From Nitrospirota bacterium (GTDB lineage Bacteria; Nitrospirota; Thermodesulfovibrionia; Thermodesulfovibrionales; UBA6898), in contig JACRMT010000002.1 of assembly GCA_016214855.1 (NCBI GenBank), positions 1 to 64,000 on the forward strand: a stretch of DNA of 64,000 nucleotides, given 5' to 3'. The notes under the pieces are model-generated. The model searched no databases. It worked only from the letters and a program-made list of their open reading frames with translations, and had not been told where the DNA came from. Shown piece by piece: positions 1 through 64,000 of this stretch (its first letter is position 1; every line of letters starts with the position of its first letter). The translations under genes and the position numbers were made by a program.

Positions 1-185
1 CGGAGCAGATAGAGCCGGCGCCGCGGATCGGGACCAGGCTGAGGACAGAGTTCATCAGGGGAATGGGCAAGAGAGATGATCAGTTCATCATCATCCTCGA
101 CATTGACCGGGTCTTCTCGGCCGATGAACTCTCCCTCGTGCTGGATGCAGGAAGCGCCTCGACTCCTCCTGCCGGATCTAAATAA
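1..185 (+). CDS. cheW: CheW chemotaxis adaptor, 3' end only
   Basis: The open frame runs in from the left edge and stops at 183-185. The last ~60 residues include the hydrophobic strand FIIILDIDRVFS, the typical C-terminal strand of the CheW SH3-like fold, followed by a short Ser/Pro/Gly tail. CheW couples receptors to the CheA kinase at the inner membrane. The gene lies 48 bp upstream of cheR in the same orientation, which supports the call. The start and most of the protein lie outside the window. Confidence 0.75.
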   Translation, partial: EQIEPAPRIGTRLRTEFIRGMGKRDDQFIIILDIDRVFSADELSLVLDAGSASTPPAGSK

Positions 186-233
186 TGCGTGATGCGGCTG
201 TCTGTTGAATAAGAGAAAGGGCTTTTGTAAAGA

Positions 234-1084
234 ATGAAGCGGAGCGGCATGACGGCCATATTATCGGATGCTGACTACGAACGCCTGAGAAGGGTCATTT
301 ACGATGAATGCGGCATCAAGATGACCCCTGCCAAGAAGGTGATGCTCGAGGCACGGCTCAGAAAAAGGCTGAGGAACCTCGGCATTGACTCATTTGCCGG
401 GTACTGTGAGTATCTTTTCAGCAGGGATGGCAATGAGAATGAACTGATCAACATGATCGATGTTGTAACGACGAACAAGACTGACTTTTTCCGGGAACCG
501 AAACACTTTGATTTTTTGACTTCAACAGCCGTGCCTGCATTGATAGAACTGTATGGTGCAGGTATGCGGAGAAATATGAACATCTGGTCTGCAGGCTGCT
601 CGACCGGAGAGGAGCCGTATACCATTGCCATGGCCCTGAGCGAGTTCAGAGAAACACATCCGACCTTCGAGTTCCTGATACTCGGGACCGATATTTCTAC
701 CCTGGTGCTCGAAAAGGCGCAAAAAGCCATATATAAAATGGAACGTGTTGATACGGTCCCTGCTGTCATGAAGAAGAAATATCTTCTCAGGAGCAGGGAC
801 CGGCAGAAGAATCTGGTGAGGATCGCGCCTGAAGTCAGAAAAAATGTGCGATTCCGCAGGCTGAACTTTATGGCAGAAGATTTTGAAATGCGCGAACCAA
901 TGGACCTTATCTTCTGCAGAAATGTCATTATTTACTTTGACCGTCAGACCCAGGAAAGGCTGCTTAATCGTCTGTACGACCATCTTATCCCGGGGGGATA
1001 TATGTTCATGGGCCATTCCGAAACATTGAGCGGACTGAATGTCCCCCTTCTGTCTGTCGGGAATATGATCTACAGAAAACCCTT

Positions 1085-1088
<4 letters not shown>
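234..1088 (+). CDS. cheR: Chemoreceptor glutamate methyltransferase CheR
   Basis: This 284-residue protein is the length expected for CheR, which transfers a methyl group from SAM to glutamates on chemoreceptors. Residues ~1-80 form the helical N-terminal domain. The SAM-binding motif WSAGCSTGEEPYTIAM lies near residue 120, and the conserved CRNVIIYFD block near residue 225. ATG 234 gives the full domain; an in-frame ATG at 249 (MTAILSD) is a plausible alternative and neither has a strong Shine-Dalgarno sequence. The stop overlaps the start of cheD by 4 bp (ATGA), so the two are translationally coupled. Confidence 0.95.
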
Positions 1089-2664
<1,576 letters not shown>

Positions 2665-2731
2665 TCACGATCCTGCTGTCGGAAAATACCATAACGCAGA
2701 TACGCAATGATCATTCAGAAGACGCGGAAGG

Positions 2732-5700
2732 TCATGACCGGAGCCGAAGAACCACTTCGGTTCCCCTGTCTTCCGGCGAGATGATCTCCAGCGATCCTTC
2801 GTGATCCTCCATCAGTTTTTTACAGATAGGAAGGCCGAGACCTGTGCCGCCTTTCTTTGTTGTAAAGAATGGTTCAAATATTCTTTCCAGATTCTTCTGC
2901 GGAATTCCGGGGCCGTCGTCCCCAACTCTGATCTCGGTAATATCCTCTGTCTGATTCGCTGTTATGGTGACGCGTGTCTTTGCAGCTTCCAGAGCATTGT
3001 TAATGACATTCAGCAGCACCTGGGTTATCTTGTCTCTGTCGGCGCTGATCGTCACCGACGGAGGTATCTCCACGGAGATAGTTATTGCGGCCTTCTTCCC
3101 CTTTATGTGATGTTCCAGTTCCAGGACAAGGATCCCCAGATCCATCTCCTTTATGTCAAGACGCGCCGGGCGGGTATACAGCAGCAGTTCCTCGATAAGG
3201 TTTTTCACCCTGTCGCACTCTCTGAGCATGGCGGTGATGAGGGCCAGGTGCTGAGGGTTTTCGCTTTCGCGCTCAAGGATCTGTCCTATGGAAGAGATAC
3301 CGAACAGGGGGTTCCTCACCTCATGAGCCACCCCTGAAACCACTTTTCCCATGGTCTCGAAGTATTCCTTTTTCCTGAGTTCTGCCTGCAGCTTCTTTAT
3401 CTCCGAAAGGTCGCGGAACATTACGATCAGGCATTCATTTTGATAGTATCCGCAGGGCAGCGGGGAGTTGACAAACCCTATGGGAAGAGAGCTGCTGCCA
3501 GTAAGTGTTATAGTGACCTCATTTCCCAGTGCCTGGCCCGGCGCAAGAAATACTGACGCCTCGGGATACAGCGCGGAGATCTTCTGTCCGATGACGTCAG
3601 AAACGTGTGTTTTCAGGATCCTGGCCCCGGAGCTGTTGATCTTCAGGACCAGCCCCTCGCTGTCAACGACAATAATGCCGCTTGCCGCAGCATCGAATAT
3701 CGCCTCGGAAAAGTCTTTTTCCGCCTTTAACAATTGATCTGACTGCATGCGCTCCAGTTCTGAAGATGCCCTGACAGAATACATCTGGAATATGAGCTTG
3801 CTCAGCTGCTTATCTGCGATGGGAAGCCTGTCAAGGGCAGCTACGATGCCTATCGGATTTCCCCTGGAATCGAAAAGTGGGAGTCCCATGTAGCTTTCTG
3901 CGCCCATATCAGCCAGCATCTTATCTTCAGGGAAAAGGGCCTGCACATGTTCCGGGTGACTGCAGAATGCCTTGCCGACAACGTTATCGCAAGGCGTTCC
4001 CGCAAGGGCATACTCGAAATTGTCGATGATATTTCCATCTGCACAGACCGCTACGGTCCTGACATGCCGCCTGTCTGAGGTCAATTCACCGATCTCGACG
4101 AAAGCCATTCCCAGGCTTTTGGCCATATTCAGCGCCATAGACTGAAAAAACAGTTTGCTGGATGTGCCGTACACTTTTTCATTAAGTGTCTGCAGCGCCA
4201 TATCCATTTTTTTCCGTTCGCTCACATCGCGGAAGATCGCCTGAATGACCTGTCTGCTCGAGGTATTAATAACGCTTACTGAGATATCAATAAAGGCTTG
4301 TGAGCCGTCTCCCCTGACGATAAGAAGATCTGCAGCGCTGCCTATGCCGTTAGTGGCAGTTTCCCTAAAGGCATCTGACGCATGCTGCAGCTGTTCTTTG
4401 TGAATAAGGCTTGAGAAGGGCTTCCCCAGCAATGAGCTTATCGGATATCCGAGGATGTCGACAGCCTTGGCGTTAAGCTCTATGAAATTACCTGCTGTGT
4501 CGAGCAGTACAATGCCGTCGCCAGCTTCGTTCATAAGACGACGGTATTTTTCTTCTGATGAGCGCAGGTCCTGATACAGTCCGATTGTGCGTATTGCAGC
4601 GGACGCCTGATTCGCAAAAAGAGCGAGAATGGCCTTTTCGGAGTCGGTCATATAATAATCCGATTTCCTGAAGAGGGTCATGCAGCCCTGAAAATCGTCC
4701 TGGAATATAAGAGGAACGGAAACAATATACTTAAAACCGCATTTATCTACGAAATTGCTCAGTCCGCCCATTGTCTCAAGCCTTGCTGATTCGACAGTTC
4801 TTCTTTCGGTCACTGATACGCCTATGGGAGACTTGTCGATCAGGATAGAAGGAGGGATCATTCTTTCGCAATGCAGGGATCCGTTATCAGCTCCCATCAG
4901 GAGCTCTGAGCCATAAAAGCTTGAAAAATGGAGCTCTTCGCCCTTTTTCAGCCAGAGTATGGCTGCATGCATGCTTACAAAAGGCGTGACAGAGGAAACG
5001 ATGAATTGCATCAACGACGCCATATCCAGGGTGGTCATCTTCTGCACCGAAAGATCATGGAGCTTTATCAGCCGCAGGATATCTTCTTTTTTCTCGTCCA
5101 TGAGGCGATAGTTTTCGAGCGCAGAGGAGATCTCGGCAGCGAGGATCTCGAGAGAATGGAGCGTTGAATCAGTAAGCATATGCATGTGATCAGTTCCTGC
5201 AAGCAGCACACCATAGACAGGGAAGACCGGACAATGGATGCATCCGAACATTTTCTCTTTTCCCTGAATGGACTGCCGGCTTCTGCAGAGCGTTCCGTCT
5301 ATCAGCCAGCATCGCTCGTCTACATTGCCAAAGGCCGGGCAAGTCTGGCTATAACAGAGGTTGACCTCCCGACACTTCTTTCTCTGATGCGATATGATTG
5401 GGATGACCATGAGGTGGGGATATTCTTCGGCAAAGCCCATCTTCACCGCATTTACCAGAACAGGCCTTGCTTCCAGGATCAGCCGGGAAAGGGGTTGATC
5501 GTTTGCAAGCGAGATGCCGGCAGGGCAGAGAGACCCTTCGGAGCCTTTCTTGAATACCTGGGACAGAAGCCCGGTTTCCCTGTCAACAAGACATACCGAG
5601 GCATACCCAAAGCCTAACTTGTCGATTATTGCCTCAAGAAAAAGGTCTATGCTCGGCGCAAGAGGCCGGTCGCCCCTGAATACCTCAACCGAGAGATTTG

Positions 5701-6445
5701 CCACGACTTCCAGTTCCGTTGTCCGCTGCTGCACAGCCCTCTCCAGGGTGAGGTGGGAGGTCTCGATGCTTTCTGCCATCTGGTTGAAGGTTGCAGCAAG
5801 CCTGCCGAACTCATCGTTATTGTCAGGCAGCAAGACCCTGTGCTGGTAATCTCCGGCGCTTATCTTTTCAGCGCCTGCGTTCAAGGCGGTAAGCGGCAGG
5901 AAAATCATTCTGCGGAGAATAACGATCAGCAGGCCGCTGCTGAGGGCGGCTATCACGATCGTGAAGTATATCATGTTCTTCAGGAGATCCCTTGTGACCG
6001 AAACCATCTTTTTCATCGACATGTCAACCATCAGTACGCCGAGCATCTTCTTGTCTGCTGCGTGGCACTGCTGACATGCCTTTTCATTCAGCAGCGGTGT
6101 GAAGAAGATCAGCTGTTCGCCGTCCCGCATAGTGGTCTCCTGGGGGGCAGAAAACATATCAGCCGGGACCCTGTATGCGGTTTCGCCTGCATATAACGTC
6201 CCGTCTTCTCTGAATAAAGCAACCTGAACCTCGCCCGGTATAACATGGTTGATCACCAGTTTCCTGATGACAGCCGGCTTCTTCTCAACGAGCATGAGCT
6301 CTCTGACCTCTCTTGTTATGTCGTTTGCCAGCAGGGCGGACCTGTCCCTGTCATAAGAGAGCAGGGTGGAGGTCTCTTTCCTGTCGATAAGATACGTGAG
6401 GATGCTGCAAGACAGGACTATGCCTGCCACCAGCAGAACGACCAT
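2732..6445 (-). CDS. Multi-sensor histidine kinase with periplasmic c-type haem motif
   Basis: The protein has 1237 residues. A TM segment (~1-20) is followed by a periplasmic region with CQQCH (~123-127), a covalent haem c attachment motif, then a second TM (~155-178) and a HAMP domain. Next come GAF-like domains, one holding a cysteine-rich block (~350-415) with CPAFGN, RCW, GTLC and CIHC resembling the two-CW motif of signalling proteins. PAS, GAF and PAS domains lead to HisKA with GVAHEVRNPL (His ~1040) and a HATPase domain with N (VINNALEA), G1 (DDGPGIP) and G2 (GGTGLGL) boxes. No receiver is fused and no response regulator is adjacent. The ATG at 6445 lacks a Shine-Dalgarno sequence, and the frame stays open upstream with basic codons, so the true start may be slightly earlier. 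The ligand is unknown; redox or gas sensing is an inference. Confidence 0.9.
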   Translation of the reverse strand: MVVLLVAGIVLSCSILTYLIDRKETSTLLSYDRDRSALLANDITREVRELMLVEKKPAVIRKLVINHVIPGEVQVALFREDGTLYAGETAYRVPADMFSAPQETTMRDGEQLIFFTPLLNEKACQQCHAADKKMLGVLMVDMSMKKMVSVTRDLLKNMIYFTIVIAALSSGLLIVILRRMIFLPLTALNAGAEKISAGDYQHRVLLPDNNDEFGRLAATFNQMAESIETSHLTLERAVQQRTTELEVVANLSVEVFRGDRPLAPSIDLFLEAIIDKLGFGYASVCLVDRETGLLSQVFKKGSEGSLCPAGISLANDQPLSRLILEARPVLVNAVKMGFAEEYPHLMVIPIISHQRKKCREVNLCYSQTCPAFGNVDERCWLIDGTLCRSRQSIQGKEKMFGCIHCPVFPVYGVLLAGTDHMHMLTDSTLHSLEILAAEISSALENYRLMDEKKEDILRLIKLHDLSVQKMTTLDMASLMQFIVSSVTPFVSMHAAILWLKKGEELHFSSFYGSELLMGADNGSLHCERMIPPSILIDKSPIGVSVTERRTVESARLETMGGLSNFVDKCGFKYIVSVPLIFQDDFQGCMTLFRKSDYYMTDSEKAILALFANQASAAIRTIGLYQDLRSSEEKYRRLMNEAGDGIVLLDTAGNFIELNAKAVDILGYPISSLLGKPFSSLIHKEQLQHASDAFRETATNGIGSAADLLIVRGDGSQAFIDISVSVINTSSRQVIQAIFRDVSERKKMDMALQTLNEKVYGTSSKLFFQSMALNMAKSLGMAFVEIGELTSDRRHVRTVAVCADGNIIDNFEYALAGTPCDNVVGKAFCSHPEHVQALFPEDKMLADMGAESYMGLPLFDSRGNPIGIVAALDRLPIADKQLSKLIFQMYSVRASSELERMQSDQLLKAEKDFSEAIFDAAASGIIVVDSEGLVLKINSSGARILKTHVSDVIGQKISALYPEASVFLAPGQALGNEVTITLTGSSSLPIGFVNSPLPCGYYQNECLIVMFRDLSEIKKLQAELRKKEYFETMGKVVSGVAHEVRNPLFGISSIGQILERESENPQHLALITAMLRECDRVKNLIEELLLYTRPARLDIKEMDLGILVLELEHHIKGKKAAITISVEIPPSVTISADRDKITQVLLNVINNALEAAKTRVTITANQTEDITEIRVGDDGPGIPQKNLERIFEPFFTTKKGGTGLGLPICKKLMEDHEGSLEIISPEDRGTEVVLRLRS

Positions 6446-6681
6446 GCGCTTGCCGAGTCTTGATGTTGTGATCTTACTCTCCCCTGGCCGGTTTCCCCCG
6501 GCTCTATTTATTAAGTTCCTGTTCAGCGCTGCCGTCTTATGCGGCTTCAGAGGTTGAACAAGAATAAGCAGACATCTCTCTTCCTATTAAACAAATTTAT
6601 GATATATGAATTGTGTAATGAAATCAAATCGGTATTATCACCGGGAGCTGATATTGCTTCTGCCCGTTTAAAGCGCAAGCA
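6446..6681. other. Intergenic region with no gene seen
   Basis: AT-rich DNA between the kinase gene start and the tRNA promoter. No convincing coding frame, repeat or RNA structure is visible. It must hold the kinase promoter on the minus strand, but no consensus elements stand out. Confidence 0.4.
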
Positions 6682-6711
6682 TTTACAAAACGCCCTGTTT
6701 TATGATATAAA
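6682..6711 (+). promoter_or_regulatory. Promoter of the tRNA-Gln/tRNA-Glu unit
   Basis: A -35-like TTTACA (6682-6687) and a -10-like TATAAA (6706-6711) are separated by 18 bp. The -10 ends 11 bp before the first base of tRNA-Gln, as expected for a tRNA promoter with a short leader. Confidence 0.55.
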
Positions 6712-6722
6712 ATCTATTCATT

Positions 6723-6796
6723 TGGGGAGTCGTCCAAGGGCAAGACGGCAGATTCTGGATCTGCTTATAGGGGTTCGAATCCTCTCTCCCCAGCCA
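6723..6796 (+). tRNA. tRNA-Gln (anticodon CUG)
   Basis: This 74-nt tRNA has acceptor arms TGGGGAG/CTCCCCA, a T arm with GGTTCGAATCC, and an encoded CCA. The anticodon stem GCAGA/TCTGC closes the loop TTCTGGA, giving anticodon CUG, which reads CAG. It lies 4 nt upstream of tRNA-Glu and is likely co-transcribed with it. Confidence 0.95.
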
Positions 6797-6800
6797 TAAT

Positions 6801-6876
6801 GGTCCCATCGTCTAGCGGTCTAGGACGTGGCCCTCTCAAGGCTAAAACACGGGTTCGATTCCCGTTGGGACCGCCA
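6801..6876 (+). tRNA. tRNA-Glu (anticodon CUC)
   Basis: This 76-nt tRNA has acceptor stem GGTCCCA/TGGGACC, T loop GGTTCGATTCC and encoded CCA. The anticodon loop CTCTCAA gives CUC, which reads GAG. Its 3' half (from 6833) is repeated exactly at 9704-9757, making it the attachment site of the island that follows. The tRNA itself is intact, as is usual when an element carries a copy of the tRNA 3' end. Confidence 0.95.
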
Positions 6877-6886
6877 ATCTTTTCAA
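6833..6886 (+). repeat. att-like direct repeat, left copy (54 bp)
   Basis: This covers the anticodon loop to the 3' end of tRNA-Glu plus 10 bp beyond. It is identical base for base to 9704-9757. The flanking bases differ on both sides (6832 c versus 9703 a; 6887 g versus 9758 a), so the identity block is exactly 54 bp. Confidence 0.9.
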
Positions 6887-6942
6887 GGGGTTATACGGTT
6901 TCTGCATACTGTGCTCGCCGGACCGTGATAAAAACGCGGTCT

Positions 6943-8214
6943 TCAGTTTATTCTCTCTCTGATGCTCCAATATTTCCAATAAGGGATCGCCTCAATCGCA
7001 AGGCTATCCTTTTCGAATTTTGTCTCAGTATCAAGAGTGACAAGCAGCGCCTTCTTGAGCTTGTTCCTCTCAAGGAATTTAAAGAGCGTCTTCACATCAT
7101 CCGTTCTTATCTTTTCCTTGATCTTTATCTCTACAGGCAACACGATTTTGTCATGTGCATGGATAATGTCAATCTCCTCTTTCTGCGGGGTCTTCAAGAA
7201 GAACTTCGCATCAAGGCTGTTGACAAAAAATTGCTCCAGGACCGCCGGCAACTCGGCCTGTGGATTTAGAGCTAAGGTGAAGGCCGTATTGCAGGGATAA
7301 AGCCTTTTTACCTTCTTCTCGCTGGTAAGGAGGTTTTTCGAATAGTTATAAAGCTTCTGCAGGAACAGGGCATATTCAAGGTATGAGATGTAATTCGCAA
7401 TCGTCCGCTGGTCAATGTTGAGGTCATTGCTCAGGTTTTTGTAATCAAGATAAAAACCCGGCCGTGAAGCAGTGATAGTCAGCAGCTTCATAAGGAGGTC
7501 AGGCAGATCGAGCTTAAAGGTCTGCGGGATATCCACAAAGATGACCCGCTCAAGAAGACTCTCTTTGAGATACTTCCTGAGCATTGGCTCCTCCATATCA
7601 AGGGCCTCGATAAACCCCCCGGTCTTCAGGAATACTGCCATATGCCTCTTCAGGTCCTTCTCGAAGATCTTCTCCCTCTGCTTGTCTATCCCCGCCTCTT
7701 TGAAATCAAGGTACTCCTCAAAGTCCAGCGGCTTGATCATAAAATCAAAGAATCTTCCTGCCAGGCTTTCCCTTGTGCCCTGCCACATGGTTATCTGTGC
7801 GGAGCCGGTCAGAAATATTTTTAATTTCGGGTTTGCATCATAGAGGAGTTTCACCTTTGAAGGCCAGCCCTCAAGTTTCTGTATCTCATCGAGGAAGATA
7901 TAGACTTTCTTCTTTGATATATCCTCCTGCAGCACCTCCGCCTCATACTGTTTGATGATATCTTCCAGGTCATATCTCATCTCGTCGAACGAAAAATAGA
8001 GAATATGGTAAGGGTTCGTATTCTTGCCGATGAGTTCATCCATGATCTGGTACATGAGGGTTGTCTTTCCAACCCTTCTTAGCCCAGTGAACAGCACGAT
8101 CTGGCGCTTGTCTATATAATGGACAATCTCTTTAAATATCTTTCTTTTCCGTCCGGTAAACTCAGGGGAGACCTTTCCTGTCTTCCACCAGGGGTTAAAG
8201 CTCTGTAAATCCAT
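6943..8214 (-). CDS. AAA_14/DUF4143-type ATPase
   Basis: This 423-residue protein has Walker A GLRRVGKTTL, Walker B YIFLDEIQK, a sensor-like FLTGSA motif, a helical middle and a C-terminal DUF4143 region ending in a nuclease-fold-like strand (VLPVEIK). Such archaeal-type ATPases are common in accessory DNA and most have no known function. The chosen start (8214, MDLQSFN) has GGAGAG just upstream; the frame could extend 22 codons further, but those codons overlap a 27-bp palindrome, so the shorter form is preferred. It is the largest gene of the tRNA-Glu island. A second family member starts at 63226. Confidence 0.85.
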   Translation of the reverse strand: MDLQSFNPWWKTGKVSPEFTGRKRKIFKEIVHYIDKRQIVLFTGLRRVGKTTLMYQIMDELIGKNTNPYHILYFSFDEMRYDLEDIIKQYEAEVLQEDISKKKVYIFLDEIQKLEGWPSKVKLLYDANPKLKIFLTGSAQITMWQGTRESLAGRFFDFMIKPLDFEEYLDFKEAGIDKQREKIFEKDLKRHMAVFLKTGGFIEALDMEEPMLRKYLKESLLERVIFVDIPQTFKLDLPDLLMKLLTITASRPGFYLDYKNLSNDLNIDQRTIANYISYLEYALFLQKLYNYSKNLLTSEKKVKRLYPCNTAFTLALNPQAELPAVLEQFFVNSLDAKFFLKTPQKEEIDIIHAHDKIVLPVEIKIKEKIRTDDVKTLFKFLERNKLKKALLVTLDTETKFEKDSLAIEAIPYWKYWSIRERIN

Positions 8215-8225
8215 ATACTCTCCGA

Positions 8226-8252
8226 TGTTATTGAAATTTAATTTCAATAACA
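8226..8252. promoter_or_regulatory. Perfect palindrome upstream of the ATPase (putative operator)
   Basis: The 12-bp arms TGTTATTGAAAT and ATTTCAATAACA are separated by 3 bp (TTA). It sits 12-38 bp upstream of the ATPase start. The arms are too AT-rich for a terminator; position and symmetry suggest a binding site for a dimeric repressor, perhaps self-regulation. Function is inferred. Confidence 0.5.
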
Positions 8253-8406
8253 TTATATTGCTACTGATAGATAATAGCAAGTGCGATTTGCTGCCAAAAT
8301 GAAGCGGTCCAGGACCACTAATCTTTGCTCTTGCAACTGCTCATGACAATATTCTGATGATCAACCTCGTGGCTGCGAAGTGGAGGGCGGGTGCAGCAGA
8401 CACTCC
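8253..8406. other. Gap in the island, possible gene remnant
   Basis: No complete gene is visible. On the + strand a frame ending at 8408-8410 encodes a protein-like stretch (DNILMINLVAAKW) without a start of its own. It may be the 3' end of a lost gene, but I do not recognise it. Confidence 0.25.
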
Positions 8407-8631
8407 TTAGCGGATCTTTATCAACTCATCTTTTGCCATTTCAACATCCTTGAGAATCTTTGAAAGCAGGCCCGGGCCGATAGTTTCACCTGAGTGGACC
8501 GGCACGACTGTTGCCCTGCCGTTAGGATGCTGCATGAACACATGGCTGCCCTTCTATCTGATCGAGAGAAAGCCTTTCTTCTTCAATAGGGCGACTAGCT
8601 GCTTTCCGGTAAGAGAGGGGTATTGGGTCAT
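8407..8631 (-). pseudogene. hicA: hicA toxin gene interrupted by an amber stop
   Basis: Read through, the frame gives a 74-codon HicA-type mRNA interferase with the family features: start MTQYPSLTGKQL, the double-stranded-RBD-like core, the catalytic-histidine motif GSHVFM and the tail GETIGPGLLSKILKD. Codon 26 (8554-8556) is TAG where relatives usually have a polar residue just before KGSH, so a CAG-to-TAG change is likely. No full-length toxin is expected without suppression. It overlaps hicB by 4 bp (ATGA). Confidence 0.85.
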
Positions 8632-8840
8632 ACCGCGACTTTCTGAACTCCGACAAGATGGGTCCTTGGCGATTTTCTGCCATACACTTCAAGGCAGAGT
8701 TGAATCGCTTCTTTTGTCCTTTCCAGAAGCTGGTCAAGAGACTTTGCCTGTGTATGACAGCCTGTCAATTCAGGAACTTCTGCAATAAAAAAGCCCTGCT
8801 CGTCCTGTTCGATGATTACAGTAAATTCTTTTTTCACCAT
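8628..8840 (-). CDS. hicB: HicB-family antitoxin
   Basis: This 70-residue protein has the partial RNase-H-like HicB fold: FTVIIEQDEQGFFIAEVPELTGCHTQ is a typical opening, followed by a helix with EAIQLCLE. It lacks a C-terminal DNA-binding domain, as in short HicB proteins. The start follows a strong AAGGAGG Shine-Dalgarno sequence, and its end overlaps the hicA start. Because hicA is interrupted, the antitoxin may now be an orphan. Confidence 0.88.
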   Translation of the reverse strand: MVKKEFTVIIEQDEQGFFIAEVPELTGCHTQAKSLDQLLERTKEAIQLCLEVYGRKSPRTHLVGVQKVAV

Positions 8841-8879
8841 CCACCTCCTTTTCCTGAATTATAACCGAGATAGGGTAAC

Positions 8880-9155
8880 TCAGGCTATCTTTACTTCGAG
8901 TCTCCTGCCGAGGGCATGGGCGACCTTCTCCAGGGTGGACAGCTTGATATCCTCTGCATGGTTCTCAATCCGTGAGATAGCGGTCTTCTTGGTCTTCAGT
9001 CTGTGGGCAAGTTCTTCCTGTGTCAGTCCTGCCGTCTCACGGGCCTCTTTGAGCACCACGCCAATCTTGAACTGTTCGTACCCCGCGTCATAACCCTCGG
9101 CGAATGCCTTGTCCCTCTTCTTCCTGTCATGGACATACTTTTTCAGATCACTCAT
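8880..9155 (-). CDS. XRE-family antitoxin (HigA-like)
   Basis: This 91-residue protein has a helix-turn-helix (residues ~40-90: LTQEELAHRL, KTAISRIENH, LSTLEKVAHAL). It starts in ATGA overlap with the upstream toxin gene, the toxin-first order of higBA modules. It should neutralise the toxin and repress the operon. The C-terminal LEVKIA strand is common in this group. Confidence 0.88.
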   Translation of the reverse strand: MSDLKKYVHDRKKRDKAFAEGYDAGYEQFKIGVVLKEARETAGLTQEELAHRLKTKKTAISRIENHAEDIKLSTLEKVAHALGRRLEVKIA

Positions 9156-9508
9156 CTCTTTGTCCTCCTTCGCAAATAGTCTTTTCTGTAAGTCTCGGCC
9201 CGTTCAATCTCTCGCTGAGGGGTCTTCTGCGTCTTCTTGATCAATCCGTGGGTCAGCACAACAACGGAATTGCCGTCAAAGAAGCAGAATATCCGATATG
9301 CATTCGAGCCAAGCTGTATCCTGCACTCCCATATTTCCTCAGTACTGACGAGCTTCTTGAAATATGTCGAGGGCACGACATTGAGGTCCTCAACCAGGCT
9401 CAGCACCCATGCAACTTTCTGCGCCGTCTTGCTGGACAGCGAATCGAGAAACTCCTGCACCGGGCATTTCCCGTCAACCGTTCTATAAAATGTTATGGTC
9501 TTACCCAC
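9152..9508 (-). CDS. RelE/HigB-type toxin (phage Gp49-like family)
   Basis: This 118-residue protein matches the Gp49-like/DUF891 toxins: VQEFLDSLS near the N-terminus, IWECRIQLGSNAYRIFCFF in the middle, LTHGLIKKTQKTP, and a C-terminal helix with repeated Arg/Lys. Members cleave mRNA at the ribosome. It is followed in 4-bp overlap by its XRE antitoxin. Both genes look intact, so this is the only apparently functional toxin pair on the island. Confidence 0.88.
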   Translation of the reverse strand: MGKTITFYRTVDGKCPVQEFLDSLSSKTAQKVAWVLSLVEDLNVVPSTYFKKLVSTEEIWECRIQLGSNAYRIFCFFDGNSVVVLTHGLIKKTQKTPQREIERAETYRKDYLRRRTKR

Positions 9509-9703
9509 TAAGTTATGTTAACTCCTGTGTTAACCTTTGTCAAGAAACAGCCAGAGACTGACCGTGAAGAAAACGTGAAATAAATGTGTCAAAACCCATA
9601 GAAATCTGTGGTATGATATCAAAACAAAAAAGCGGCTCAAACCCATGACTGGCAAGGGTTTTACGGGTATTTTCAAGCACTTGCACAGTTCCGTTAAATG
9701 TCA
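9509..9703. other. Non-coding right end of the island
   Basis: A stretch of ~195 bp between the higB-like start and the right att repeat. It contains a short inverted repeat (AAACCC and GGGTTT about 12 bp apart, near 9639-9663) and must contain the promoter of the toxin pair on the minus strand. No gene is supported. Confidence 0.4.
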
Positions 9704-9757
9704 CTCTCAAGGCTAAAACACGGGTTCGATTCCCGTTGGGACCGCCAATCTTTTCAA
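9704..9757 (+). repeat. att-like direct repeat, right copy (partial tRNA-Glu)
   Basis: A 54-bp exact copy of 6833-6886. It contains only the 3' part of tRNA-Glu, with no D arm or 5' acceptor strand, so it is not a functional tRNA. It marks the far junction of the island. Confidence 0.9.
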
Positions 9758-9816
9758 AAGATAAGGCCTCTGCACATCTTCCTTTATTTTTTGCTGCAAT
9801 ATAAATCGTCATAGAA

Positions 9817-11130
9817 TCATACCTTGATATGCAGCATTGGCAGGCCCAATCTCTGTCGTTTGTTCTCTCCCTTTAGCAACTCGCTTGTGCGTTTCGGGGT
9901 GTCGCCACGCTCTCCTTCATGCCGTGCCTGCTGTTTTGTCGGCAGACTTGCGCCATGAAACACGGTATATTTGCCGTATCTGTCGGACAGCTCATCAATA
10001 GCGCTGTATACCCTGCTCATCTTCTCTATCTTTGCCTGATCGTCAAAAAGCGTGTAATGGATATCTGTTTCATGCATCAGTCCGGCAAGCACAACCCCTG
10101 TCTGACGATAGAGATGGTGCGGACGATAAAGCTGTTGCGCTCCGTCTCTCAGAGATTCAAAGAGGTCAGCAGGATATGCTGAAGGCCGGGTCAGCTTCAG
10201 TTCGATCCCGGTATCCCTGAAATCCTGTGTCCTGAGAAAGACAACGAGGCGTGTTGCTGCAAGGTTGTGACGCCTGGCCTTTATGCAGGCATTTTCGAGG
10301 TTCTTCGAGAGTTGGGCAAAGATGAAAGCCTCGTCATGGGATGGAGGGGTGAAGGTCTTTGTTTTGCTGATCGACTGATAGCTGTTTTTGGATTCTGCAC
10401 TGACCGGATAAATGCTCCTACCGTTCAGCTCTTGCCAGATCTCATGGTATGGCTTCGAAAGATGCTTTTTTATGAACTCCTCATCTCTCTTTGCAAGATC
10501 GAGCGCGGTAACAATGCCGAACTTTCTGAGAAAGGCCGCAGTATTCGGTCCGATACCCCAGACCTTTTCTGCAGGGAGCCTGCCCAGATACAGGTGGATA
10601 TCCCTGCCCGGTATTATGGTCAGGCCATGGGGTTTATTATACTTTGATCCTATCTTGGCCAGGACCTTTGAGAGGCTTACGCCGACAGAGACGGTGATCC
10701 CCAGCTCCCTTTCGACCGTCTCCTGCATCTTTTGAGCGATCGACCCATATGAGCCGTGGAAATTTCTCCTGAGGCCTGTCAGGTCAACAAAGGCCTCGTC
10801 TATGGAATACTCCTCAACATCAGGAGAGAAGCGCCTGAGTATCTCGAACATCCTGACCGAGAAGAGACTGTAGGTCTCATAATCTGAAGGCAGGATGACT
10901 GCATCAGGGCAGAGTTTTTTTACGTCACGAAGCGGCACGCCGCGCGAAACTCCCCGCGCCTTTGCCTCATAGCTGGCAGCTGAAACAATACCCCGCTCCT
11001 TGCCGGTGATCACAGGCCTTCCTTTGAGCTCCGGATGGATCGCCTGTTCACATGACGTAAAGAAGGCATCTGCATCGAGGTGAAGGATGGCCTGAGGCCA
11101 GGAACGGATAGTTAAGGGTTGTGTGGTCAT
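9817..11130 (-). CDS. dinB: Y-family translesion DNA polymerase (DinB/UmuC type)
   Basis: This 437-residue protein has Y-family catalytic motifs: HLDADAFFTS near the N-terminus and YSIDEAFVDL near residue 110, with SKVLAKIGSKYNKP in the palm and a helix-hairpin-helix GIGPNT. The little-finger region follows (~240-370). The tail ends in a hydrophobic segment (RLGLPMLHIKV) that could be a clamp-binding motif. It lies 24 bp downstream of the lexA-like gene, an arrangement like umuDC, so it should be damage-inducible. Assignment between DinB and UmuC subgroups is uncertain. Confidence 0.9.
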   Translation of the reverse strand: MTTQPLTIRSWPQAILHLDADAFFTSCEQAIHPELKGRPVITGKERGIVSAASYEAKARGVSRGVPLRDVKKLCPDAVILPSDYETYSLFSVRMFEILRRFSPDVEEYSIDEAFVDLTGLRRNFHGSYGSIAQKMQETVERELGITVSVGVSLSKVLAKIGSKYNKPHGLTIIPGRDIHLYLGRLPAEKVWGIGPNTAAFLRKFGIVTALDLAKRDEEFIKKHLSKPYHEIWQELNGRSIYPVSAESKNSYQSISKTKTFTPPSHDEAFIFAQLSKNLENACIKARRHNLAATRLVVFLRTQDFRDTGIELKLTRPSAYPADLFESLRDGAQQLYRPHHLYRQTGVVLAGLMHETDIHYTLFDDQAKIEKMSRVYSAIDELSDRYGKYTVFHGASLPTKQQARHEGERGDTPKRTSELLKGENKRQRLGLPMLHIKV

Positions 11131-11154
11131 GCCCGGTGCTCCCGTACAATAATG

Positions 11155-11748
11155 CTAACGGTATTTTCTGACTACTGCGGTTACAACGCCAGCGATCTTG
11201 AGCTCTTTCTTCGGCCTGATAGGTTTGTACAGGGGATTGGCAGGGATTAGGGTGACGCCTTCCCCTCTCTTTTTGAGATATTTCATGGTCCATTCTCCGT
11301 CAACCTCTGCAATGACAATATCCCCGCTCTTGGGGTCCTGCCCTTTGTCAATGATCACCATATCACCGGGGAGTATGCCTGCCCCGGACATGGAATCCCC
11401 TGAGACCTTGAGCATGAAGGTGGCTGATGGGTTCTGTATGAGCAGATCATCAAGGGAGAGGGTGTCTGCAAGCTCTTCTTCTGCAGGGCTCGGGAATCCA
11501 GCCTCTACCGTGCCGAGCATCCGTAACGGCAGGGCAAGGGAGCCCGGGATGAGCCTGCCTTTTTCATCTTTTGACAAGACATTGTTCTGCTGGAGCCTGC
11601 TGACAAGCTTATGTACGGCGTTCTTGGAGCGCAGCCCTATGAGCTCACCGATCTCCGCAAAGCTCGGCATCCTGCCCTTCTGATGATAAAAATGAGCAAT
11701 GCTTTTTGCCCTCGAAAGGGTCTTTTCCTCTGACGCCTGCTTTGTCAT
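11155..11748 (-). CDS. lexA: LexA-type SOS repressor
   Basis: The 197-residue protein has an N-terminal winged helix (~1-65; MPSFAEIGELIGLRS) and a C-terminal S24 self-cleavage domain. The cleavage site Ala-Gly lies in VEAGFPS (~81-82), the catalytic serine in SGDSMSG (~118) and the lysine in WTMKYL (~155). RecA-triggered cleavage should derepress this operon. The -10 of its promoter ends only 5 bp before the ATG, so the mRNA is predicted to be leaderless. A downstream in-frame ATG would delete the recognition helix. Confidence 0.92.
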   Translation of the reverse strand: MTKQASEEKTLSRAKSIAHFYHQKGRMPSFAEIGELIGLRSKNAVHKLVSRLQQNNVLSKDEKGRLIPGSLALPLRMLGTVEAGFPSPAEEELADTLSLDDLLIQNPSATFMLKVSGDSMSGAGILPGDMVIIDKGQDPKSGDIVIAEVDGEWTMKYLKKRGEGVTLIPANPLYKPIRPKKELKIAGVVTAVVRKYR

Positions 11749-11753
11749 GGTCC

Positions 11754-11783
11754 ATTATAGAGTGAACGTTCGTTCACTGTCAA
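11754..11783 (-). promoter_or_regulatory. lexA promoter with SOS box in the spacer
   Basis: On the minus strand TTGACA (11778-11783) and TATAAT (11754-11759), both exact consensus, are 18 bp apart. The spacer and adjacent base hold the palindrome AGTGAACGTTCGTTCACT (11761-11778), which contains GAAC-N4-GTTC, the LexA box of Gram-positive-type LexA. Repressor bound here would block RNA polymerase directly. Confidence 0.85.
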
Positions 11784-11828
11784 GGGTCTTTCTCTTGTGA
11801 TATCCTGAGGCAGGATGAACAGATAACC

Positions 11829-12887
11829 ATGATCAATGAAAAAGCGATAAAAGCCTATGTTCTGAAGGAATTCAGGGATATTATCAATGTCGGGATCAGG
11901 AAGCTCGGTTCAGGGGTTCAGGGCTCGGGTTTTCTGGTAGAGATGCAGACAAAAGAGGGTCTTAGATCATATGTGGTGAAGTCGCTTCTTGCCGAGGGCT
12001 TCGGCCATGACTATCCCTCTGACAGGGCAGCGGTCTTTCTTCAGGACCTCGATGAATATGCCAATCTGCCGAACCATGTGAAGGCCATGGATGTACTTGC
12101 AGAGATGGAAGACGGGACTGTGAAGCCGGTCGGCGGCGGAATAGAATATTATCTGATGATGGAGACGGTCGAAGGCAGGGACTATTTCAATGACCTCGCC
12201 GAGTTTACAGGCAAGGAGCGCCTTGAGGAGAGGGACATTGCAAAGATCAGGGCAATGGCATCCTATCTCGGCAGGATACATGCAGTGAAGAATGGATCAA
12301 AGACCCTGTACTGGCGGAAGCTCCGTGATACGGTCGGCCATGGCGAATGCCTCATGGGCGTCTTTGACATTTACCCTGACGGGACCCTGCCTTATGAAGA
12401 GATGGCAGAAATCGTAAAAAGATCGGTTGACTGGACGTATAAGCTGAAGCCGCGATATAAAAGACTCTCTCAGATACATGGAGACTTTCATCCGGGCAAT
12501 ATATGGTTTAAAGAGGCGAAGGGCGAGCAGCCGGAATTCGTGTTGCTCGACCGGAGCCGAGGCCCCTGGGGAGAGCCTGCTGATGACCTGACAGCCATGG
12601 CGATCAACTACATCTTCTTTTCGATCAGGAATCACGGCGATTTAAGAGGAGCGTATCTCGAAGGACTGAAGCTCTTCATTGATGACTATGTCCGGTTCTC
12701 CGGCGATGCAGAGATCCTTGAAGTGACCGCACCTTTCTTTGCCTTCCGCTGCGCAGTTGTTGCCAATCCTGTCTTTTATCCTGACCTGTCCGCAGAGGCG
12801 AGGAGAAAGATATTTAATTTCGCGAGGGCTGTTCTGTCAGCAGAACGATTTGAAGTGGAGAAGGTGAATGATTATCTGGTCGGTTAA
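11829..12887 (+). CDS. Aminoglycoside-phosphotransferase-fold kinase, substrate unknown
   Basis: This 352-residue protein has the APH/choline-kinase fold. The Brenner motif HGDFHPGNI (~220) supplies the catalytic Asp and metal-binding Asn, followed by LLDRSRGPWGEPADDL, where the Asp binds metal. The N-terminal lobe carries a glycine-rich loop (LGSGVQGSGF) and a lysine in YVVKSL. Family members phosphorylate small hydroxyl compounds; neighbours do not reveal the substrate. It diverges from lexA, sharing an 80-bp intergenic region with the SOS operator, and overlaps the next, convergent gene by 4 bp. Confidence 0.85.
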   Translation: MINEKAIKAYVLKEFRDIINVGIRKLGSGVQGSGFLVEMQTKEGLRSYVVKSLLAEGFGHDYPSDRAAVFLQDLDEYANLPNHVKAMDVLAEMEDGTVKPVGGGIEYYLMMETVEGRDYFNDLAEFTGKERLEERDIAKIRAMASYLGRIHAVKNGSKTLYWRKLRDTVGHGECLMGVFDIYPDGTLPYEEMAEIVKRSVDWTYKLKPRYKRLSQIHGDFHPGNIWFKEAKGEQPEFVLLDRSRGPWGEPADDLTAMAINYIFFSIRNHGDLRGAYLEGLKLFIDDYVRFSGDAEILEVTAPFFAFRCAVVANPVFYPDLSAEARRKIFNFARAVLSAERFEVEKVNDYLVG

Positions 12888-13570
12888 AACTTCTTCTGGT
12901 TCGGCATTCTGATGTAATTTTCCCAGACCGAGAAGAGTTCAGCCGTTGCCTTGAGGTCCCCTGCACAGTACCGTGCAATATCCATATGTTTTCCTGCCTT
13001 GAAAAGGTCCTTCACCTCATATCCTGTGATGCCTTCTGCCTTTGGGCTCCTGATGTCAAAGGCCCTGCACCACATGTCAAGGCTGAACTTCCTGCGTGAT
13101 GCGCCAAAAAAGGTGAGCTGGTCAAAAAGGTCTATGTGTGCGTCGCCATACCGGTTCGGCATCAGGTCGCGGAGCGGTTTAATCTTATGCACTGCCGAGC
13201 GTATCATGATGAAGGGACAGTCAAACCCTCTGCCGTTAAAGGTGACGAACTGGTTATAGTTCTTTATGGTCTCCCAGAACCGCTGGATGATCTCCTGTTC
13301 GGTGCCGTTTTCATAGGTTATGCCTTCTTCTTCAAACGGCAGAAGCGGGGCAGCATGGTTCTGAAAGAAGACCGCCCCTCTGCATTTATCAGGATCGTAC
13401 ATGCCGATAGCAACGATCTCTGCAGTAAGGGGGTAGAACGAGAGGCTCTCTTTTACGTCTTTTTTCTCTTCCTCGGTCTCTGCCCACTTGAGCAGGTAAT
13501 CCTGTACAGCAGGCTCCAGGGAATCAAAATCCCTTCCAGCGGTTTCTATATCGAAAATTATGCGTGCCAT
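12884..13570 (-). CDS. DEDD-type 3'-5' exonuclease
   Basis: This 228-residue protein resembles the PolB-exonuclease-like group (DNA_pol_B_exo2 or RNase_H_2). The first motif is IIFDIETA at residues 4-11, the second FVTFNGRGFDCPF near residue 110, and the third RYCAGDLKATAEL near 200, supplying the four acidic metal ligands. It is likely a single-strand exonuclease in DNA or RNA metabolism. It converges on the phosphotransferase gene with a 4-bp overlap. Confidence 0.8.
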   Translation of the reverse strand: MARIIFDIETAGRDFDSLEPAVQDYLLKWAETEEEKKDVKESLSFYPLTAEIVAIGMYDPDKCRGAVFFQNHAAPLLPFEEEGITYENGTEQEIIQRFWETIKNYNQFVTFNGRGFDCPFIMIRSAVHKIKPLRDLMPNRYGDAHIDLFDQLTFFGASRRKFSLDMWCRAFDIRSPKAEGITGYEVKDLFKAGKHMDIARYCAGDLKATAELFSVWENYIRMPNQKKF

Positions 13571-13669
13571 TTCAAACCAGTAATGCGTAATGTGTGATTA
13601 GTGATGAGTGCCCGAAAGAGATCTGCCTGTCCTTACTCATTACCCATAACCCTTTACCCATTACTGCCG
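13571..13669. repeat. Imperfect inverted repeat of TAATG-rich units
   Basis: The left half has GTAATG, GATTAGTGATGAGT and similar units; the right half contains ACTCATTACCC and CCCATTAC, roughly the reverse complement. It can fold into a long imperfect hairpin downstream of ctpA and upstream of the exonuclease gene. It may be a small interspersed repeat or a transcription stop. Confidence 0.4.
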
Positions 13670-14968
13670 TTATGATGCCTTAGGCAGTTCCTTGAAGACG
13701 TTCCAGGTCTTGAGGATGTCCACGGCCCTCTGAAGCTGGATATCGTCCTTCTCATCCACTTCAATTGGTGCGGTCTCCTTTTCCTCTCCTTTTGGATCTG
13801 CCTGTTCATTCTTCAGGTGGCGTTCAAGGTCTTTTTCCCTGAGCACGGGATGCTCTTTTGTGCCGTTCTTCGCCTCGAGCTTCACGATGATGTCCGGAGT
13901 GATGCCGGTCCCCTGGATGGACTTGCCTTTTGGTGTGTAGTATTTTGCCGTTGTCAGCCGGAGACCTGAGCCGTCGGAGAGCGGTATTACGGTCTGGACA
14001 GAACCCTTGCCGAAGGTCACGGTGCCGAGGGTCACGGCCCTGTTCCAGTCCTTGAGCGCGCCTGCAACGATCTCGGATGCGCTTGCGCTTCCCTGGTTTA
14101 TGAGCACTACCATGGGGAGCTTGAAGTGGTCGTCATTATTTGTATAGAGCTCGGATTTTTCACCGCTTCTTGTTTTCGTATACACAACAAGCTTTCCCTT
14201 TTCCAGAAACTGACTTGCCACGTCAATAGAGCTGTTGAGCAGACCCCCTGGATCGTTCCTGAGATCAAGGACAAGAGATGTTATTTTTTCCTCGTTCAGT
14301 CTCTTCAGCGCAGCGGCAAGGTCATTTGAGGTCTGCTCCTGGAACTGATTGATCTTTATATATCCGATGCTGCCTTCGAGGACCTTTGATTTTACGCTCT
14401 TGACCTTGATGATCTCGCGTGTCAGGGTGAAGTCCTTACTATCTTTCCAGCCTTCTCTCATGATACTGATGACAACGGTTGTCTTGGGCGTACCCCTCAT
14501 TTTTGAGACTGCATCATGCAGGGTCATGTCGCGCGTGGTGACGTTGTTGATCTTGACGATCTTGTCCCCTGCCTTTATGCCTGCCCTGAATGCAGGCGTG
14601 TCTTCAATGGGAGCAATGACCGTCAGCATGCTCTCTTTCATGCCGATCTGGATGCCGATGCCGCCGAATTCGCCCTTTGTTTCAACCTGCATATCCTTAT
14701 ATCCTTCTGCGGTCATGAAACTCGAGTGCGGGTCAAGTGAACTGAGCATGCCCCTGATCGCCCCATACACAAGGTCTTTTGACTTCACGTCCTCCACATA
14801 ATGTTTCTTTACCATCGAAAGGACCTCGGTAAAGGTCTTGAGCTCCTCATATCCCTCGCCTTCAGCGCTCACTGCAGTGACAGACAGCCTGCCAAGGACT
14901 ATGCCTGTGGTTGCCACTGCCAGGACAAGGAAGAATACAAGAAATGTCTGCTTCTTTATCTTAAACAT
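13670..14968 (-). CDS. ctpA: C-terminal processing protease, S41 family
   Basis: This 432-residue exported protease has an N-terminal TM/signal anchor (~7-30). A PDZ domain (~90-170, with GGIGIQIG and AGDKIVKI) precedes the tail-specific protease domain. The catalytic serine lies in GSASASEIVAGAL (~300) and the lysine in TFGKGSVQ (~325). It cleaves proteins from their C-termini in the periplasm and in other bacteria often controls peptidoglycan hydrolases. It is the last gene after ftsE, ftsX and the EnvC-like gene, consistent with wall remodelling. Confidence 0.93.
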   Translation of the reverse strand: MFKIKKQTFLVFFLVLAVATTGIVLGRLSVTAVSAEGEGYEELKTFTEVLSMVKKHYVEDVKSKDLVYGAIRGMLSSLDPHSSFMTAEGYKDMQVETKGEFGGIGIQIGMKESMLTVIAPIEDTPAFRAGIKAGDKIVKINNVTTRDMTLHDAVSKMRGTPKTTVVISIMREGWKDSKDFTLTREIIKVKSVKSKVLEGSIGYIKINQFQEQTSNDLAAALKRLNEEKITSLVLDLRNDPGGLLNSSIDVASQFLEKGKLVVYTKTRSGEKSELYTNNDDHFKLPMVVLINQGSASASEIVAGALKDWNRAVTLGTVTFGKGSVQTVIPLSDGSGLRLTTAKYYTPKGKSIQGTGITPDIIVKLEAKNGTKEHPVLREKDLERHLKNEQADPKGEEKETAPIEVDEKDDIQLQRAVDILKTWNVFKELPKAS

Positions 14969-14987
14969 GCTGATACGACCTCCTGAT

Positions 14988-16118
14988 TTATCTCTTCTTC
15001 TTTTTCAGCCATTGGGCCGGGTCAAGCGGTTTACCTTTGTACCTGATCTCAAAGTATATTCCCTGAGCGTTGAGGACGCCTGATGTCCCGACCTTTCCTA
15101 TTACCTGGTTCTCTTTTATTATATCCCCAACCTTTGAAAAAATCTCGGCAAGGTTGCCGTAGAGCGTGTGATACCCGCTGCCGTGGTTGATGATAACGAG
15201 CTGGCCGAACCCTTTGAACCATTCGGCGAAGATCACTTTGCCCCCGTACACTGCCCGCGCATCTCCGGGAGAGTCTGTCTGGATATGGATGCCGTTTCTG
15301 AAGACCGGCGTATCAAACTGCGGGTCCTTGTGGGAGCCGTAGGGGATCGCTATTCTCCCGTCTGCAGGCCAGAGGAGTTTTCCCTTGAGCTGGGTAAAGC
15401 CTTTTCCTTCATAATCGCCTGTTTTTGTCGATTCCCTGATGATCTCGAGCAATCTGCGCGATGCCTCTCTCAGTTCAGCGATCATCTTCTGACGCGTTGC
15501 CTTTTCTGTTCTGACAGAGTGGAGAATGTTCTCTTTTTCCCTTTTCTTTTCTGCGAGCTCCGCTTCTTTTGACCTGACCCTGTCCTGCCGGGTCTGGAAC
15601 TCCAGCCTGAGGCCTTCGAGTTTCTGCTGTTCCGTATCCAGCTTCAGGAGGTTCTCACGGTATGCTTTCTGGATCTTCTGTTCATGGAGGGTGATATGCT
15701 CAAGGTACTTCCAGGTCCTCATGAGCTGCGCCATGTCTTCGGCGCTCAGCACCTGCGTCAGGACATCTCCACCGTAACCGAGGCGGTTCATGGAGCGGAG
15801 CTTTCTTCTGATCCAGTTCTTCTGCCGCTCAAGGCTGCGTTTTATCTTCTCCATCTCGACGGCAATGCTGCTGATGGCGGCCTCTGTCTGCTTCAGATTG
15901 GAGCGGTACTTCCTGAGGTCTGTTTCTGCGGTGTTCAGCTTTTTGCTCACGGCATCAAGCTCGTTCAGCACTGAGGCCTCACGCTCCTGGGCAGCGCTCA
16001 GTTTCTTTTTTTCTTCGTCGATCTTCTCCTGGATCTTCTTATACTCCAGCTCAGACGGGGCAGCAACGGAGATCGAAGGACAGATGAGCGCAAGGATAAG
16101 GAGAGCGGCAAGGATCAT
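14988..16118 (-). CDS. envC: EnvC-like murein hydrolase activator (degenerate LytM)
   Basis: This 376-residue exported protein has a signal peptide (~1-19), a long coiled coil (~25-240) and a C-terminal LytM/M23 fold. The zinc ligands of active M23 enzymes are missing: the usual HxGxD position reads RNGIH, the YxHL position YGNL, and the final histidine position IYFEIR. It is therefore likely an activator of an amidase, like EnvC, and not a hydrolase itself. Its start shares one base with the ftsX stop (TGATG), and FtsEX is the known partner of EnvC. Confidence 0.9.
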   Translation of the reverse strand: MILAALLILALICPSISVAAPSELEYKKIQEKIDEEKKKLSAAQEREASVLNELDAVSKKLNTAETDLRKYRSNLKQTEAAISSIAVEMEKIKRSLERQKNWIRRKLRSMNRLGYGGDVLTQVLSAEDMAQLMRTWKYLEHITLHEQKIQKAYRENLLKLDTEQQKLEGLRLEFQTRQDRVRSKEAELAEKKREKENILHSVRTEKATRQKMIAELREASRRLLEIIRESTKTGDYEGKGFTQLKGKLLWPADGRIAIPYGSHKDPQFDTPVFRNGIHIQTDSPGDARAVYGGKVIFAEWFKGFGQLVIINHGSGYHTLYGNLAEIFSKVGDIIKENQVIGKVGTSGVLNAQGIYFEIRYKGKPLDPAQWLKKKKR

Positions 16119-16999
16119 CAGTATTTGAGCCTTCCCAGTGCGATCGCTGCCCCAAAAATGCCGAGCAGCATGCCGATCACGGGAAGGAAAAGAAATACGC
16201 CGGAAGGGAAGAGAACTGTCTTGAAAAGCGGCACCGAGATGATGAGCCTGAGAAACAGAAAATGATGAAGAAGAAATACGGCGGCAAGGCTTGAGACCCC
16301 AGCGGTTATGCCGATAGCAGCACCTTCGATAATGAAGGGGGCCCGGATGAAGCCTTTTGTTGCGCCGAGGAGCTTGAAGGTCTCGATCTCATCGGTCCTG
16401 CGATAAAAGAGGATCTTCACGGTGCTGTAGCAGACGAATACAATGCCGGTGCTGAGGATGATGGCAAGGACAAGGCCGGTTATCTTCACGCCGGCTTTGA
16501 TGTTCTGCAGGACCGTGAGGAATTTTTCGCCGTAATCGACCTCTGAGATGCCTTTGATCCTTTTCGTCTCGTCCGCAAGCTGTTTGACCGAATCTGTGCC
16601 CATTGCATCCTTTTTCAGCTTTACGTCGAGAGAGTCGGGCAGCGGATTATCCTCAAGTCCTTCCAATACATACTGGGAATTCTTGAGCGTGCTTTTTAAC
16701 TCTTTGAACGCTTCGTCCCGGGAAATGAACTTGACCGAGGAGACCGCCCGCTTGGCCCTGACCGCACTGATCACCTGATCGATCTTCTCCTGAGTGAGAT
16801 TGCTGTCGAGGTACGCGACCAGAGAAAATTTCTCAGGCAGGTTCCGCGTGGCTATTTCGATATTGTAAAAGACGAAAAAGCTGATGCTGATGATGAAGAG
16901 CCCGGCAAAGATCGTGAGCATGGAGAGCAGGTTGATCCACTTATCTTTTTTCAGGCTTTGCAGAGCAAGTTTGAATGCATAGGATGTCGGCATCAGCAT
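16118..16999 (-). CDS. ftsX: Cell-division protein FtsX
   Basis: This 293-residue membrane protein has four predicted TM segments: one at ~22-45, then after the extracellular loop (~50-165) three in the C-terminal half. This is the FtsX topology. The loop contacts EnvC-type activators and couples ATP hydrolysis by FtsE to wall hydrolysis at the septum. It overlaps ftsE by 7 bp and the envC-like gene by 1 bp. Confidence 0.93.
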   Translation of the reverse strand: MLMPTSYAFKLALQSLKKDKWINLLSMLTIFAGLFIISISFFVFYNIEIATRNLPEKFSLVAYLDSNLTQEKIDQVISAVRAKRAVSSVKFISRDEAFKELKSTLKNSQYVLEGLEDNPLPDSLDVKLKKDAMGTDSVKQLADETKRIKGISEVDYGEKFLTVLQNIKAGVKITGLVLAIILSTGIVFVCYSTVKILFYRRTDEIETFKLLGATKGFIRAPFIIEGAAIGITAGVSSLAAVFLLHHFLFLRLIISVPLFKTVLFPSGVFLFLPVIGMLLGIFGAAIALGRLKY

Positions 17000-17673
17000 A
17001 CCCCCTGGCTTACCAGCGTCCCGGCCTCAAGCCGAAGCACCCGTTTGCCCGAGTTCATATAGAGTTCCCGGTTGTGTGTTGCGATCAGGATGGTCGTGCC
17101 CTTCGCATGAATATCCTTGAATGTCTTCAGTACGTCTTCAGCCGTATCAGGGTCGAGGTTGCCGGTCGGTTCATCTGCGAGCAGGACGGTCGGTTCTGCG
17201 ACGATCGCACGGGCGATCACGATCCTCTGCTGCTCTCCCCCGGAAAGTCTCCTGGGATAACTGTCAGCTTTGTGCCGGAGATTGACGGTCTTGAGCGCTT
17301 CATAGACCCGCATCTTGATCTCCCGTTCACCAATGCCGCGGATCCTGAGCGCAAGCGCAATGTTCTCGAAAATGTTCCTGTTATCGAGGAGCCTGAAGTC
17401 CTGGAACACCACGCCGATATTGCGGCGCACAAAGGGGATGCTTGACTCCCGGAGAGATCCTGTTTCCCATCCGGCGATCGTGATGTTGCCCTGGTCAGGC
17501 ATCTCTGCAAGGTACACCAGCTTGAGCATGGTCGTTTTGCCCGATCCGCTTGGCCCGGTCAGAAATACCATCTCTCCCTTTTCGATCGAGCAGGTCACCT
17601 CCCGCAAAGCAGTCTGAAGCTCATACTCCTTGGTGACGTTCTCAAAATGTATCATTGGGTCTGACTGTTCCAT
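16993..17673 (-). CDS. ftsE: Cell-division ATP-binding protein FtsE
   Basis: This 226-residue ABC ATPase has Walker [11 protein letters not shown]-loop region [12 protein letters not shown], signature LSGGEQQR and Walker [12 protein letters not shown]. The LLDNRN stretch after the Q-loop is typical of FtsE. It partners with FtsX. Its ATG directly follows the stop codon of the upstream conserved gene, so all five genes from 18180 down to 13670 probably form one transcript. Confidence 0.95.
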
Positions 17674-18180
17674 CTAGTTATCTTCTTCTTTCATGATGTA
17701 GTCGAGGAGGATATCATCGAGGCTTTTGGTTATCTGTTTTTTGTCAATCTCCGGCTCAGAAGGCTTTTCTTTCTCAGGTGCTGCAGATCGTGTCTGAGCG
17801 GGTTCGACAGGTTTTTCTTCTGCAGGCGGCGCAGGACTTGTCTGAACGGGTGCTGCCGGGACTGAAGGGTGAGGGTGAAGAGCTGTTGCTTCTGCGGTTG
17901 GCCCAGGCGCCGGCTGGGAAGCGGCAACATCCTGGGTATGTTTGCCGGCGATCAATTCCTTGATCATTGCCTTGTGCTGTTCCTTCATCATTTCCTGCAC
18001 GGTTTCTTTATAGTCAGGGGATGATGCTATTTCTGCGTAGCTTACTTTCTTTCTGGAAAGAATGGTCCCCTTGTTATAAAGCAGGGTGATAATGTGCGGG
18101 TTCTTGAGACCGCTGTCCTCGGTCTGAACGTGATACACGATTCCTTTATACGATATGTTGGTGTTATAGCCGACGAGCAT
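17674..18180 (-). CDS. Conserved protein of unknown function upstream of ftsE
   Basis: From ATG 18180 the protein has 168 residues. A compact N-terminal part (~1-75; YNTNISYKG, YHVQTEDSG, ITLLYNKG) resembles conserved uncharacterised proteins of delta-type bacteria. A Pro/Ala/Glu-rich linker (~85-140) and an acidic C-terminal helix follow. The frame remains open for ~135 codons upstream, but those overlap dppA on the other strand and look like an antisense shadow. A TATAAT ends 7 bp before this ATG, hinting at a leaderless start. Function unknown; its position suggests a link to division or envelope. Confidence 0.65.
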   Translation of the reverse strand: MLVGYNTNISYKGIVYHVQTEDSGLKNPHIITLLYNKGTILSRKKVSYAEIASSPDYKETVQEMMKEQHKAMIKELIAGKHTQDVAASQPAPGPTAEATALHPHPSVPAAPVQTSPAPPAEEKPVEPAQTRSAAPEKEKPSEPEIDKKQITKSLDDILLDYIMKEEDN

Positions 18181-18375
18181 ATTGACTATTATAATAGAAA
18201 CAGGGGCTTCGGGCATATTATTTAGCATAGGGCCCAAGTAGGGGAGAAAACAGTCATCACCTTTTGCTCTTTCCTCTGACATTTCCGGCCTGACAAATAT
18301 CCCATACGATCGTTCTCTGCGATATGCCATTCCCCTCATTGCAAAACAGGAAAATATTACAGTATCCTTAATTCC

Positions 18376-20028
18376 ATGGGAATGGCCTCTTCTTCCACGC
18401 TTATTGTCATCCTGATCCTGATGCTGCTGACGCCTGCCTGCAAGCAGAAAGTGAAACTGCCTGAAACAGCAGCTGATCTGCAGACAGCGGATGATAAGCC
18501 TGCATACGGCGATGCGATCATCGAGGGGGTTATCGGCGAACCATCGAACCTTATCCCCATGCTTGCCAGCGACAGCGCCTCGCACAATGTCGCTGGCCTT
18601 ATCTTCAATGGACTGGTCAAGTATGATACTGACCTGAGCGTTATTGGGGACCTTGCAGAATCATGGGACATCTCAAAGGACGGTCTGATCATCACGTTTC
18701 ACCTCAGAAAGGGCGTTAAATGGACTGACGGCGTGGAGTTCACTGCCGGGGATGTGATGTTCGGGTACAAGACGATCATTGATGAGAAGACCCCCTCAGC
18801 CTATAAAGAGGATTTTCTTCAGGTGAAGAAGGCAGAGGTGTTAGATAACTATACCTTCAGGGTCACGTATGAAAAGCCCTTTGCGCCTGCGCTCACCAGC
18901 TGGACGAGCCTTGTGATCCTGCCGAAGCATCTGCTTGAAGGCAAGGACATCACCAAGAGCGATCTGGTCAGAAATCCTGTTGGTCTCGGGCCGTATAAAC
19001 TTGCCAAGTGGGTATCAGGCCAGGAACTGATCCTCGAATCGAACAGGGACTATTTTGAAGGACGCCCCTACATTGACCGGTACATCTATAAGGTGATACC
19101 AGATTCTGCCACTATGTTTCTGGTTCTCAAGACCGGAGAGGTGGATACCATGGGACTGACGCCGATCCAGTATACCAAGCAGACAGACAATGCCTTTTTC
19201 AAAAACAGCTTTCGGAAATACCGGTATCCGGCATTCAGCTATACGCACCTTGCCTTCAACCAGAAGCATCCCTGGTTCAGGGACAAAAGGGTGAGACAGG
19301 CCATGTCCTATGCCATAGACAAAAACGAGATCGTTGATGTCGTGCTCTTCGGCCTCGGGACGCCTGCGACCGGCCCGTATGTGCCGAACACCTGGCCGTA
19401 CAATCCGAACGTGAGGAAATACGACTTTAACCCTGAAAAGGCAATAGAACTTCTGAAAGAGGCAGGCTGGCAGGACAGGGACGGAGACGGCATCCTCGAC
19501 AAGGACGGCAGACCGTTCAGCTTCACGATCCTGACGAACGCCGGCAATAACCTGCGCAAGAACACGGCAACGATCATCCAGTCCCGGCTTGAGAAGATCG
19601 GCGTAAAGGTCGAGATCAGGACAGTTGAATGGTCAACCTTTGTGAACCAGTTCATAGACAAGAAGCGGTTCGAGGCTGTACTCCTCGGCTGGTCGATCGG
19701 TCTCGACGCGGATCAGTACGATATCTGGCATTCTTCCAAGACAAAGGAGAAGGAGCTGAACTTCATCAGCTACAACAATCCTGAGGTTGATCAGCTGCTC
19801 GAAAAGGGGAGGCGGACATTTGCTCTAGAGGAGAGGAAAAAGGCCTATTTCAGGATCCAGGAGATCCTTGCTGATGAGGTGCCGTACATCTTTCTCTATG
19901 TCCCTGATGCCACGCCGATCGTGCATGCAAGGATAAAGAACATCAAGCCGACTGCCATAGGCATCAGCTATAATATGCCTAAATGGTACGTGCCGAAGCC
20001 CTTGCAGCGGCATACCATGGTGCAATAA
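18376..20028 (+). CDS. dppA: Peptide ABC transporter substrate-binding lipoprotein
   Basis: This 550-residue SBP family 5 protein has a lipoprotein signal with lipobox LTPAC (Cys22), so it is anchored in the membrane facing the periplasm. The body shows family blocks: [24 protein letters not shown] split across ~95-120, [12 protein letters not shown] (~315) and the central lobe with [17 protein letters not shown]. It binds oligopeptides or similar solutes. Its stop overlaps the dppB start (TAATG). The second ATG (18382) is an alternative start. Confidence 0.93.
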
Positions 20029-21029
20029 TGCTCAAGTATCTTGCAAAGCGCTTTCTCGAGATGATACCGACCCTGTTCGGCATCACGCTCATTTCGTTCT
20101 TTATCATTCACCTTGCACCTGGCAAGCCGACTGATGCGCTCTCAGAGATGAACCCGAAGATGACGCCCGAGGCGCGGGAGCGGCTCGAAAAGCTGTATAA
20201 TCTCGACAAGCCGGTGATCGTCCAGTATGGCATGTGGCTAAAAAGGATCGTGAAGCTCGATTTCGGCGAATCCTTTTCGATGGACAGGCGGCCGGTGATG
20301 CAGAAGATCTGGGATACCAAGCAGCCCCTGCTTGAGCGGAGGCTTTTCATAACTTTCATGCTGAACCTGATCGCCATGATCATTATTCTTGCGATTGCCA
20401 TACCGATCGGCATTTCCTCTGCTACACACCAAAACACGCTCTACGACAAGATCACGACCACAACGGTCTTTCTCGGTTTTGCGATGCCTTCATTCTGGCT
20501 CGCCCTTCTGTTGATGATGCTCTTTGGCGTGTACCTTGACTGGCTGCCGATATCAGGGCTCAAATCAATGAGTTATGATTCTCTCTCTGTCGGAGGCAAG
20601 GTCCTGGACAGGCTGAAGCACCTTGTTCTGCCGATGTTTGTCGCGGCATTTGGCGGGCTCGCTGCAGATTCACGGTATATGCGTTCCAGCATGCTTGAAG
20701 TGGTCCGTCAGGACTACGTGACCGTAGCGAGGGCAAAAGGTCTGCCTGAGAAGACGGTCATATACCGCCATGCCTTCAGGAATGCGCTGCTTCCACTTAT
20801 CACCCTTGTCGGTCTTTCGGTGCCGGGACTGATCGGAGGCAGTGTGATCTTCGAAAATATATTCGGCATTCCGGGCATGGGTCAGCTCTTTTTTAACGGT
20901 GTTATGACAAGGGACTATTCCCTGATCATGGCGATCCTCACGATCGGCGCGTTCCTTACGCTTATCGGGAACCTGCTTGCGGATATCGGGTATATGTTCG
21001 CTGATCCGAGAATAAGGACAGGGAGATGA
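20028..21029 (+). CDS. dppB: Peptide ABC transporter permease, DppB type
   Basis: From ATG 20028 the protein has 333 residues and begins with the DppB signature [19 protein letters not shown]. Six TM segments are visible, and the EAA loop [22 protein letters not shown] lies near residue 235. The chosen start shares one base with the dppA stop; 15 upstream in-frame codons lie inside dppA and are not needed. Confidence 0.94.
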
Positions 21030-21046
21030 CTTTTTTTAGTAACCAT

Positions 21047-21149
21047 AAAATCTCCCCTAACCCCTCTTTGTCAACCAACAGTAGGTGCCTTAAGCAAGAG
21101 GGCATTCAGAACATCCCACTTTGGAAAAGGGGGAATGAGGGGGATTTTT
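21047..21149. repeat. Palindromic interspersed repeat between dppB and dppC
   Basis: The left arm (AAAATCTCCCCTAACCCCTC) and right arm (GGGGGAATGAGGGGGATTTT) are imperfect reverse complements enclosing about 60 bp. The centre carries AGTAGGTGCCTTAAGCA (21080-21096), a motif seen at two other places. The same CCCCC-rich repeat type occurs inside the TPR gene near 25125-25165. The first possible dppC ATG (21135) lies inside this repeat. Confidence 0.6.
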
Positions 21150-21212
21150 CAAGTAATACAACTTCTTCGCACGTTAGCGCATATGGACCTCAGGGGAGGG
21201 ATTAAGGAAGCA

Positions 21213-22073
21213 ATGGGTACAGCTTCATTAGGCAATATATTCTGGGGACGGTTTAGCCAGAACAGGCTTGCAGTTGCAGGCGCTGTCATTGTGCTCTGTC
21301 TTGTCGTTGCAGCAGTCTTTGCCCCGTTTGTTGCCCCGTATAAGCCGAATGATATTGACCGGAAGCATATTCTAATGCCGCCTGATATTCATCATCCGCT
21401 CGGGACCGACGACCTCGGCAGGGATGTGCTGAGCAGGATGATATGGGGTGCGCGCATCTCCCTTGCGGTGGGATTTGTGGCAGTAGGTATTGCGTCTGTT
21501 ATCGGCATTTTCTTCGGAGCGATCGCAGGGTACTATGGCGGATGGACAGAACGGATCATCATGCGCTTCATAGACATCATGCTGACGATCCCGACTTTCT
21601 TTCTTATTCTTGCGGTTATTGCCTTTGTGGAGCCGAGCATCTGGAACATCATGATCGTGATCGGGCTCACCGGATGGATGGGTGTTGCGCGGCTGGTGCG
21701 CGCAGAGTTCCTTTCTGTAAAGGAACGGGATTATATTGTTGCCGCCCGAGCGCTTGGCGCCAGCGATCTCAGCATCATATTCAGGCATATCATGATCAAC
21801 AGCATGGCACCGGTGCTGGTATCAGCAGTGCTCGGCATTGCAGGCGCCGTGCTTGTGGAATCAGCGCTCAGCTTCCTGGGAATTGGCGTGCAGCCGCCAA
21901 CGCCGAGCTGGGGCAACATCCTCACCCTCGGCAAGGACAATATCGAGATTGCCTGGTGGCTTTCGGTCTTCCCCGGCCTTGCCATCCTTATAACCGTTGT
22001 CGGGTACAACCTCCTTGGCGAAGGCATCAGGGACTCGATCGATCCCAGACTGTGGGAGAGCGAGAGGAAATAG
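21213..22073 (+). CDS. dppC: Peptide ABC transporter permease, DppC type
   Basis: From ATG 21213 the protein has 286 residues. It has the DppC N-terminus (FSQNRLAVAGAVIVL), the GTDDLGRDVLSR motif after TM1 and the EAA loop AARALGASDLSIIFRHIMIN. AAGGA lies 5 bp before this ATG. Earlier ATGs at 21135 and 21183 have no Shine-Dalgarno sequence, and the first lies in a repeat. The ATPase subunits are not in this window, so they must be encoded elsewhere. Confidence 0.9.
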   Translation: MGTASLGNIFWGRFSQNRLAVAGAVIVLCLVVAAVFAPFVAPYKPNDIDRKHILMPPDIHHPLGTDDLGRDVLSRMIWGARISLAVGFVAVGIASVIGIFFGAIAGYYGGWTERIIMRFIDIMLTIPTFFLILAVIAFVEPSIWNIMIVIGLTGWMGVARLVRAEFLSVKERDYIVAARALGASDLSIIFRHIMINSMAPVLVSAVLGIAGAVLVESALSFLGIGVQPPTPSWGNILTLGKDNIEIAWWLSVFPGLAILITVVGYNLLGEGIRDSIDPRLWESERK

Positions 22074-22076
22074 ATA

Positions 22077-22145
22077 ATGCAGTTTCGCTGAATGAAATAA
22101 AGGACTGCGCTCTTGCTTTTTTCCGCGAGGGGAAGGCGAGAAGGC
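22077..22145 (+). pseudogene. 5' remnant of an MmeI-like restriction-methyltransferase gene (copy 1)
   Basis: The DNA is closely similar to 23194-23264, which encodes SLNEIKDRALAFSREW, the opening of MmeI/YeeA-like class I SAM-dependent DNA methyltransferases. Here a one-base deletion just after ATG 22077 shifts the frame and a second indel lies further on, so only a degraded reading (SLNEIKDCALAFF) remains. It starts 4 bp after the dppC stop. Confidence 0.7.
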
Positions 22146-22184
22146 AAATCAGATCGTATTCAGGACCGTGCAAGGGGGGCAAAG

Positions 22185-23045
22185 ATGCCAGAAAAATCAT
22201 TAGCTGTTTTTGAAGGGGAACAAATCCGCCGTCATTACGACGAGGAGACCGAAACATGGTATTTTTCGGTAGTGGACATTATACAGGTGCTGATTCAGCA
22301 ACCTGATTACAAGACTGCCCGAAAATACTGGAACAAGCTGAAAGAGAGGCTCAAGAAAGAAGGAAGTGAGTCGGTGACAAATTGTCACCAACTGAAAATG
22401 GAAGCAGCCGACGGCAAAAAATATCTTACTGATGCTGCTAATCCTGGAACACTGCTCCGCTTGATACAGTCCGTTCCGAGCCCTAAAGCAGAGCCGATCA
22501 AGCTCTGGCTGGCCAAAGTGGGTTATGAACGCTTGCAGGATATGAGTGATCCGGCACGCTCGCTTGACCGGGCGCGTGAATATTGGCAGCAGCATGGCAG
22601 AAGCGAAAAGTGGATTCAGCAGCGGATGATGGGGCAGGAGACGCGTAATAAGCTGACCGACTACTGGCAAGGACACGAGATAACAAAGGAAGAGGAGTAT
22701 GCTATCCTGACCAATATAATCCACCAGGAATGGTCGGGGGTATCGGTAAAAAAGCACAAGGCCTTAAAGGGACTGAAGACGCAGAACCTCAGAGACCATA
22801 TGAGCGAAGCAGAACTGATCTTTACGGCGCTTGCCGAACTTTCAACCCGGCAAATTGCTGAAAGTGTGAGCGCAACCGGCATGGATGAAAATAAAGAAGC
22901 AGGTGAAAAGGGCGGTGGTATTGCTAGGAAGGCAAGGCGTGAACTGGAAGCAAAAACAGGGAGGAAGGTAGTTACCGGAGAAAACTTCCTGCCGCCGGGC
23001 TCAATAAAGTCATTGCTGAAACAAAAAAAGAAAGGTCGTAAATGA
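22185..23045 (+). CDS. BRO family / phage antirepressor-like DNA-binding protein
   Basis: From ATG 22185 (preceded by AAGGGGGG) the protein has 286 residues. Residues ~1-110 match a Bro-N domain (WYFSVVDIIQVL, YWNKLKERL, LLRLIQSVPSPKAEPIKLWLA in pieces), as in phage antirepressors and DinD-like proteins. The C-terminal half is helical, with AEGEL-type helices and a basic tail (KQKKKGRK). It lies between two copies of a methyltransferase 5' end, so it was probably brought in by recombination. It may regulate or respond to DNA damage or phage, but its role here is unknown. Confidence 0.8.
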   Translation: MPEKSLAVFEGEQIRRHYDEETETWYFSVVDIIQVLIQQPDYKTARKYWNKLKERLKKEGSESVTNCHQLKMEAADGKKYLTDAANPGTLLRLIQSVPSPKAEPIKLWLAKVGYERLQDMSDPARSLDRAREYWQQHGRSEKWIQQRMMGQETRNKLTDYWQGHEITKEEEYAILTNIIHQEWSGVSVKKHKALKGLKTQNLRDHMSEAELIFTALAELSTRQIAESVSATGMDENKEAGEKGGGIARKARRELEAKTGRKVVTGENFLPPGSIKSLLKQKKKGRK

Positions 23046-23188
23046 AACGTAAATTTGATAGCGGCCTTGCATTCCGGTTTAAGGCTACACAAAGAGTTTT
23101 CAATCTGGGATTTTATGAAACTGGCTTCGGAAGCAGACAGGTCTATTTGTGGTACAGAGCTCTATTCGACAATATAAGGCAAATTTGA
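23042..23188 (+). CDS. Possible small protein (48 aa) coupled to the BRO gene
   Basis: ATG 23042 overlaps the BRO stop in ATGA, giving a 48-residue basic, aromatic-rich peptide (begins MKRKFDSGLAF). No family is recognised. It may be a real coupled gene or the remnant of a larger one; it ends 5 bp before the second methyltransferase fragment. Confidence 0.35.
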   Translation: MKRKFDSGLAFRFKATQRVFNLGFYETGFGSRQVYLWYRALFDNIRQI

Positions 23189-23193
23189 TTGCT

Positions 23194-23310
23194 ATGCCGT
23201 TTTCGCTGAATGAAATAAAGGACCGGGCTCTCGCTTTTTCCCGCGAATGGGAAGGCGAGAAGGCCGAACGCGCTGAGGCCCAGACCTTCTGGAATGATTA
23301 TATTATCTAA
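23194..23310 (+). pseudogene. 5' remnant of an MmeI-like restriction-methyltransferase gene (copy 2)
   Basis: ATG 23194 opens a 38-codon frame, MPFSLNEIKDRALAFSREW followed by GEKAERAEAQTFWND, matching the N-terminus of MmeI-like type IIG restriction-methyltransferases (normally ~900 residues). It ends abruptly at TAA 23308-23310, inside the 3' end of the opposite-strand nuclease-like gene. The matching C-terminal piece appears at 26835-26951. Confidence 0.75.
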
Positions 23311-24448
23311 CCGCTTCTGACTTCCCGACTATAAGATCAACGCTTAGGCCGCTGTTTGAGCTCTCAAAAAATTTATCAATGTCGTCAATTGCTTCATAAG
23401 ATAGGTATCTCACTTCCTTATCCATGCCAAGTTTTTTAAAGGAAGGTCGCTTTAACTGGTCAAACACGCGGTTCTTTTTAGCAGTTGGGGCCACTATAAA
23501 AAGAGGATAATTTATATTTGGCGCTATAATCTTCAAATCCGCAAAACGGAGAAGCCCAGAATATATTGCCGTAGAATGTTCAACTTCAAATGCTGCATCA
23601 ATTCGAAATTCCTCTTTCCATACAACATCGATATTTTCAACATATCTTGCTGGCATATCTATACCTGAAGAAAATGTAGGCTCAAAATCACTGAAATCAA
23701 ATTCACGTTGTATTTTCGGTTGATCATTACGCGGGATCCATACTTTTGCGCCAGTTTTTAGTCCCAAATGAACAAGCTTCCACTGTATCCTTACATGATC
23801 TGACAGTTCCTTCTCCTTAAGAATTTCCTCTACGTCTTCTGGCTGGAGCTCTACGACGATATCTTCTTTTACTTGTAATTGCTCTTCTGTATTTCTGACT
23901 TCGTATTGTTGCCCCTGCTTGATGCGCAAAAGTATGGAATAGAGATCGTCATACTTGCCATAAAACTCTTCGAGCTTGTCATGGGCGATACCGGTAAAGC
24001 CCTGTGGGCGATAATTTCTCCGATAGCCAAACAGGGAATTTATAGTTGTAAAAGGAAGATCTATCTCGATTGGATTTGCAATAAAATAAATCAGGCTCCA
24101 AACTGTGGTCGTATCACCTGCCAAATTTTTCCATAGTTCTCTTGATAAGTCAGAGTTTACTGCCGTTGCTGCTATCTTGCCCAATAGTTTTATCGTGTCA
24201 CCTTCTATTATGAGAATGTCATCTCCTGGTGACATATTTTCAAAACGCCCACGATTGATTTTGGTATCTCGCGAACCCCAAACTGTGACTGGCCTGTCCG
24301 TAAAGATGTTTCTCAGGATGTTTTGTATGTTGCGATCTAAGTATTGAAAAAGACGGTTTCGCGGCACTTTGTTCTTTATGGTGTCCTGGTAATGTACCAT
24401 TTGTTCATAGTTGCCTGGTGCCATATAAGCTATGAAAATATTTCTCAT
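23303..24448 (-). CDS. EVE-like domain fused to a PD-(D/E)XK-like nuclease domain
   Basis: This 381-residue protein has two parts. Residues ~1-165 resemble the EVE/PUA-like fold (IFIAYMAPGNYEQ at the start, TVWGSRD, WSLIYFIANP, GYRRNYRPQGFTG), often a reader of modified bases. Residues ~260-365 contain IDVVWKEEF, AAFEVEHSTAIYSGLLR and YPLFIVAP, a pattern fitting a PD-(D/E)XK nuclease core with catalytic D and ExE. I infer a modification-dependent restriction enzyme or similar; I cannot name an exact relative. It is last in a three-gene minus-strand cassette, 26 bp after the MazG-like gene. Confidence 0.6.
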   Translation of the reverse strand: MRNIFIAYMAPGNYEQMVHYQDTIKNKVPRNRLFQYLDRNIQNILRNIFTDRPVTVWGSRDTKINRGRFENMSPGDDILIIEGDTIKLLGKIAATAVNSDLSRELWKNLAGDTTTVWSLIYFIANPIEIDLPFTTINSLFGYRRNYRPQGFTGIAHDKLEEFYGKYDDLYSILLRIKQGQQYEVRNTEEQLQVKEDIVVELQPEDVEEILKEKELSDHVRIQWKLVHLGLKTGAKVWIPRNDQPKIQREFDFSDFEPTFSSGIDMPARYVENIDVVWKEEFRIDAAFEVEHSTAIYSGLLRFADLKIIAPNINYPLFIVAPTAKKNRVFDQLKRPSFKKLGMDKEVRYLSYEAIDDIDKFFESSNSGLSVDLIVGKSEAVR

Positions 24449-24474
24449 ATCAACACGCCATAGTTTGCTGTAGA

Positions 24475-24816
24475 TTAGAGTTCATCGTATTTCCTCGCTG
24501 TATTCGTGGCCTTTTCTGACGGATACTTTTTCTCGTTGACCGCAATCTTTTCCATCATGATGTCACTGATATTCAGCTTATACTTTCTGGCAAGCAAGAA
24601 GGCGAAGATGAGAACATCAGCCAGTTCTTCTTTCAGTTTTCCGACGTTGACGTCTTCGGCAGTTTTCCAGAGAAAAAGCTCATTGAGTTCGGCAGCCTCG
24701 ATAGACAAAGCCAGTGCCAAGTCCTTAGAGTTGTGAAATTGCTCCCAATTGCGCTCATCTCTGAACTTGATCAGAAGGTCAGTTATTTCTTCTATTTCGG
24801 TTTTATCTTTTTTCAT
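24475..24816 (-). CDS. MazG-like nucleotide pyrophosphohydrolase
   Basis: From ATG 24816 the protein has 113 residues and matches the RS21-C6/dCTPase-like MazG group: RDERNWEQFHNSKDLALAL, SIEAAELNELFLW, then EELADVLIFAFLLA and NEKKYP. The acidic residues EAAEL and EELAD bind magnesium. Members hydrolyse (d)NTPs to NMP and pyrophosphate. The start overlaps the upstream TPR gene by 14 bp; seven further codons are open upstream but less likely. Its place between a metallopeptidase-like and a nuclease-like gene suggests a joint role. Confidence 0.85.
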   Translation of the reverse strand: MKKDKTEIEEITDLLIKFRDERNWEQFHNSKDLALALSIEAAELNELFLWKTAEDVNVGKLKEELADVLIFAFLLARKYKLNISDIMMEKIAVNEKKYPSEKATNTARKYDEL

Positions 24817-26782
24817 ACAGTTTCTTAGCTTCCTCATATTCCTTCTTGAACGCTAACCCTGTATCCAGAAACGGGTCTATTACCTGAAAGGCTGCGTACA
24901 TATACGCGAGGAGCTGAAGCCCGGAGAACTCTTTGCCGGGGATGCTTATTAAGGAGTATTTCTTATCATGATTAGCCGGGTCGATCCCCTGCCTGCCTAA
25001 CATAGCTATCTCAAGGCCAACCTTCTGTATCTCCGGCAGTTCCTTGTCCTGAAAATATTGCAGTGCGCCGAGGCAATACATGGTGATTGCCATTTGACCG
25101 GCGGGCTCTTGTTGAATGCCTGAAAATCCCCCCTCGCCCCCCTTTGCTAAAGTGGGGTAGGCGGGTTCGGCGAATTCGATATCAACAACACTCTCGGCAC
25201 TCGTTGCAGGCCTGCTCCGGTATTCACTCTCTTCAATAAGGCTGAAATAAGCGGCTACTTTAAGTTCTTTTGCCCATTTCCGGATCAGCTCGTGCGCCTC
25301 AACAGCTTTAGCGTTCTTCTGATACTTCAGATAATCGGTATAGAACTCCTTTGCTGTTTTCATCTGAGGAGCAGTTGCCTTGAACAGAGGGCTCATGTCA
25401 TAGCCGAATAGATCCCTGAACTGAAAGGCATGGGTAAGACTTAATATAATATTGGCGTTTCTGATCTTCGCAGGGGTGTGCTCAAGTATCTGCCTGTTTG
25501 TTGCCGCATCGATATATTCCTTGAGCAAAGACAGAAGCGAAAGAAACTGAAAAGGCCGCAAGTTTGGGGATGTCTTATTAAGAAAGTCCTCGATGAAAAG
25601 ATCGATCGGTGTGTTATAGGTCTGGCTGTTGCTTCCGCTAAATAGGGCGTCGATATAGTCAGCGATGACCTTGTCGCCAAGACCGTCCCTGTTAAGCCGC
25701 TGAAGCGTCGGTTCATTGTCTCTGATGAACTGCTCTTTCTGTGCCTTGGTTGCGACAAAGAGATAATTAGCGTTTACTTTGCGGCACTGCACGGCTAAAT
25801 CAAGATGGACAAGCTCGTGCATCATCAGATGGGCTACGGCCAATCTGTCTTTCTTGAATCTTATGATATGGTTATCCCGATTATAATTCTCCGCCATTTC
25901 CATTTTCGCAGGTGTCGGGATGGTATCATCTTCAATAACATCAATGACCTTTCCTGATTCGATGGCCAGCCTTTGGGAATACTGATTAAACATCTCCGCC
26001 GGATCAATTTGTTGAACTGCTTTTGAACTTACTTGCCGTGCCATCTCTACAGCATTGTTGTGCACGGGGTGACCTGCTTTAGATTTCTTCAGCGCCTGTA
26101 TGGCGAAGTCGAAGGCCTTGAGATGGTCGCCCTTCGCATCATGTATCATGCTCAGGGCATAGAGGGTATTTGGATAGCTACTGTTTATAGCCAGTGCCGC
26201 TTCAAAATACCGCTCCGCATCCTCTACCCGGTTTAACTGAATGAGATTGGCGCCTATGTTATTCATGGCGATGTGATCATCAGGCTTTACTACAAGGGCA
26301 TGTTCATAATAGGACATCGCGGTTGTGATGTCGTTTTTTGACCGGGCGAAGATATTGCCCATCATGGTCAAGGCGTGTGTGTTTTTCGGGTCCCAGCGCA
26401 GGGCGTCGATCAGACAGTTTATGGCTTCTTCCTGGCTGCCTTCGTCAGAGTATATCTGGCCTAATATCCTGTGATATTCCGAGACAGTGGGGTTCTTCTT
26501 GATAAGTTTTTCGAGGATCGGTTTTGCTTTGTTAAACTTGCCTGTTTCGCAATATTTGACAACAGTGTCAAAGTCGGATTTCTGGCTGGTAATTGCGGTT
26601 GTGTCGATCTCTACGGTGATCAGGTCATCTTGAATCTCGACTTTCGGTTTGAAGGGCCCGAAGGTATAGTAGCTGGCAATCTCTTCTTTTAAGAGGGAGA
26701 GGTCTTTATCTTCCTTCCTTCCTTCCTTAGCGGCAGGGAAAAGGTTGAAGAGAAAATCATCAATTTTATGTATGATAATCAT
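24803..26782 (-). CDS. TPR-repeat protein with HExxH zinc-peptidase motif
   Basis: This 659-residue protein has at least five tetratricopeptide repeats at ~70-240 (for example AINCLIDALRWDPKN, AMSYYEHALVVKPDD). Residue ~320 has HLMMHELVHLDLA, a HExxH metal-binding motif, followed by helical regions. No signal peptide is seen, so it is probably cytoplasmic. Residues ~540-556 (AYPTLAKGGEGGFSG) are encoded by an interspersed CCCCC-rich repeat inserted in frame. It is first in the cassette. GAGG lies 10 bp before the ATG. Function unknown; a protease scaffolded by TPRs is an inference. Confidence 0.7.
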   Translation of the reverse strand: MIIIHKIDDFLFNLFPAAKEGRKEDKDLSLLKEEIASYYTFGPFKPKVEIQDDLITVEIDTTAITSQKSDFDTVVKYCETGKFNKAKPILEKLIKKNPTVSEYHRILGQIYSDEGSQEEAINCLIDALRWDPKNTHALTMMGNIFARSKNDITTAMSYYEHALVVKPDDHIAMNNIGANLIQLNRVEDAERYFEAALAINSSYPNTLYALSMIHDAKGDHLKAFDFAIQALKKSKAGHPVHNNAVEMARQVSSKAVQQIDPAEMFNQYSQRLAIESGKVIDVIEDDTIPTPAKMEMAENYNRDNHIIRFKKDRLAVAHLMMHELVHLDLAVQCRKVNANYLFVATKAQKEQFIRDNEPTLQRLNRDGLGDKVIADYIDALFSGSNSQTYNTPIDLFIEDFLNKTSPNLRPFQFLSLLSLLKEYIDAATNRQILEHTPAKIRNANIILSLTHAFQFRDLFGYDMSPLFKATAPQMKTAKEFYTDYLKYQKNAKAVEAHELIRKWAKELKVAAYFSLIEESEYRSRPATSAESVVDIEFAEPAYPTLAKGGEGGFSGIQQEPAGQMAITMYCLGALQYFQDKELPEIQKVGLEIAMLGRQGIDPANHDKKYSLISIPGKEFSGLQLLAYMYAAFQVIDPFLDTGLAFKKEYEEAKKLYEKR

Positions 26783-26812
26783 AAGTTATAGACCTCTTGG
26801 GGTGATGCCGCA

Positions 26813-26818
26813 ATTATA
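26813..26818 (-). promoter_or_regulatory. Possible -10 element of the TPR-MazG-EVE cassette
   Basis: On the minus strand TATAAT lies 30 bp upstream of the TPR gene start. The -35 region is poor (TTAGTT at 16 bp). It falls between the cassette and the methyltransferase 3' remnant. Confidence 0.3.
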
Positions 26819-26834
26819 CCACAGGCAATATTGA

Positions 26835-26951
26835 ACTAAGAGTAAAAGCTTTGCATCAGATGCCGAGCGTGTGGCCTTCCTCTTTGAACTGTACCACCAA
26901 TACACCAGCCTGCTGCCGGGACCGGAGAAGAAGAAACCGGGAAAACGCTGA
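26835..26951 (+). pseudogene. 3' remnant of an MmeI-like restriction-methyltransferase gene
   Basis: An open frame of 38 codons ending at TGA 26949-26951 encodes FASDAERVAFLFELYHQYT and then LLPGPEKKKPGKR. This fits the C-terminal end of MmeI-like methyltransferases (a helix with RVxFLFxLYxxLT, then a basic tail). A stop lies just upstream in frame, and no start exists. Same strand as the two 5' remnants; the whole catalytic body is missing and the minus-strand cassette lies in its place. Confidence 0.65.
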
Positions 26952-27014
26952 AGGAATTGATCTGCATGGGGAGATAAAGGCTTCATTTTGATATAATGAA
27001 CCAGGAGGTGGCTC

Positions 27015-27227
27015 ATGAATGAACTGATTTTTATAGTCGAAGAAGACATTGATGGAGGCTACAGTGCCAATGCCCTTGGACTGTCAATATTCACTCAGGG
27101 AGATACTATCGCTGAACTGAAGGCTAACATCAAGGATGCATTAAGCTGTCACTTTGATAATGAGGGTGATATTCCTAAGGTCATAAGACTTCATCAGGTA
27201 AAAGAAGAAGTTTTCTCCTATGCCTAA
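27015..27227 (+). CDS. hicB: HicB-family antitoxin
   Basis: This 70-residue protein has a HicB-like half-RNase-H fold (LIFIVEEDIDGGYSANALG, then a helix IAELKANIKDAL). AGGAGG lies 5 bp upstream of the ATG. It overlaps the toxin gene by 8 bp. Antitoxin-first order, opposite to the broken pair at 8407-8840. Confidence 0.88.
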   Translation: MNELIFIVEEDIDGGYSANALGLSIFTQGDTIAELKANIKDALSCHFDNEGDIPKVIRLHQVKEEVFSYA

Positions 27228-27474
27228 AATACCCAGAGACTTATCTGGCAAAGAGCTGGCCACTCTACTTGATCAATATGGCTACAAGATTACGAGGCAG
27301 ACAGGCAGCCATATCAGGTTGACGACTAATACTGGCGATAAAGAACACCACATTACAATTCCGAACCATACCCCGCTAAAAGTAGGGACGATGAATACAA
27401 TCATCAGGGATATTGCGGGACATTTGAAGATAGATAGACAGTTGTTTGTTCAGGAACTTTTTAAAAATTCCTGA
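27220..27474 (+). CDS. hicA: HicA-family mRNA interferase toxin
   Basis: This 84-residue toxin has the double-stranded-RBD-like fold: DLSGKELATLLDQYGYKITRQ, then the catalytic histidine in GSHIRL, and HHITIPNHTPLKVGT. It is uninterrupted, unlike the copy at 8407-8631. It cleaves mRNA and is held by the upstream HicB. It lies at the edge of the restriction-system remnant, a typical accessory position. Confidence 0.9.
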   Translation: MPKIPRDLSGKELATLLDQYGYKITRQTGSHIRLTTNTGDKEHHITIPNHTPLKVGTMNTIIRDIAGHLKIDRQLFVQELFKNS

Positions 27475-27516
27475 GGCCTTCAAAAATGCATGACTGACTG
27501 TCATAATCCTTAACAT

Positions 27517-30327
27517 ATGCCCCTATTCCTTAAAGAGGCCGCTAATGCAACGCCTGATCCTGACAGGGCGCTTAAGAACCTTTCATCGTTTCTTGAGGAG
27601 AACCCTGAACGGGGCGGCGAGCTTCAGGAACATATCAGAAGCATCTCCCTTCTTTTCAGCCACAGTCAGTTCCTTGCAAACTACAGCAATACCCATCCCG
27701 AAGACCTTTTTGCCGCGATCAGCACGATTGAGAATGCCCCTGAACGGGAAGCTGTCGCTATTGCCCTGAAGCGGGAGTTTGATGCTATTAGTGAAGCCCC
27801 TCAGAGGACTACGCTGCCTCTTTACATGAACGCTGTACGCAGGTTCAGGCTGAAAGAGATCCTGAAGATAACGCTCAGGGACATTCTGAAAAAGGCTGAT
27901 CTCGTGGATATCATGTTCGAGATGAGCTGTCTTGCGGATGTGATCACCGAAGGTTCTCTCAATATCATCAGGCAGTATGTCAGCAGCATCTACGGATCCC
28001 CTGAAGACGAGAAATTCTCGGTGATCGCACTGGGGAAGCTCGGCGCAGAAGAGCTGAACTTCAGTTCTGATGTTGATTTCATGTATGTGTACAACACCGA
28101 GATCGGCGAGACGTCAGGCGTGTTGAACAGTCAGGGCACGCGTACGAACAGGATATCGAACCATGAATATTACTGCAAGATCGGCGAGGAGCTTTCCAAA
28201 TTCCTTTCCCAGAACACTGAGGCAGGGTTCGTGTACAGGGTCGATCTGAGACTGAGGCCTGAGGGTCAGCGCGGAGCAATAGCCCTTACGCTGAGAGGAT
28301 ATGAGATGTATTACGAATCCTGGGGAAGGGCATGGGAACGGGCAATGCTCCTGCGTGCGCGTCCTGTGGCTGGGGACAAGGGGCTCGGAAGGGATTTCAT
28401 GGAGATGATCAGACCCTTTGTCTTCAGAAAGTATCTCGACTTCAGTGCCATTGACGAGATCAGCAAACTCAAAACGCGCATCGATGCTACATTCAAAAAG
28501 ACTGATATCAAGAGAGGGTATGGAGGCATCAGGGAGATAGAGTTCTTCAGCCAGGCGCTTCAGCTTATCTATGCAGGACGGGAACCTCTGCTCAAAGAAC
28601 GGAATGTGCTGAAGATACTGCACCGCCTCTTTCAGAAAGGGCTCATCGGGATGGACGACTATGGTATCCTTTCTGACAATTACCGGTATCTGAGGACCCT
28701 TGAGCACAGGCTGCAGCAGGTGAATGACCTGCAGACCCATACCCTGCCGGCCGGTGATGCGGAACTGCAGGTATTCAGCAGGAAGATGGGCCATGCATCA
28801 AAGAGCGTGTTTATTGATGATCTTGAGGAGAGAAGAACGCAGGTGCGCACCATCTATGATTCGCTCTTTGGGGCCAGGAAAGAAGAATCTTCAACAGGCC
28901 ATACGCTCTTTGACGAAGAGTTCTCTGACACTGAACTGAAGGAGTTCCTGTCAGAGGCAGGATTGAGAGATGTTGATAAGGCCCTGCGAAATATCCGGTC
29001 GATCAGGGACAGTACCTTCAACTTCCAGACCCTGAGGGGCAGAAGACTTCTCTCTGATATCCTCCCCATGTTCGTTGACAGCGGTCTCAGGTCCGGCAAT
29101 CCTGATATTGCGCTGAACCATATTCAGGCATTCGCTGAACTCCTCAGCACAAACGAGTCTTATCTTGAAGTATTCAGCAAGAACAGGACGCTCATCGATC
29201 TTATTGTCTATGTATTTTCCCAAAGCGACTATCTGTCGAAGATGCTCATGGCCCGGCCCCAGCATCTCGAGATGATAGGCTGGCAGGAGACCCTGCGCAA
29301 GAGTCTTGGCGCGCTTCGCTCCGAGATAAGAGAGGCCATGTCAGAAGGCGGATCAATAGGCGATGCTGTGCGGCTGGTGAAGCAGATGGAAGAGATCAGG
29401 ATAGGACTGCTTTTTCTCCAGAAGAGGACCGATGTGATCAAGGTGACCAAAGGACTGAGCAGGACTGCAGAGGCGGTTCTCTCCTCATCGTTCGAGCAGA
29501 GCGGCGAGGCGCAGAAGGGAATGGCGATCATGAGTTTCGGCAAGTTAGGCGGCAGGGAGATCGCCTTTGGATCTGATCTCGACCTTATATTCGTGTCCCA
29601 GGGGGATGTTCAGTTCGAGCAGACCAAGGCTGCTGAAAAACTGCTCAGGATGCTTATCTCATACACCCGTGACGGCATTGCATACAGCGTGGACACGCGA
29701 CTGCGGCCTGAAGGTTCAAAGGGCCCGCTGGTCTCATCAGTTGAGGCATTCAGAAGATATTATGCAGAGTCTGCAGCCTTCTGGGAGTTTCAGGCGCTGC
29801 TCAAGGCCAGACCTGCTGCCGGAGATATGAAGACAGGTTGTGCATTCATGCAGATGGCGCATGAAACACTTGCTGCTCATGGCTCGAAGGTAACTGCATC
29901 CGATATCAGGCAGATGCGCGAGAGGATCATGCGCGAGCGCGCCAAAGAGTCTGAGGGATACGATATCAAGCTCGGCCCCGGCGGCATTGAAGAGATCGAG
30001 TTCATGGTCCAGTTCCTGCAGTTGAAGAACTGCGCAAGGCATAGGACGCTCCTTGTGCAGAATACGCTTGCAGCGATACGCAGGCTTGCAGTTGCGGGTG
30101 TCATTGCGCAGGCAGAGGCGAAGATGTTAACGGATATATATATCTTTTTCCGCACGATAGAATGCCTCCTGAGATTACGGGGCGAGGCTGTTCTTCAGAA
30201 GGATGAAGAAAGCCTCAAAAGCGCTTCGGAGTTCATGGGATGCAAGGATAGCGCCGAGTTATCAGAGCATATCGAGAGCAGAAGAAAAGCCGTAAGAGGA
30301 GGCTTTGACCGTCATCTGCCTCTTTAA
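27517..30327 (+). CDS. glnE: Glutamine synthetase adenylyltransferase / deadenylase
   Basis: This 936-residue protein has the full two-domain GlnE layout. The N-terminal nucleotidyltransferase (deadenylylation) has GKLGAEELNFSSDVDF near residue 170; the C-terminal one (adenylylation) has GKLGGREIAFGSDLDL near residue 675. A regulatory helical region lies between, and each half is followed by a GGIREIEF/GGIEEIEF helix. It reversibly modifies glutamine synthetase to match nitrogen supply. It begins 42 bp after hicA and is unrelated to it. Confidence 0.95.
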   Translation: MPLFLKEAANATPDPDRALKNLSSFLEENPERGGELQEHIRSISLLFSHSQFLANYSNTHPEDLFAAISTIENAPEREAVAIALKREFDAISEAPQRTTLPLYMNAVRRFRLKEILKITLRDILKKADLVDIMFEMSCLADVITEGSLNIIRQYVSSIYGSPEDEKFSVIALGKLGAEELNFSSDVDFMYVYNTEIGETSGVLNSQGTRTNRISNHEYYCKIGEELSKFLSQNTEAGFVYRVDLRLRPEGQRGAIALTLRGYEMYYESWGRAWERAMLLRARPVAGDKGLGRDFMEMIRPFVFRKYLDFSAIDEISKLKTRIDATFKKTDIKRGYGGIREIEFFSQALQLIYAGREPLLKERNVLKILHRLFQKGLIGMDDYGILSDNYRYLRTLEHRLQQVNDLQTHTLPAGDAELQVFSRKMGHASKSVFIDDLEERRTQVRTIYDSLFGARKEESSTGHTLFDEEFSDTELKEFLSEAGLRDVDKALRNIRSIRDSTFNFQTLRGRRLLSDILPMFVDSGLRSGNPDIALNHIQAFAELLSTNESYLEVFSKNRTLIDLIVYVFSQSDYLSKMLMARPQHLEMIGWQETLRKSLGALRSEIREAMSEGGSIGDAVRLVKQMEEIRIGLLFLQKRTDVIKVTKGLSRTAEAVLSSSFEQSGEAQKGMAIMSFGKLGGREIAFGSDLDLIFVSQGDVQFEQTKAAEKLLRMLISYTRDGIAYSVDTRLRPEGSKGPLVSSVEAFRRYYAESAAFWEFQALLKARPAAGDMKTGCAFMQMAHETLAAHGSKVTASDIRQMRERIMRERAKESEGYDIKLGPGGIEEIEFMVQFLQLKNCARHRTLLVQNTLAAIRRLAVAGVIAQAEAKMLTDIYIFFRTIECLLRLRGEAVLQKDEESLKSASEFMGCKDSAELSEHIESRRKAVRGGFDRHLPL

Positions 30328-30391
30328 AAAATCTTCCTCTATGGTATAAACTTCTCTGTATATAAAACCTCAAACCTATCAGGAGGGTTTC

Positions 30392-31606
30392 ATGACATCG
30401 ATAAAGCGTATAGGGATCATCACCAGCGGCGGCGACTGCGGCGGCCTGAATGCGGTAATTAAAGGGGTGGCCAGAGAGGCATATGCCCTGGGAATCGAGT
30501 CTGTTGTCATTCCAAACGGTTACGCGGGGCTCTACAACCTCATTGAGCTCCCGGAGGTGGTTTTTCTCAATGCTGAGCGCGTCAGCCGCATCGAGGCGTC
30601 TCTTGCCGGGTCCGAGGCGGGCCATTCACGGGTGAAGATCAGCAAGATAAAGGACGAAAAGAAATATGACCGCATCAAGGAAGGCCTCAAAAAATTCGGC
30701 ATTGACGCACTCGTAATCAGCGGCGGTGATGATACAGGAAGCGTTGTTGTTGACCTCTCTTCACAAGGCATACCCTGTATCCATGTTCCAAAGACCATGG
30801 ACCTTGATCTGCAGCCGTACAGTGTTGGCGGAGATTCGTCAATAAACAGGATCGCGACATTCACCAGGGACCTCAAGACAACCGGATTAAGCCATAACCG
30901 GGTGATGGTTGTCGAAGTCTTCGGCAGATATGTCGGCCATACTGCATTCCGGGGCGGCATTGGAGCAGAGGCTGACTGTATCCTGATCCCTGAGATCCCG
31001 GTTGATTTTGATGTGGTATATGAGCATATGAAGATGACTTATTTCGGCAGGGTCATGCGGAGCGATGTTAAGGCCGGCACCTATATCATGGTCGTGGCTG
31101 AAGGCCTGAAAATAGCCAATGGTGAAATGCTCTATGATGAATCGGCCGGCGTTGACGCCTTCGGCCACAAGAAGCTTGCCGGTGCAGGCAAGTTCGTGAG
31201 GCAGCAGCTCGAAAAACGGCTCAAGTCAGATCCTGAGGTCATCGAGTTTATGAAAAAGAGCGGCATGTATGCGCCGGGTGTGTATGAGATCCCTGAGGTG
31301 AGGGAAGTAACTCCCGGACATCTGGTACGCTGCGGCGGTTCGTCAGCATACGACGTTGTCTTTGGGTACAAGACCGGAGCAGCTGCAGTGTTGCTGCTGA
31401 TCTCAGGCAAGGCAGGCGTGACCGTGGCTAATGTTGACGGCAGCCAGATCTACTTTAAGGAGACCTCTGAAGCGATCAAACGCAGAGAGGTCGATCTTAC
31501 CGAGATAGGTCTCTATGAGAGCCTTGGCACCTGCTTCGGCAGAAAGCCTGAAAAATATAACTACTCCTTCACAGAAGTGAAGGACAAGATCATACGGCAT
31601 CTGTAG
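30392..31606 (+). CDS. 6-phosphofructokinase, PPi-type signature
   Basis: This 404-residue PFK has the N-terminal phosphate loop ITSGGDCGGLNAVIKG. The motif ISGGDDTGS has Asp where ATP-dependent enzymes have Gly, and VPKTMD has Lys where ATP enzymes use Gly (PGTID). In the family these two changes mark pyrophosphate dependence. It catalyses fructose-6-phosphate phosphorylation in glycolysis, reversibly if PPi is used. AGGAGG precedes the ATG. DLDL replaces the usual DND after the PKT motif, a further divergence. Confidence 0.88.
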   Translation: MTSIKRIGIITSGGDCGGLNAVIKGVAREAYALGIESVVIPNGYAGLYNLIELPEVVFLNAERVSRIEASLAGSEAGHSRVKISKIKDEKKYDRIKEGLKKFGIDALVISGGDDTGSVVVDLSSQGIPCIHVPKTMDLDLQPYSVGGDSSINRIATFTRDLKTTGLSHNRVMVVEVFGRYVGHTAFRGGIGAEADCILIPEIPVDFDVVYEHMKMTYFGRVMRSDVKAGTYIMVVAEGLKIANGEMLYDESAGVDAFGHKKLAGAGKFVRQQLEKRLKSDPEVIEFMKKSGMYAPGVYEIPEVREVTPGHLVRCGGSSAYDVVFGYKTGAAAVLLLISGKAGVTVANVDGSQIYFKETSEAIKRREVDLTEIGLYESLGTCFGRKPEKYNYSFTEVKDKIIRHL

Positions 31607-31615
31607 CATCAGCTT

Positions 31616-31649
31616 ACACGCTTACAAGCTGGCAAGCTTGTAAGCGTGT
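31616..31649. terminator. Perfect 15-bp hairpin after the phosphofructokinase gene
   Basis: The arms ACACGCTTACAAGCT and AGCTTGTAAGCGTGT enclose GGCA. It sits 10 bp after the stop codon. There is no T-run, so it is not a standard intrinsic terminator; it may stabilise the mRNA end or be a repeat. Confidence 0.5.
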
Positions 31650-31687
31650 TGGCTTGTCTGCCTGTCATCTGTGATACTATGTAAGCA

Positions 31688-32134
31688 ATGGCAGGTATCG
31701 GCGAAAAGATAGACGATTTTCTCTTACGCAGGCTCTGGAAAAAAGATCTGTCTTTGGCCGGCAAAGCCACATCTCTTGAGATCAAGGCATGCCGGCTCAT
31801 CTATGTCATCATAAAAGGTTTTTCAGTCTCCCTCACCCAAAAGCTTGGAGTGCCCTCTGAATTCGTCCGCGAGGTCTTGTCAATCCTCGTGGGGAAAGGA
31901 CTTCTTGTGCCGACGCATACTGAGCCGCCTGCGTACCTTCCCGGAAAAGATCCGGAAATGATAACCCTGAATGAAATAATCGCCTCTGTCAGGATCTCAG
32001 GAGAGGATGCGCATAGTGACTCCGGATCACTGGCGTCAATGCCTGAGGTCGACGGCATTATGAAGCATATCGAACAGGCCATCGCCCTCTCGCTGGACAA
32101 ACAGACCCTTAAGGAGCTTACGACAAGGAGATAG
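31688..32134 (+). CDS. Winged-helix protein (Rrf2-like / YihY C-terminal-like)
   Basis: This 148-residue protein has a helical N-terminus and a winged-helix pattern at ~35-95 (LTQKLGVPSEFVREVLSILVGKGLLV, in pieces, then PGKDPEMITLNEII). This resembles the extra domain at the C-terminus of YihY/BrkB membrane proteins and Rrf2 regulators, but no membrane part is present. No iron-sulfur cysteines are seen. Function unknown; followed 5 bp later by another conserved gene. Confidence 0.6.
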   Translation: MAGIGEKIDDFLLRRLWKKDLSLAGKATSLEIKACRLIYVIIKGFSVSLTQKLGVPSEFVREVLSILVGKGLLVPTHTEPPAYLPGKDPEMITLNEIIASVRISGEDAHSDSGSLASMPEVDGIMKHIEQAIALSLDKQTLKELTTRR

Positions 32135-32139
32135 AACAG

Positions 32140-32892
32140 ATGGTTGCTGCGAACGCGATGCAGACAGTGCACGAAGCGATCGAAGCGCATGGCGGTATGG
32201 ATTATTGGAACAGTCTCGAAGCGCTTGACGTCGAAATTTCAGCAGGCGGATTCCTGTTCACGGCAAAGCGACGGCCTGTTCTGAAACGAGTGCGCATGCG
32301 GGCACTCACGACTGAGCCAAGATTCACCTTCTTTGATTTCCCGAAGTCCGGCCTGATTGGTGAACTCATCGGGAATGACGAGGTCCGCATCCTTGACAGC
32401 AACGGAAAGATCGTCGCGCAGAGAAAGGACCCGCGTCCGGCGTTTCGCGGTATCCGCAGGCAGTTTTTCTGGGACGATCTCGATTTCATTTACTTCGCAG
32501 GCTATGCCACCTGGAACTATCTGACAGCTCCCTTCATGCTTGCGCGCAAGGGCTTTCTCATCGAGACACTTGAACCACTGCAGGGAGCCCTTGGGCAATT
32601 TACCCGATTGCAGGTGACCTTTCCCCCTGATATACCAACTCACTCCCGCGAGCAGGTCTTTTATTTTGACGACCAGCGCCTGCTCCGACGTCTTGATTAT
32701 ACGGCAGAGGTTGTCGGCGGTTGGGCTCACGCGGCTCACCTGTGCGATGACTACCGGACATTTGACCGGCTCAAGGCACCGACCCGCCGCCGGGTCCTGC
32801 CGCTTTTTTTCGGATATAAGCCGCTGCCCGGCCCGACACTGGTTGCACTGGAGCTGCATATGATCAGGCCGGTTCCGAATAACCCCTTCTGA
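32140..32892 (+). CDS. Conserved hypothetical protein (250 aa)
   Basis: AAGGAG lies 11 bp before ATG 32140, and the gene starts 5 bp after the winged-helix gene, so they are likely co-transcribed. The protein alternates short beta strands and aromatic segments (FDFPKSGLIGELIG, QFFWDDLDFIYFAGY, EQVFYFDD), which could suggest a LolA-like beta fold. No signal peptide or TM is seen. I do not recognise a catalytic motif, so the function is unknown. Confidence 0.7.
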   Translation: MVAANAMQTVHEAIEAHGGMDYWNSLEALDVEISAGGFLFTAKRRPVLKRVRMRALTTEPRFTFFDFPKSGLIGELIGNDEVRILDSNGKIVAQRKDPRPAFRGIRRQFFWDDLDFIYFAGYATWNYLTAPFMLARKGFLIETLEPLQGALGQFTRLQVTFPPDIPTHSREQVFYFDDQRLLRRLDYTAEVVGGWAHAAHLCDDYRTFDRLKAPTRRRVLPLFFGYKPLPGPTLVALELHMIRPVPNNPF

Positions 32893-32925
32893 TGAATCAA
32901 TAAAGTAGTCGGATAACCTTGCAGG

Positions 32926-35900
32926 ATGTACAATGAAGCTATGCCACTAAAGATGCGGAAAACCTGCAAGATCTTTTCAGCCTTTCTGGGCTCCTTGCTT
33001 ATTCTGATCATAATGCTTGCCTATTCCCAATACCTGACGCTCAAGAAGACTCTCATCTCGAGAATATCCGCCAGGGCAACAGTTCTCATCGGACAGAAAG
33101 TCGAGATCAACGACATCTTCCTTGATCCTGCTGCAGGGATAACCATTGCCGGTATTACTGTCAGGAATCCGGACGGCTTTATTCAGGGAGATCTTCTGAA
33201 GATCAAAAAGATCCGCCTGGATATGAGATACAAGGAACTTTTCAAAGGTCGGTTCTCCTTTCGAAACATAGATGTGGTCTCACCAGAACTTTCCCTGATG
33301 ACTGCTGAGGGCAAGCTGAATATAGCTGAAGCATTCGGGGCATTTTTCTTAAAAAAAGGAACTGCAGAATATCTGATCGACGGCCTCACGATCAGGAATG
33401 CCGGCTTCAGTTTTAATAATGAACCTCTCTATCGCATAAGAGATATGGATCTGTCAATGAATGGTCTCTCATCAGCTCAAGGCACGAAAATATCCTTTAA
33501 AGCTTTTCTGGCCTATTGGGAAAGCAACAAAATGACTGTTGAAGGATGGGCGTATCTCAACGATAAAGCACAAAAGTTCAGTATCTCAGCAAGATCCGAC
33601 GATATCAATTTTTCAATGTTCAGGGAGCATGCTGCGAAATTCGGCATGGGTCTTGAGAAGAGCAGGGCCAACATATCGTTTCAGGCAGAGGGAGATGCTG
33701 ATCAGGGCATTATGATCAGGACCGAGGCCCGGGTGAAAAGCACAGGCATGTCCATCTTCAGGAAGAACTCCATGCATTCGCTTTCCCTCACGACCGAGGC
33801 CTTCCTGGACATAAAAAAAGAGGCGCTGACGGTCGGCAAGGCCCTTTTCAGCGCTGGAGATTCGTCAACTATACAGGCAACAGGCTCGATACAGGGAATC
33901 TTCAGCAGACCATCGTATGCAGCTGAGATCAGAGTCAACAGGCTCGATCTTTCGTCATTCGATATTATGAAAGGCCTGAAAGCGGGCGGCATTATTACGT
34001 CTGACCTGATACGGGTGAAAGGAACTCTTTTTTCTGTTCTTCCAGAGGTCACAGGGATGATGACTGTCAGCAATGGGGCATTGAGCCTGGACAAGGCGGA
34101 AATTCAGGGGATGAATGGGAAAATTACATTCACATCCGGAAAAGACCTTTCTGCCACGGTGAAGGCATCAGCCAGGATCTTCAAGGCAGGTGATGCAGTG
34201 TTCAAACAGCCTGTTGAGATGGACCTTGCTGCAGAAGGAAAAGGAAAGCCGGAAAGGATCATACTCAAATCAGAACTCAATCTTTCAGGGATCGATATGG
34301 TCATAAACGGCAAGAATTTCAGGATTGCCAAATTCACTGGTGCATATGACGGCACGGTCCAGGGCAAGGTCATATCCGGAAAGGCCTCCCTGCAAGCCGC
34401 GGATCTGGCCTATGACGGATATCAGGCAAAGAACCTCGGGTCAGATCTTGCCGTGGACTATGATCGCAGCAAGTTGACAATAAAGAACATAAAGGCAGCC
34501 AGCGACCTTTTCAGCGCGGCAGGAGAGATGATGACCGTAACACTGCCCCAGGGCAGGGGAAAGATCATGATGGAAGCAAAGAATTTCAGCGCCTCATATC
34601 CTGCAAAGAAGGCAGTATTGAGAGGGTTTGACTGCAATGGCTCTCTGTCTGGAGGTGGGAGCAGCCTTTCGTGTGATCTGGGTTTCACTGCACGGCAGGT
34701 ATCGTTTCAGGATATTTCTTTAGGACCTGTCAGCGGCAGAGGCAGCATTGCGAACAGTGAATTTATCATTGATATTCCTTCAGCCAAACTGTTTGAGGGC
34801 TCAGCCAGAATCTTCGCAAAGGGAAAGGCAGGAGACAGCCCCTATCCAATCGCAGCAGCACTGACCGCGGAATACATCAATATTGGACAAGTATCGCAAA
34901 TGGCAAAATCTTTTTTCAGTCTGCCCTATGCTGCATCAGGAAGCGCACAGGCACTGTCATTCGAAGGCACGATATCATCTTCTGAGAACGCTATTGGCAA
35001 GGCATCCATAAGAGGCAAAAACATCTCGATAACCGATGCCCAAAAGAGGGCTCTGGTTAAAGACGCGGCAGTCAGTTCGGACCTGGTCTTCCACGGCAGG
35101 GAGATGGAGATCAGGGCTGATGCCTCAGTCGCAGGCCTTGCATTATCACTGTCAGGAACCGCAGATAATATTTTTAACGATAAGCGCACTGTTCGCATGA
35201 ATCTTATCATTCCGGAAACAGGGATCAGCGATATCCGCACCGCCTTTTGGGACGTTGTTCCCGACCGCCTTCTGTACGCCGGTCTGAGCGGAAGTATTGC
35301 AGCGAACCTTATCGCAACATACAGTAGCGCAGCTATAAGCGCGGATGGCGGGGTTCTGCTGAGGGGGATTGCCCTGGAAGGTGAAAACAATGAATACTCC
35401 CTTGGTCCGATCAATGGCATGGTGCCAGTCCATTTCAATTCAGCCGGCAATGAGCGTAATTCTCTGTCCATCCCATCCTTTGAGCGGACTGATTTTGAAG
35501 ACCATAAGAAGGCTTATGCATCGTCAAAACAGTTCCTGGGCAATGAGATAAAGATTGGCTCTCTACGGTATGGCTTCAGACTGCTCGAAGATGTTTCTCT
35601 CTGGGTCGAGCAGAAAGGCAGTTCATTGAAGATCAACCGTTTTAGTGCTAAGATGTTCGGAGGAAAGGTCAATGGCACAGGTTTCGCAGACCTTTCTGAC
35701 GGCCTCAGTTACCGGGCCGGGCTCATTACTGATGGCGTGAGCCTTACGCAGCTTTGCGAGGAGATACCACCGATCAAGGGATACATCTCCGGCAAGATTG
35801 ACGGTATTGCAGCGATAAATGGCTCAGGTGCAGGCTTGGCAAATATCACCGGCAGGGCCGATTTCTGGACCTATAGCGGAGAGGGAGAAAAAACGAGGAT

Positions 35901-36156
35901 CAGCAGGGAGTTCCTTGAAAAGATCGGCGGCCCTCAAGTAAGGGCATACCTTGGCGAAAGGCGGTTCAACAGGGGCATCATGGGTCTCTCTATTCAGAAT
36001 GGCTTTTTCATCTTCAGGGAGCTTGAGATATCGAATAGGAACTTTGCAGGTATTTCTGATCTGTCAGTAAAGGTTGCTCCCCTTAACAACAGGATTGCCA
36101 TAGATCATCTTATGTGGACCATTACAGAGGCAGCCCAAAGGGCAAAGAAAGAATAG
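32926..36156 (+). CDS. AsmA-like (YdbH-type) intermembrane bridge protein
   Basis: The 1076-residue protein has one N-terminal TM (~17-38) and then a very long beta-rich periplasmic region with repeated amphipathic strands, as in AsmA-like lipid-transport bridges. N-terminal blocks such as ITVRNPDGF and FRNIDVVSPELSL are typical. The downstream gene has a DUF1318 domain. In E. coli ydbH (AsmA-like) neighbours ynbE and ydbL (DUF1318), so this is likely the YdbH counterpart, moving phospholipids to the outer membrane. The start could be 32926, 32941 or 32953; none has a clear Shine-Dalgarno sequence. Confidence 0.8.
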   Translation: MYNEAMPLKMRKTCKIFSAFLGSLLILIIMLAYSQYLTLKKTLISRISARATVLIGQKVEINDIFLDPAAGITIAGITVRNPDGFIQGDLLKIKKIRLDMRYKELFKGRFSFRNIDVVSPELSLMTAEGKLNIAEAFGAFFLKKGTAEYLIDGLTIRNAGFSFNNEPLYRIRDMDLSMNGLSSAQGTKISFKAFLAYWESNKMTVEGWAYLNDKAQKFSISARSDDINFSMFREHAAKFGMGLEKSRANISFQAEGDADQGIMIRTEARVKSTGMSIFRKNSMHSLSLTTEAFLDIKKEALTVGKALFSAGDSSTIQATGSIQGIFSRPSYAAEIRVNRLDLSSFDIMKGLKAGGIITSDLIRVKGTLFSVLPEVTGMMTVSNGALSLDKAEIQGMNGKITFTSGKDLSATVKASARIFKAGDAVFKQPVEMDLAAEGKGKPERIILKSELNLSGIDMVINGKNFRIAKFTGAYDGTVQGKVISGKASLQAADLAYDGYQAKNLGSDLAVDYDRSKLTIKNIKAASDLFSAAGEMMTVTLPQGRGKIMMEAKNFSASYPAKKAVLRGFDCNGSLSGGGSSLSCDLGFTARQVSFQDISLGPVSGRGSIANSEFIIDIPSAKLFEGSARIFAKGKAGDSPYPIAAALTAEYINIGQVSQMAKSFFSLPYAASGSAQALSFEGTISSSENAIGKASIRGKNISITDAQKRALVKDAAVSSDLVFHGREMEIRADASVAGLALSLSGTADNIFNDKRTVRMNLIIPETGISDIRTAFWDVVPDRLLYAGLSGSIAANLIATYSSAAISADGGVLLRGIALEGENNEYSLGPINGMVPVHFNSAGNERNSLSIPSFERTDFEDHKKAYASSKQFLGNEIKIGSLRYGFRLLEDVSLWVEQKGSSLKINRFSAKMFGGKVNGTGFADLSDGLSYRAGLITDGVSLTQLCEEIPPIKGYISGKIDGIAAINGSGAGLANITGRADFWTYSGEGEKTRISREFLEKIGGPQVRAYLGERRFNRGIMGLSIQNGFFIFRELEISNRNFAGISDLSVKVAPLNNRIAIDHLMWTITEAAQRAKKE

Positions 36157-36194
36157 CCGCAGGCGGACAAAGTTCATTCAAGGAGGATCAAGAC

Positions 36195-36812
36195 ATGAAA
36201 AAACACCTCAGATTACTGTTATTAGGATTGTCATGTATTATCGCAGCCTGTGCCGTTATCACGGTGAACATCTATTTCCCTGAAAAAGATGTCAAGGAGG
36301 CGTACAAGGTCCTTGAAAAAGAGCTTATGGGAACAGACAGGAAGATCGAGGAGAAGCAACCTGCTGGCAAACCGGAAAGTTCAATACAGTTCGAGTTTGT
36401 ACGGTCTGCCTTTGCCCAGGAACCGGGCATGGCTGACAAGATAGCTGAGGCAGTAAGGAAGATGCCGGATGTTGTGAATGCCTATAAGGAGATGGGTGCA
36501 CGCATCAGTGATACTGATCGGCTGCGTGACAGCGGAGGTGCCGGCGAAGGGAATAATGGCTTGCTCATGGAACGGGAAAAGGGGCTTTCACCTGCCGATA
36601 AGAAGATCATAGATGCTGAAAATGAGAACAGAAAAACCGTAATCAATGGCATGACCAGGGCCATCATAAGGATCAACCGGCAGCCAGAGACGCCTGACAA
36701 TGTGAAACAGGTAATGCCGCAGGCAACCGGGCAGTTTGCTTCCATCCGCCGCGACTCTGCCAAGAAAGGCTGGTGGATCCAGGACGACAGCGGCAACTGG
36801 GGAAAGAAATAA
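36195..36812 (+). CDS. DUF1318 lipoprotein (YnbE/YdbL-like)
   Basis: From ATG 36195 (AGGAGG 8 bp upstream) the protein has 205 residues. A lipoprotein signal ends in lipobox IIAAC; next comes VITVNIYFPEKDVKEA, reminiscent of the strand of the small lipoprotein YnbE. The C-terminal half matches DUF1318/YdbL (GNNGLLMEREKGLS, IDAENENRK, and WWIQDDSGNW at the end). It may combine both partner roles of the E. coli YdbH system in one polypeptide. The gene lies 38 bp after the AsmA-like gene. Confidence 0.75.
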   Translation: MKKHLRLLLLGLSCIIAACAVITVNIYFPEKDVKEAYKVLEKELMGTDRKIEEKQPAGKPESSIQFEFVRSAFAQEPGMADKIAEAVRKMPDVVNAYKEMGARISDTDRLRDSGGAGEGNNGLLMEREKGLSPADKKIIDAENENRKTVINGMTRAIIRINRQPETPDNVKQVMPQATGQFASIRRDSAKKGWWIQDDSGNWGKK

Positions 36813-36922
36813 ATTAGATTGAGCGAAGCAGACAGCATTGCTTCAAAAGTCTTACAATGCGACAGGATTCCATTCATAGGGTTTATGAGGCATTCAGCTC
36901 CGCCTCATTGTTATACTGAACT

Positions 36923-39022
36923 ATGCTGACTAAAGAGACCATACTCGCTTTTTTCAGGGGAAAGACATCCCGGCCTCTTCTCTTTAAAGACATGGCACGC
37001 CTTATGGGGCTGAGCAAACCTGAGACCAGAGCCTTAAAAAGACTGCTCAGGGATATGCTCAGACAGGGCGAGATCGTCCTGAACCGCAAAGGCCTGTACG
37101 GACCCGCAGAAGAGATGAATCTTGCAACAGGCTATTTTGCAGCCCACCGCGACGGGTATGGTTTTGTGATCTCTGAAAAACCGGGAGAGCGGGACTTTTT
37201 CATTCCGCCTAAGGGTACGCTCGGTGCCATGAAAGGCGATCGTGTCATGGTGCGGATCGAGAACTGGAAAAAGCGTGAAGCGCGGATCATGAGGATCCTT
37301 GAGCGGGCACATGCCAAGGTGCTTGGCACATTTGACATCACAAAGGCTGGGGCATTTGTAAAACCAAAAGACAGGTCCATTCCCTTTGACCTTTATGTTG
37401 CTCCGCAGGACAGGGGCATGGCAAAGAACAGGGACATGGTGATCGCAGAGATCGTCTCTTTTCCTACGGATAAAAGATCTCCGACAGCAAAGATCGTAAG
37501 GATCGTAAAAAAACCTGAGGGCCCTGCGGATGAAGTGGAACTGATCATCGATGAGTTCAGTCTGCCGAGACGGTTCCCCAAGGCGGTCAGTGATGAGGCA
37601 AAACTCCTTGCTGCCGCAGCCTCGGGCGCTCAACGAGCCGAAAAAAGAAAAGACCTCCGACACCTTCCAACGGTGACCATTGACGGTGAACGCGCAAAAG
37701 ATTTTGACGATGCTGTCTCCATAGCCTTATCTGATCATGGATATAAACTCTGCGTGCATATAGCGGATGTCGGCCACTATGTGCCGTGGAATTCAGCCAT
37801 TGACCTTGAAGCGCGGAAACGCGGCACCAGTGTCTATCTGCCTGACCGTGTGATACCGATGCTGCCGAAAGAACTTTCAGAAGATCTCTGCAGCCTCAAG
37901 CCAAAGGTGGACCGCAATGCCTTTACCGTCGAGATGGACTTTGACCGTTTCGGGCGGCGTCTGAGCGCACGCTTCTACCTCAGTCTCATCAACAGCGATG
38001 AACGTATGACCTACACGTCGGTCAAAAAGATACTGATCGACAAAGATGAGAACGAACGGCAGAGATACGGAAATTTGATCAAAGACTTTGAACTTATGGA
38101 AGAGCTCTGTAATATTCTCAGGACAAAGAGATTTGAACGGGGCAGCCTTGATTTTGATCTGCCTGAACCGGAGGTACTTCTTGATCTTCAGGGAAGCCCT
38201 GAGGCGATCATAAAGGCAGAACGGAATTTCGCACATATGATTATTGAGGAGTTCATGATCGCTGCCAACGAGGCGGTTGCAGAGCATATCGAGGCCCTTG
38301 GCGTTCCCTGCATGTACCGGATACATGAAGAGCCTGACCCGCTGAAACTTGAAGATGTGGTCAACGTTGTAAAACAGTTTTCAAGGACTGCCGGCAGGAA
38401 GTTCACGGTCAGGGATTTCGCGGATATCCTCAAATCAATAAAGGACACGCCCCAGGAAGAGATCATCAACTACATCGTTCTCAGGAGTCTCAAGCAGGCA
38501 AGATATTCAGTCACCAATGTCGGCCACTTCGGCCTTGCCTCAACGTCATACGCTCATTTCACCTCGCCGATCCGCCGCTATCCTGACCTTGTTGTGCACA
38601 GGATCCTTCGCGAGATCCTGGCCAAAAAGATTATTTCCGATCAGCGCAAAAAAGAACTCGATACCTTGCTCCCTGACATTGCCTTTAGTTCATCTCGCAC
38701 GGAACGGGCTGCTGACGCTGCCGAATTCCAGGTGATCAAGGCTATGAGGGCCTGGTTCATGAAGGACAAGGTCGGCGACATCTTTGCGGGCAGGATCGTC
38801 GGCGTCTCGTCCTACGGCATCCGGATACGGCTGAATGAATTTTATGTCGAGGGTTTTCTTCATATCTCTTCCATGACTGATGACTTCTATCAGTACAATG
38901 AGAAGACCATGAGGCTGTACGGCAGGCATACGAATCGTTCATTCAGAATTGGCCAGGAGCTTTCCGTGCGGCTGGACAGGGTGGATCTCGAAGAGAGGGA
39001 GATCATCTTCGGGCTTGTCTGA
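36923..39022 (+). CDS. rnr: Ribonuclease R
   Basis: This 699-residue RNase II-family exoribonuclease has an N-terminal winged helix (~1-60), cold-shock/OB domains (~65-220; GYFAAHRDGYGFV), the RNB catalytic domain starting at IDGERAKDFDDAVSI (~260) with metal-binding aspartates, TSPIRRYPDLVVHR near residue 550, and a C-terminal S1 domain (GRIVGVSSYGIRI). It degrades structured RNA 3' to 5'. The lysine-rich tail of E. coli RNase R is absent. Confidence 0.95.
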   Translation: MLTKETILAFFRGKTSRPLLFKDMARLMGLSKPETRALKRLLRDMLRQGEIVLNRKGLYGPAEEMNLATGYFAAHRDGYGFVISEKPGERDFFIPPKGTLGAMKGDRVMVRIENWKKREARIMRILERAHAKVLGTFDITKAGAFVKPKDRSIPFDLYVAPQDRGMAKNRDMVIAEIVSFPTDKRSPTAKIVRIVKKPEGPADEVELIIDEFSLPRRFPKAVSDEAKLLAAAASGAQRAEKRKDLRHLPTVTIDGERAKDFDDAVSIALSDHGYKLCVHIADVGHYVPWNSAIDLEARKRGTSVYLPDRVIPMLPKELSEDLCSLKPKVDRNAFTVEMDFDRFGRRLSARFYLSLINSDERMTYTSVKKILIDKDENERQRYGNLIKDFELMEELCNILRTKRFERGSLDFDLPEPEVLLDLQGSPEAIIKAERNFAHMIIEEFMIAANEAVAEHIEALGVPCMYRIHEEPDPLKLEDVVNVVKQFSRTAGRKFTVRDFADILKSIKDTPQEEIINYIVLRSLKQARYSVTNVGHFGLASTSYAHFTSPIRRYPDLVVHRILREILAKKIISDQRKKELDTLLPDIAFSSSRTERAADAAEFQVIKAMRAWFMKDKVGDIFAGRIVGVSSYGIRIRLNEFYVEGFLHISSMTDDFYQYNEKTMRLYGRHTNRSFRIGQELSVRLDRVDLEEREIIFGLV

Positions 39023-39049
39023 ATACGTACCCATCCTTATAATATCACC

Positions 39050-40864
39050 ATGTCAGAAAAGACCTCACCGCTAAAAGGCATTATCCGTTCGCTCGGTCTT
39101 GTCTTTGGCGACATCGGCACAAGCCCTATATATACCGTTACGGTAGTTTTTCTCCTTTTGAAGCCTACTCCTGATAATGTCATGGGCGTCATGTCTCTGA
39201 TTCTCTGGACCATGACTCTTTTGGTATCTCTTCAATATGTCATTCTTGCCATGCGTCTTAGCAGAAGGGGCGAAGGTGGCACAATCGTCTTAAAGGAGAT
39301 ACTGACCTCCGGACTCAGATCGAGGAGAAACATCGTTTTCATATCACTTCTTTCCTTTATCGGCATATCCCTTCTCATGGGTGATGGTGTAATAACTCCA
39401 GCAATCAGTATCCTGAGCGCTGTCGAAGGCGCAGTCCTCATCCCTGGTTTCGAGGCTCTCCCCAAGAACGTGATAGTTTTCACCTCAATGCTCATTGCCG
39501 TGGCCCTTTTTGCCGTCCAGAGCAAAGGTACCGACAAGATCGCAGGCGCCTTCGGGCCTATCACTGCAGTCTGGCTGATTGCTCTTTTTGTCTTCGGAAT
39601 CATTTCCCTTGTCGAAGCCCCGCAGGTTCTGAAGGCAGCGAACCCTTATTATGGGATAAGGTTCCTTATCGAAAACAGGTGGGCCGGGTTCATAGCCCTT
39701 AGCGAGATTTTTCTCTGCGCGACCGGCGGGGAGGCGCTCTATGCTGATATGGGACATCTCGGAGCTAAACCCATTAGACAGGCTTGGGTGGTGGCCTTCA
39801 TTGCCCTCGTCGTCAATTACTTCGGACAGGGCGCTTTCCTCCTGACCCACCCCGATGCAAAGAACATACTCTTCGAAATGGTCTTCCACTATGCTCGATT
39901 CCTCTATGTCCCCTTTCTCCTTCTGAGTATCGCAGCCACAATTATTGCGTCTCAGGCGATGATCAGCGGGACGTTCTCGATCGTCTATCAGGGCATTACA
40001 ACACGCATTATGCCGCTCTTCAAGGTCTCCTACACTTCGATGGAAAGGAAGTCGCAGATCTATATTGGGTCGGTGAACTGGTTCTTGTTGATGGCGGTCC
40101 TATTTATCATGCTCGAGTTTGGAGAGTCAAGCAAGCTCGCCGCTGCATACGGACTTGCTGTTACCGGCACTATGGCTCTTACCGGCTTTATGATGACCTG
40201 GATATTCTTGCATCGGAAAAGCTACAATCTCGCAGCCCTTTCTATTTTCATCACCATTATCGACATCGCGTACCTTGGCGCAAACGTCACCAAGATTCCT
40301 CATGGAGGCTACTGGTCGATCATCCTCGCATCCTTCCCCCTTGTAACCATATTTCTTTATACACAAGGGCAGAAGAGACTGTACAAAATGATGGAATTCA
40401 TGCCGCTCGAGGAGTTCCTGCACAAATTCAGAAGGGTTTATGCTGCATCTCCCAGGGTGAGCGGCACAGCGCTTTTTCTGATCAAGGATGCAAAGGAGAT
40501 CCCTTTCTATATCATCCAGACCATGTTCTATCACGGCATCGTGTATGAGGACAATATCTTCGTATCGATCATTAAACGTGATGATCCATTCGGCGTGACC
40601 GGCTTCTTCAAGCCTGATCTTTCAGACGGTCTCAGGGTCTTTGAAGTTCAGATGGGCTATATGGAGATGGTGGATGTCGAAGAGATCCTGCGAGAGGCTG
40701 ACATCGAAGAACGGTCGGTCTTCTACGGTCTTGAAGACATCATAACGAGCAACCCTGTCTGGAAGGTATTCCATTTCATCAAGAGAAATACGCCGCCCTT
40801 TATTAACTTCTACAAGCTGCCTCCCAAGAAGCTTCATGGCGTCCTGACAAAAGTTACCATGTAG
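39050..40864 (+). CDS. kup: Potassium uptake protein Kup
   Basis: This 604-residue protein begins with the KUP/HAK/KT signature LVFGDIGTSPIYT (~17-29) and shows about 12 TM segments up to ~430. GDGVITPAISILSAVEG (~103-119) and FLCATGGEALYADMGH (~223-238) are conserved blocks in K+ binding. The cytosolic C-terminal domain covers ~460-604. It imports K+ with protons. The gene lies 27 bp after rnr and 3 bp before the next gene. Confidence 0.95.
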   Translation: MSEKTSPLKGIIRSLGLVFGDIGTSPIYTVTVVFLLLKPTPDNVMGVMSLILWTMTLLVSLQYVILAMRLSRRGEGGTIVLKEILTSGLRSRRNIVFISLLSFIGISLLMGDGVITPAISILSAVEGAVLIPGFEALPKNVIVFTSMLIAVALFAVQSKGTDKIAGAFGPITAVWLIALFVFGIISLVEAPQVLKAANPYYGIRFLIENRWAGFIALSEIFLCATGGEALYADMGHLGAKPIRQAWVVAFIALVVNYFGQGAFLLTHPDAKNILFEMVFHYARFLYVPFLLLSIAATIIASQAMISGTFSIVYQGITTRIMPLFKVSYTSMERKSQIYIGSVNWFLLMAVLFIMLEFGESSKLAAAYGLAVTGTMALTGFMMTWIFLHRKSYNLAALSIFITIIDIAYLGANVTKIPHGGYWSIILASFPLVTIFLYTQGQKRLYKMMEFMPLEEFLHKFRRVYAASPRVSGTALFLIKDAKEIPFYIIQTMFYHGIVYEDNIFVSIIKRDDPFGVTGFFKPDLSDGLRVFEVQMGYMEMVDVEEILREADIEERSVFYGLEDIITSNPVWKVFHFIKRNTPPFINFYKLPPKKLHGVLTKVTM

Positions 40865-40867
40865 ATC

Positions 40868-41734
40868 ATGAAAAAGCCTGCAAGCAAAGAGGCCTGCAAG
40901 CAGCCAAAAAAAACTCTCGACACGTTTTATCGGGAATATGACTTCAGGCAGAGGATCCTCCACGATCCGATCGAATTTCCGCACCGCTATAATAACTCAG
41001 AAGACATTGAGGTTGCCGGCTTCCTTGCCTGTTGTTTTGCATACGGCAGGATAGGGCTCTTCAAGCCTGTTGTCGAAAAGATCCTCTCGCTCATGGGAGA
41101 AAGCCCTCATGATTTTCTTCTCCATTTCAGCGTCTCCCGACAGGCAAAACGTTTTCAGGGTATACAATATCGGTTTAACAGAAACGAAGATATTGTCTGT
41201 CTTCTCTTCATGCTGCAGACAATCCTCCGCAAAGAAGGATCGCTGGAAAACATTTTTATGAAATTTTATCAGGAGACAGACGAGAACATCGGCAACGGTC
41301 TGTCAGCAATAGTGGAAAGATTTCTGTCTGTGGACACAACAAAAATTTACGGCAGAAATATTAAGCCCTCAGGTCTTGTACAATTCTTTCCCTCTCCGAT
41401 GAATGGAAGCACCTGCAAGAGATTGGCTCTTTTTCTGCGCTGGATGATCCGCGACAGAGACATTGATCTCGGCATATGGGAGAACATATCGAAAAATAAA
41501 CTGGTGATCCCGCTTGATACGCATATCATGAAGATATCCCGATGTCTTGGCTTTACGAAAAGGAATTCGGCAGACTGGAAGACCGCTGTTGAGATAACGG
41601 CGGCGCTGAAACAATTCGACCCGAAAGATCCCCTCAAATACGATTTCGCCCTTTGCCATCAAGGCATTTCCGGACTGTGCAGGGGGGAAAGGGACGGGTC
41701 AGTATGCTCTGGTTGCGTGTTCAGAAACTGCTGA
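40868..41734 (+). CDS. TIGR02757/DUF2400 family protein
   Basis: This 288-residue protein matches the TIGR02757 family: DPIEFPHRY near residue 40, VAGFLACCFAYGR, then IPLDTHIMKISRCLGF and DPLKYDFALCHQGI. The C-terminus has CRGERDGSVCSGCVFRNC, a four-cysteine set spaced 8, 2 and 4 apart, like the iron-sulfur loop of endonuclease III. The family may be related to HhH-GPD glycosylases, but no activity is established. It starts 3 bp after kup. Confidence 0.85.
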   Translation: MKKPASKEACKQPKKTLDTFYREYDFRQRILHDPIEFPHRYNNSEDIEVAGFLACCFAYGRIGLFKPVVEKILSLMGESPHDFLLHFSVSRQAKRFQGIQYRFNRNEDIVCLLFMLQTILRKEGSLENIFMKFYQETDENIGNGLSAIVERFLSVDTTKIYGRNIKPSGLVQFFPSPMNGSTCKRLALFLRWMIRDRDIDLGIWENISKNKLVIPLDTHIMKISRCLGFTKRNSADWKTAVEITAALKQFDPKDPLKYDFALCHQGISGLCRGERDGSVCSGCVFRNC

Positions 41735-41794
41735 TCTCTCTGTTCTCACCCCAGTGATTTCCCATGATAAGACAGGTGACAGACAGTATACAGA

Positions 41795-42925
41795 TCAGTA
41801 GCCAACAGGGATGCCTGATTCAAAGAGTTTTTGCACAATGCCAAGTTCGTCGAACGCCAGAAGTTCAGGGAACGAGACCATGTCAGATCGTACGATCGGC
41901 ATGAAACCGCTGGTCGGGCTGAGTATGCCGACTGCAACGACAACATCACGGCCTGGCATGTGTATGTCGAAAAAACCGCTCCCGACTCTTTTATTGATTA
42001 ACACATCAAGAACAGCGTTTGCATTCCAGTCATTAAATTCTATGCCGGTAATGTCGTAAAATCTGAGATTCAGCTCTCCTTCCTTGTCGGAAATATCCTT
42101 TGGAATGACCTCCCAGTCCACAAAAACAGTATTCGGATCTACTGCCAATGCAATAACCGCGTTCTCTCCATATTCTTCAGGAAGTCCTCCAAAAAAGATC
42201 TCCTCTGCTTCCTCTTCTGTTACGTTCTGCTCGGGCAGGAATATCTTCAGATTTGCCTTGGAGTTTCTTGCGGGATATCGTTCAATTTCAGGCCTCGCTT
42301 CCTGCACTGTCTCATTCTTGTTGGCTGCAGCGACTGACTTCAATGACGGCCTCACAGGAACTGCAGGTTCTTTCTTTGCGGCCATAGCCTTCTTCTCTGT
42401 CTTTTCAACGATTACAGGCTTTGCCTCAGGAACCTTGCTGACCTTGGCCTTTGGTTTGGCTTTAACTTTCGCCTTAACCTCAGCCTTGGCCTTGCTTTTA
42501 GCCTCTGCCTTTACCTTCATCGCAACCTTGGCGACAATGGTTTTTTTCTTTGGGGTCTTTTTCTCTGTCTTCACCGCTGGCTTAGGCTTTACCGCAGGAA
42601 CCTTGCTGACCTTGGCCTTTGGTTTGGCTTTAACTTTCGCCTTAACCTCAGCCTTAGCCTTGGCCTTGGCCTTGCTTTTAGCCTCTGCCTTTACCTTCAT
42701 CGCAACCTTGGCGACAATGGTTTTTTTCTTTGAGGTCTTTTTCTCTGCCTTTACCGCAGGCTTAGGCTTTACCGCAGGAACCTTGCTGACCTTGGCCTTT
42801 GGTTTGGCTTTAACTTTCGCCTTAACCTCAGCCTTGGCCTTAGCCTTGGATTTTACAGCAACCTTTACGGTTTTTGTTCCGTCTGATGTCTTGGAGGATT
42901 TTTTCTTTGGATCTTTGGTTTTCAT
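41795..42925 (-). CDS. DUF4912 protein with Lys/Ala tandem-repeat N-terminus
   Basis: This 376-residue protein has a highly basic N-terminal half built from near-perfect repeats of ~56-60 residues (unit: KAKVKAKPKAKVSKVP, then KTIVAKVAMKVKAEAKSK), histone H1-like in composition. The DNA repeats begin at about 42431, 42599 and 42779 (periods 168 and 180 bp, differing by four codons). The C-terminal ~150 residues match DUF4912 (VDPNTVFVDWEVIPKD, RFYDITG). The basic tail may bind nucleic acid or polyphosphate. Function unknown. Confidence 0.8.
   Translation of the reverse strand: MKTKDPKKKSSKTSDGTKTVKVAVKSKAKAKAEVKAKVKAKPKAKVSKVPAVKPKPAVKAEKKTSKKKTIVAKVAMKVKAEAKSKAKAKAKAEVKAKVKAKPKAKVSKVPAVKPKPAVKTEKKTPKKKTIVAKVAMKVKAEAKSKAKAEVKAKVKAKPKAKVSKVPEAKPVIVEKTEKKAMAAKKEPAVPVRPSLKSVAAANKNETVQEARPEIERYPARNSKANLKIFLPEQNVTEEEAEEIFFGGLPEEYGENAVIALAVDPNTVFVDWEVIPKDISDKEGELNLRFYDITGIEFNDWNANAVLDVLINKRVGSGFFDIHMPGRDVVVAVGILSPTSGFMPIVRSDMVSFPELLAFDELGIVQKLFESGIPVGY
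42431..42890. repeat. Coding tandem repeats in the DUF4912 gene
   Basis: Three tandem units of 168-180 bp are near identical at the DNA level, with a 12-bp length difference between copies. This indicates recent expansion or contraction by slippage or unequal recombination. Confidence 0.8.
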
Positions 42926-42983
42926 GAGGATACCTTGTTGGAGCTATTCTATCAAATTTAAGTGACAATTAAACAAAATTTTT

Positions 42984-43078
42984 CGGAGTTGCATTTAAAA
43001 TGATACCAAGGCGGCCAGCCGGAAGTAGGTGCATTAAGCAGACGAAGCCAACGCAGTTAGCGTTTGAATGCGACTCCG
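42984..43078 (+). repeat. Short terminal-inverted-repeat element, copy A
   Basis: Ends CGGAGTTGCATT and AATGCGACTCCG are inverted repeats with one mismatch. The interior shares AAAATGATA, CAAGGCGGC and CCAACGCAGTTAGCGTT with copy B (49982-50107, opposite orientation). The centre differs and contains AGTAGGTGCATTAAGCA. It lies between polA and the DUF4912 gene, has no coding capacity and resembles a MITE or REP-like element. Confidence 0.7.
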
Positions 43079-43080
43079 TA

Positions 43081-45741
43081 TTAATGGGCTTCAGCCCAGT
43101 TGTGCCCATTCCCAATATCCACTTTCAGGGGAACTGAGAGCGCTATAACTCCCTCCATGCCTTCCCGAACAATGCGCTCCACCACCTCTAATTCTGACTC
43201 GGGAAGTTCAAACAGGAGTTCGTCATGCACCTGCAGAATCATCCGTGCCCGTAAAGATTCCGCTCTCAGCCTTTCCCGGATGGAGATCATGGCCAGTTTG
43301 ATAATATCTGCAGCAGTGCCCTGAATAGGCGAATTTACTGCCAGTCTCTCTCCTAATTGACGAATATTCCTGTTCTGGTTCTTTAGCTCAGGGACAGGCC
43401 GTTTCCTGCCGAAAAGCGTCGTGACGTAACCTTTTTCCGTGGTCTCTGCAATCAACTGTTCTATATACTGTTTTACTCCCGGATGGCGGTCAAAATACTG
43501 TTTGATGAACTGCTCGGCCTCATTCCTGCCGATGTTCAGCGTCTCCGAAAGGCCGAAAGATGATATGCCGTAGATCACACCGAAGTTGACCGTCTTCGCC
43601 GTCCTTCTCATTTCCTGCGATACGGACTCAAGGGGAACACCAAAGATCTCGGCCGCTGTCCTTGTATGGATATCAATATTATCCCTGAAGGCCGCTATGA
43701 GCCCGGTATCATTGCTCAAATGTGCCAGGATCCTTAGTTCGACCTGTGAATAGTCAGCGGAAAGAAGCAGATTCCCCTGCTCTGCGACAAATGCAGCTCT
43801 TATCCTTTTCCCCCAATCGCCTTTTACCGGGATATTCTGGAGGTTCGGATCGCTGCTGCTCAGTCTTCCCGTTGCAGTTACCGTCTGGTTGAACGATGTA
43901 TGCACCCTTCCGGTCCGAACGTTCACAAGGCCGGGCAATACATCAATGTAAGTGGTCTTCAGTTTTGTGAGGCTCCGGTAGTGAAGAACTTCCTTGGGAA
44001 GTTCATGGGCCTCTGCAAGCTCTTCGAGCACATCCACACCTGTCGAAAACCCTGTTTTTGTCCTCCTGCTGGGGCTCAGGCCAAGTCTGGTGAAGAGGAT
44101 GGCGCTCAACTGTTTTGGAGAGTCGATATTGAACTCTTCGCCGGCAAGAAAATAGATCCTTTTTTCGATCGCAGCTATGTCAGTGGCAAGCTCCTTTGAC
44201 ATCTCCTCCAGAAGGCCTTCCCGGATCTTTATCCCGGCAGTTTCCATATCAACGAGTACCCTGATGAGCGGCATCTCAATAGTGGAATAAACCGATTCAA
44301 GCCCGCTCTCTTTCAGTTTTTCAAAGAGCAGATCTTTAAGTTCAAAGGCAAGAGCAGCATCTTCAGCCGCATACGGCGCAGCCTCATCAATCGGGACCTC
44401 GGCAAAGCTCGGTCTCTTTTTCAGAACTTCCATGAAGGATTTTTTCCTTTTTGAAAGATACTCAAAGGAGACCTCATCAAGACTGTGTCCTGCCTTGTTC
44501 GGGTTAAGGAGATACGCTGCGATCATGGTATCCATTACCGGTCCGTCAACGCTCACGCCTTCCCTGGCAAGCATCAGCATGTCATATTTCAGGTTATGGC
44601 CTATTTTGGTTATATCCGGGTCCCCAAAAAAAGGACTGAGGACCTTAAACACCGCTTCTTTACTCAGCTGCATGTTCCCCGGCATAAGGGATTGCGTATG
44701 ACCCACCGGCACATAATAGGCCTTGTTGCTGTCAATGCAGAGAGACAGGCCGACAAGCCTGTCAATAAGGGGGTTCTTCCCTGTTGCCTCAGTATCAAAG
44801 GCCAGCCCGCACTTTATTGACGCTGCTATTTCACGAAGCGTATCAGCTGAGAATACCTGTTCGTAATGTCTGTTAGAAGCTGCAGGAGCGGCAGCCTGGG
44901 AAGGGAGGAGTTTCATCAGGCTGGTAAATTCGAACTCTTTGAAGAACGAAAGCAGGGCAAGCCAGTCAGGTTCAAGAAGAGCGAACTCAGCAACATCGAA
45001 ATCTATCGGCACCGCTGTGTCTATCGTCGCGAGTTTTTGACTCATAAGCATGATCTCCTGACTCCCGGTTATCATGGCCCTGAGCTTTTCCCTCGGTATG
45101 CGCCCGGGATGTTCAAGGAGCTCCTTTATGCTGGCAAAAGAGGCGAGGAGTTCCTTTGCGGTCTTCTCACCGATCCCCTTGACGCCGGGGATATTGTCAG
45201 ACGCATCTCCTGTAAGCGCCATGTACTCGGTAACCCTTTCGGGTCCTACACCGAACCTCTCTAAGACATACGCCCTGTCAAGCATCCTGTCTTTCATCGG
45301 ATCGTAGACCTTGACCCTTTCATCAACAAGCTGGAGCATATCCTTGTCCGCGGTAACAATATAAACATTCGACCCTTCGGATGCCGCCCTTTTTGCTATG
45401 GTCCCGATAATATCGTCAGCCTCATATCCCGGCATCTCGAATACCTTGATATGGAGGGCGGATATCACTTTTCTGATATGCGGCAACTGTACTACAAGAT
45501 CAGCAGGTATCTCCTTCCTGTTTGCCTTGTACTGCCCGAACATCATCTGCCGCTCGGTCATTGCCGGAGAATCAAAAGAGACGACCAGTCCTTCGGGCTT
45601 CTTGTCCCTGATGATCTTCAGGAGCATGTTCGTAAAGCCGAGGATCGCATTGGTAGGAAAGCCTTTGGAGTTTGTCAGAGACTTTATTGCGTAGTAAGCC
45701 CGGTACACATAGGAGTTCCCATCGATAATGTAGAGGTCCAT
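43081..45741 (-). CDS. polA: DNA polymerase I with proofreading
   Basis: This 886-residue protein has all three PolA domains. The 5'-3' exonuclease is at ~1-290 (YEADDIIGT, MALTGDASDNIPG). In the 3'-5' exonuclease (~300-475) the active-site acids are present: FDTEATG, HNLKYDM and YAAEDAA, so proofreading is expected. The polymerase domain has DYSQVELRILAHL, RRTAKTVNFGVIYG and QVHDELLFE. It acts in Okazaki fragment maturation and repair. The gene is followed by the short element at 42984-43078. Confidence 0.96.
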   Translation of the reverse strand: MDLYIIDGNSYVYRAYYAIKSLTNSKGFPTNAILGFTNMLLKIIRDKKPEGLVVSFDSPAMTERQMMFGQYKANRKEIPADLVVQLPHIRKVISALHIKVFEMPGYEADDIIGTIAKRAASEGSNVYIVTADKDMLQLVDERVKVYDPMKDRMLDRAYVLERFGVGPERVTEYMALTGDASDNIPGVKGIGEKTAKELLASFASIKELLEHPGRIPREKLRAMITGSQEIMLMSQKLATIDTAVPIDFDVAEFALLEPDWLALLSFFKEFEFTSLMKLLPSQAAAPAASNRHYEQVFSADTLREIAASIKCGLAFDTEATGKNPLIDRLVGLSLCIDSNKAYYVPVGHTQSLMPGNMQLSKEAVFKVLSPFFGDPDITKIGHNLKYDMLMLAREGVSVDGPVMDTMIAAYLLNPNKAGHSLDEVSFEYLSKRKKSFMEVLKKRPSFAEVPIDEAAPYAAEDAALAFELKDLLFEKLKESGLESVYSTIEMPLIRVLVDMETAGIKIREGLLEEMSKELATDIAAIEKRIYFLAGEEFNIDSPKQLSAILFTRLGLSPSRRTKTGFSTGVDVLEELAEAHELPKEVLHYRSLTKLKTTYIDVLPGLVNVRTGRVHTSFNQTVTATGRLSSSDPNLQNIPVKGDWGKRIRAAFVAEQGNLLLSADYSQVELRILAHLSNDTGLIAAFRDNIDIHTRTAAEIFGVPLESVSQEMRRTAKTVNFGVIYGISSFGLSETLNIGRNEAEQFIKQYFDRHPGVKQYIEQLIAETTEKGYVTTLFGRKRPVPELKNQNRNIRQLGERLAVNSPIQGTAADIIKLAMISIRERLRAESLRARMILQVHDELLFELPESELEVVERIVREGMEGVIALSVPLKVDIGNGHNWAEAH

Positions 45742-45826
45742 GGAGGAGATTCTATCATTTTATTGTGCATTAGAACAGGTATTGTATGATGGAAAACAAT
45801 GTTGTGGTATGCTACTAATATATCCA

Positions 45827-46312
45827 ATGAAGAAACTCAGACTTTATGTTGACACGTCAGTTATCGGCGGTCTCTTTGACACAGAAGACGCAAAAAGGGT
45901 GCGTACGGTTGAGACGCTTCTCCTCGCCATCAGAAACAGCGTTTATGAAGGTTTTATTTCGAGGCTTACCATCGCTGAAGTATTAGCGGCCCCTGCGAAG
46001 ATATATGAACCACTGCAAGCTCGCATTGCTGAGACAGGTTTTCAGATTCTTGAAGAAACAGCCGAAAGCACCAGTCTTGCCGAAGCCTATTTGTCGGCAG
46101 ATGCAATACCGCAACGATATCGGGATGACGCAAGGCATGTTGCCATCGCTGTTGCTCATGACCTTGACTATATCGTTTCGTGGAACTATAAGCACATGGT
46201 CAATATTTCAGTCAGAAGGCTTGTCAACAGTACGAATATACGGATGGGTTATAACCCTATAGAAATAATCTCGCCGGAGGAGGTGACCGGAGATGGAGAA
46301 GTGGCAATATAA
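45827..46312 (+). CDS. PIN-domain toxin (VapC-like ribonuclease)
   Basis: From ATG 45827 the protein has 161 residues. PIN features are LYVDTSVIGGLFD at the N-terminus, the mid-protein acid in TIAEVLAA, and DDARHVAIAVAHDLDYIVSWN near residue 105 with conserved acids. It overlaps the following small gene by 20 bp, an arrangement typical of toxin-antitoxin pairs but with the toxin first. No Shine-Dalgarno sequence is evident; 29 further in-frame codons upstream lack protein-like character. Confidence 0.75.
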   Translation: MKKLRLYVDTSVIGGLFDTEDAKRVRTVETLLLAIRNSVYEGFISRLTIAEVLAAPAKIYEPLQARIAETGFQILEETAESTSLAEAYLSADAIPQRYRDDARHVAIAVAHDLDYIVSWNYKHMVNISVRRLVNSTNIRMGYNPIEIISPEEVTGDGEVAI

Positions 46313-46475
46313 GTCCCTTGAGTGGATACATAAGGTCAGAGAAGAGAACTACGAAAAGACAAAGGACCTTTCCCCTGCTGAATTAATCGAGCAGACTCGG
46401 AAGGCTACAGACGCGGCTATCAAGGCGATGGGCCTTAAGGTTATTCGTTCAAAGGAACACGCACCGATGCATTAA
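46293..46475 (+). CDS. Putative antitoxin of the PIN-domain toxin
   Basis: This 60-residue, mostly helical, charged protein (WIHKVREENYEKTKDL, ELIEQTRKATDAAI) overlaps the PIN gene end by 20 bp. GGAGG motifs lie upstream in the PIN coding region. It has no recognisable DNA-binding fold. Its role is inferred from size and coupling to the toxin. Confidence 0.6.
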   Translation: MEKWQYKSLEWIHKVREENYEKTKDLSPAELIEQTRKATDAAIKAMGLKVIRSKEHAPMH

Positions 46476-46488
46476 GGCAACTGATATT

Positions 46489-46740
46489 TCAGAAAATATC
46501 GAACGGCAGCACCAGGTTAAACCCGCCGTAGATTCTATCTTTTGTTAGCCCGCCGTTTTCGTAAGGATACCCGAGGCGTTTTTGGAAATTGAGCTCAGGG
46601 ATCAGCTCCAGATGTCCGAGTTGCAAGAGGGTCGAAAGCATCAGTCTGGCAAAGCTGATCTTTTCAGGCCGGTAGCCGTAGATTCCGTCATGCACGGCAA
46701 GTGAGAGATCAATTTCAATTCGCTCGCAATGACCAGAAGT
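46489..46740 (-). pseudogene. C-terminal remnant of an outer-membrane beta-barrel protein
   Basis: The frame has no ATG; a GTG at 46695 opens 68 codons and the reading stays open further upstream. Alternating strands (HDGIYGYRPEKISFARLML, LELIPELNFQKRLGYPY, RIYGGFNLVLPF) end in a terminal Phe, as in outer-membrane barrels. The protein-like character fades near 46738, where the motif AGTAGGTCCCTTAAGGA begins. I read it as the 3' end of a truncated porin-like gene. Confidence 0.4.
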
Positions 46741-46844
46741 AGGTCCCTTAAGGACAACACCGCATACGAACTTTTTACAAAGCCGTCAAATTGACTAAAG
46801 ATACGTTCTTATTTTAGAGTAATGAAACACCATCGGAGGCAACA

Positions 46845-48128
46845 TTGGCCACTATCATTGAAGACATCAGCAGCACGAAAAAAAGGCTTAAAATCGAGAT
46901 CCCGGCCGACATTCTCGAAAGAGAATATGCCGGTTCTTTAGATAATGTCCGGCAGCGGGCGCGCATCCCGGGGTTCAGACCCGGCAAGGCACCCATGAGC
47001 ATGATCGAAAAGAGATTCGGCGATGAGATAAAGAGTGAACTCATTGAAAAACTTATTCCGACCTATTATGCAGAGGCAGTAAAAGAGGCGGATCTTGCTC
47101 CGGTTGCCATGCCGAAGATCGAGACGAACCTTGACCTCAAGAGAAATGAGCCTCTGGTATTTTCGCTCACCGTGGAAGTTCGGCCGAAGATCGGAAACAT
47201 AACATACAGCGGCATAAAAGTGGCCGGCATTGCAGCGTCTGTTGACGATAAAGAAGTGGATGATACGCTCAAGGGTCTGCAGAACGACAGGGCCATGTTC
47301 GAGGTAATTGACCGTGAGATCAGGGAAGACGACCTTCTCATTGTCGACTATGTAAAGCTTGATCCTTCCGGTGAAAAAGAGATTGTTGCGCAAAAGGATC
47401 AGGTTATGAACCTTGGCAACAGGCTTACGCCGCGCGGTATTCTGGACAACCTGATCGGCAAAAAGAAAGGTGACATGGTTGAAATCACCTTACCCAAGGT
47501 CGTAGAAAAGGAACTGAAAGAGGATTCTGACAAAGGCGACAAGCTGCGCATAACGATCAAGGAGGTCAAGGAAAAGAGACTTCCTGAGATCGATGATGAG
47601 TTTGCAAAGGATTTTGGCAATGAGTCCCTTGATGCCCTCAAAGTGAAGATCAAGGAAGGGATCTTAACTGCGAAACAGGAAAACGGGAAGAAGCTGCAAA
47701 AGGCCAAAATTATCGATACCCTGATCGAAGGCCATGCTTTTGATGTGCCGGAATCTCTCGCCGAAGCAGAACTGGAACACCTTATAAACAGCGAGCGTCT
47801 CTCCGACAATGCGGCAAAGCAGGAGGAAACCGTTCCTGAAAAAATGGATGCTGCCGTTGCTGAAAAGCTCAGGCCGAAGGCGGTCAAGAACGTGAAAGCG
47901 ACGATCATACTTGATGAGATAGCTGAAAGGGAGAAGATCATTGTCTCCGAGGCAGAGGTGAAGGACAGGATATCCCATATAGCCAGGCAGTTTCAGGCCA
48001 CACCGGATGCCATCGTCAACCTCTTTATGACAAGAGACGGGTCTTTGGAAAATCTCAGACACAATATCAGGGAAGAAAAGGTACTCGACTTCCTGCTGGC
48101 CGGTGCAGAGATCACCGAAGGGGCATAA
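46845..48128 (+). CDS. tig: Trigger factor
   Basis: This 427-residue ribosome-associated chaperone has the N-terminal ribosome-binding domain with the signature PGFRPGKAP (~45), a peptidyl-prolyl isomerase domain (~150-240) and the C-terminal chaperone helices. The start codon is TTG at 46845, with GGAGG 5 bp upstream and no better ATG. It lies 1 bp before clpP. The tig-clpP-clpX order is widely conserved. Confidence 0.95.
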
Positions 48129-48129
48129 C

Positions 48130-48741
48130 ATGAGCGTAATACCCATAGTAATAGAACAGACCGGAAGGTCTGAACGTGCCTATGACATTTATTCACGTCT
48201 GCTGAAAGACAGGATCATATTTCTGGGCACAGCCATAGATGATCATGTCGCCAACACGGTCATTGCACAGCTCCTCTTCCTGCAGACAGAGGACCCGGAA
48301 AAAGATATCCATCTGTATGTCAATTCACCGGGCGGCATTGTAACCTCCGGGCTTGCCATCTATGACACCATGCAGTATGTAAAGCCTGACATCTGCACCT
48401 ATTGCATCGGTCAGGCAGCAAGCATGGGAGCTCTCCTCCTCACCGCAGGCACAAAGGGCAAGCGGTTCTCTCTGCCCCATGCGCGGATCATGCTCCATCA
48501 GCCTCTCGGAGGGTTCCAGGGGCAGGCGACGGACATTGAGATACATGCACGGGAGATATTGAAGGTTAAAGATACGCTTAATAGAATACTGGCAGCGCAT
48601 ACCGGCCAGCCGCTCGATAAGATGCGGACAGATACGGACCGCGACTTCTTTATGTCCGGCAAGGAAGCAAAGGATTACGGTCTTGTGGACGAGGTCATTG
48701 ATACCACCAACAAGAAGAAGAAACAGGAGAGTCAGAAGTAA
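48130..48741 (+). CDS. clpP: ATP-dependent Clp protease proteolytic subunit
   Basis: From ATG 48130 the protein has 203 residues. The catalytic triad is Ser ~98 ([11 protein letters not shown]), His ~123 (MLHQPLGG) and Asp ~172 (TDRDFFM). It forms a 14-mer with ClpX. Nine in-frame codons upstream overlap tig and are not needed. The stop shares a base with the clpX start (TAATG). Confidence 0.96.
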
Positions 48742-49982
48742 TGGCAAGAAAAGACGACGAGGCCCTGAAGTGCTCTTTCTGCGGAAAGGGCCAGGAAGAA
48801 GTGAAGAAGCTTATCGCCGGGCCAACCGTATATATCTGCAACGAATGCATTGAGCTTTGCAATGAGATCATTGAAGATGAGCTTGCGGTTGAAACCAGCA
48901 CGGAAGCCCTGCCAAAACTCCCGAAGCCCAAGGAGATCCACACGTTTCTGAACGATTATGTCATCGGTCAGGAAAAAGCAAAGAGGATCCTCTCTGTTGC
49001 CGTGCATAATCATTATAAAAGGATATACAGCCCGGGCGTCTCTGACGTAGAACTCCAAAAGAGCAATATTCTGCTGATCGGCCCGACCGGGACAGGAAAG
49101 ACCCTGCTTGCCCAGACGCTCGCAAAGCTCCTGGATGTCCCGTTCACCATCGCAGATGCCACCACCCTCACGGAAGCAGGCTATGTCGGCGAGGACGTCG
49201 AGAACATCATCCTCAAGCTGCTTCAGGCATCTGACTATGATGTGGAAAAGGCACAGCGGGGCATTGTGTACATCGACGAGATCGACAAGATAAGTAAAAA
49301 GTCCGATAACCCCTCTATTACGAGAGATGTTTCTGGTGAAGGTGTTCAGCAGGCCCTTCTCAAGATCATTGAAGGGACGATCGCAAGCATCCCGCCCCAG
49401 GGCGGCAGGAAACATCCGCAGCAGGATTTCATCCAGGTGGATACAACAAATATTCTCTTTATCTGCGGCGGTGCATTCACCGGCCTTGACGGGATCGTTG
49501 AGCAGCGCGTTGGCAAAAAAACCGTAGGCTTCGGCTCAGCTCTTTCACCAAAGAGCGAAAGGAAGTCCGGAGACATGCTGAGCATGGTAGAGCCGGGTGA
49601 TCTGCTCAAATACGGGCTTATCCCTGAATTTGTCGGCAGGCTTCCTGTTGTTACCATGCTCGCTGAACTGGATGAGGCATCTCTGATAAAAATTCTTACG
49701 GAACCGAAGAATGCGCTTACCAAGCAGTATCAGAAACTGCTCTCTTTTGATAACGTCAGGTTGAAGTTTACCGATACTGCCCTTTCGGCAATAGCGAGGA
49801 AAGCAATACAGCGAAAGACCGGAGCCCGGGGTCTGAGGGCTATTCTTGAGGAGATCATGCTCGATGTCATGTATGAGATACCTTCCCAGAAAGGCATCAA
49901 GGAATGTCTCATCACTGAGGATACGGTAATAAAAAACGAAAAACCGATCCTCCTCTACGAAAAACAGGCAGAATCAGCCTAA
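48741..49982 (+). CDS. clpX: ClpX unfoldase subunit
   Basis: This 413-residue AAA+ unfoldase has an N-terminal zinc-binding domain ([10 protein letters not shown] and CNECIELC), Walker [11 protein letters not shown], Walker B YIDEIDK and the RKSGD/GFGS region of ClpX. It feeds substrates to ClpP. The stop codon touches the terminal repeat of the element at 49982-50107, so that element could influence the mRNA 3' end. Confidence 0.96.
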
Positions 49983-50107
49983 TACGGCAGTCGCATTCCA
50001 ACGCTAACTGCGTTGGCTACGTCATCAGCTCCTCAACATACTCAACAGTATGTCTTCGTCGCCTCTTCCTTGCCGCCTTGTTATCATTTTGAATGCAACT
50101 ACCGTAT
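49982..50107 (-). repeat. Short terminal-inverted-repeat element, copy B
   Basis: The ends ATACGGCAGTCGCATT and AATGCAACTACCGTAT are inverted repeats (16 bp, two mismatches). An internal perfect hairpin is AACATACT-CAAC-AGTATGTT. It shares both end blocks with copy A at 42984-43078 in the opposite orientation but has a different, longer centre. It starts at the clpX stop codon and has no coding capacity. Confidence 0.7.
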
Positions 50108-50122
50108 AACAAATCCAGAGAG

Positions 50123-50572
50123 TTACCCGTGCCGAGGGGGTTTTCTGTCTGCTCTGAGGGATTTTTCGATAGCCTTCCGTATTGAATCTTTCAGCTCTTC
50201 GTTCCTGATGTCAGCAACCACAGATGCTGCAAATGAAACCTCCTCGGACGAGAGCGCTCTCATCGGCTTCTCTGCCTCCTGCTTCGGTTTTTTTCTCGTG
50301 ATTCTCCCGAGCCTGAACCGCACATCAGTTATTGCGTAAGAAGAAAGTTTTCGGATGATCTCTTTTTTGTAATAGGTGAGTTGCTGCATCCAGGCAGGCG
50401 ATTCAACATGCAGAAGCAGTTCGCCTTCTTTAAGTGTTGCCGGGAACATATGGGGCGCGATACTCTTTTCGAAGATTTCAGGCCAGTCGTTTCTGATCCG
50501 TTCAAGCCTCACGCCGTTCTCGATCCCGAGTTGCTTCAGCATCGGGCCGAGAACGGTTTCAGCCCTTTTCAT
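50123..50572 (-). CDS. DUF721 / DciA-like protein
   Basis: This 149-residue protein has the DUF721 core (residues ~15-95: WPEIFEKSIAPHMFP, ELLLHVESPAWMQQLTYYK, VRFRLGRI), the family that includes the helicase loader DciA. A charged C-terminal tail follows. The likely role is loading or modulation of DnaB. It overlaps the rpmB stop by 1 bp. It may alternatively be a distinct DUF721 protein of unknown role. Confidence 0.75.
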   Translation of the reverse strand: MKRAETVLGPMLKQLGIENGVRLERIRNDWPEIFEKSIAPHMFPATLKEGELLLHVESPAWMQQLTYYKKEIIRKLSSYAITDVRFRLGRITRKKPKQEAEKPMRALSSEEVSFAASVVADIRNEELKDSIRKAIEKSLRADRKPPRHG

Positions 50573-50766
50573 CAGACGACCTTCTTTACCGTACCAGTCC
50601 TCAGACAGCGTGTGCAGACATACGCACGCTTGATCCCTGCGTCCGTCTGTATCCGCTTCCTCTGGAGATTCGGCATGATCTGCCGTTTCGTCCTGTTGTT
50701 TGCATGGCTGACATTATTGCCAACCGTTTTTTTCTTGCCACATGAATAACAGCTTGCCACGTTCAT
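50572..50766 (-). CDS. rpmB: 50S ribosomal protein L28
   Basis: This 64-residue protein has the L28 core [13 protein letters not shown] and NLQRKRI, with two CxxC pairs (CYSCGKK and CTRCLR), indicating the zinc-binding form. GGGGG lies just upstream of the ATG. It shares one base with the dciA-like gene. Confidence 0.95.
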
Positions 50767-50889
50767 TCCCCCTTTCTACATTGCATAATCATAGTTGGTT
50801 ATGATAACATTTTAAAATTCTTGTTACAAGATTATCATCCGGCGCAGTATTCTATCTGCAGCACGTAGCATAGCTAAGGACAAAACAAC

Positions 50890-53322
50890 ATGGCAAAAGT
50901 CAGGATATACGAATTAGCAAAGAAGTTGAACAGAAACAGCAAGGACATCCTTGACGAACTTGCCGATATGGGGTTTGAAGGGAAATCCCATTCCTCAAGC
51001 ATCGATTCATCAATTGCGGACAAAATAGCAAGGACACTGGCTGTTCTGGAGCCGGTAGAGCCCCCTCCGCCTGCCATAGAAGAGCCGATAGCAACCCCTG
51101 AGCCTGTCCAGGAAGAGCAGATAAAAGAAGAAATAAAGGCAGAGCCTCAAACCGAAGCCGTGATCGAGCCTAAGCCTGCAGCAAAGAAAGAAGAACCTAA
51201 AAAAGCTCAAAAGCTGGCCAAGCCTCATAAAGACAAGATGGAAAAGACCATAAAGCTTGAGCCAACCCTTCCCAGTGACTCAACGCTGCTTATTGTCGAC
51301 GAACCCGAAGGTGAGGTTGTTGCAGTTCCGGCAACTTCTGAGAAGGACGAGGACGTTACTGTTCCTGACCGGTTCAAGAAAGAAAGCGAAGCTGAGAAGA
51401 TAGAGAAGTTCAAGGCAAAACCGGGACTCCAGAAAGCATTCACGAGCATCAGGAAGGTTGAGCCGAGGAAATGGGATCCCCGGTCACAAAAAAGGGGATT
51501 CGGCGGGTCAAAATCGTCGTATAAACAGGATGAAAAACAGCCTGTCCTCTCGACCGCTCCCAGGAAAAAGAACCTCAAGCTCCGGGAGGGCATGTCAGTC
51601 AAGGAATTCGCTGAGCTGATCGGCATTAAGAGCGGCGATGTCATCAAGAAATTCATGGCTCTGGGAGATATGACAACCACTATCAACCAGCCGGTTGATA
51701 CAGACGCAGCTCTGCTTATTGCAGAAAGCTTCGGTATAAAGCTCGAACTGGCATCAGTAGAAGACGATTACCAGGTTGATGAAGAGGCGCAGGAAAATGC
51801 AGCGGATCTTCGGCACCGTGCTCCTGTCATAACGATCATGGGGCATGTTGACCACGGCAAGACCTCTCTGCTGGACGCCATCAGGGAAACAAAAGTTACA
51901 GAGAGCGAGGCTGGCGGCATAACCCAGCACATAGGTGCCTACAAGGTCTACCTTAAGGGAAAAGATATCGTATTCCTGGATACGCCGGGCCATGAAGCCT
52001 TCACCGCGCTGAGGGCACGAGGCGCCAAGGTTACGGATATTGTCGTGCTCGTTGTTGCTGCTGATGACGGTGTTATGCCCCAGACGAAAGAGGCTATCAA
52101 TCACGCCAAAGCCGCAAATGTTCCTATCGTAGTCGCCATCAACAAGATCGACAAGCCGGATGCCAATATAACCCGCCTGAGAAATGAGCTTTCAGAGCAG
52201 GGCATAATCTCAGAGGACTGGGGCGGCCATAATATCTTTGTCGAAGTGTCGGCAAAAAAGCGTATTGGCATAGAACATCTCCTTGAGATGATCCTCCTTC
52301 AGGCCGAAGTCCTCGAACTGAAGGCTAACCACGACAGAAAAGCCAAAGGCACGATCATAGAGGCAAAGCTTGATAAGGGTAGAGGGCCTGTTGCAACCCT
52401 GCTCGTTCAGGCAGGCACGCTGAGGATTGGAGATGCACTCCTTTCCGGTTCACATGTCGGCAAGGTCAGGGCGATCGTCGATGATACAGGGAAAAGGATC
52501 CAGGAGGCTGGCCCGTCAACACCCGTAGAGGTTATCGGGTTCTCGGAAGTTCCGGCTGCCGGCGATGTCTTTGCCGTAGTCGATGACGAAAAAAAGGCCC
52601 GCCAGATCGCCATGACGAGACTCCACAAACAGAGATCTCTCGAAATAGCAAAGGCGAAGAAGCTCACGCTTGATGAACTTTACACCCAGATAAAGGAAGG
52701 CCAGATCAAGGAGCTGAACATTATAATTAAAGGTGATGTTCAGGGTTCTGTCGAAGCGATCAAAGACGCCTTTGAGAACATCACGCATCCTGAGGTCAAG
52801 GTCAAGGTTATCCATTGCTCTGTAGGCGGTATTAATGAGTCTGACGTCATGCTGGCAACCGCATCAAATGCCATTATTATCGGATTTAATGTGAGGCCTG
52901 AGACCAAGGCTGCGCAGACAGCCGAGAAGGAAGGCGTTGACATTCGGCTCTACAACATCATTTATGAAGCGATCGACGATGTCAAGAAGGCGCTTGAGGG
53001 CATGCTGGAGCCGACGTTAAAGGAAAAGATTCTCGGCAGGGCAGAGGTAAGACAGCTTTTCCCTGTTTCCCGGCTTGGCACGATAGCAGGATGCTCTGTC
53101 ATCGATGGTTACATGACGCGGGCAAGCGATGGTATTCGTGTTATCAGGGACAACGTTGTGGCCTATGAAGGCAAGATCGCAAGCCTCAAAAGACAGAAAG
53201 ATGACGTAAAAGAAGTTCAGACCGGCTACGAATGCGGAATCCTGATCGAGAACTTCAATGATCTGAAGCTCGGTGATATCATTGAGAACTTTATCATAGA
53301 AAAGATCGCAACCAAGCTTTAA
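50890..53322 (+). CDS. infB: Translation initiation factor IF-2
   Basis: This 810-residue GTPase has the N-terminal helix-rich domain ([11 protein letters not shown]), a Pro/Glu/Lys-rich linker (~60-240), then the G domain with [21 protein letters not shown] and NKID (~315-440), followed by domains II, III and IV. It places initiator tRNA on the ribosome. It begins a translation and ribosome-maturation cluster; nusA, its usual upstream neighbour, is not here. AAGGA precedes the ATG. Confidence 0.96.
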
Positions 53323-53345
53323 AAAAGCAATAGGTTATTTAGAGT

Positions 53346-53399
53346 TTTAGTCTGTTCGGTAATTCAAGGGCTGTGGATTTCTATTGCTGCCAGACTAAA
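53346..53399 (+). other. Inverted repeat in the infB-rbfA gap
   Basis: The arms TTTAGTCTG (53346-53354) and CAGACTAAA (53391-53399) are perfect reverse complements with a 36-base loop. It may form a weak hairpin in the rbfA leader; no T-run follows. Confidence 0.25.
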
Positions 53400-53433
53400 C
53401 ACCTACAGACTATCTACCTGACCAGAGGGCAAT

Positions 53434-53790
53434 ATGCTTCCTTATAAACGTTCCCAGAGGGTCGGCGACCTTGTCCGCGAGGAGGTTGCTGACATTATCA
53501 TGTACCGGCTGAAGGACCCGAGAATCGGTTTTATAACCGTGACCGGCGCAGATATGTCCGATGACCTCAAGAATGCTCGCATCTTTGTGAGTATACTAAA
53601 ACCGGAAGAGCGGGATCAGACCATAGCGATACTGAACGAAGCTAAGCCCTTCATACGGTCGGCTCTCGGCAAACGACTCAAGATGAAATTCACCCCAAAC
53701 ATTGAATTCCGGCTCGACACTTCTATCGAATACGGCTCCAAGATAGACAGTCTCCTGAGGAAGATCAGGACAGAAGATGAAAGTTCCTAA
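53434..53790 (+). CDS. rbfA: Ribosome-binding factor A
   Basis: This 118-residue KH-fold protein has RVGDLVREEVADII, DPRIGFITVTGADMS and LRKIRTEDE near the end. It matures the 16S rRNA 5' end in the 30S subunit. It overlaps the next gene by 14 bp. Confidence 0.95.
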   Translation: MLPYKRSQRVGDLVREEVADIIMYRLKDPRIGFITVTGADMSDDLKNARIFVSILKPEERDQTIAILNEAKPFIRSALGKRLKMKFTPNIEFRLDTSIEYGSKIDSLLRKIRTEDESS

Positions 53791-54733
53791 GGGTCTTATA
53801 TCTGCCCTGAGAAAAGAGCAGATATTTCTTCTGGCAACGCATATCAACCCCGATGGCGATGCCTTGGGCTCCTGTCTCGCCCTTGCTGAAGCCCTTGAAC
53901 TGCTCGGCAAAAAGGTCCATATCTTTGACAGGGATCCTGTTCCTGAACTCTACCGGTTTATGCCGGGGCACAAAAAATGCAAATCAACACTGGGGAATAT
54001 TCTCAGAAAAGATCCTCTGCTTATACTTCTGGACTGCAACAGCCCGGAACGGGCAGCGCTTGAGGGCTATACATTCAGCAAGTCCATAGTCATTGATCAC
54101 CATGAAACTGAATCACCCTTTGGTGACATCCGATGGGTCGAACGGACCGCAGCTGCAACCGGCCTGATGGTGTTTCATCTGATCGAAGCCCTGAATATCC
54201 GTATTACCAGGACGATGGCTACAAATATTTACACGGCAATTGCTGTTGATACCGGAACGTTCAGATACAGCAACACCAGCCCTGACGTCCTCAGGGCAAG
54301 CGCTCAGCTCATTGAAGCCGGGGCCCGGCCCGGCCCCATATCAGAACATTTGTACGAGCGCTGGACAAAGAACCGGTTTGACCTGCTTAATCTCTGCCTT
54401 GGCACACTTGAGATCAGAAACAATATGGCCCTGATCCATGTCACCCGGGAGATGTTCACGAAGACGGGGACTGTCGAGGCAGACACCGAGAATTTCGCCA
54501 ATGTTCCGCGCATGATCGATTCGGTTGCAATATCAGCGCTGATCAGGGAGACCGATAATGGCCGCTGGAAAGTAAGCATGAGATCAAAGGGACAGGCCAA
54601 TGTTGCAAAAATTGCGGCTGCATATGGCGGAGGCGGGCACAGGAATGCTGCAGGCTTCAGGATCAAAACAGACCTGTCTTCGCTGAAAACAACTCTCTTT
54701 GCTGCCGGCAATGATGTTCTGCTGAAGAAATGA
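53777..54733 (+). CDS. nrnA: DHH-family oligoribonuclease/phosphatase
   Basis: This 318-residue protein has the DHH signature: NPDGDALGS near residue 25, LLDCNSPER, and VIDHHET near residue 110. The C-terminal DHHA1 domain has GGGGHRNAAGF. Family members degrade nano-RNA or pAp. It overlaps rbfA by 14 bp and sits in the conserved infB-rbfA-nrnA-truB order. Confidence 0.93.
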   Translation: MKVPKGLISALRKEQIFLLATHINPDGDALGSCLALAEALELLGKKVHIFDRDPVPELYRFMPGHKKCKSTLGNILRKDPLLILLDCNSPERAALEGYTFSKSIVIDHHETESPFGDIRWVERTAAATGLMVFHLIEALNIRITRTMATNIYTAIAVDTGTFRYSNTSPDVLRASAQLIEAGARPGPISEHLYERWTKNRFDLLNLCLGTLEIRNNMALIHVTREMFTKTGTVEADTENFANVPRMIDSVAISALIRETDNGRWKVSMRSKGQANVAKIAAAYGGGGHRNAAGFRIKTDLSSLKTTLFAAGNDVLLKK

Positions 54734-54789
54734 AGCAAAAGAGCATCCCAATAGAATCTTTCTGAATTGCCCCCTAACTCATCATTTCC

Positions 54790-55668
54790 ATGAACATCAT
54801 CATCAATTTAAACAAGCCTAAAGGAATAACCTCTCAGCAGGCGGTTACGAGGGTAAAGAAGCAGCTGGGAGCTGGAAAAGCCGGCCACACCGGCACGCTT
54901 GACCCCATGGCAACCGGGGTTCTGCTCGTATGCCTGAACGAAGCAACGAAGGTCAGCCGCTTTCTTCTTGATAAAGACAAAACCTATCATGCAAGGCTTA
55001 AGCTCGGCGAAAGAACAGATACCCTTGATGCAGACGGCAGGCTCATAGAAACGCGGGCGGTGCCGTCTTTTACTGCGGAACAAATTGTCAATGTTGCGGA
55101 GCAGTTCATCGGCAGGATAATGCAGAAGCCGCCCATGTATTCAGCGATTAAACGTAACGGCCAGCCTCTTTATCGGCTTGCCCGGCAAGGCATAGAAGTG
55201 GAACGGGCGGAACGGCCTGTTGAGATCTACGATATCAAACTCTTACAGATAGATATCCCCTATGTTGAGATAGCTGTTTCCTGCTCAAAAGGGACCTACA
55301 TACGTACGCTCTGCGATGACATCGGTCTCGCGCTCGGCACCGGGGCTCATATCACTGCGCTTGACAGAACAGGCATCGGCATCTTTACGATCGACTCATC
55401 AGTGACCTTCGACAGACTGGGCCAGGGAATTCCCGATGACTCTCCGTGCGTGTCGTCCATAGACCGTGCACTTGCTGATCTGCCGGAGGTTATGCTTGAT
55501 GAAACTGACTTCAAGAAAGCCAGAAACGGCATATCTCCCGGCAGGGACCTTGCCATGGGATTCCCTGACAATATCTACTGCAGATTGAGTGATCCATCCG
55601 GATCTCTGTTCGGGATTGGTATAACAAAAAATGAAAGAATTATCATCGAAAGAAACCTTAATTTATAA
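54790..55668 (+). CDS. truB: tRNA pseudouridine55 synthase
   Basis: This 292-residue protein has the catalytic aspartate in GTLDPMATG (Asp38), YHARLKLGERTDT and the RNA-binding KGTYIRTLCDDIG block (~175). It makes pseudouridine 55 in the T loop of tRNAs. The C-terminal extension could be PUA-like. It is the last gene of the translation cluster. Confidence 0.95.
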   Translation: MNIIINLNKPKGITSQQAVTRVKKQLGAGKAGHTGTLDPMATGVLLVCLNEATKVSRFLLDKDKTYHARLKLGERTDTLDADGRLIETRAVPSFTAEQIVNVAEQFIGRIMQKPPMYSAIKRNGQPLYRLARQGIEVERAERPVEIYDIKLLQIDIPYVEIAVSCSKGTYIRTLCDDIGLALGTGAHITALDRTGIGIFTIDSSVTFDRLGQGIPDDSPCVSSIDRALADLPEVMLDETDFKKARNGISPGRDLAMGFPDNIYCRLSDPSGSLFGIGITKNERIIIERNLNL

Positions 55669-55776
55669 TTTTAAGGGCATTTCTTAAACCATTTTCTCAG
55701 GGTTTAGTTTGAACTCTCTGAAATAAATACAAATAAAATGCTTGACAAGAGCTTTTTTTTCTGGTATTCATAAGGC

Positions 55777-56829
55777 ATGTTTTTTAGCGCAAAAGGATCA
55801 GTTGGACTGGATATCGGCTCCAGTTATGTCAAAGCGGTGAAGCTCAAGGAGTTAAAGGGAGGATATGAGCTTGAGCTCTGTCATCTCCATTCGCTGCCGC
55901 CTGAACTTATTGTCGACGGTTCGATTATCGACTCTCTGCGCCTTGTTGACTCACTAAAAGAGATGCTCAAAGCAGCAGGGATCAAGTCACAGAATGTTGC
56001 CATTTCCATTTCAGGCCATTCTTCGGTCATTATCAAGAGAATTTCCCTGCCTGAAATGTCTGAGGAAGAGCTTTCAGAATCGATCAAGTTTGAGGCAGAA
56101 CAGTATGTGCCCTTTGACATTGAAGATGTCAATCTGGATTTCCAGATCATAGGCCCAAAAGATGAGCCGGGTCAGATGGATGTCATTCTTGTTGCCGTAA
56201 AGAAAGACATTATTAATGAATATATCCAGGTGGTCAAAGAAGCCGGCCTTACCCCTGTCGTGGTTGATATTGATTCGTTCGCTCTTGAAAATATGTACGG
56301 GATCAACTATGAAATTGAACCCGGCAAGAATGTTGCGCTGCTCAATATCGGAGCAAGTACTATTAATATGAGCATCCTGAAGGGCGGCATATCGGTCTTT
56401 ACCCGGGACAGTTCTCTGGGCAGCAACCTGCATACCGAGGCCCTGCAGAGAGAATTCAATATCAGTTACGAGGTCGCGGAAAAACTGAAGCGCGGAGAGC
56501 CGGTTGAAAACGTGTCACCTGAAGATGCAAATGCGGTGATTGAATCAGCGTCTGAAGAGATCCTCAGCGAGATCAGCCGTTCCTTTGATTACTACAGGAG
56601 CACTACGGTACACGAAGATATCGCTGAAGTTATCCTGAGCGGAGGATGCGGCCTTATCAAGAATTTTGCTTCCATGATCACGGAACGTTCGGGTATAGAG
56701 ACAAAAATTGCTGAGCCGTTCAAAAATATTCGTATTCCAAAGAAACTCGATGCGGGATATATCGAGGAGATAGCCCCTATGATGGCAGTAGCGGTCGGGC
56801 TTGCACTCAGAAATCAGGGCGACAGATGA
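55777..56829 (+). CDS. pilM: Type IV pilus assembly protein PilM
   Basis: This 350-residue actin-like ATPase has the phosphate-1 motif GLDIGSSYVKAVKL (~10) and PilM blocks EAEQYVPFDIEDV and GGISVFTRD. It forms the cytoplasmic ring of the pilus machine and binds PilN. The first of five coupled genes; pilN starts in ATGA overlap with its stop. Confidence 0.95.
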   Translation: MFFSAKGSVGLDIGSSYVKAVKLKELKGGYELELCHLHSLPPELIVDGSIIDSLRLVDSLKEMLKAAGIKSQNVAISISGHSSVIIKRISLPEMSEEELSESIKFEAEQYVPFDIEDVNLDFQIIGPKDEPGQMDVILVAVKKDIINEYIQVVKEAGLTPVVVDIDSFALENMYGINYEIEPGKNVALLNIGASTINMSILKGGISVFTRDSSLGSNLHTEALQREFNISYEVAEKLKRGEPVENVSPEDANAVIESASEEILSEISRSFDYYRSTTVHEDIAEVILSGGCGLIKNFASMITERSGIETKIAEPFKNIRIPKKLDAGYIEEIAPMMAVAVGLALRNQGDR

Positions 56830-57368
56830 TAAAGGTCAATTTACTTTCAGCAACGAAAAAGAAAAAGAAATCGAAGCCTGTCCCGATTTTTTTGATCTAT
56901 ACGGTTCTTCTTACCCTGGCTGTTGGAGCAATAGTCCTCTATATCGCTTACCACTTCAGCTCTGCGGTTTCAGCCAAACAGGCGAAGGTCAAAGAAAACG
57001 AAAAAACCATTGCAGCATTAAAAGAGAAGATAAAAGCTGTCGAGGATTTTGAAAAACTGAACAAAACATTTCTGGAGCGCAAAGATATCATTGAAGAGCT
57101 GGGGAAAAACAAGACCCTGCCGGTCAAGATACTTGATGAAATTGGCGCGGTTCTTCCTCCCGGAGTCTGGCTGACCAACGCAGATGTCAAGGGGCTGGAT
57201 GTGTCGCTTTCGTGCGTTGCTTTTACCAATACTGATGTGGTCAATTATGTCAATAATCTGAAGAATTCAAAACTCTTCACGGATGTGTATCTGCAGGAGT
57301 CGGTTCAGGCAAAGGCAGCCGCAACTACCGTATACAATTTCAAATTGACATTCAAGGTGAAAGCGTAA
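56826..57368 (+). CDS. pilN: Type IV pilus assembly protein PilN
   Basis: This 180-residue protein has the N-terminal PilM-binding motif IKVNLL (~2-7), a basic stretch (KKKKKSK), one TM (~22-43), a coiled coil (~50-95) and a periplasmic ferredoxin-like domain. It pairs with PilO in the inner-membrane platform. It starts 4 bp inside pilM. Confidence 0.93.
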   Translation: MIKVNLLSATKKKKKSKPVPIFLIYTVLLTLAVGAIVLYIAYHFSSAVSAKQAKVKENEKTIAALKEKIKAVEDFEKLNKTFLERKDIIEELGKNKTLPVKILDEIGAVLPPGVWLTNADVKGLDVSLSCVAFTNTDVVNYVNNLKNSKLFTDVYLQESVQAKAAATTVYNFKLTFKVKA

Positions 57369-57369
57369 T

Positions 57370-58014
57370 ATGGCAATCAAGCTTGATATGAAGACCTTGC
57401 CTTCTTATGTGAAAATAATCCTGGGTGTGCTCCCGTCGATTATCATAGCGTTGCTCGCCCTGTTCCTGGTGATTAATCCCAAGCTGCAACAGATCAAAGT
57501 CCTGGAAACACAGATCGACAAACAGAATAACGAAATAGCTGCCAGCCAGGTAAAAGCTGCCAAGCTTGACGTATTGAAAACAGAAAATGAACGGCTGGCA
57601 AAAAGGATCAATGAACTGAAAGAGCAACTTCCTGATGAGAAGGAGATATCAAGTCTCCTGAAACAGGTCTCTGATATGGGAATTGCGGCCGGCCTCGAGA
57701 TAAAATCGTGGAAGCCGGCTGCAAAAAAGACACATCCAAGCGGTATTGTCTATGAAATACCGGTATCGGTTGATGTCATCGGAACATACCATAATTTGGG
57801 CTATTTTCTGAGCAGCCTCACCAGACTCAACAGGATCGTCAATATTAATAATATGAAATTCGGAAGCCCCAAGAAAGAAAAAAGTGGTACAGCATTGCTG
57901 ATCTCATTTACTGCATCAACTTTTTCCTCGGTTTCTGATGCCGATGCAGCCAAGGCCGCAGCTGGCGCAAAAGCTCCGGCAGCCGCAAAAGCTCCGGCAG
58001 GTGCAAAAAAATGA
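57370..58014 (+). CDS. pilO: Type IV pilus assembly protein PilO
   Basis: This 214-residue protein has one TM (~16-36), a coiled coil (~40-85) and a PilO periplasmic domain (LPDEKEISSLLKQVSDMG, and GTYHNLGYFLSSLTRL). The C-terminal tail is Ala/Pro-rich (AKAPA repeats). It pairs with PilN and PilP. The gene overlaps pilP by 4 bp. Confidence 0.93.
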   Translation: MAIKLDMKTLPSYVKIILGVLPSIIIALLALFLVINPKLQQIKVLETQIDKQNNEIAASQVKAAKLDVLKTENERLAKRINELKEQLPDEKEISSLLKQVSDMGIAAGLEIKSWKPAAKKTHPSGIVYEIPVSVDVIGTYHNLGYFLSSLTRLNRIVNINNMKFGSPKKEKSGTALLISFTASTFSSVSDADAAKAAAGAKAPAAAKAPAGAKK

Positions 58015-58547
58015 TGAATACCGGCCTGACGCTCGTCTTCAGTCTTCTTTCTGCGGTGCTGCTTGTTTTATCCGGCTGCGACGGGAAACCCCCAACGGCT
58101 CCAAAGAAACCTGAGGCAGCAAAACCGGCGGCTGCGGTCCCGGCTCCGGCGCAGCAAAATCCGGTGCAGACTGCTGAAATCAAAGTCGAAAAAGAAGTTT
58201 ATGTCTACGAACCAAGGGATCGCAGAGATCCCTTTACGTCCCTCGTTGAGGTCAAAGCGGCCGGCTCTCCCAAGGCGTCGAAGGGAGCCTCTCCTATTGA
58301 ATCCTTTGATGTTGAGGAGTTAAAGCTGATCGCAATTGCATGGGACCGGCAGCAGTCTTATGCGCTGGTAACGCTGCCGGATAATAAATCATTTACCATT
58401 CGAAAAGGCATGACCCTGGGGATATATGGCGGAAAAGTTCGTGAAATCACGCCTGATTCAGTAATAATCACCGAAAAGGTGAAAGACTACAGGGGTCAGA
58501 TCAAAACCAAGGATACTATACTGAAACTCCGCAAGGAGGAGGAATAA
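58011..58547 (+). CDS. pilP: Type IV pilus lipoprotein PilP
   Basis: This 178-residue protein has a lipoprotein signal ending in LSGC. A Pro/Ala-rich linker is followed by the PilP domain with RRDPFTSL and VEELKLIAIAWD. It links the PilNO platform to the secretin PilQ. A second ATG immediately follows the first. The stop overlaps the pilQ start by one base. Confidence 0.92.
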   Translation: MMNTGLTLVFSLLSAVLLVLSGCDGKPPTAPKKPEAAKPAAAVPAPAQQNPVQTAEIKVEKEVYVYEPRDRRDPFTSLVEVKAAGSPKASKGASPIESFDVEELKLIAIAWDRQQSYALVTLPDNKSFTIRKGMTLGIYGGKVREITPDSVIITEKVKDYRGQIKTKDTILKLRKEEE

Positions 58548-60739
58548 TGAAAGAACATATACTCCTGAAACCATTAATAATTATTTTTGTACTGATAGCG
58601 CTGTTGGGCGCTGCAAATACAGGGGCAGCAGGACAGTCACCTCAGGCAAACGAAGCGCCTGTGCTTACCGCTGTCAAGGTTGATGAGAACGGTCTTATTA
58701 TCAGGAGTAATAAGCAGTTCACGTATACCCTGAACAAGACAAACGATCCTTATCGGGCAACCGTTGAAATCCCTGACATGAGCACCGGTTCATTTACGGA
58801 GAGGATCGTTTCTGACAATGGTATGGTCACTGAAGTTGTGCCTCAGCAGATCGATCTGCCGAAACGCATGACAAGGCTTGACATCCTGCTCCAGAACCCT
58901 TCTTCCATTACCCCTGAATACAGAGATAACACGCTTATTCTTTCCGTCAAAAAAGAAGATCCGCTGATGTCAACCGACGCCAAAGACCTTGAAACTGATC
59001 CCAAGACTTTGGTAAGGCTTGTTGCTGTTGAGATACCGGCGGAGAAGGATGCATCACCTGCTACGTCCAAGGCTACCGAGATAAGCAATATAACCGTAAA
59101 AAAGTCTGCTGATACCGTGAAGGTGATCATCAGCGGCAACGGCTCGATGATCCCTAATGTCTTTCCTGTCAATGACCGTATTGTTGTTGATATACCTGAT
59201 ACGTCATTACGCGCTGCTCTGCCGTCTCAGACCATTGCGCCACTCAAGGGCATACGGGCAGGAAAGCACAAAGACAAGCTGCGTATCGTTCTTGATCTGA
59301 AGGAAAAAACAAATTTCGATGTAACAGCAATCGGCAACACAATAGAAATATCGCTTATGAACAAGGAAGATTCCCAGCCTCAGCGTGCCTTGTCTAATGC
59401 AACCAGGGAACCGGCTGTTGTTGCAGCTCCCGTTGCTGCTGAACCGGCAATCACAGCCAAGGAACCCTCGGCATCTCTAACCGAGGGGAGCTATACAGGA
59501 AAGAAGATCTCTCTTGATTTCCAGGACGCTGATATTATTCCGATATTCAGGCTCCTTGGGGATATAAGCGGATACAATATCGTAGTAAATCCCGAAGTTA
59601 AAGGGAAAATAACCTTAAAGCTCATAAACGTACCATGGGACCAGGCTCTCGATATTATTATGAGGACCTTTCATCTGTCCAAGATCGTTGAGGGGAATAT
59701 TATCCGGGTATTACCGACCTCAGCGGTAGCGAAAGAGCTTGATGAGATCAAGAATAACAAGAAGGCTCAATCTGAAGCCGGTGACCTGCAGACAAAGATC
59801 TTCACGGTTAATTATGCCAATGTTGACAAGATCAAGGAAGCTTTTGACAAGGCCAAGGTGCTCAGCTCAAGAGGCAGTTTGAGCATTGATAAAGATAGCA
59901 GCAATATCATCGTAAATGATCTTGAGATAAACCTGCAAAAAGTTGAGGCCCTTCTGAAAGAGATCGATACTGAGGATCTGCAGGCCAGGCAGGTATTAAT
60001 TGAAGCAAGGATCGTTGAAGTCAATACGGATTATATCCATGACCTTGGTGTTCAATGGGGCGGATTCACCACAAGAACCACAGGACAGGGCACTGTTGCC
60101 GTCGGCAACTCCGGGTTAGCCGGCTCTACAGCACCCGGCAACTTCTTGGTCAATCTCCCGGCAAATGCAATAGCGGGCCAGCTTGGTTTCGGATTTATCA
60201 ATAGAGCAGGCACGTTGGCTCTGGATCTGCGTCTGTCAGCCATGGAAGAGAATAAGAAAGGAAAAATTTTATCCCAGCCAAGGCTTCTGACCATGAACAA
60301 TATAGAGGCATCTATTAAACAGGGACGTGAGCTGCAGCTTCCTTCAACGGATAAAGATGGCCAGCCAAAGTTACAGGCAATTCCGGTTGATATAACCCTT
60401 AAAGTTACACCAAAAATTACACCGGCCGGCGCGATTATTCTCGATCTTTCTATCGTGAAAAAAGAATTGCTGCAGTTAATATCAGCGGGCGGCAATGTCG
60501 GAGCTGATACGACCAATACTGATATTAAGACAAAAGTCCTTGTTAACAATGGCGAGACCCTTGTTGTCGGTGGAGTTTACAAATACAGCGAGTCACATGG
60601 TGATCAAGGCATACCGGGTCTGAGTAAGGTTCCGCTCCTCGGGCACTTATTCAAGAATGATAATAACAGCAAAAATCAATTTGAGATCATTGTATTTGTT
60701 ACGCCCAGGGTAATTGAGAGCAGCAACAGCCAGAAATAG
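58547..60739 (+). CDS. pilQ: Type IV pilus secretin PilQ
   Basis: This 730-residue protein has a signal peptide (~1-27) and two AMIN-like peptidoglycan-binding regions (~40-130 and ~170-275). The N0 domain begins near 325 (ISLDFQDADIIPIFRLLGDISGYNI in pieces), followed by an N1/KH module and the secretin core with VLIEARIVEVN and VPLLGHLF near the end. It forms the outer-membrane channel for the pilus. Confidence 0.95.
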   Translation: MKEHILLKPLIIIFVLIALLGAANTGAAGQSPQANEAPVLTAVKVDENGLIIRSNKQFTYTLNKTNDPYRATVEIPDMSTGSFTERIVSDNGMVTEVVPQQIDLPKRMTRLDILLQNPSSITPEYRDNTLILSVKKEDPLMSTDAKDLETDPKTLVRLVAVEIPAEKDASPATSKATEISNITVKKSADTVKVIISGNGSMIPNVFPVNDRIVVDIPDTSLRAALPSQTIAPLKGIRAGKHKDKLRIVLDLKEKTNFDVTAIGNTIEISLMNKEDSQPQRALSNATREPAVVAAPVAAEPAITAKEPSASLTEGSYTGKKISLDFQDADIIPIFRLLGDISGYNIVVNPEVKGKITLKLINVPWDQALDIIMRTFHLSKIVEGNIIRVLPTSAVAKELDEIKNNKKAQSEAGDLQTKIFTVNYANVDKIKEAFDKAKVLSSRGSLSIDKDSSNIIVNDLEINLQKVEALLKEIDTEDLQARQVLIEARIVEVNTDYIHDLGVQWGGFTTRTTGQGTVAVGNSGLAGSTAPGNFLVNLPANAIAGQLGFGFINRAGTLALDLRLSAMEENKKGKILSQPRLLTMNNIEASIKQGRELQLPSTDKDGQPKLQAIPVDITLKVTPKITPAGAIILDLSIVKKELLQLISAGGNVGADTTNTDIKTKVLVNNGETLVVGGVYKYSESHGDQGIPGLSKVPLLGHLFKNDNNSKNQFEIIVFVTPRVIESSNSQK

Positions 60740-60863
60740 TACAGATTTACCCGTTGGGAGTCTGCACGCATGGCAGGCAAGAAGTGCGGTTTACGGCCAG
60801 ACATCATGTGCCTTAGGACAGATCGTTACTAACATTGAAATATTGGAATTTAAGGAGTGAAAA

Positions 60864-61481
60864 ATGAAAGGTAAATATTTTATTTCAGGCTTGATTGTGT
60901 TACTGACCTTGCCGCTTTTTAGCTGCGGCGGCGGTGATATTGGAGCGCCAGGCTCTACCGGGACCCAAGAGACCGGTATCGTGATCGAGTCGGTAAGCAT
61001 TCAGGGGGTTCCGACGGAATCTGATGGGACACCGGATATTGATGCAAATGTTCATCTCTGCTCAGACGGGAAGCCTGAGGCGGGTCTATTCCGGGTAACT
61101 GCAGATATATCAATTCTTGCCAAGAGACTGAATGAAAGCGGTGTAGCCGGACCGCCGTTCCCGGCAAGCGTCGAGCAGTGCACTGTAACCTATCTCAGAG
61201 CGGTTGAAGACCCTTCTGCACCTATTATCCCGTCCCTGACATTCTTTCCAAACTGTATATTTACTGAAGCCACGGAGACAACATGCAATGTTCCCCTTAT
61301 TGATATACAGAGAAAGAATGACTTCTGGAACGCTTTAGTCAGCGGCAAAAATGTGCCTTCAGAGAGACCGACTCATTATGTGGCAAAGTATAACTGCATA
61401 TACAAGAATGAATTTGGCACAGGTACTTTCCCGGTAGAATATGATTTCTGGATAGATGATTTTGAGAATTGTTCTAATTAG
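60864..61481 (+). CDS. Secreted lipoprotein of unknown function
   Basis: This 205-residue protein has a signal peptide and lipobox LFSC followed by GGG. The mature part has five further cysteines, which could form disulfides, and a beta-rich pattern (FPVEYDFWIDDF). AAGGAG lies upstream. It lies 124 bp after pilQ and 8 bp before another lipoprotein gene, so the pair is probably co-transcribed. No known domain is recognised. Confidence 0.75.
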   Translation: MKGKYFISGLIVLLTLPLFSCGGGDIGAPGSTGTQETGIVIESVSIQGVPTESDGTPDIDANVHLCSDGKPEAGLFRVTADISILAKRLNESGVAGPPFPASVEQCTVTYLRAVEDPSAPIIPSLTFFPNCIFTEATETTCNVPLIDIQRKNDFWNALVSGKNVPSERPTHYVAKYNCIYKNEFGTGTFPVEYDFWIDDFENCSN

Positions 61482-61489
61482 GAGGAATC

Positions 61490-62833
61490 ATGAAAAATAA
61501 ATTATTATTGCCAATATTCATATTGCTGTTCTGCCTGACGATAATCCTTGCCGGATGCGGAGGCGGAGGAACTGAGAGTTCGAGTGATCCCGGCGGCGTA
61601 AATACCGCTATTCCTTCAGTGGTTAAGCTGCTTCCGGTTCAATTTATTGCTCAGACAAATTCCTTTATCACTCTCAAGGCAAGGGTGCTTGATGGCAATG
61701 GTAATGCTGTTCCGAATTATCCGGTCAGCTTTACGAACATGTCATTGACCGGCACTCTGAGCGCAGTAACTGCAAACACTAACAACGCAGGAAATGCTGA
61801 AGTAAGAATATTTTCTAGTACGCCGGGCTTTGCAACGATCATTGCGCAGGTAACGGCAGGATCGGGTATCGTAAGAGACAGAAAGACCATTTACTTCTCC
61901 ACAAACGATATACTGGCAACCGCCATGTCCATGGATGTTAACAGCGTCCCCGGCAACAGCACGTATAACGAAATATCAGACTTTACTCTTTTCGAGAATG
62001 CCACTGATGATACGGTGGAAGTCCTGGCAACCATCTTTGATGCAGGTGGCGTTCCTGTCGGCGGAGGGGTTGGAGTTTCCTGGGATTCAGAGTTCAAAAG
62101 AACAATTTTGAACCCGACAGGAGAAGCCAATTTCTTGCGCGAGGAGATAGTAACGAATGTATTTGGTCAGGCAAAGGCCGTTATTCAGATACTCCCTGCA
62201 AGCATCAGAAATACGGAAACACACCTGAATGTCTTTGCTTTTTCATCGAATGGCTCAGCTAATATGGTTACACTATTCCTGCAGCCGGTTGTGGTTTCCG
62301 CAGCAGCTTCGTCGCTTACTGCCGATCCATTAACGGTCGCGCCGGGCGGGAGTTCTGCGTTAACTGCTGTTGTCAAACTGACTACAGGAGCAGTAGCCCC
62401 TGACGGCACAATCGTAAACTTCACGACTACCTGCGGAACAGTGACGCCATTTGGCCAGACCACTGATGGTGTTGCAACAGGCACATTTAAAGCCCCTGTA
62501 ACAGAGGGAACATGTACGGTTACTGCCACAGTGCAGGGAGTGGCGATCGGTTCTGTTGATATAAATGTTGCGCGGGCATTGGCAGTCTTCCCGGCAACTG
62601 CGAGCATATCGGGTGGGACAGGTGGTTCAGCAGTCTTTACCATTACCGGTGGGACCCCGCCCTACAACATAACTTCAACCAATACTGCTATTGTGCCTAA
62701 TGGTCCAGTGGCGGCAAGCGGAGGCACCTTCACTGCTACTGTTCCAGCACTGACACCTGCCGGAACGGTTACGGTACAGGTACGGGATTCTGCCGGTACA
62801 ACAGTGACAGTAACGATAACTATCACACCATAG
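61490..62833 (+). CDS. Lipoprotein with bacterial Ig-like (Big) domains
   Basis: This 447-residue protein has a signal peptide and lipobox LAGC with GGGG. The body is beta-rich: a Big_1/invasin-like domain (~40-130; ARVLDGNGNAVPNYPVSF), another near 165-260, one at ~275-360 (LTADPLTVAPGGSSALTAVV in pieces) and a final one with ATASISGGTGGSAVFTITG. It is probably surface-exposed and may contribute to adhesion. AGGAGG precedes the ATG. A strong terminator follows. Confidence 0.85.
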   Translation: MKNKLLLPIFILLFCLTIILAGCGGGGTESSSDPGGVNTAIPSVVKLLPVQFIAQTNSFITLKARVLDGNGNAVPNYPVSFTNMSLTGTLSAVTANTNNAGNAEVRIFSSTPGFATIIAQVTAGSGIVRDRKTIYFSTNDILATAMSMDVNSVPGNSTYNEISDFTLFENATDDTVEVLATIFDAGGVPVGGGVGVSWDSEFKRTILNPTGEANFLREEIVTNVFGQAKAVIQILPASIRNTETHLNVFAFSSNGSANMVTLFLQPVVVSAAASSLTADPLTVAPGGSSALTAVVKLTTGAVAPDGTIVNFTTTCGTVTPFGQTTDGVATGTFKAPVTEGTCTVTATVQGVAIGSVDINVARALAVFPATASISGGTGGSAVFTITGGTPPYNITSTNTAIVPNGPVAASGGTFTATVPALTPAGTVTVQVRDSAGTTVTVTITITP

Positions 62834-62853
62834 TTTTTTGTTGATGAGTTTTG

Positions 62854-62885
62854 AAAGGGCGGGTCATTGGACCCGCCCTTTTTTT
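62854..62885 (+). terminator. Intrinsic terminator after the lipoprotein pair
   Basis: A 12-bp perfect stem AAAGGGCGGGTC / GACCCGCCCTTT with ATTG loop runs into seven Ts. It ends transcription of the two lipoprotein genes and possibly the pil operon. Confidence 0.92.
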
Positions 62886-63225
62886 GTGGTGCGCCCGTCA
62901 GGGCGCAGACAAGCCCTTACCCTTCCTAACCAAAGAGGGGAGCTAATGCAAAGACCCGGAATTCCAGGCTCCCCACCTGTTTTAGGAGGGGTGGCCGAAG
63001 GCCGGGGTGGTAGGGATAGTCGGGGACGTCAGTGAATTAGTTGAACATAATGAAAAAGGGCAGTCAGAAGGCGTCCTTGTTTCAATTTTCCCCTGATTTA
63101 TCGCTTAGGTAATCCTTCAGTGATGAAGATAATAAATCATAAGAATGCCGGTTGAAAAGACGGTTTCTTGATGCCAATGTATTGCAAAAGATTGACATTG
63201 ATGTAAATATACAATACACTTTTAC
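62886..63225. repeat. Repeat-rich intergenic region
   Basis: This ~340-bp gap has no supported gene. It holds GC-rich palindromic stretches: GCGCCCGTCAGGGCGC, CTCCCCACCTGTTTTAGGAG and the hairpin GGCCGAAGGCC, resembling REP-type repeats (62889-63025). Its AT-rich right end holds an inverted pair TGTAAA and TTTACA just before the ATPase start. The open frame across 62838-63035 is not protein-like. Confidence 0.5.
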
Positions 63226-64000
63226 ATGATGATACCAAGATTGCTTGAACTTCCCATGAATAAATCCTTCTTTCTCTTTGGTCCGAGACAGACAGGAAAG
63301 ACTACACTTATCAATAGTGTGTTTCTTGATGGGGTGTACCGAGTTAATCTACTGCTTTCTGACCAGTTTCTGAAGTATTCAAAGACCCCGTCTCTGCTCA
63401 GGAAAGAGGTGCTTGAAAAGCAGATATCAATCACCCATGTCTTTATTGACGAAATCCAGCGGGTGCCTGAACTCCTGAACGAGGTGCAGTACCTCATTGA
63501 CTCTACATCCCTGCATTTTATACTCTCAGGTTCCAGCGCAAGAAAACTCAAGCGTGGACTTGCCAACTTGTTAGGTGGCCGCGCTGTGCAAAGGTTTCTT
63601 GCTCCGTTTATGTGGCAGGAAATTTCCGAAATAGAAAACCTGACTAATCTGCTGCGGTTTGGCTCGCTTCCACCTGTTTTTCTGGCAGTAACAGATGTGG
63701 ATAAAGTTGACCTGCTCAGGGCCTATGTCGATATCTATCTTCGCGAGGAGATCCAGGCTGAAGGCATTGTCCGGCAAGTAGGCGCCTTTTCAAGGTTTCT
63801 TGATATGGCTGCCAGTCAGTTCGGCGAAATTGTGAATTATTCATCAGTCGCCCGTGAGTGTCAGCAGGCAGTTATGACGGTCAAAACGTATTACGAGATA
63901 CTCATTGATACACTTATCGGGGTGCGCCTTGAGCCATGGAGAAAAAGCATCAGAAAGCGACTTTCAGGACATCCTAAATTCTACTTTTTCGATAACGGCG
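63226..64000 (+). CDS. AAA_14/DUF4143-type ATPase, 5' part
   Basis: ATG 63226 opens a frame that runs off the window end (258 codons). It has Walker A FGPRQTGKTTL, Walker B VFIDEIQRVP, LSGSSARKL and RGLANLLGGRA in the AAA_14 core, and the start of the DUF4143 region with LREEIQAEGIVRQ and FDNG. It is the same broad family as the island ATPase at 6943-8214 but of another subgroup (the DEIQ/GSSARK type). Role unknown; it lies beside a repeat-rich gap, in accessory-looking DNA. Confidence 0.85.
   Translation, partial: MMIPRLLELPMNKSFFLFGPRQTGKTTLINSVFLDGVYRVNLLLSDQFLKYSKTPSLLRKEVLEKQISITHVFIDEIQRVPELLNEVQYLIDSTSLHFILSGSSARKLKRGLANLLGGRAVQRFLAPFMWQEISEIENLTNLLRFGSLPPVFLAVTDVDKVDLLRAYVDIYLREEIQAEGIVRQVGAFSRFLDMAASQFGEIVNYSSVARECQQAVMTVKTYYEILIDTLIGVRLEPWRKSIRKRLSGHPKFYFFDNG

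Follow-up and report, generated by a model that had tools for sequence, protein, structure and literature searches.

Protease genes are recruited recurrently by unrelated nuclease systems, a precedent that has been tested experimentally (Tuck et al. 2025, PMC12799240). In the pairs described there, from Hachiman, AVAST, Lamassu, DRT and canu, a trypsin-like or caspase protease accompanies a nuclease of the metallo-beta-lactamase (MBL) fold, which is activated when the partner protease cleaves it. The McrBC type IV and EVE/YTH-reader enzymes combine a reader of the EVE superfamily with a nuclease function (Bell et al. 2020, PMC7641849; 2024, PMC11090510), and in the M48 metallopeptidase BepA a single protein carries both TPRs and an HExxH peptidase (PMC7950410). 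DCTPP1 (RS21-C6), the best studied MazG relative, prefers dCTP and 5-modified dCTP (PMC7162842). A MazG-containing defence system was predicted in 2026 by DefensePredictor (PMC13092281); a figure legend also names TPR.

Here we analysed a window of 64,000 nucleotides from a Nitrospirota bacterium (contig JACRMT010000002.1), in which three linked minus-strand genes make up a cassette that has been inserted and is probably anti-viral. They encode TPRM, in which TPR repeats are followed by an HExxH...E zinc-peptidase-like region (24803-26782), a MazG-like pyrophosphohydrolase (24475-24816, with an alternative start at 24837) and an EVE-nuclease (23303-24448). The first-pass annotation had described these genes as coupled, and all three open reading frames are present where it placed them. 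TPRM and MazG overlap by 35 nt with the MazG ATG at 24837 and by 14 nt with the ATG at 24816, the start conserved in genome G003, while 26 nt separate MazG from the EVE-nuclease. Homologues are found together at other loci, and any matching MazG occurs in only 26 of 81 relatives, mostly one apiece, so the linkage exceeds chance. A promoter scan gave no excess over shuffled sequences, and a terminator scan no clear excess. The cassette lies within a stretch inserted between oppC (to 22073) and glnE (from 27517), spanning 22074-27516, and GC content is lowered at 23000-28000. Because this site is empty in five congeners, we read the cassette as part of an acquired island.

The EVE-nuclease comprises a reader and a nuclease-like part. 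Residues 1-178 (23915-24448, minus strand) are modelled as an EVE/YTH-type modified-base reader, whose best match is the N-domain of Thermococcus McrB (6p0f; Z 14.2, rmsd 3.0, 155 aligned), with Z of 8-9.6 against EVE-type and YTH domains. Residues 204-381 (23303-23839, minus strand) match PADLOC REase_II at 8.4e-15 and carry a D...ExE motif, in which D274, E288 and E290 (minus strand, 23627-23629, 23585-23587 and 23579-23581) are kept in 20 of 20 sequences. The C-terminal domain is thus nuclease-like, which the first-pass annotation had left as a point on which its proposal might fail. The reader half could be modelled, whereas the structure model of the nuclease core is poor, and a profile of the protein retrieved nothing credible among PDB sequences. 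With a reader domain from the fold model and a nuclease domain that retains its catalytic acids, the protein is predicted to be a modification-dependent restriction endonuclease, an EVE reader joined to an ExE-type nuclease, and probably reads modified bases and cuts DNA.

This architecture shares its EVE-superfamily reader and nuclease function with the McrBC and EVE/YTH-reader enzymes, and McrB of T. gammatolerans is the closest match to its N-domain. Unlike these enzymes, the window protein lacks an AAA GTPase, has a single-chain ExE-type nuclease and is linked to TPRM and MazG. A domain scan detected neither AAA nor McrC domains in any of the three window proteins, which places the locus outside the McrBC type IV systems. 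A term search of the texts of PMC7641849 and PMC11090510 returned no MazG; TPR occurs a single time, in a legend of PMC11090510. The EVE-nuclease is also free-standing in several phyla, and neither TPRM nor MazG lies alongside it at 7 of the 13 full-length loci fetched.

The MazG gene matches profile PF12643 (4e-14; 53.1 bits, cut-off 27), and the ExxE...ExxD motif is present as EAAE...ELAD. Its nearest solved relatives are the pyrophosphatase 4qgp and dCTP pyrophosphatase 1, and we regard 24475-24816 as a putative MazG/dCTP-pyrophosphatase-like enzyme. While family and motif are common to this protein and DCTPP1/RS21-C6, the window MazG belongs to a TPRM-linked group: in the MazG tree, eight TPRM-linked sequences and the MazG of G024 cluster (92/89), separate from the background MazGs that lie beside EVE-nucleases at loci L042 and L043. 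The DefensePredictor system, a prediction that awaits validation, also contains a MazG domain and may be the same module.

TPRM matches TPR_2 at 2e-15 and was modelled with AF2 (pLDDT 86.7) from an alignment with rows taken from genome loci only, leaving aside plasmid and phage records. The HELVH motif (residues 322-326; 25805-25819, minus strand) lies on helix 316-335 of the model and Glu398, in DLFIED (25589-25591, minus strand), a candidate third zinc ligand, on helix 370-404; the two are conserved together in 17 of 18 homologues. An HExxH motif with a downstream glutamate is the gluzincin-type signature, and TPRM can be described as a TPR protein with an HExxH...E zinc-peptidase signature, from which we infer peptidase activity. 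The C-terminal, peptidase-like part matched no Pfam family at E up to 5, M48 included. Searches of the model against PDB and BFVD returned matches to the TPR part, which filled the lists, and a profile of the peptidase part found nothing credible among PDB sequences; no gluzincin family appeared in these lists, which excludes none. TPRM resembles BepA in combining an HExxH motif with TPRs, but the NCBIfam BepA model matched only the TPR part, far under its cut-off, and the peptidase part gave no M48 match in the Pfam search. The first-pass domain calls thus hold for all three proteins.

TPRM is followed by MazG at 12 loci, mostly overlapping or at most ~20 bp apart, and this tightly packed pair occurs in Nitrospirota, on Bacteroidota chromosomes and plasmids, and in one Microcystis phage record. 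The presence of TPRM is patchy (6/296, 15/296 and 5/241 genomes). It was found in 0 of 299 proteobacterial genomes, in a weak search run without a positive control, and neither the single protein nor the alignment retrieved a relative from IMG/VR viral contigs. Among 37 TPRM loci, a sample that includes some fragments and contig ends, restriction or defence nuclease genes adjoin TPRM at 23, MazG alone does so at 2 more, and 12 have neither. The partners at the 23 loci are EVE-nucleases, Schlafen-group-3 helicases, McrBC-like/type IV, type III and type IIG systems and BREX; AAA GTPase/McrC-type genes accompany TPRM at L069 and L125. Along the TPRM tree the partner label switches 11 times; counting starred branches only, EVE-nucleases were gained at least three times, Schlafen-type partners at least three times and type III partners at least four times.

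Since partners were swapped repeatedly on this tree, the three genes are better seen as a mobile TPRM(-MazG) accessory with changing nucleases than as a fixed three-gene system, a reading that we dropped. Of the cassette proposed in the first-pass annotation, what stands is the co-occurrence of its genes, both among themselves and beside defence genes; the nuclease partner is not constant. An ArdC-like anti-restriction protease was also rejected as an identity for TPRM, which is linked with restriction genes, although the phage copy may differ. The recurrence of TPRM-MazG beside many unrelated restriction systems suggests that the pair is an accessory of bacterial immunity not yet described; the literature searched contained no account of it.

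As with the pairs of Tuck et al. 2025, TPRM, a putative protease, is found repeatedly beside nucleases of unrelated defence systems, and that precedent makes such recruitment credible. TPRM departs from those pairs in being of the HExxH type with TPRs, often with MazG, and in accompanying nucleases of several other folds; in the window, HExxH is paired with a D...ExE nuclease, where those pairs have a trypsin-like or caspase enzyme and the MBL fold. A tentative generalization, to which we give somewhat less than even chances, is that TPRM, with or without MazG, is a general plug-in of restriction: a new metallopeptidase family that would gate or back up unrelated nucleases (types IIG, III and IV, BREX, Schlafen-group-3 helicases and EVE-nucleases), as the metalloprotease counterpart of the trypsin/caspase pairs.

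For the window itself, we moderately favour an acquired anti-phage cassette in which a modification-dependent endonuclease is joined by a TPRM-MazG accessory; that the accessory also attaches to other restriction systems is supported by the 23 loci with restriction or defence nuclease genes and by the partner swaps. The EVE domain would bind a modified base of incoming DNA and the nuclease part would cut that DNA. MazG would remove dCTP-type nucleotides, perhaps modified ones, and so hinder phage synthesis or repair, or bar salvaged modified nucleotides from host DNA. TPRM would act as a zinc peptidase: once its TPR array had bound a signal or a partner, it would cleave a protein, and thereby most likely control the partner nuclease or serve as a back-up effector. 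The chain of modified-DNA sensing, nucleotide depletion and proteolysis suggested in the first-pass annotation is plausible. Weighing against the cassette are the 12 TPRM loci without MazG or nuclease neighbours within a sample that is in part fragmentary, the poorly modelled nuclease core and searches that matched no solved peptidase to TPRM.

If the genes were mere defence-island neighbours that transfer has united, the EVE-nuclease acting autonomously and the TPRM-MazG pair having a separate function, this would explain why the EVE-nuclease is often alone and why the pair occurs without it. We find this somewhat doubtful: TPRM and EVE-nuclease were joined at least twice, in Nitrospirota and Verrucomicrobia, the EVE-nucleases at L042 and L043 gained MazGs of another clade, and the genes in the window are tightly spaced. 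TPRM might instead be a dedicated safety protease, degrading or processing its associated nuclease once the host's own DNA comes under attack (restriction alleviation encoded in cis), with MazG removing the modified dNTPs that would make host DNA a target. Its association with many kinds of nuclease rather than one sensor fits this, as does the reported preference of DCTPP1, but most EVE-nucleases have neither TPRM nor MazG, and we consider it unlikely. A housekeeping role for TPRM, as a TPR protein of peptidase-like fold, with MazG as a sanitation enzyme and neither engaged in defence, is highly improbable given the patchy distribution, the plasmid and phage records, the empty sites in congeners and the defence neighbour counts. 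TPRM does occur without defence neighbours, an outcome that the first-pass annotation took as adverse, yet the seven intact orphans placed on the tree form one clade; the degenerate L118 is an additional orphan. Of the outcomes that the first-pass annotation named as refuting, none was borne out completely.

Restriction systems are usually viewed as self-contained cutting machines. If the accessory reading is correct, many of them would instead share a layer of control or back-up, formed by proteolysis through an additional class of protease together with an attack on the nucleotide pool, which would extend the nuclease-protease principle of 2025. A TPR family that Pfam does not cover in its catalytic part would also acquire a role open to testing, as would the MazG genes of defence islands.

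The neighbouring genes were also examined. The cassette had been placed inside a broken restriction-methyltransferase locus; this was abandoned, as the only methyltransferase trace beside the window copy of the EVE-nuclease is a 38-codon remnant (23194-23310, plus strand) that is weakly MmeI_N-like (E 0.0099, under the Pfam cut-off). Of the BRO and hicBA neighbours, BRO and HicA (HicA_toxin, 9e-12) are confirmed, and the hicB-like ORF beside hicA (together 27015-27474, plus strand, same inserted stretch) has no Pfam match. The BRO-family gene (22185-23045, plus strand; ORF from 22113) matches Bro-N at 2e-8 and PDC-S13 at 2e-120. It is not part of the cassette proper, is absent in G003 / L041 and is flanked by two copies of a 64-bp direct repeat (22083-22145, plus strand, and 23201-23264; 90.6% identity), the second of which takes in the start of the MmeI_N-like remnant.

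Three coupled minus-strand genes make up the cassette, as the first-pass annotation had claimed: the EVE-nuclease (23303-24448), a MazG-like pyrophosphohydrolase (MazG, 24475-24837) and TPRM, a protein with TPR repeats and an HExxH...E zinc-peptidase-like region (24803-26782). The open reading frames were called mechanically, and an alternative ATG at 24816, kept in the relative genome G003, is more likely the MazG start; MazG would then overlap the TPRM gene by 14 nt. Contig C2, which begins with the window, belongs to a 3.3-Mb genome; the closest named relatives found are Nitrospirae MAGs from groundwater. The genes oppC and glnE lie side by side in five congeners (alignment gap of about 75-130 bp) and 5.4 kb apart in the window, where GC content is 0.41-0.47 over 23000-28000 versus mostly 0.50-0.54 outside. 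G003 carries TPRM, MazG and the EVE-nuclease at the same oppC/glnE site (L041), in DNA about 79% identical to the window. A BRO gene in the window is flanked by 64-bp direct repeats (22083-22145 and 23201-23264, 90.6% identical); G003 has a single copy of this sequence and no BRO gene, which argues that BRO was added later in the window, or lost in G003, between the repeats. A 38-codon remnant that weakly resembles MmeI_N has its start within the 64-bp sequence, and this remnant was all that we found of the supposed broken methyltransferase locus.

The EVE-nuclease combines a putative reader with a nuclease-like part. A Pfam profile search gave no family at or above its cut-off, and PADLOC REase_II matches residues 217-357 (8.4e-15). 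D274, E288 and E290 are invariant among 20 aligned relatives (IDVxW...FEVExST), a motif that we liken to the ExE pattern typical of BamHI-type PD-(D/E)XK enzymes. An AlphaFold2 model based on 14 sequences, with homologues sharing 52-76% identity with the protein of the window, renders the nuclease core poorly and residues 1-178 mostly with confidence; the latter superpose on the Thermococcus gammatolerans McrB N-terminal domain (Z 14.2, rmsd 3.0, 155 residues), followed by EVE-type proteins and YTH domains (Z 8-9.6). Full-length homologues occur in Nitrospirota, Parcubacteria, Roizmanbacteria, Piscinibacter, another MAG labelled Proteobacteria, Ignavibacteriales, several Verrucomicrobia, Kiritimatiellae and Scalindua, and 111 plasmid records contain matching places, chiefly through the REase_II-matching part, several being annotated as type II restriction endonuclease. 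Since TPRM and MazG are both absent beside the nuclease in 7 of 13 full-length loci, EVE-nucleases are a free-standing family of probable modification-dependent nucleases. An HNH endonuclease family lies directly 3′ of the EVE-nuclease in two distant genomes (L043 9246-10175, L050 9211-10140).

TPRM opens with TPR repeats, followed by about 390 C-terminal residues that match no Pfam family in a profile search. When 18 sequences were aligned, homologues as low as 22% identity among them, HExxH (322-326) and Glu398 proved conserved in 17; only the diverged orphan L118 departs from this. The predicted structure (mean pLDDT 86.7) has HExxH in the helix spanning 316-335 and Glu398 in that spanning 370-404, close to short strands, as would be expected for a gluzincin. 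No solved peptidase was matched in a structure search with this model or by a profile of the peptidase part against PDB sequences.

The window MazG matches PF12643 (4e-14), and its best solved relatives are the pyrophosphatase 4qgp (7e-18) and dCTP pyrophosphatase 1/RS21-C6 (about 9e-15). MazG lies directly downstream of TPRM in 12 loci, with the genes overlapping or within about 20 bp in most: the window, L041, L058 (MazG truncated), L071 (contig end), L057 (MazG frameshifted), a Hymenobacter plasmid (L069), a Marivirga plasmid (L070, genes frameshifted), a Microcystis phage record (L073) and four loci from Bacteroidota samples (L103, L116, L174, L175). Only 26 of 81 related genomes have a matching MazG of any kind, so chance adjacency is very unlikely. 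On a MazG tree, eight TPRM-linked MazGs group with that of another genome, G024 (92/89), nested in a larger fully supported set, and the MazGs beside EVE-nucleases in L042 and L043 cluster with background MazGs. In G024 an EVE-nuclease cut down to its first 19 codons comes after MazG, a decayed cassette with the gene order unchanged.

We counted by hand 37 sampled TPRM loci (L127, L128 and L184 being fragments; tiny 3′-end fragments excluded) from genomes drawn evenly and non-exhaustively. The proposed tie of TPRM to defence finds support in 23, which adjoin, or sit within about 3.5 kb of, restriction or defence nuclease genes, and none in 12 that have neither MazG nor nuclease (ten similar orphans, L118 and the fragment L128); MazG is the sole partner in two (L058, L071). 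The nuclease partners are the EVE-nuclease (window, L041, L042, L048, L051), Schlafen-group-3 helicase proteins, some with GIY-YIG or S24 parts (L057, L070, L073, L103, L116, L126, L175; upstream in L069), McrBC-like genes (L069, L125), type III restriction genes (L055, L104, L127, L174, L182, L184), type IIG enzymes (L106, plus a DrmD-like helicase, and L183) and BREX brxA-brxB-brxC, beginning within about 60 bp of TPRM (L110). TPRM and partner lie on opposite strands in L048, L051, L127 and L182. Explaining the partner labels on the TPRM tree takes 11 changes, so partners of the EVE, type III and Schlafen types were each acquired on more than one occasion. Seven of the orphans were placed on this tree and make up a single clade (100/100) nested among the defence-linked TPRMs; L118 sits apart from them on a long branch.

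The three genes recur together in L041, yet they do not form a fixed unit: TPRM partners vary, and the nuclease elsewhere also stands alone. We infer that the window cassette is an assembly of two things, a reader-nuclease capable of standing alone and a mobile accessory TPRM-MazG pair. Defence is the best explanation for these genes, which are patchy, inserted, often decayed, carried on plasmids and in a phage record, and sited next to restriction systems. TPRM might control its partner nuclease, by activation or alleviation, or might itself be a proteolytic effector; MazG could impede phage synthesis, or could instead exclude modified nucleotides from host DNA. Human dCTP pyrophosphatase 1 is described as binding dCTP and its modified forms with high affinity (PMC7162842). 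Nuclease-protease pairs reported in 2025 show that unrelated systems can recruit a protease repeatedly (PMC12799240); both protease class and nuclease differ from those at TPRM loci. The DefensePredictor study highlights a predicted, unvalidated system containing a MazG domain, which may be the same module (PMC13092281). No account of a TPR-HExxH protein accompanied by MazG or by these nucleases turned up in the open-access literature.

Several loci have further features. The Schlafen-group-3 helicase proteins next to TPRM in L057 (5564-7981) and L126 (9890-12286) end in an S24 (LexA-like) peptidase domain, a hint of self-cleavage triggered by damage. L073 comes from a 22-kb record, deposited under the name Microcystis phage Mwe-JY31, in which TPRM, MazG and a Schlafen-group-3 helicase stand in a row (14131-18365). 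In L116 the gene that separates MazG from the Schlafen helicase (10372-11463) encodes a 363-aa protein with no match in Pfam or PADLOC; judged by eye, it resembles a fusion of a reader-type N-terminus to an Mrr-like nuclease. In the TPRM group without defence neighbours (L105, L107-L109, L111-L115, L117), some proteins have internal deletions, genome G494 holds two copies, and some are close to genes that by eye look umuC-like and SRAP-like in sequence.

TPRM 3′-end fragments of about 30-75 codons also occur alone (L072 7680-7769 and 8931-9029; L060 2481-2756; G001:C28:6282-6377) and may mark a recombination or attachment site. In G249 two of them lie on either side of a two-gene module that includes a DUF2204 nucleotidyltransferase, one in G094 adjoins nucleotidyltransferase/HEPN genes resembling those upstream of TPRM in L042, and that of G001 lies downstream of small toxin-antitoxin-like ORFs.
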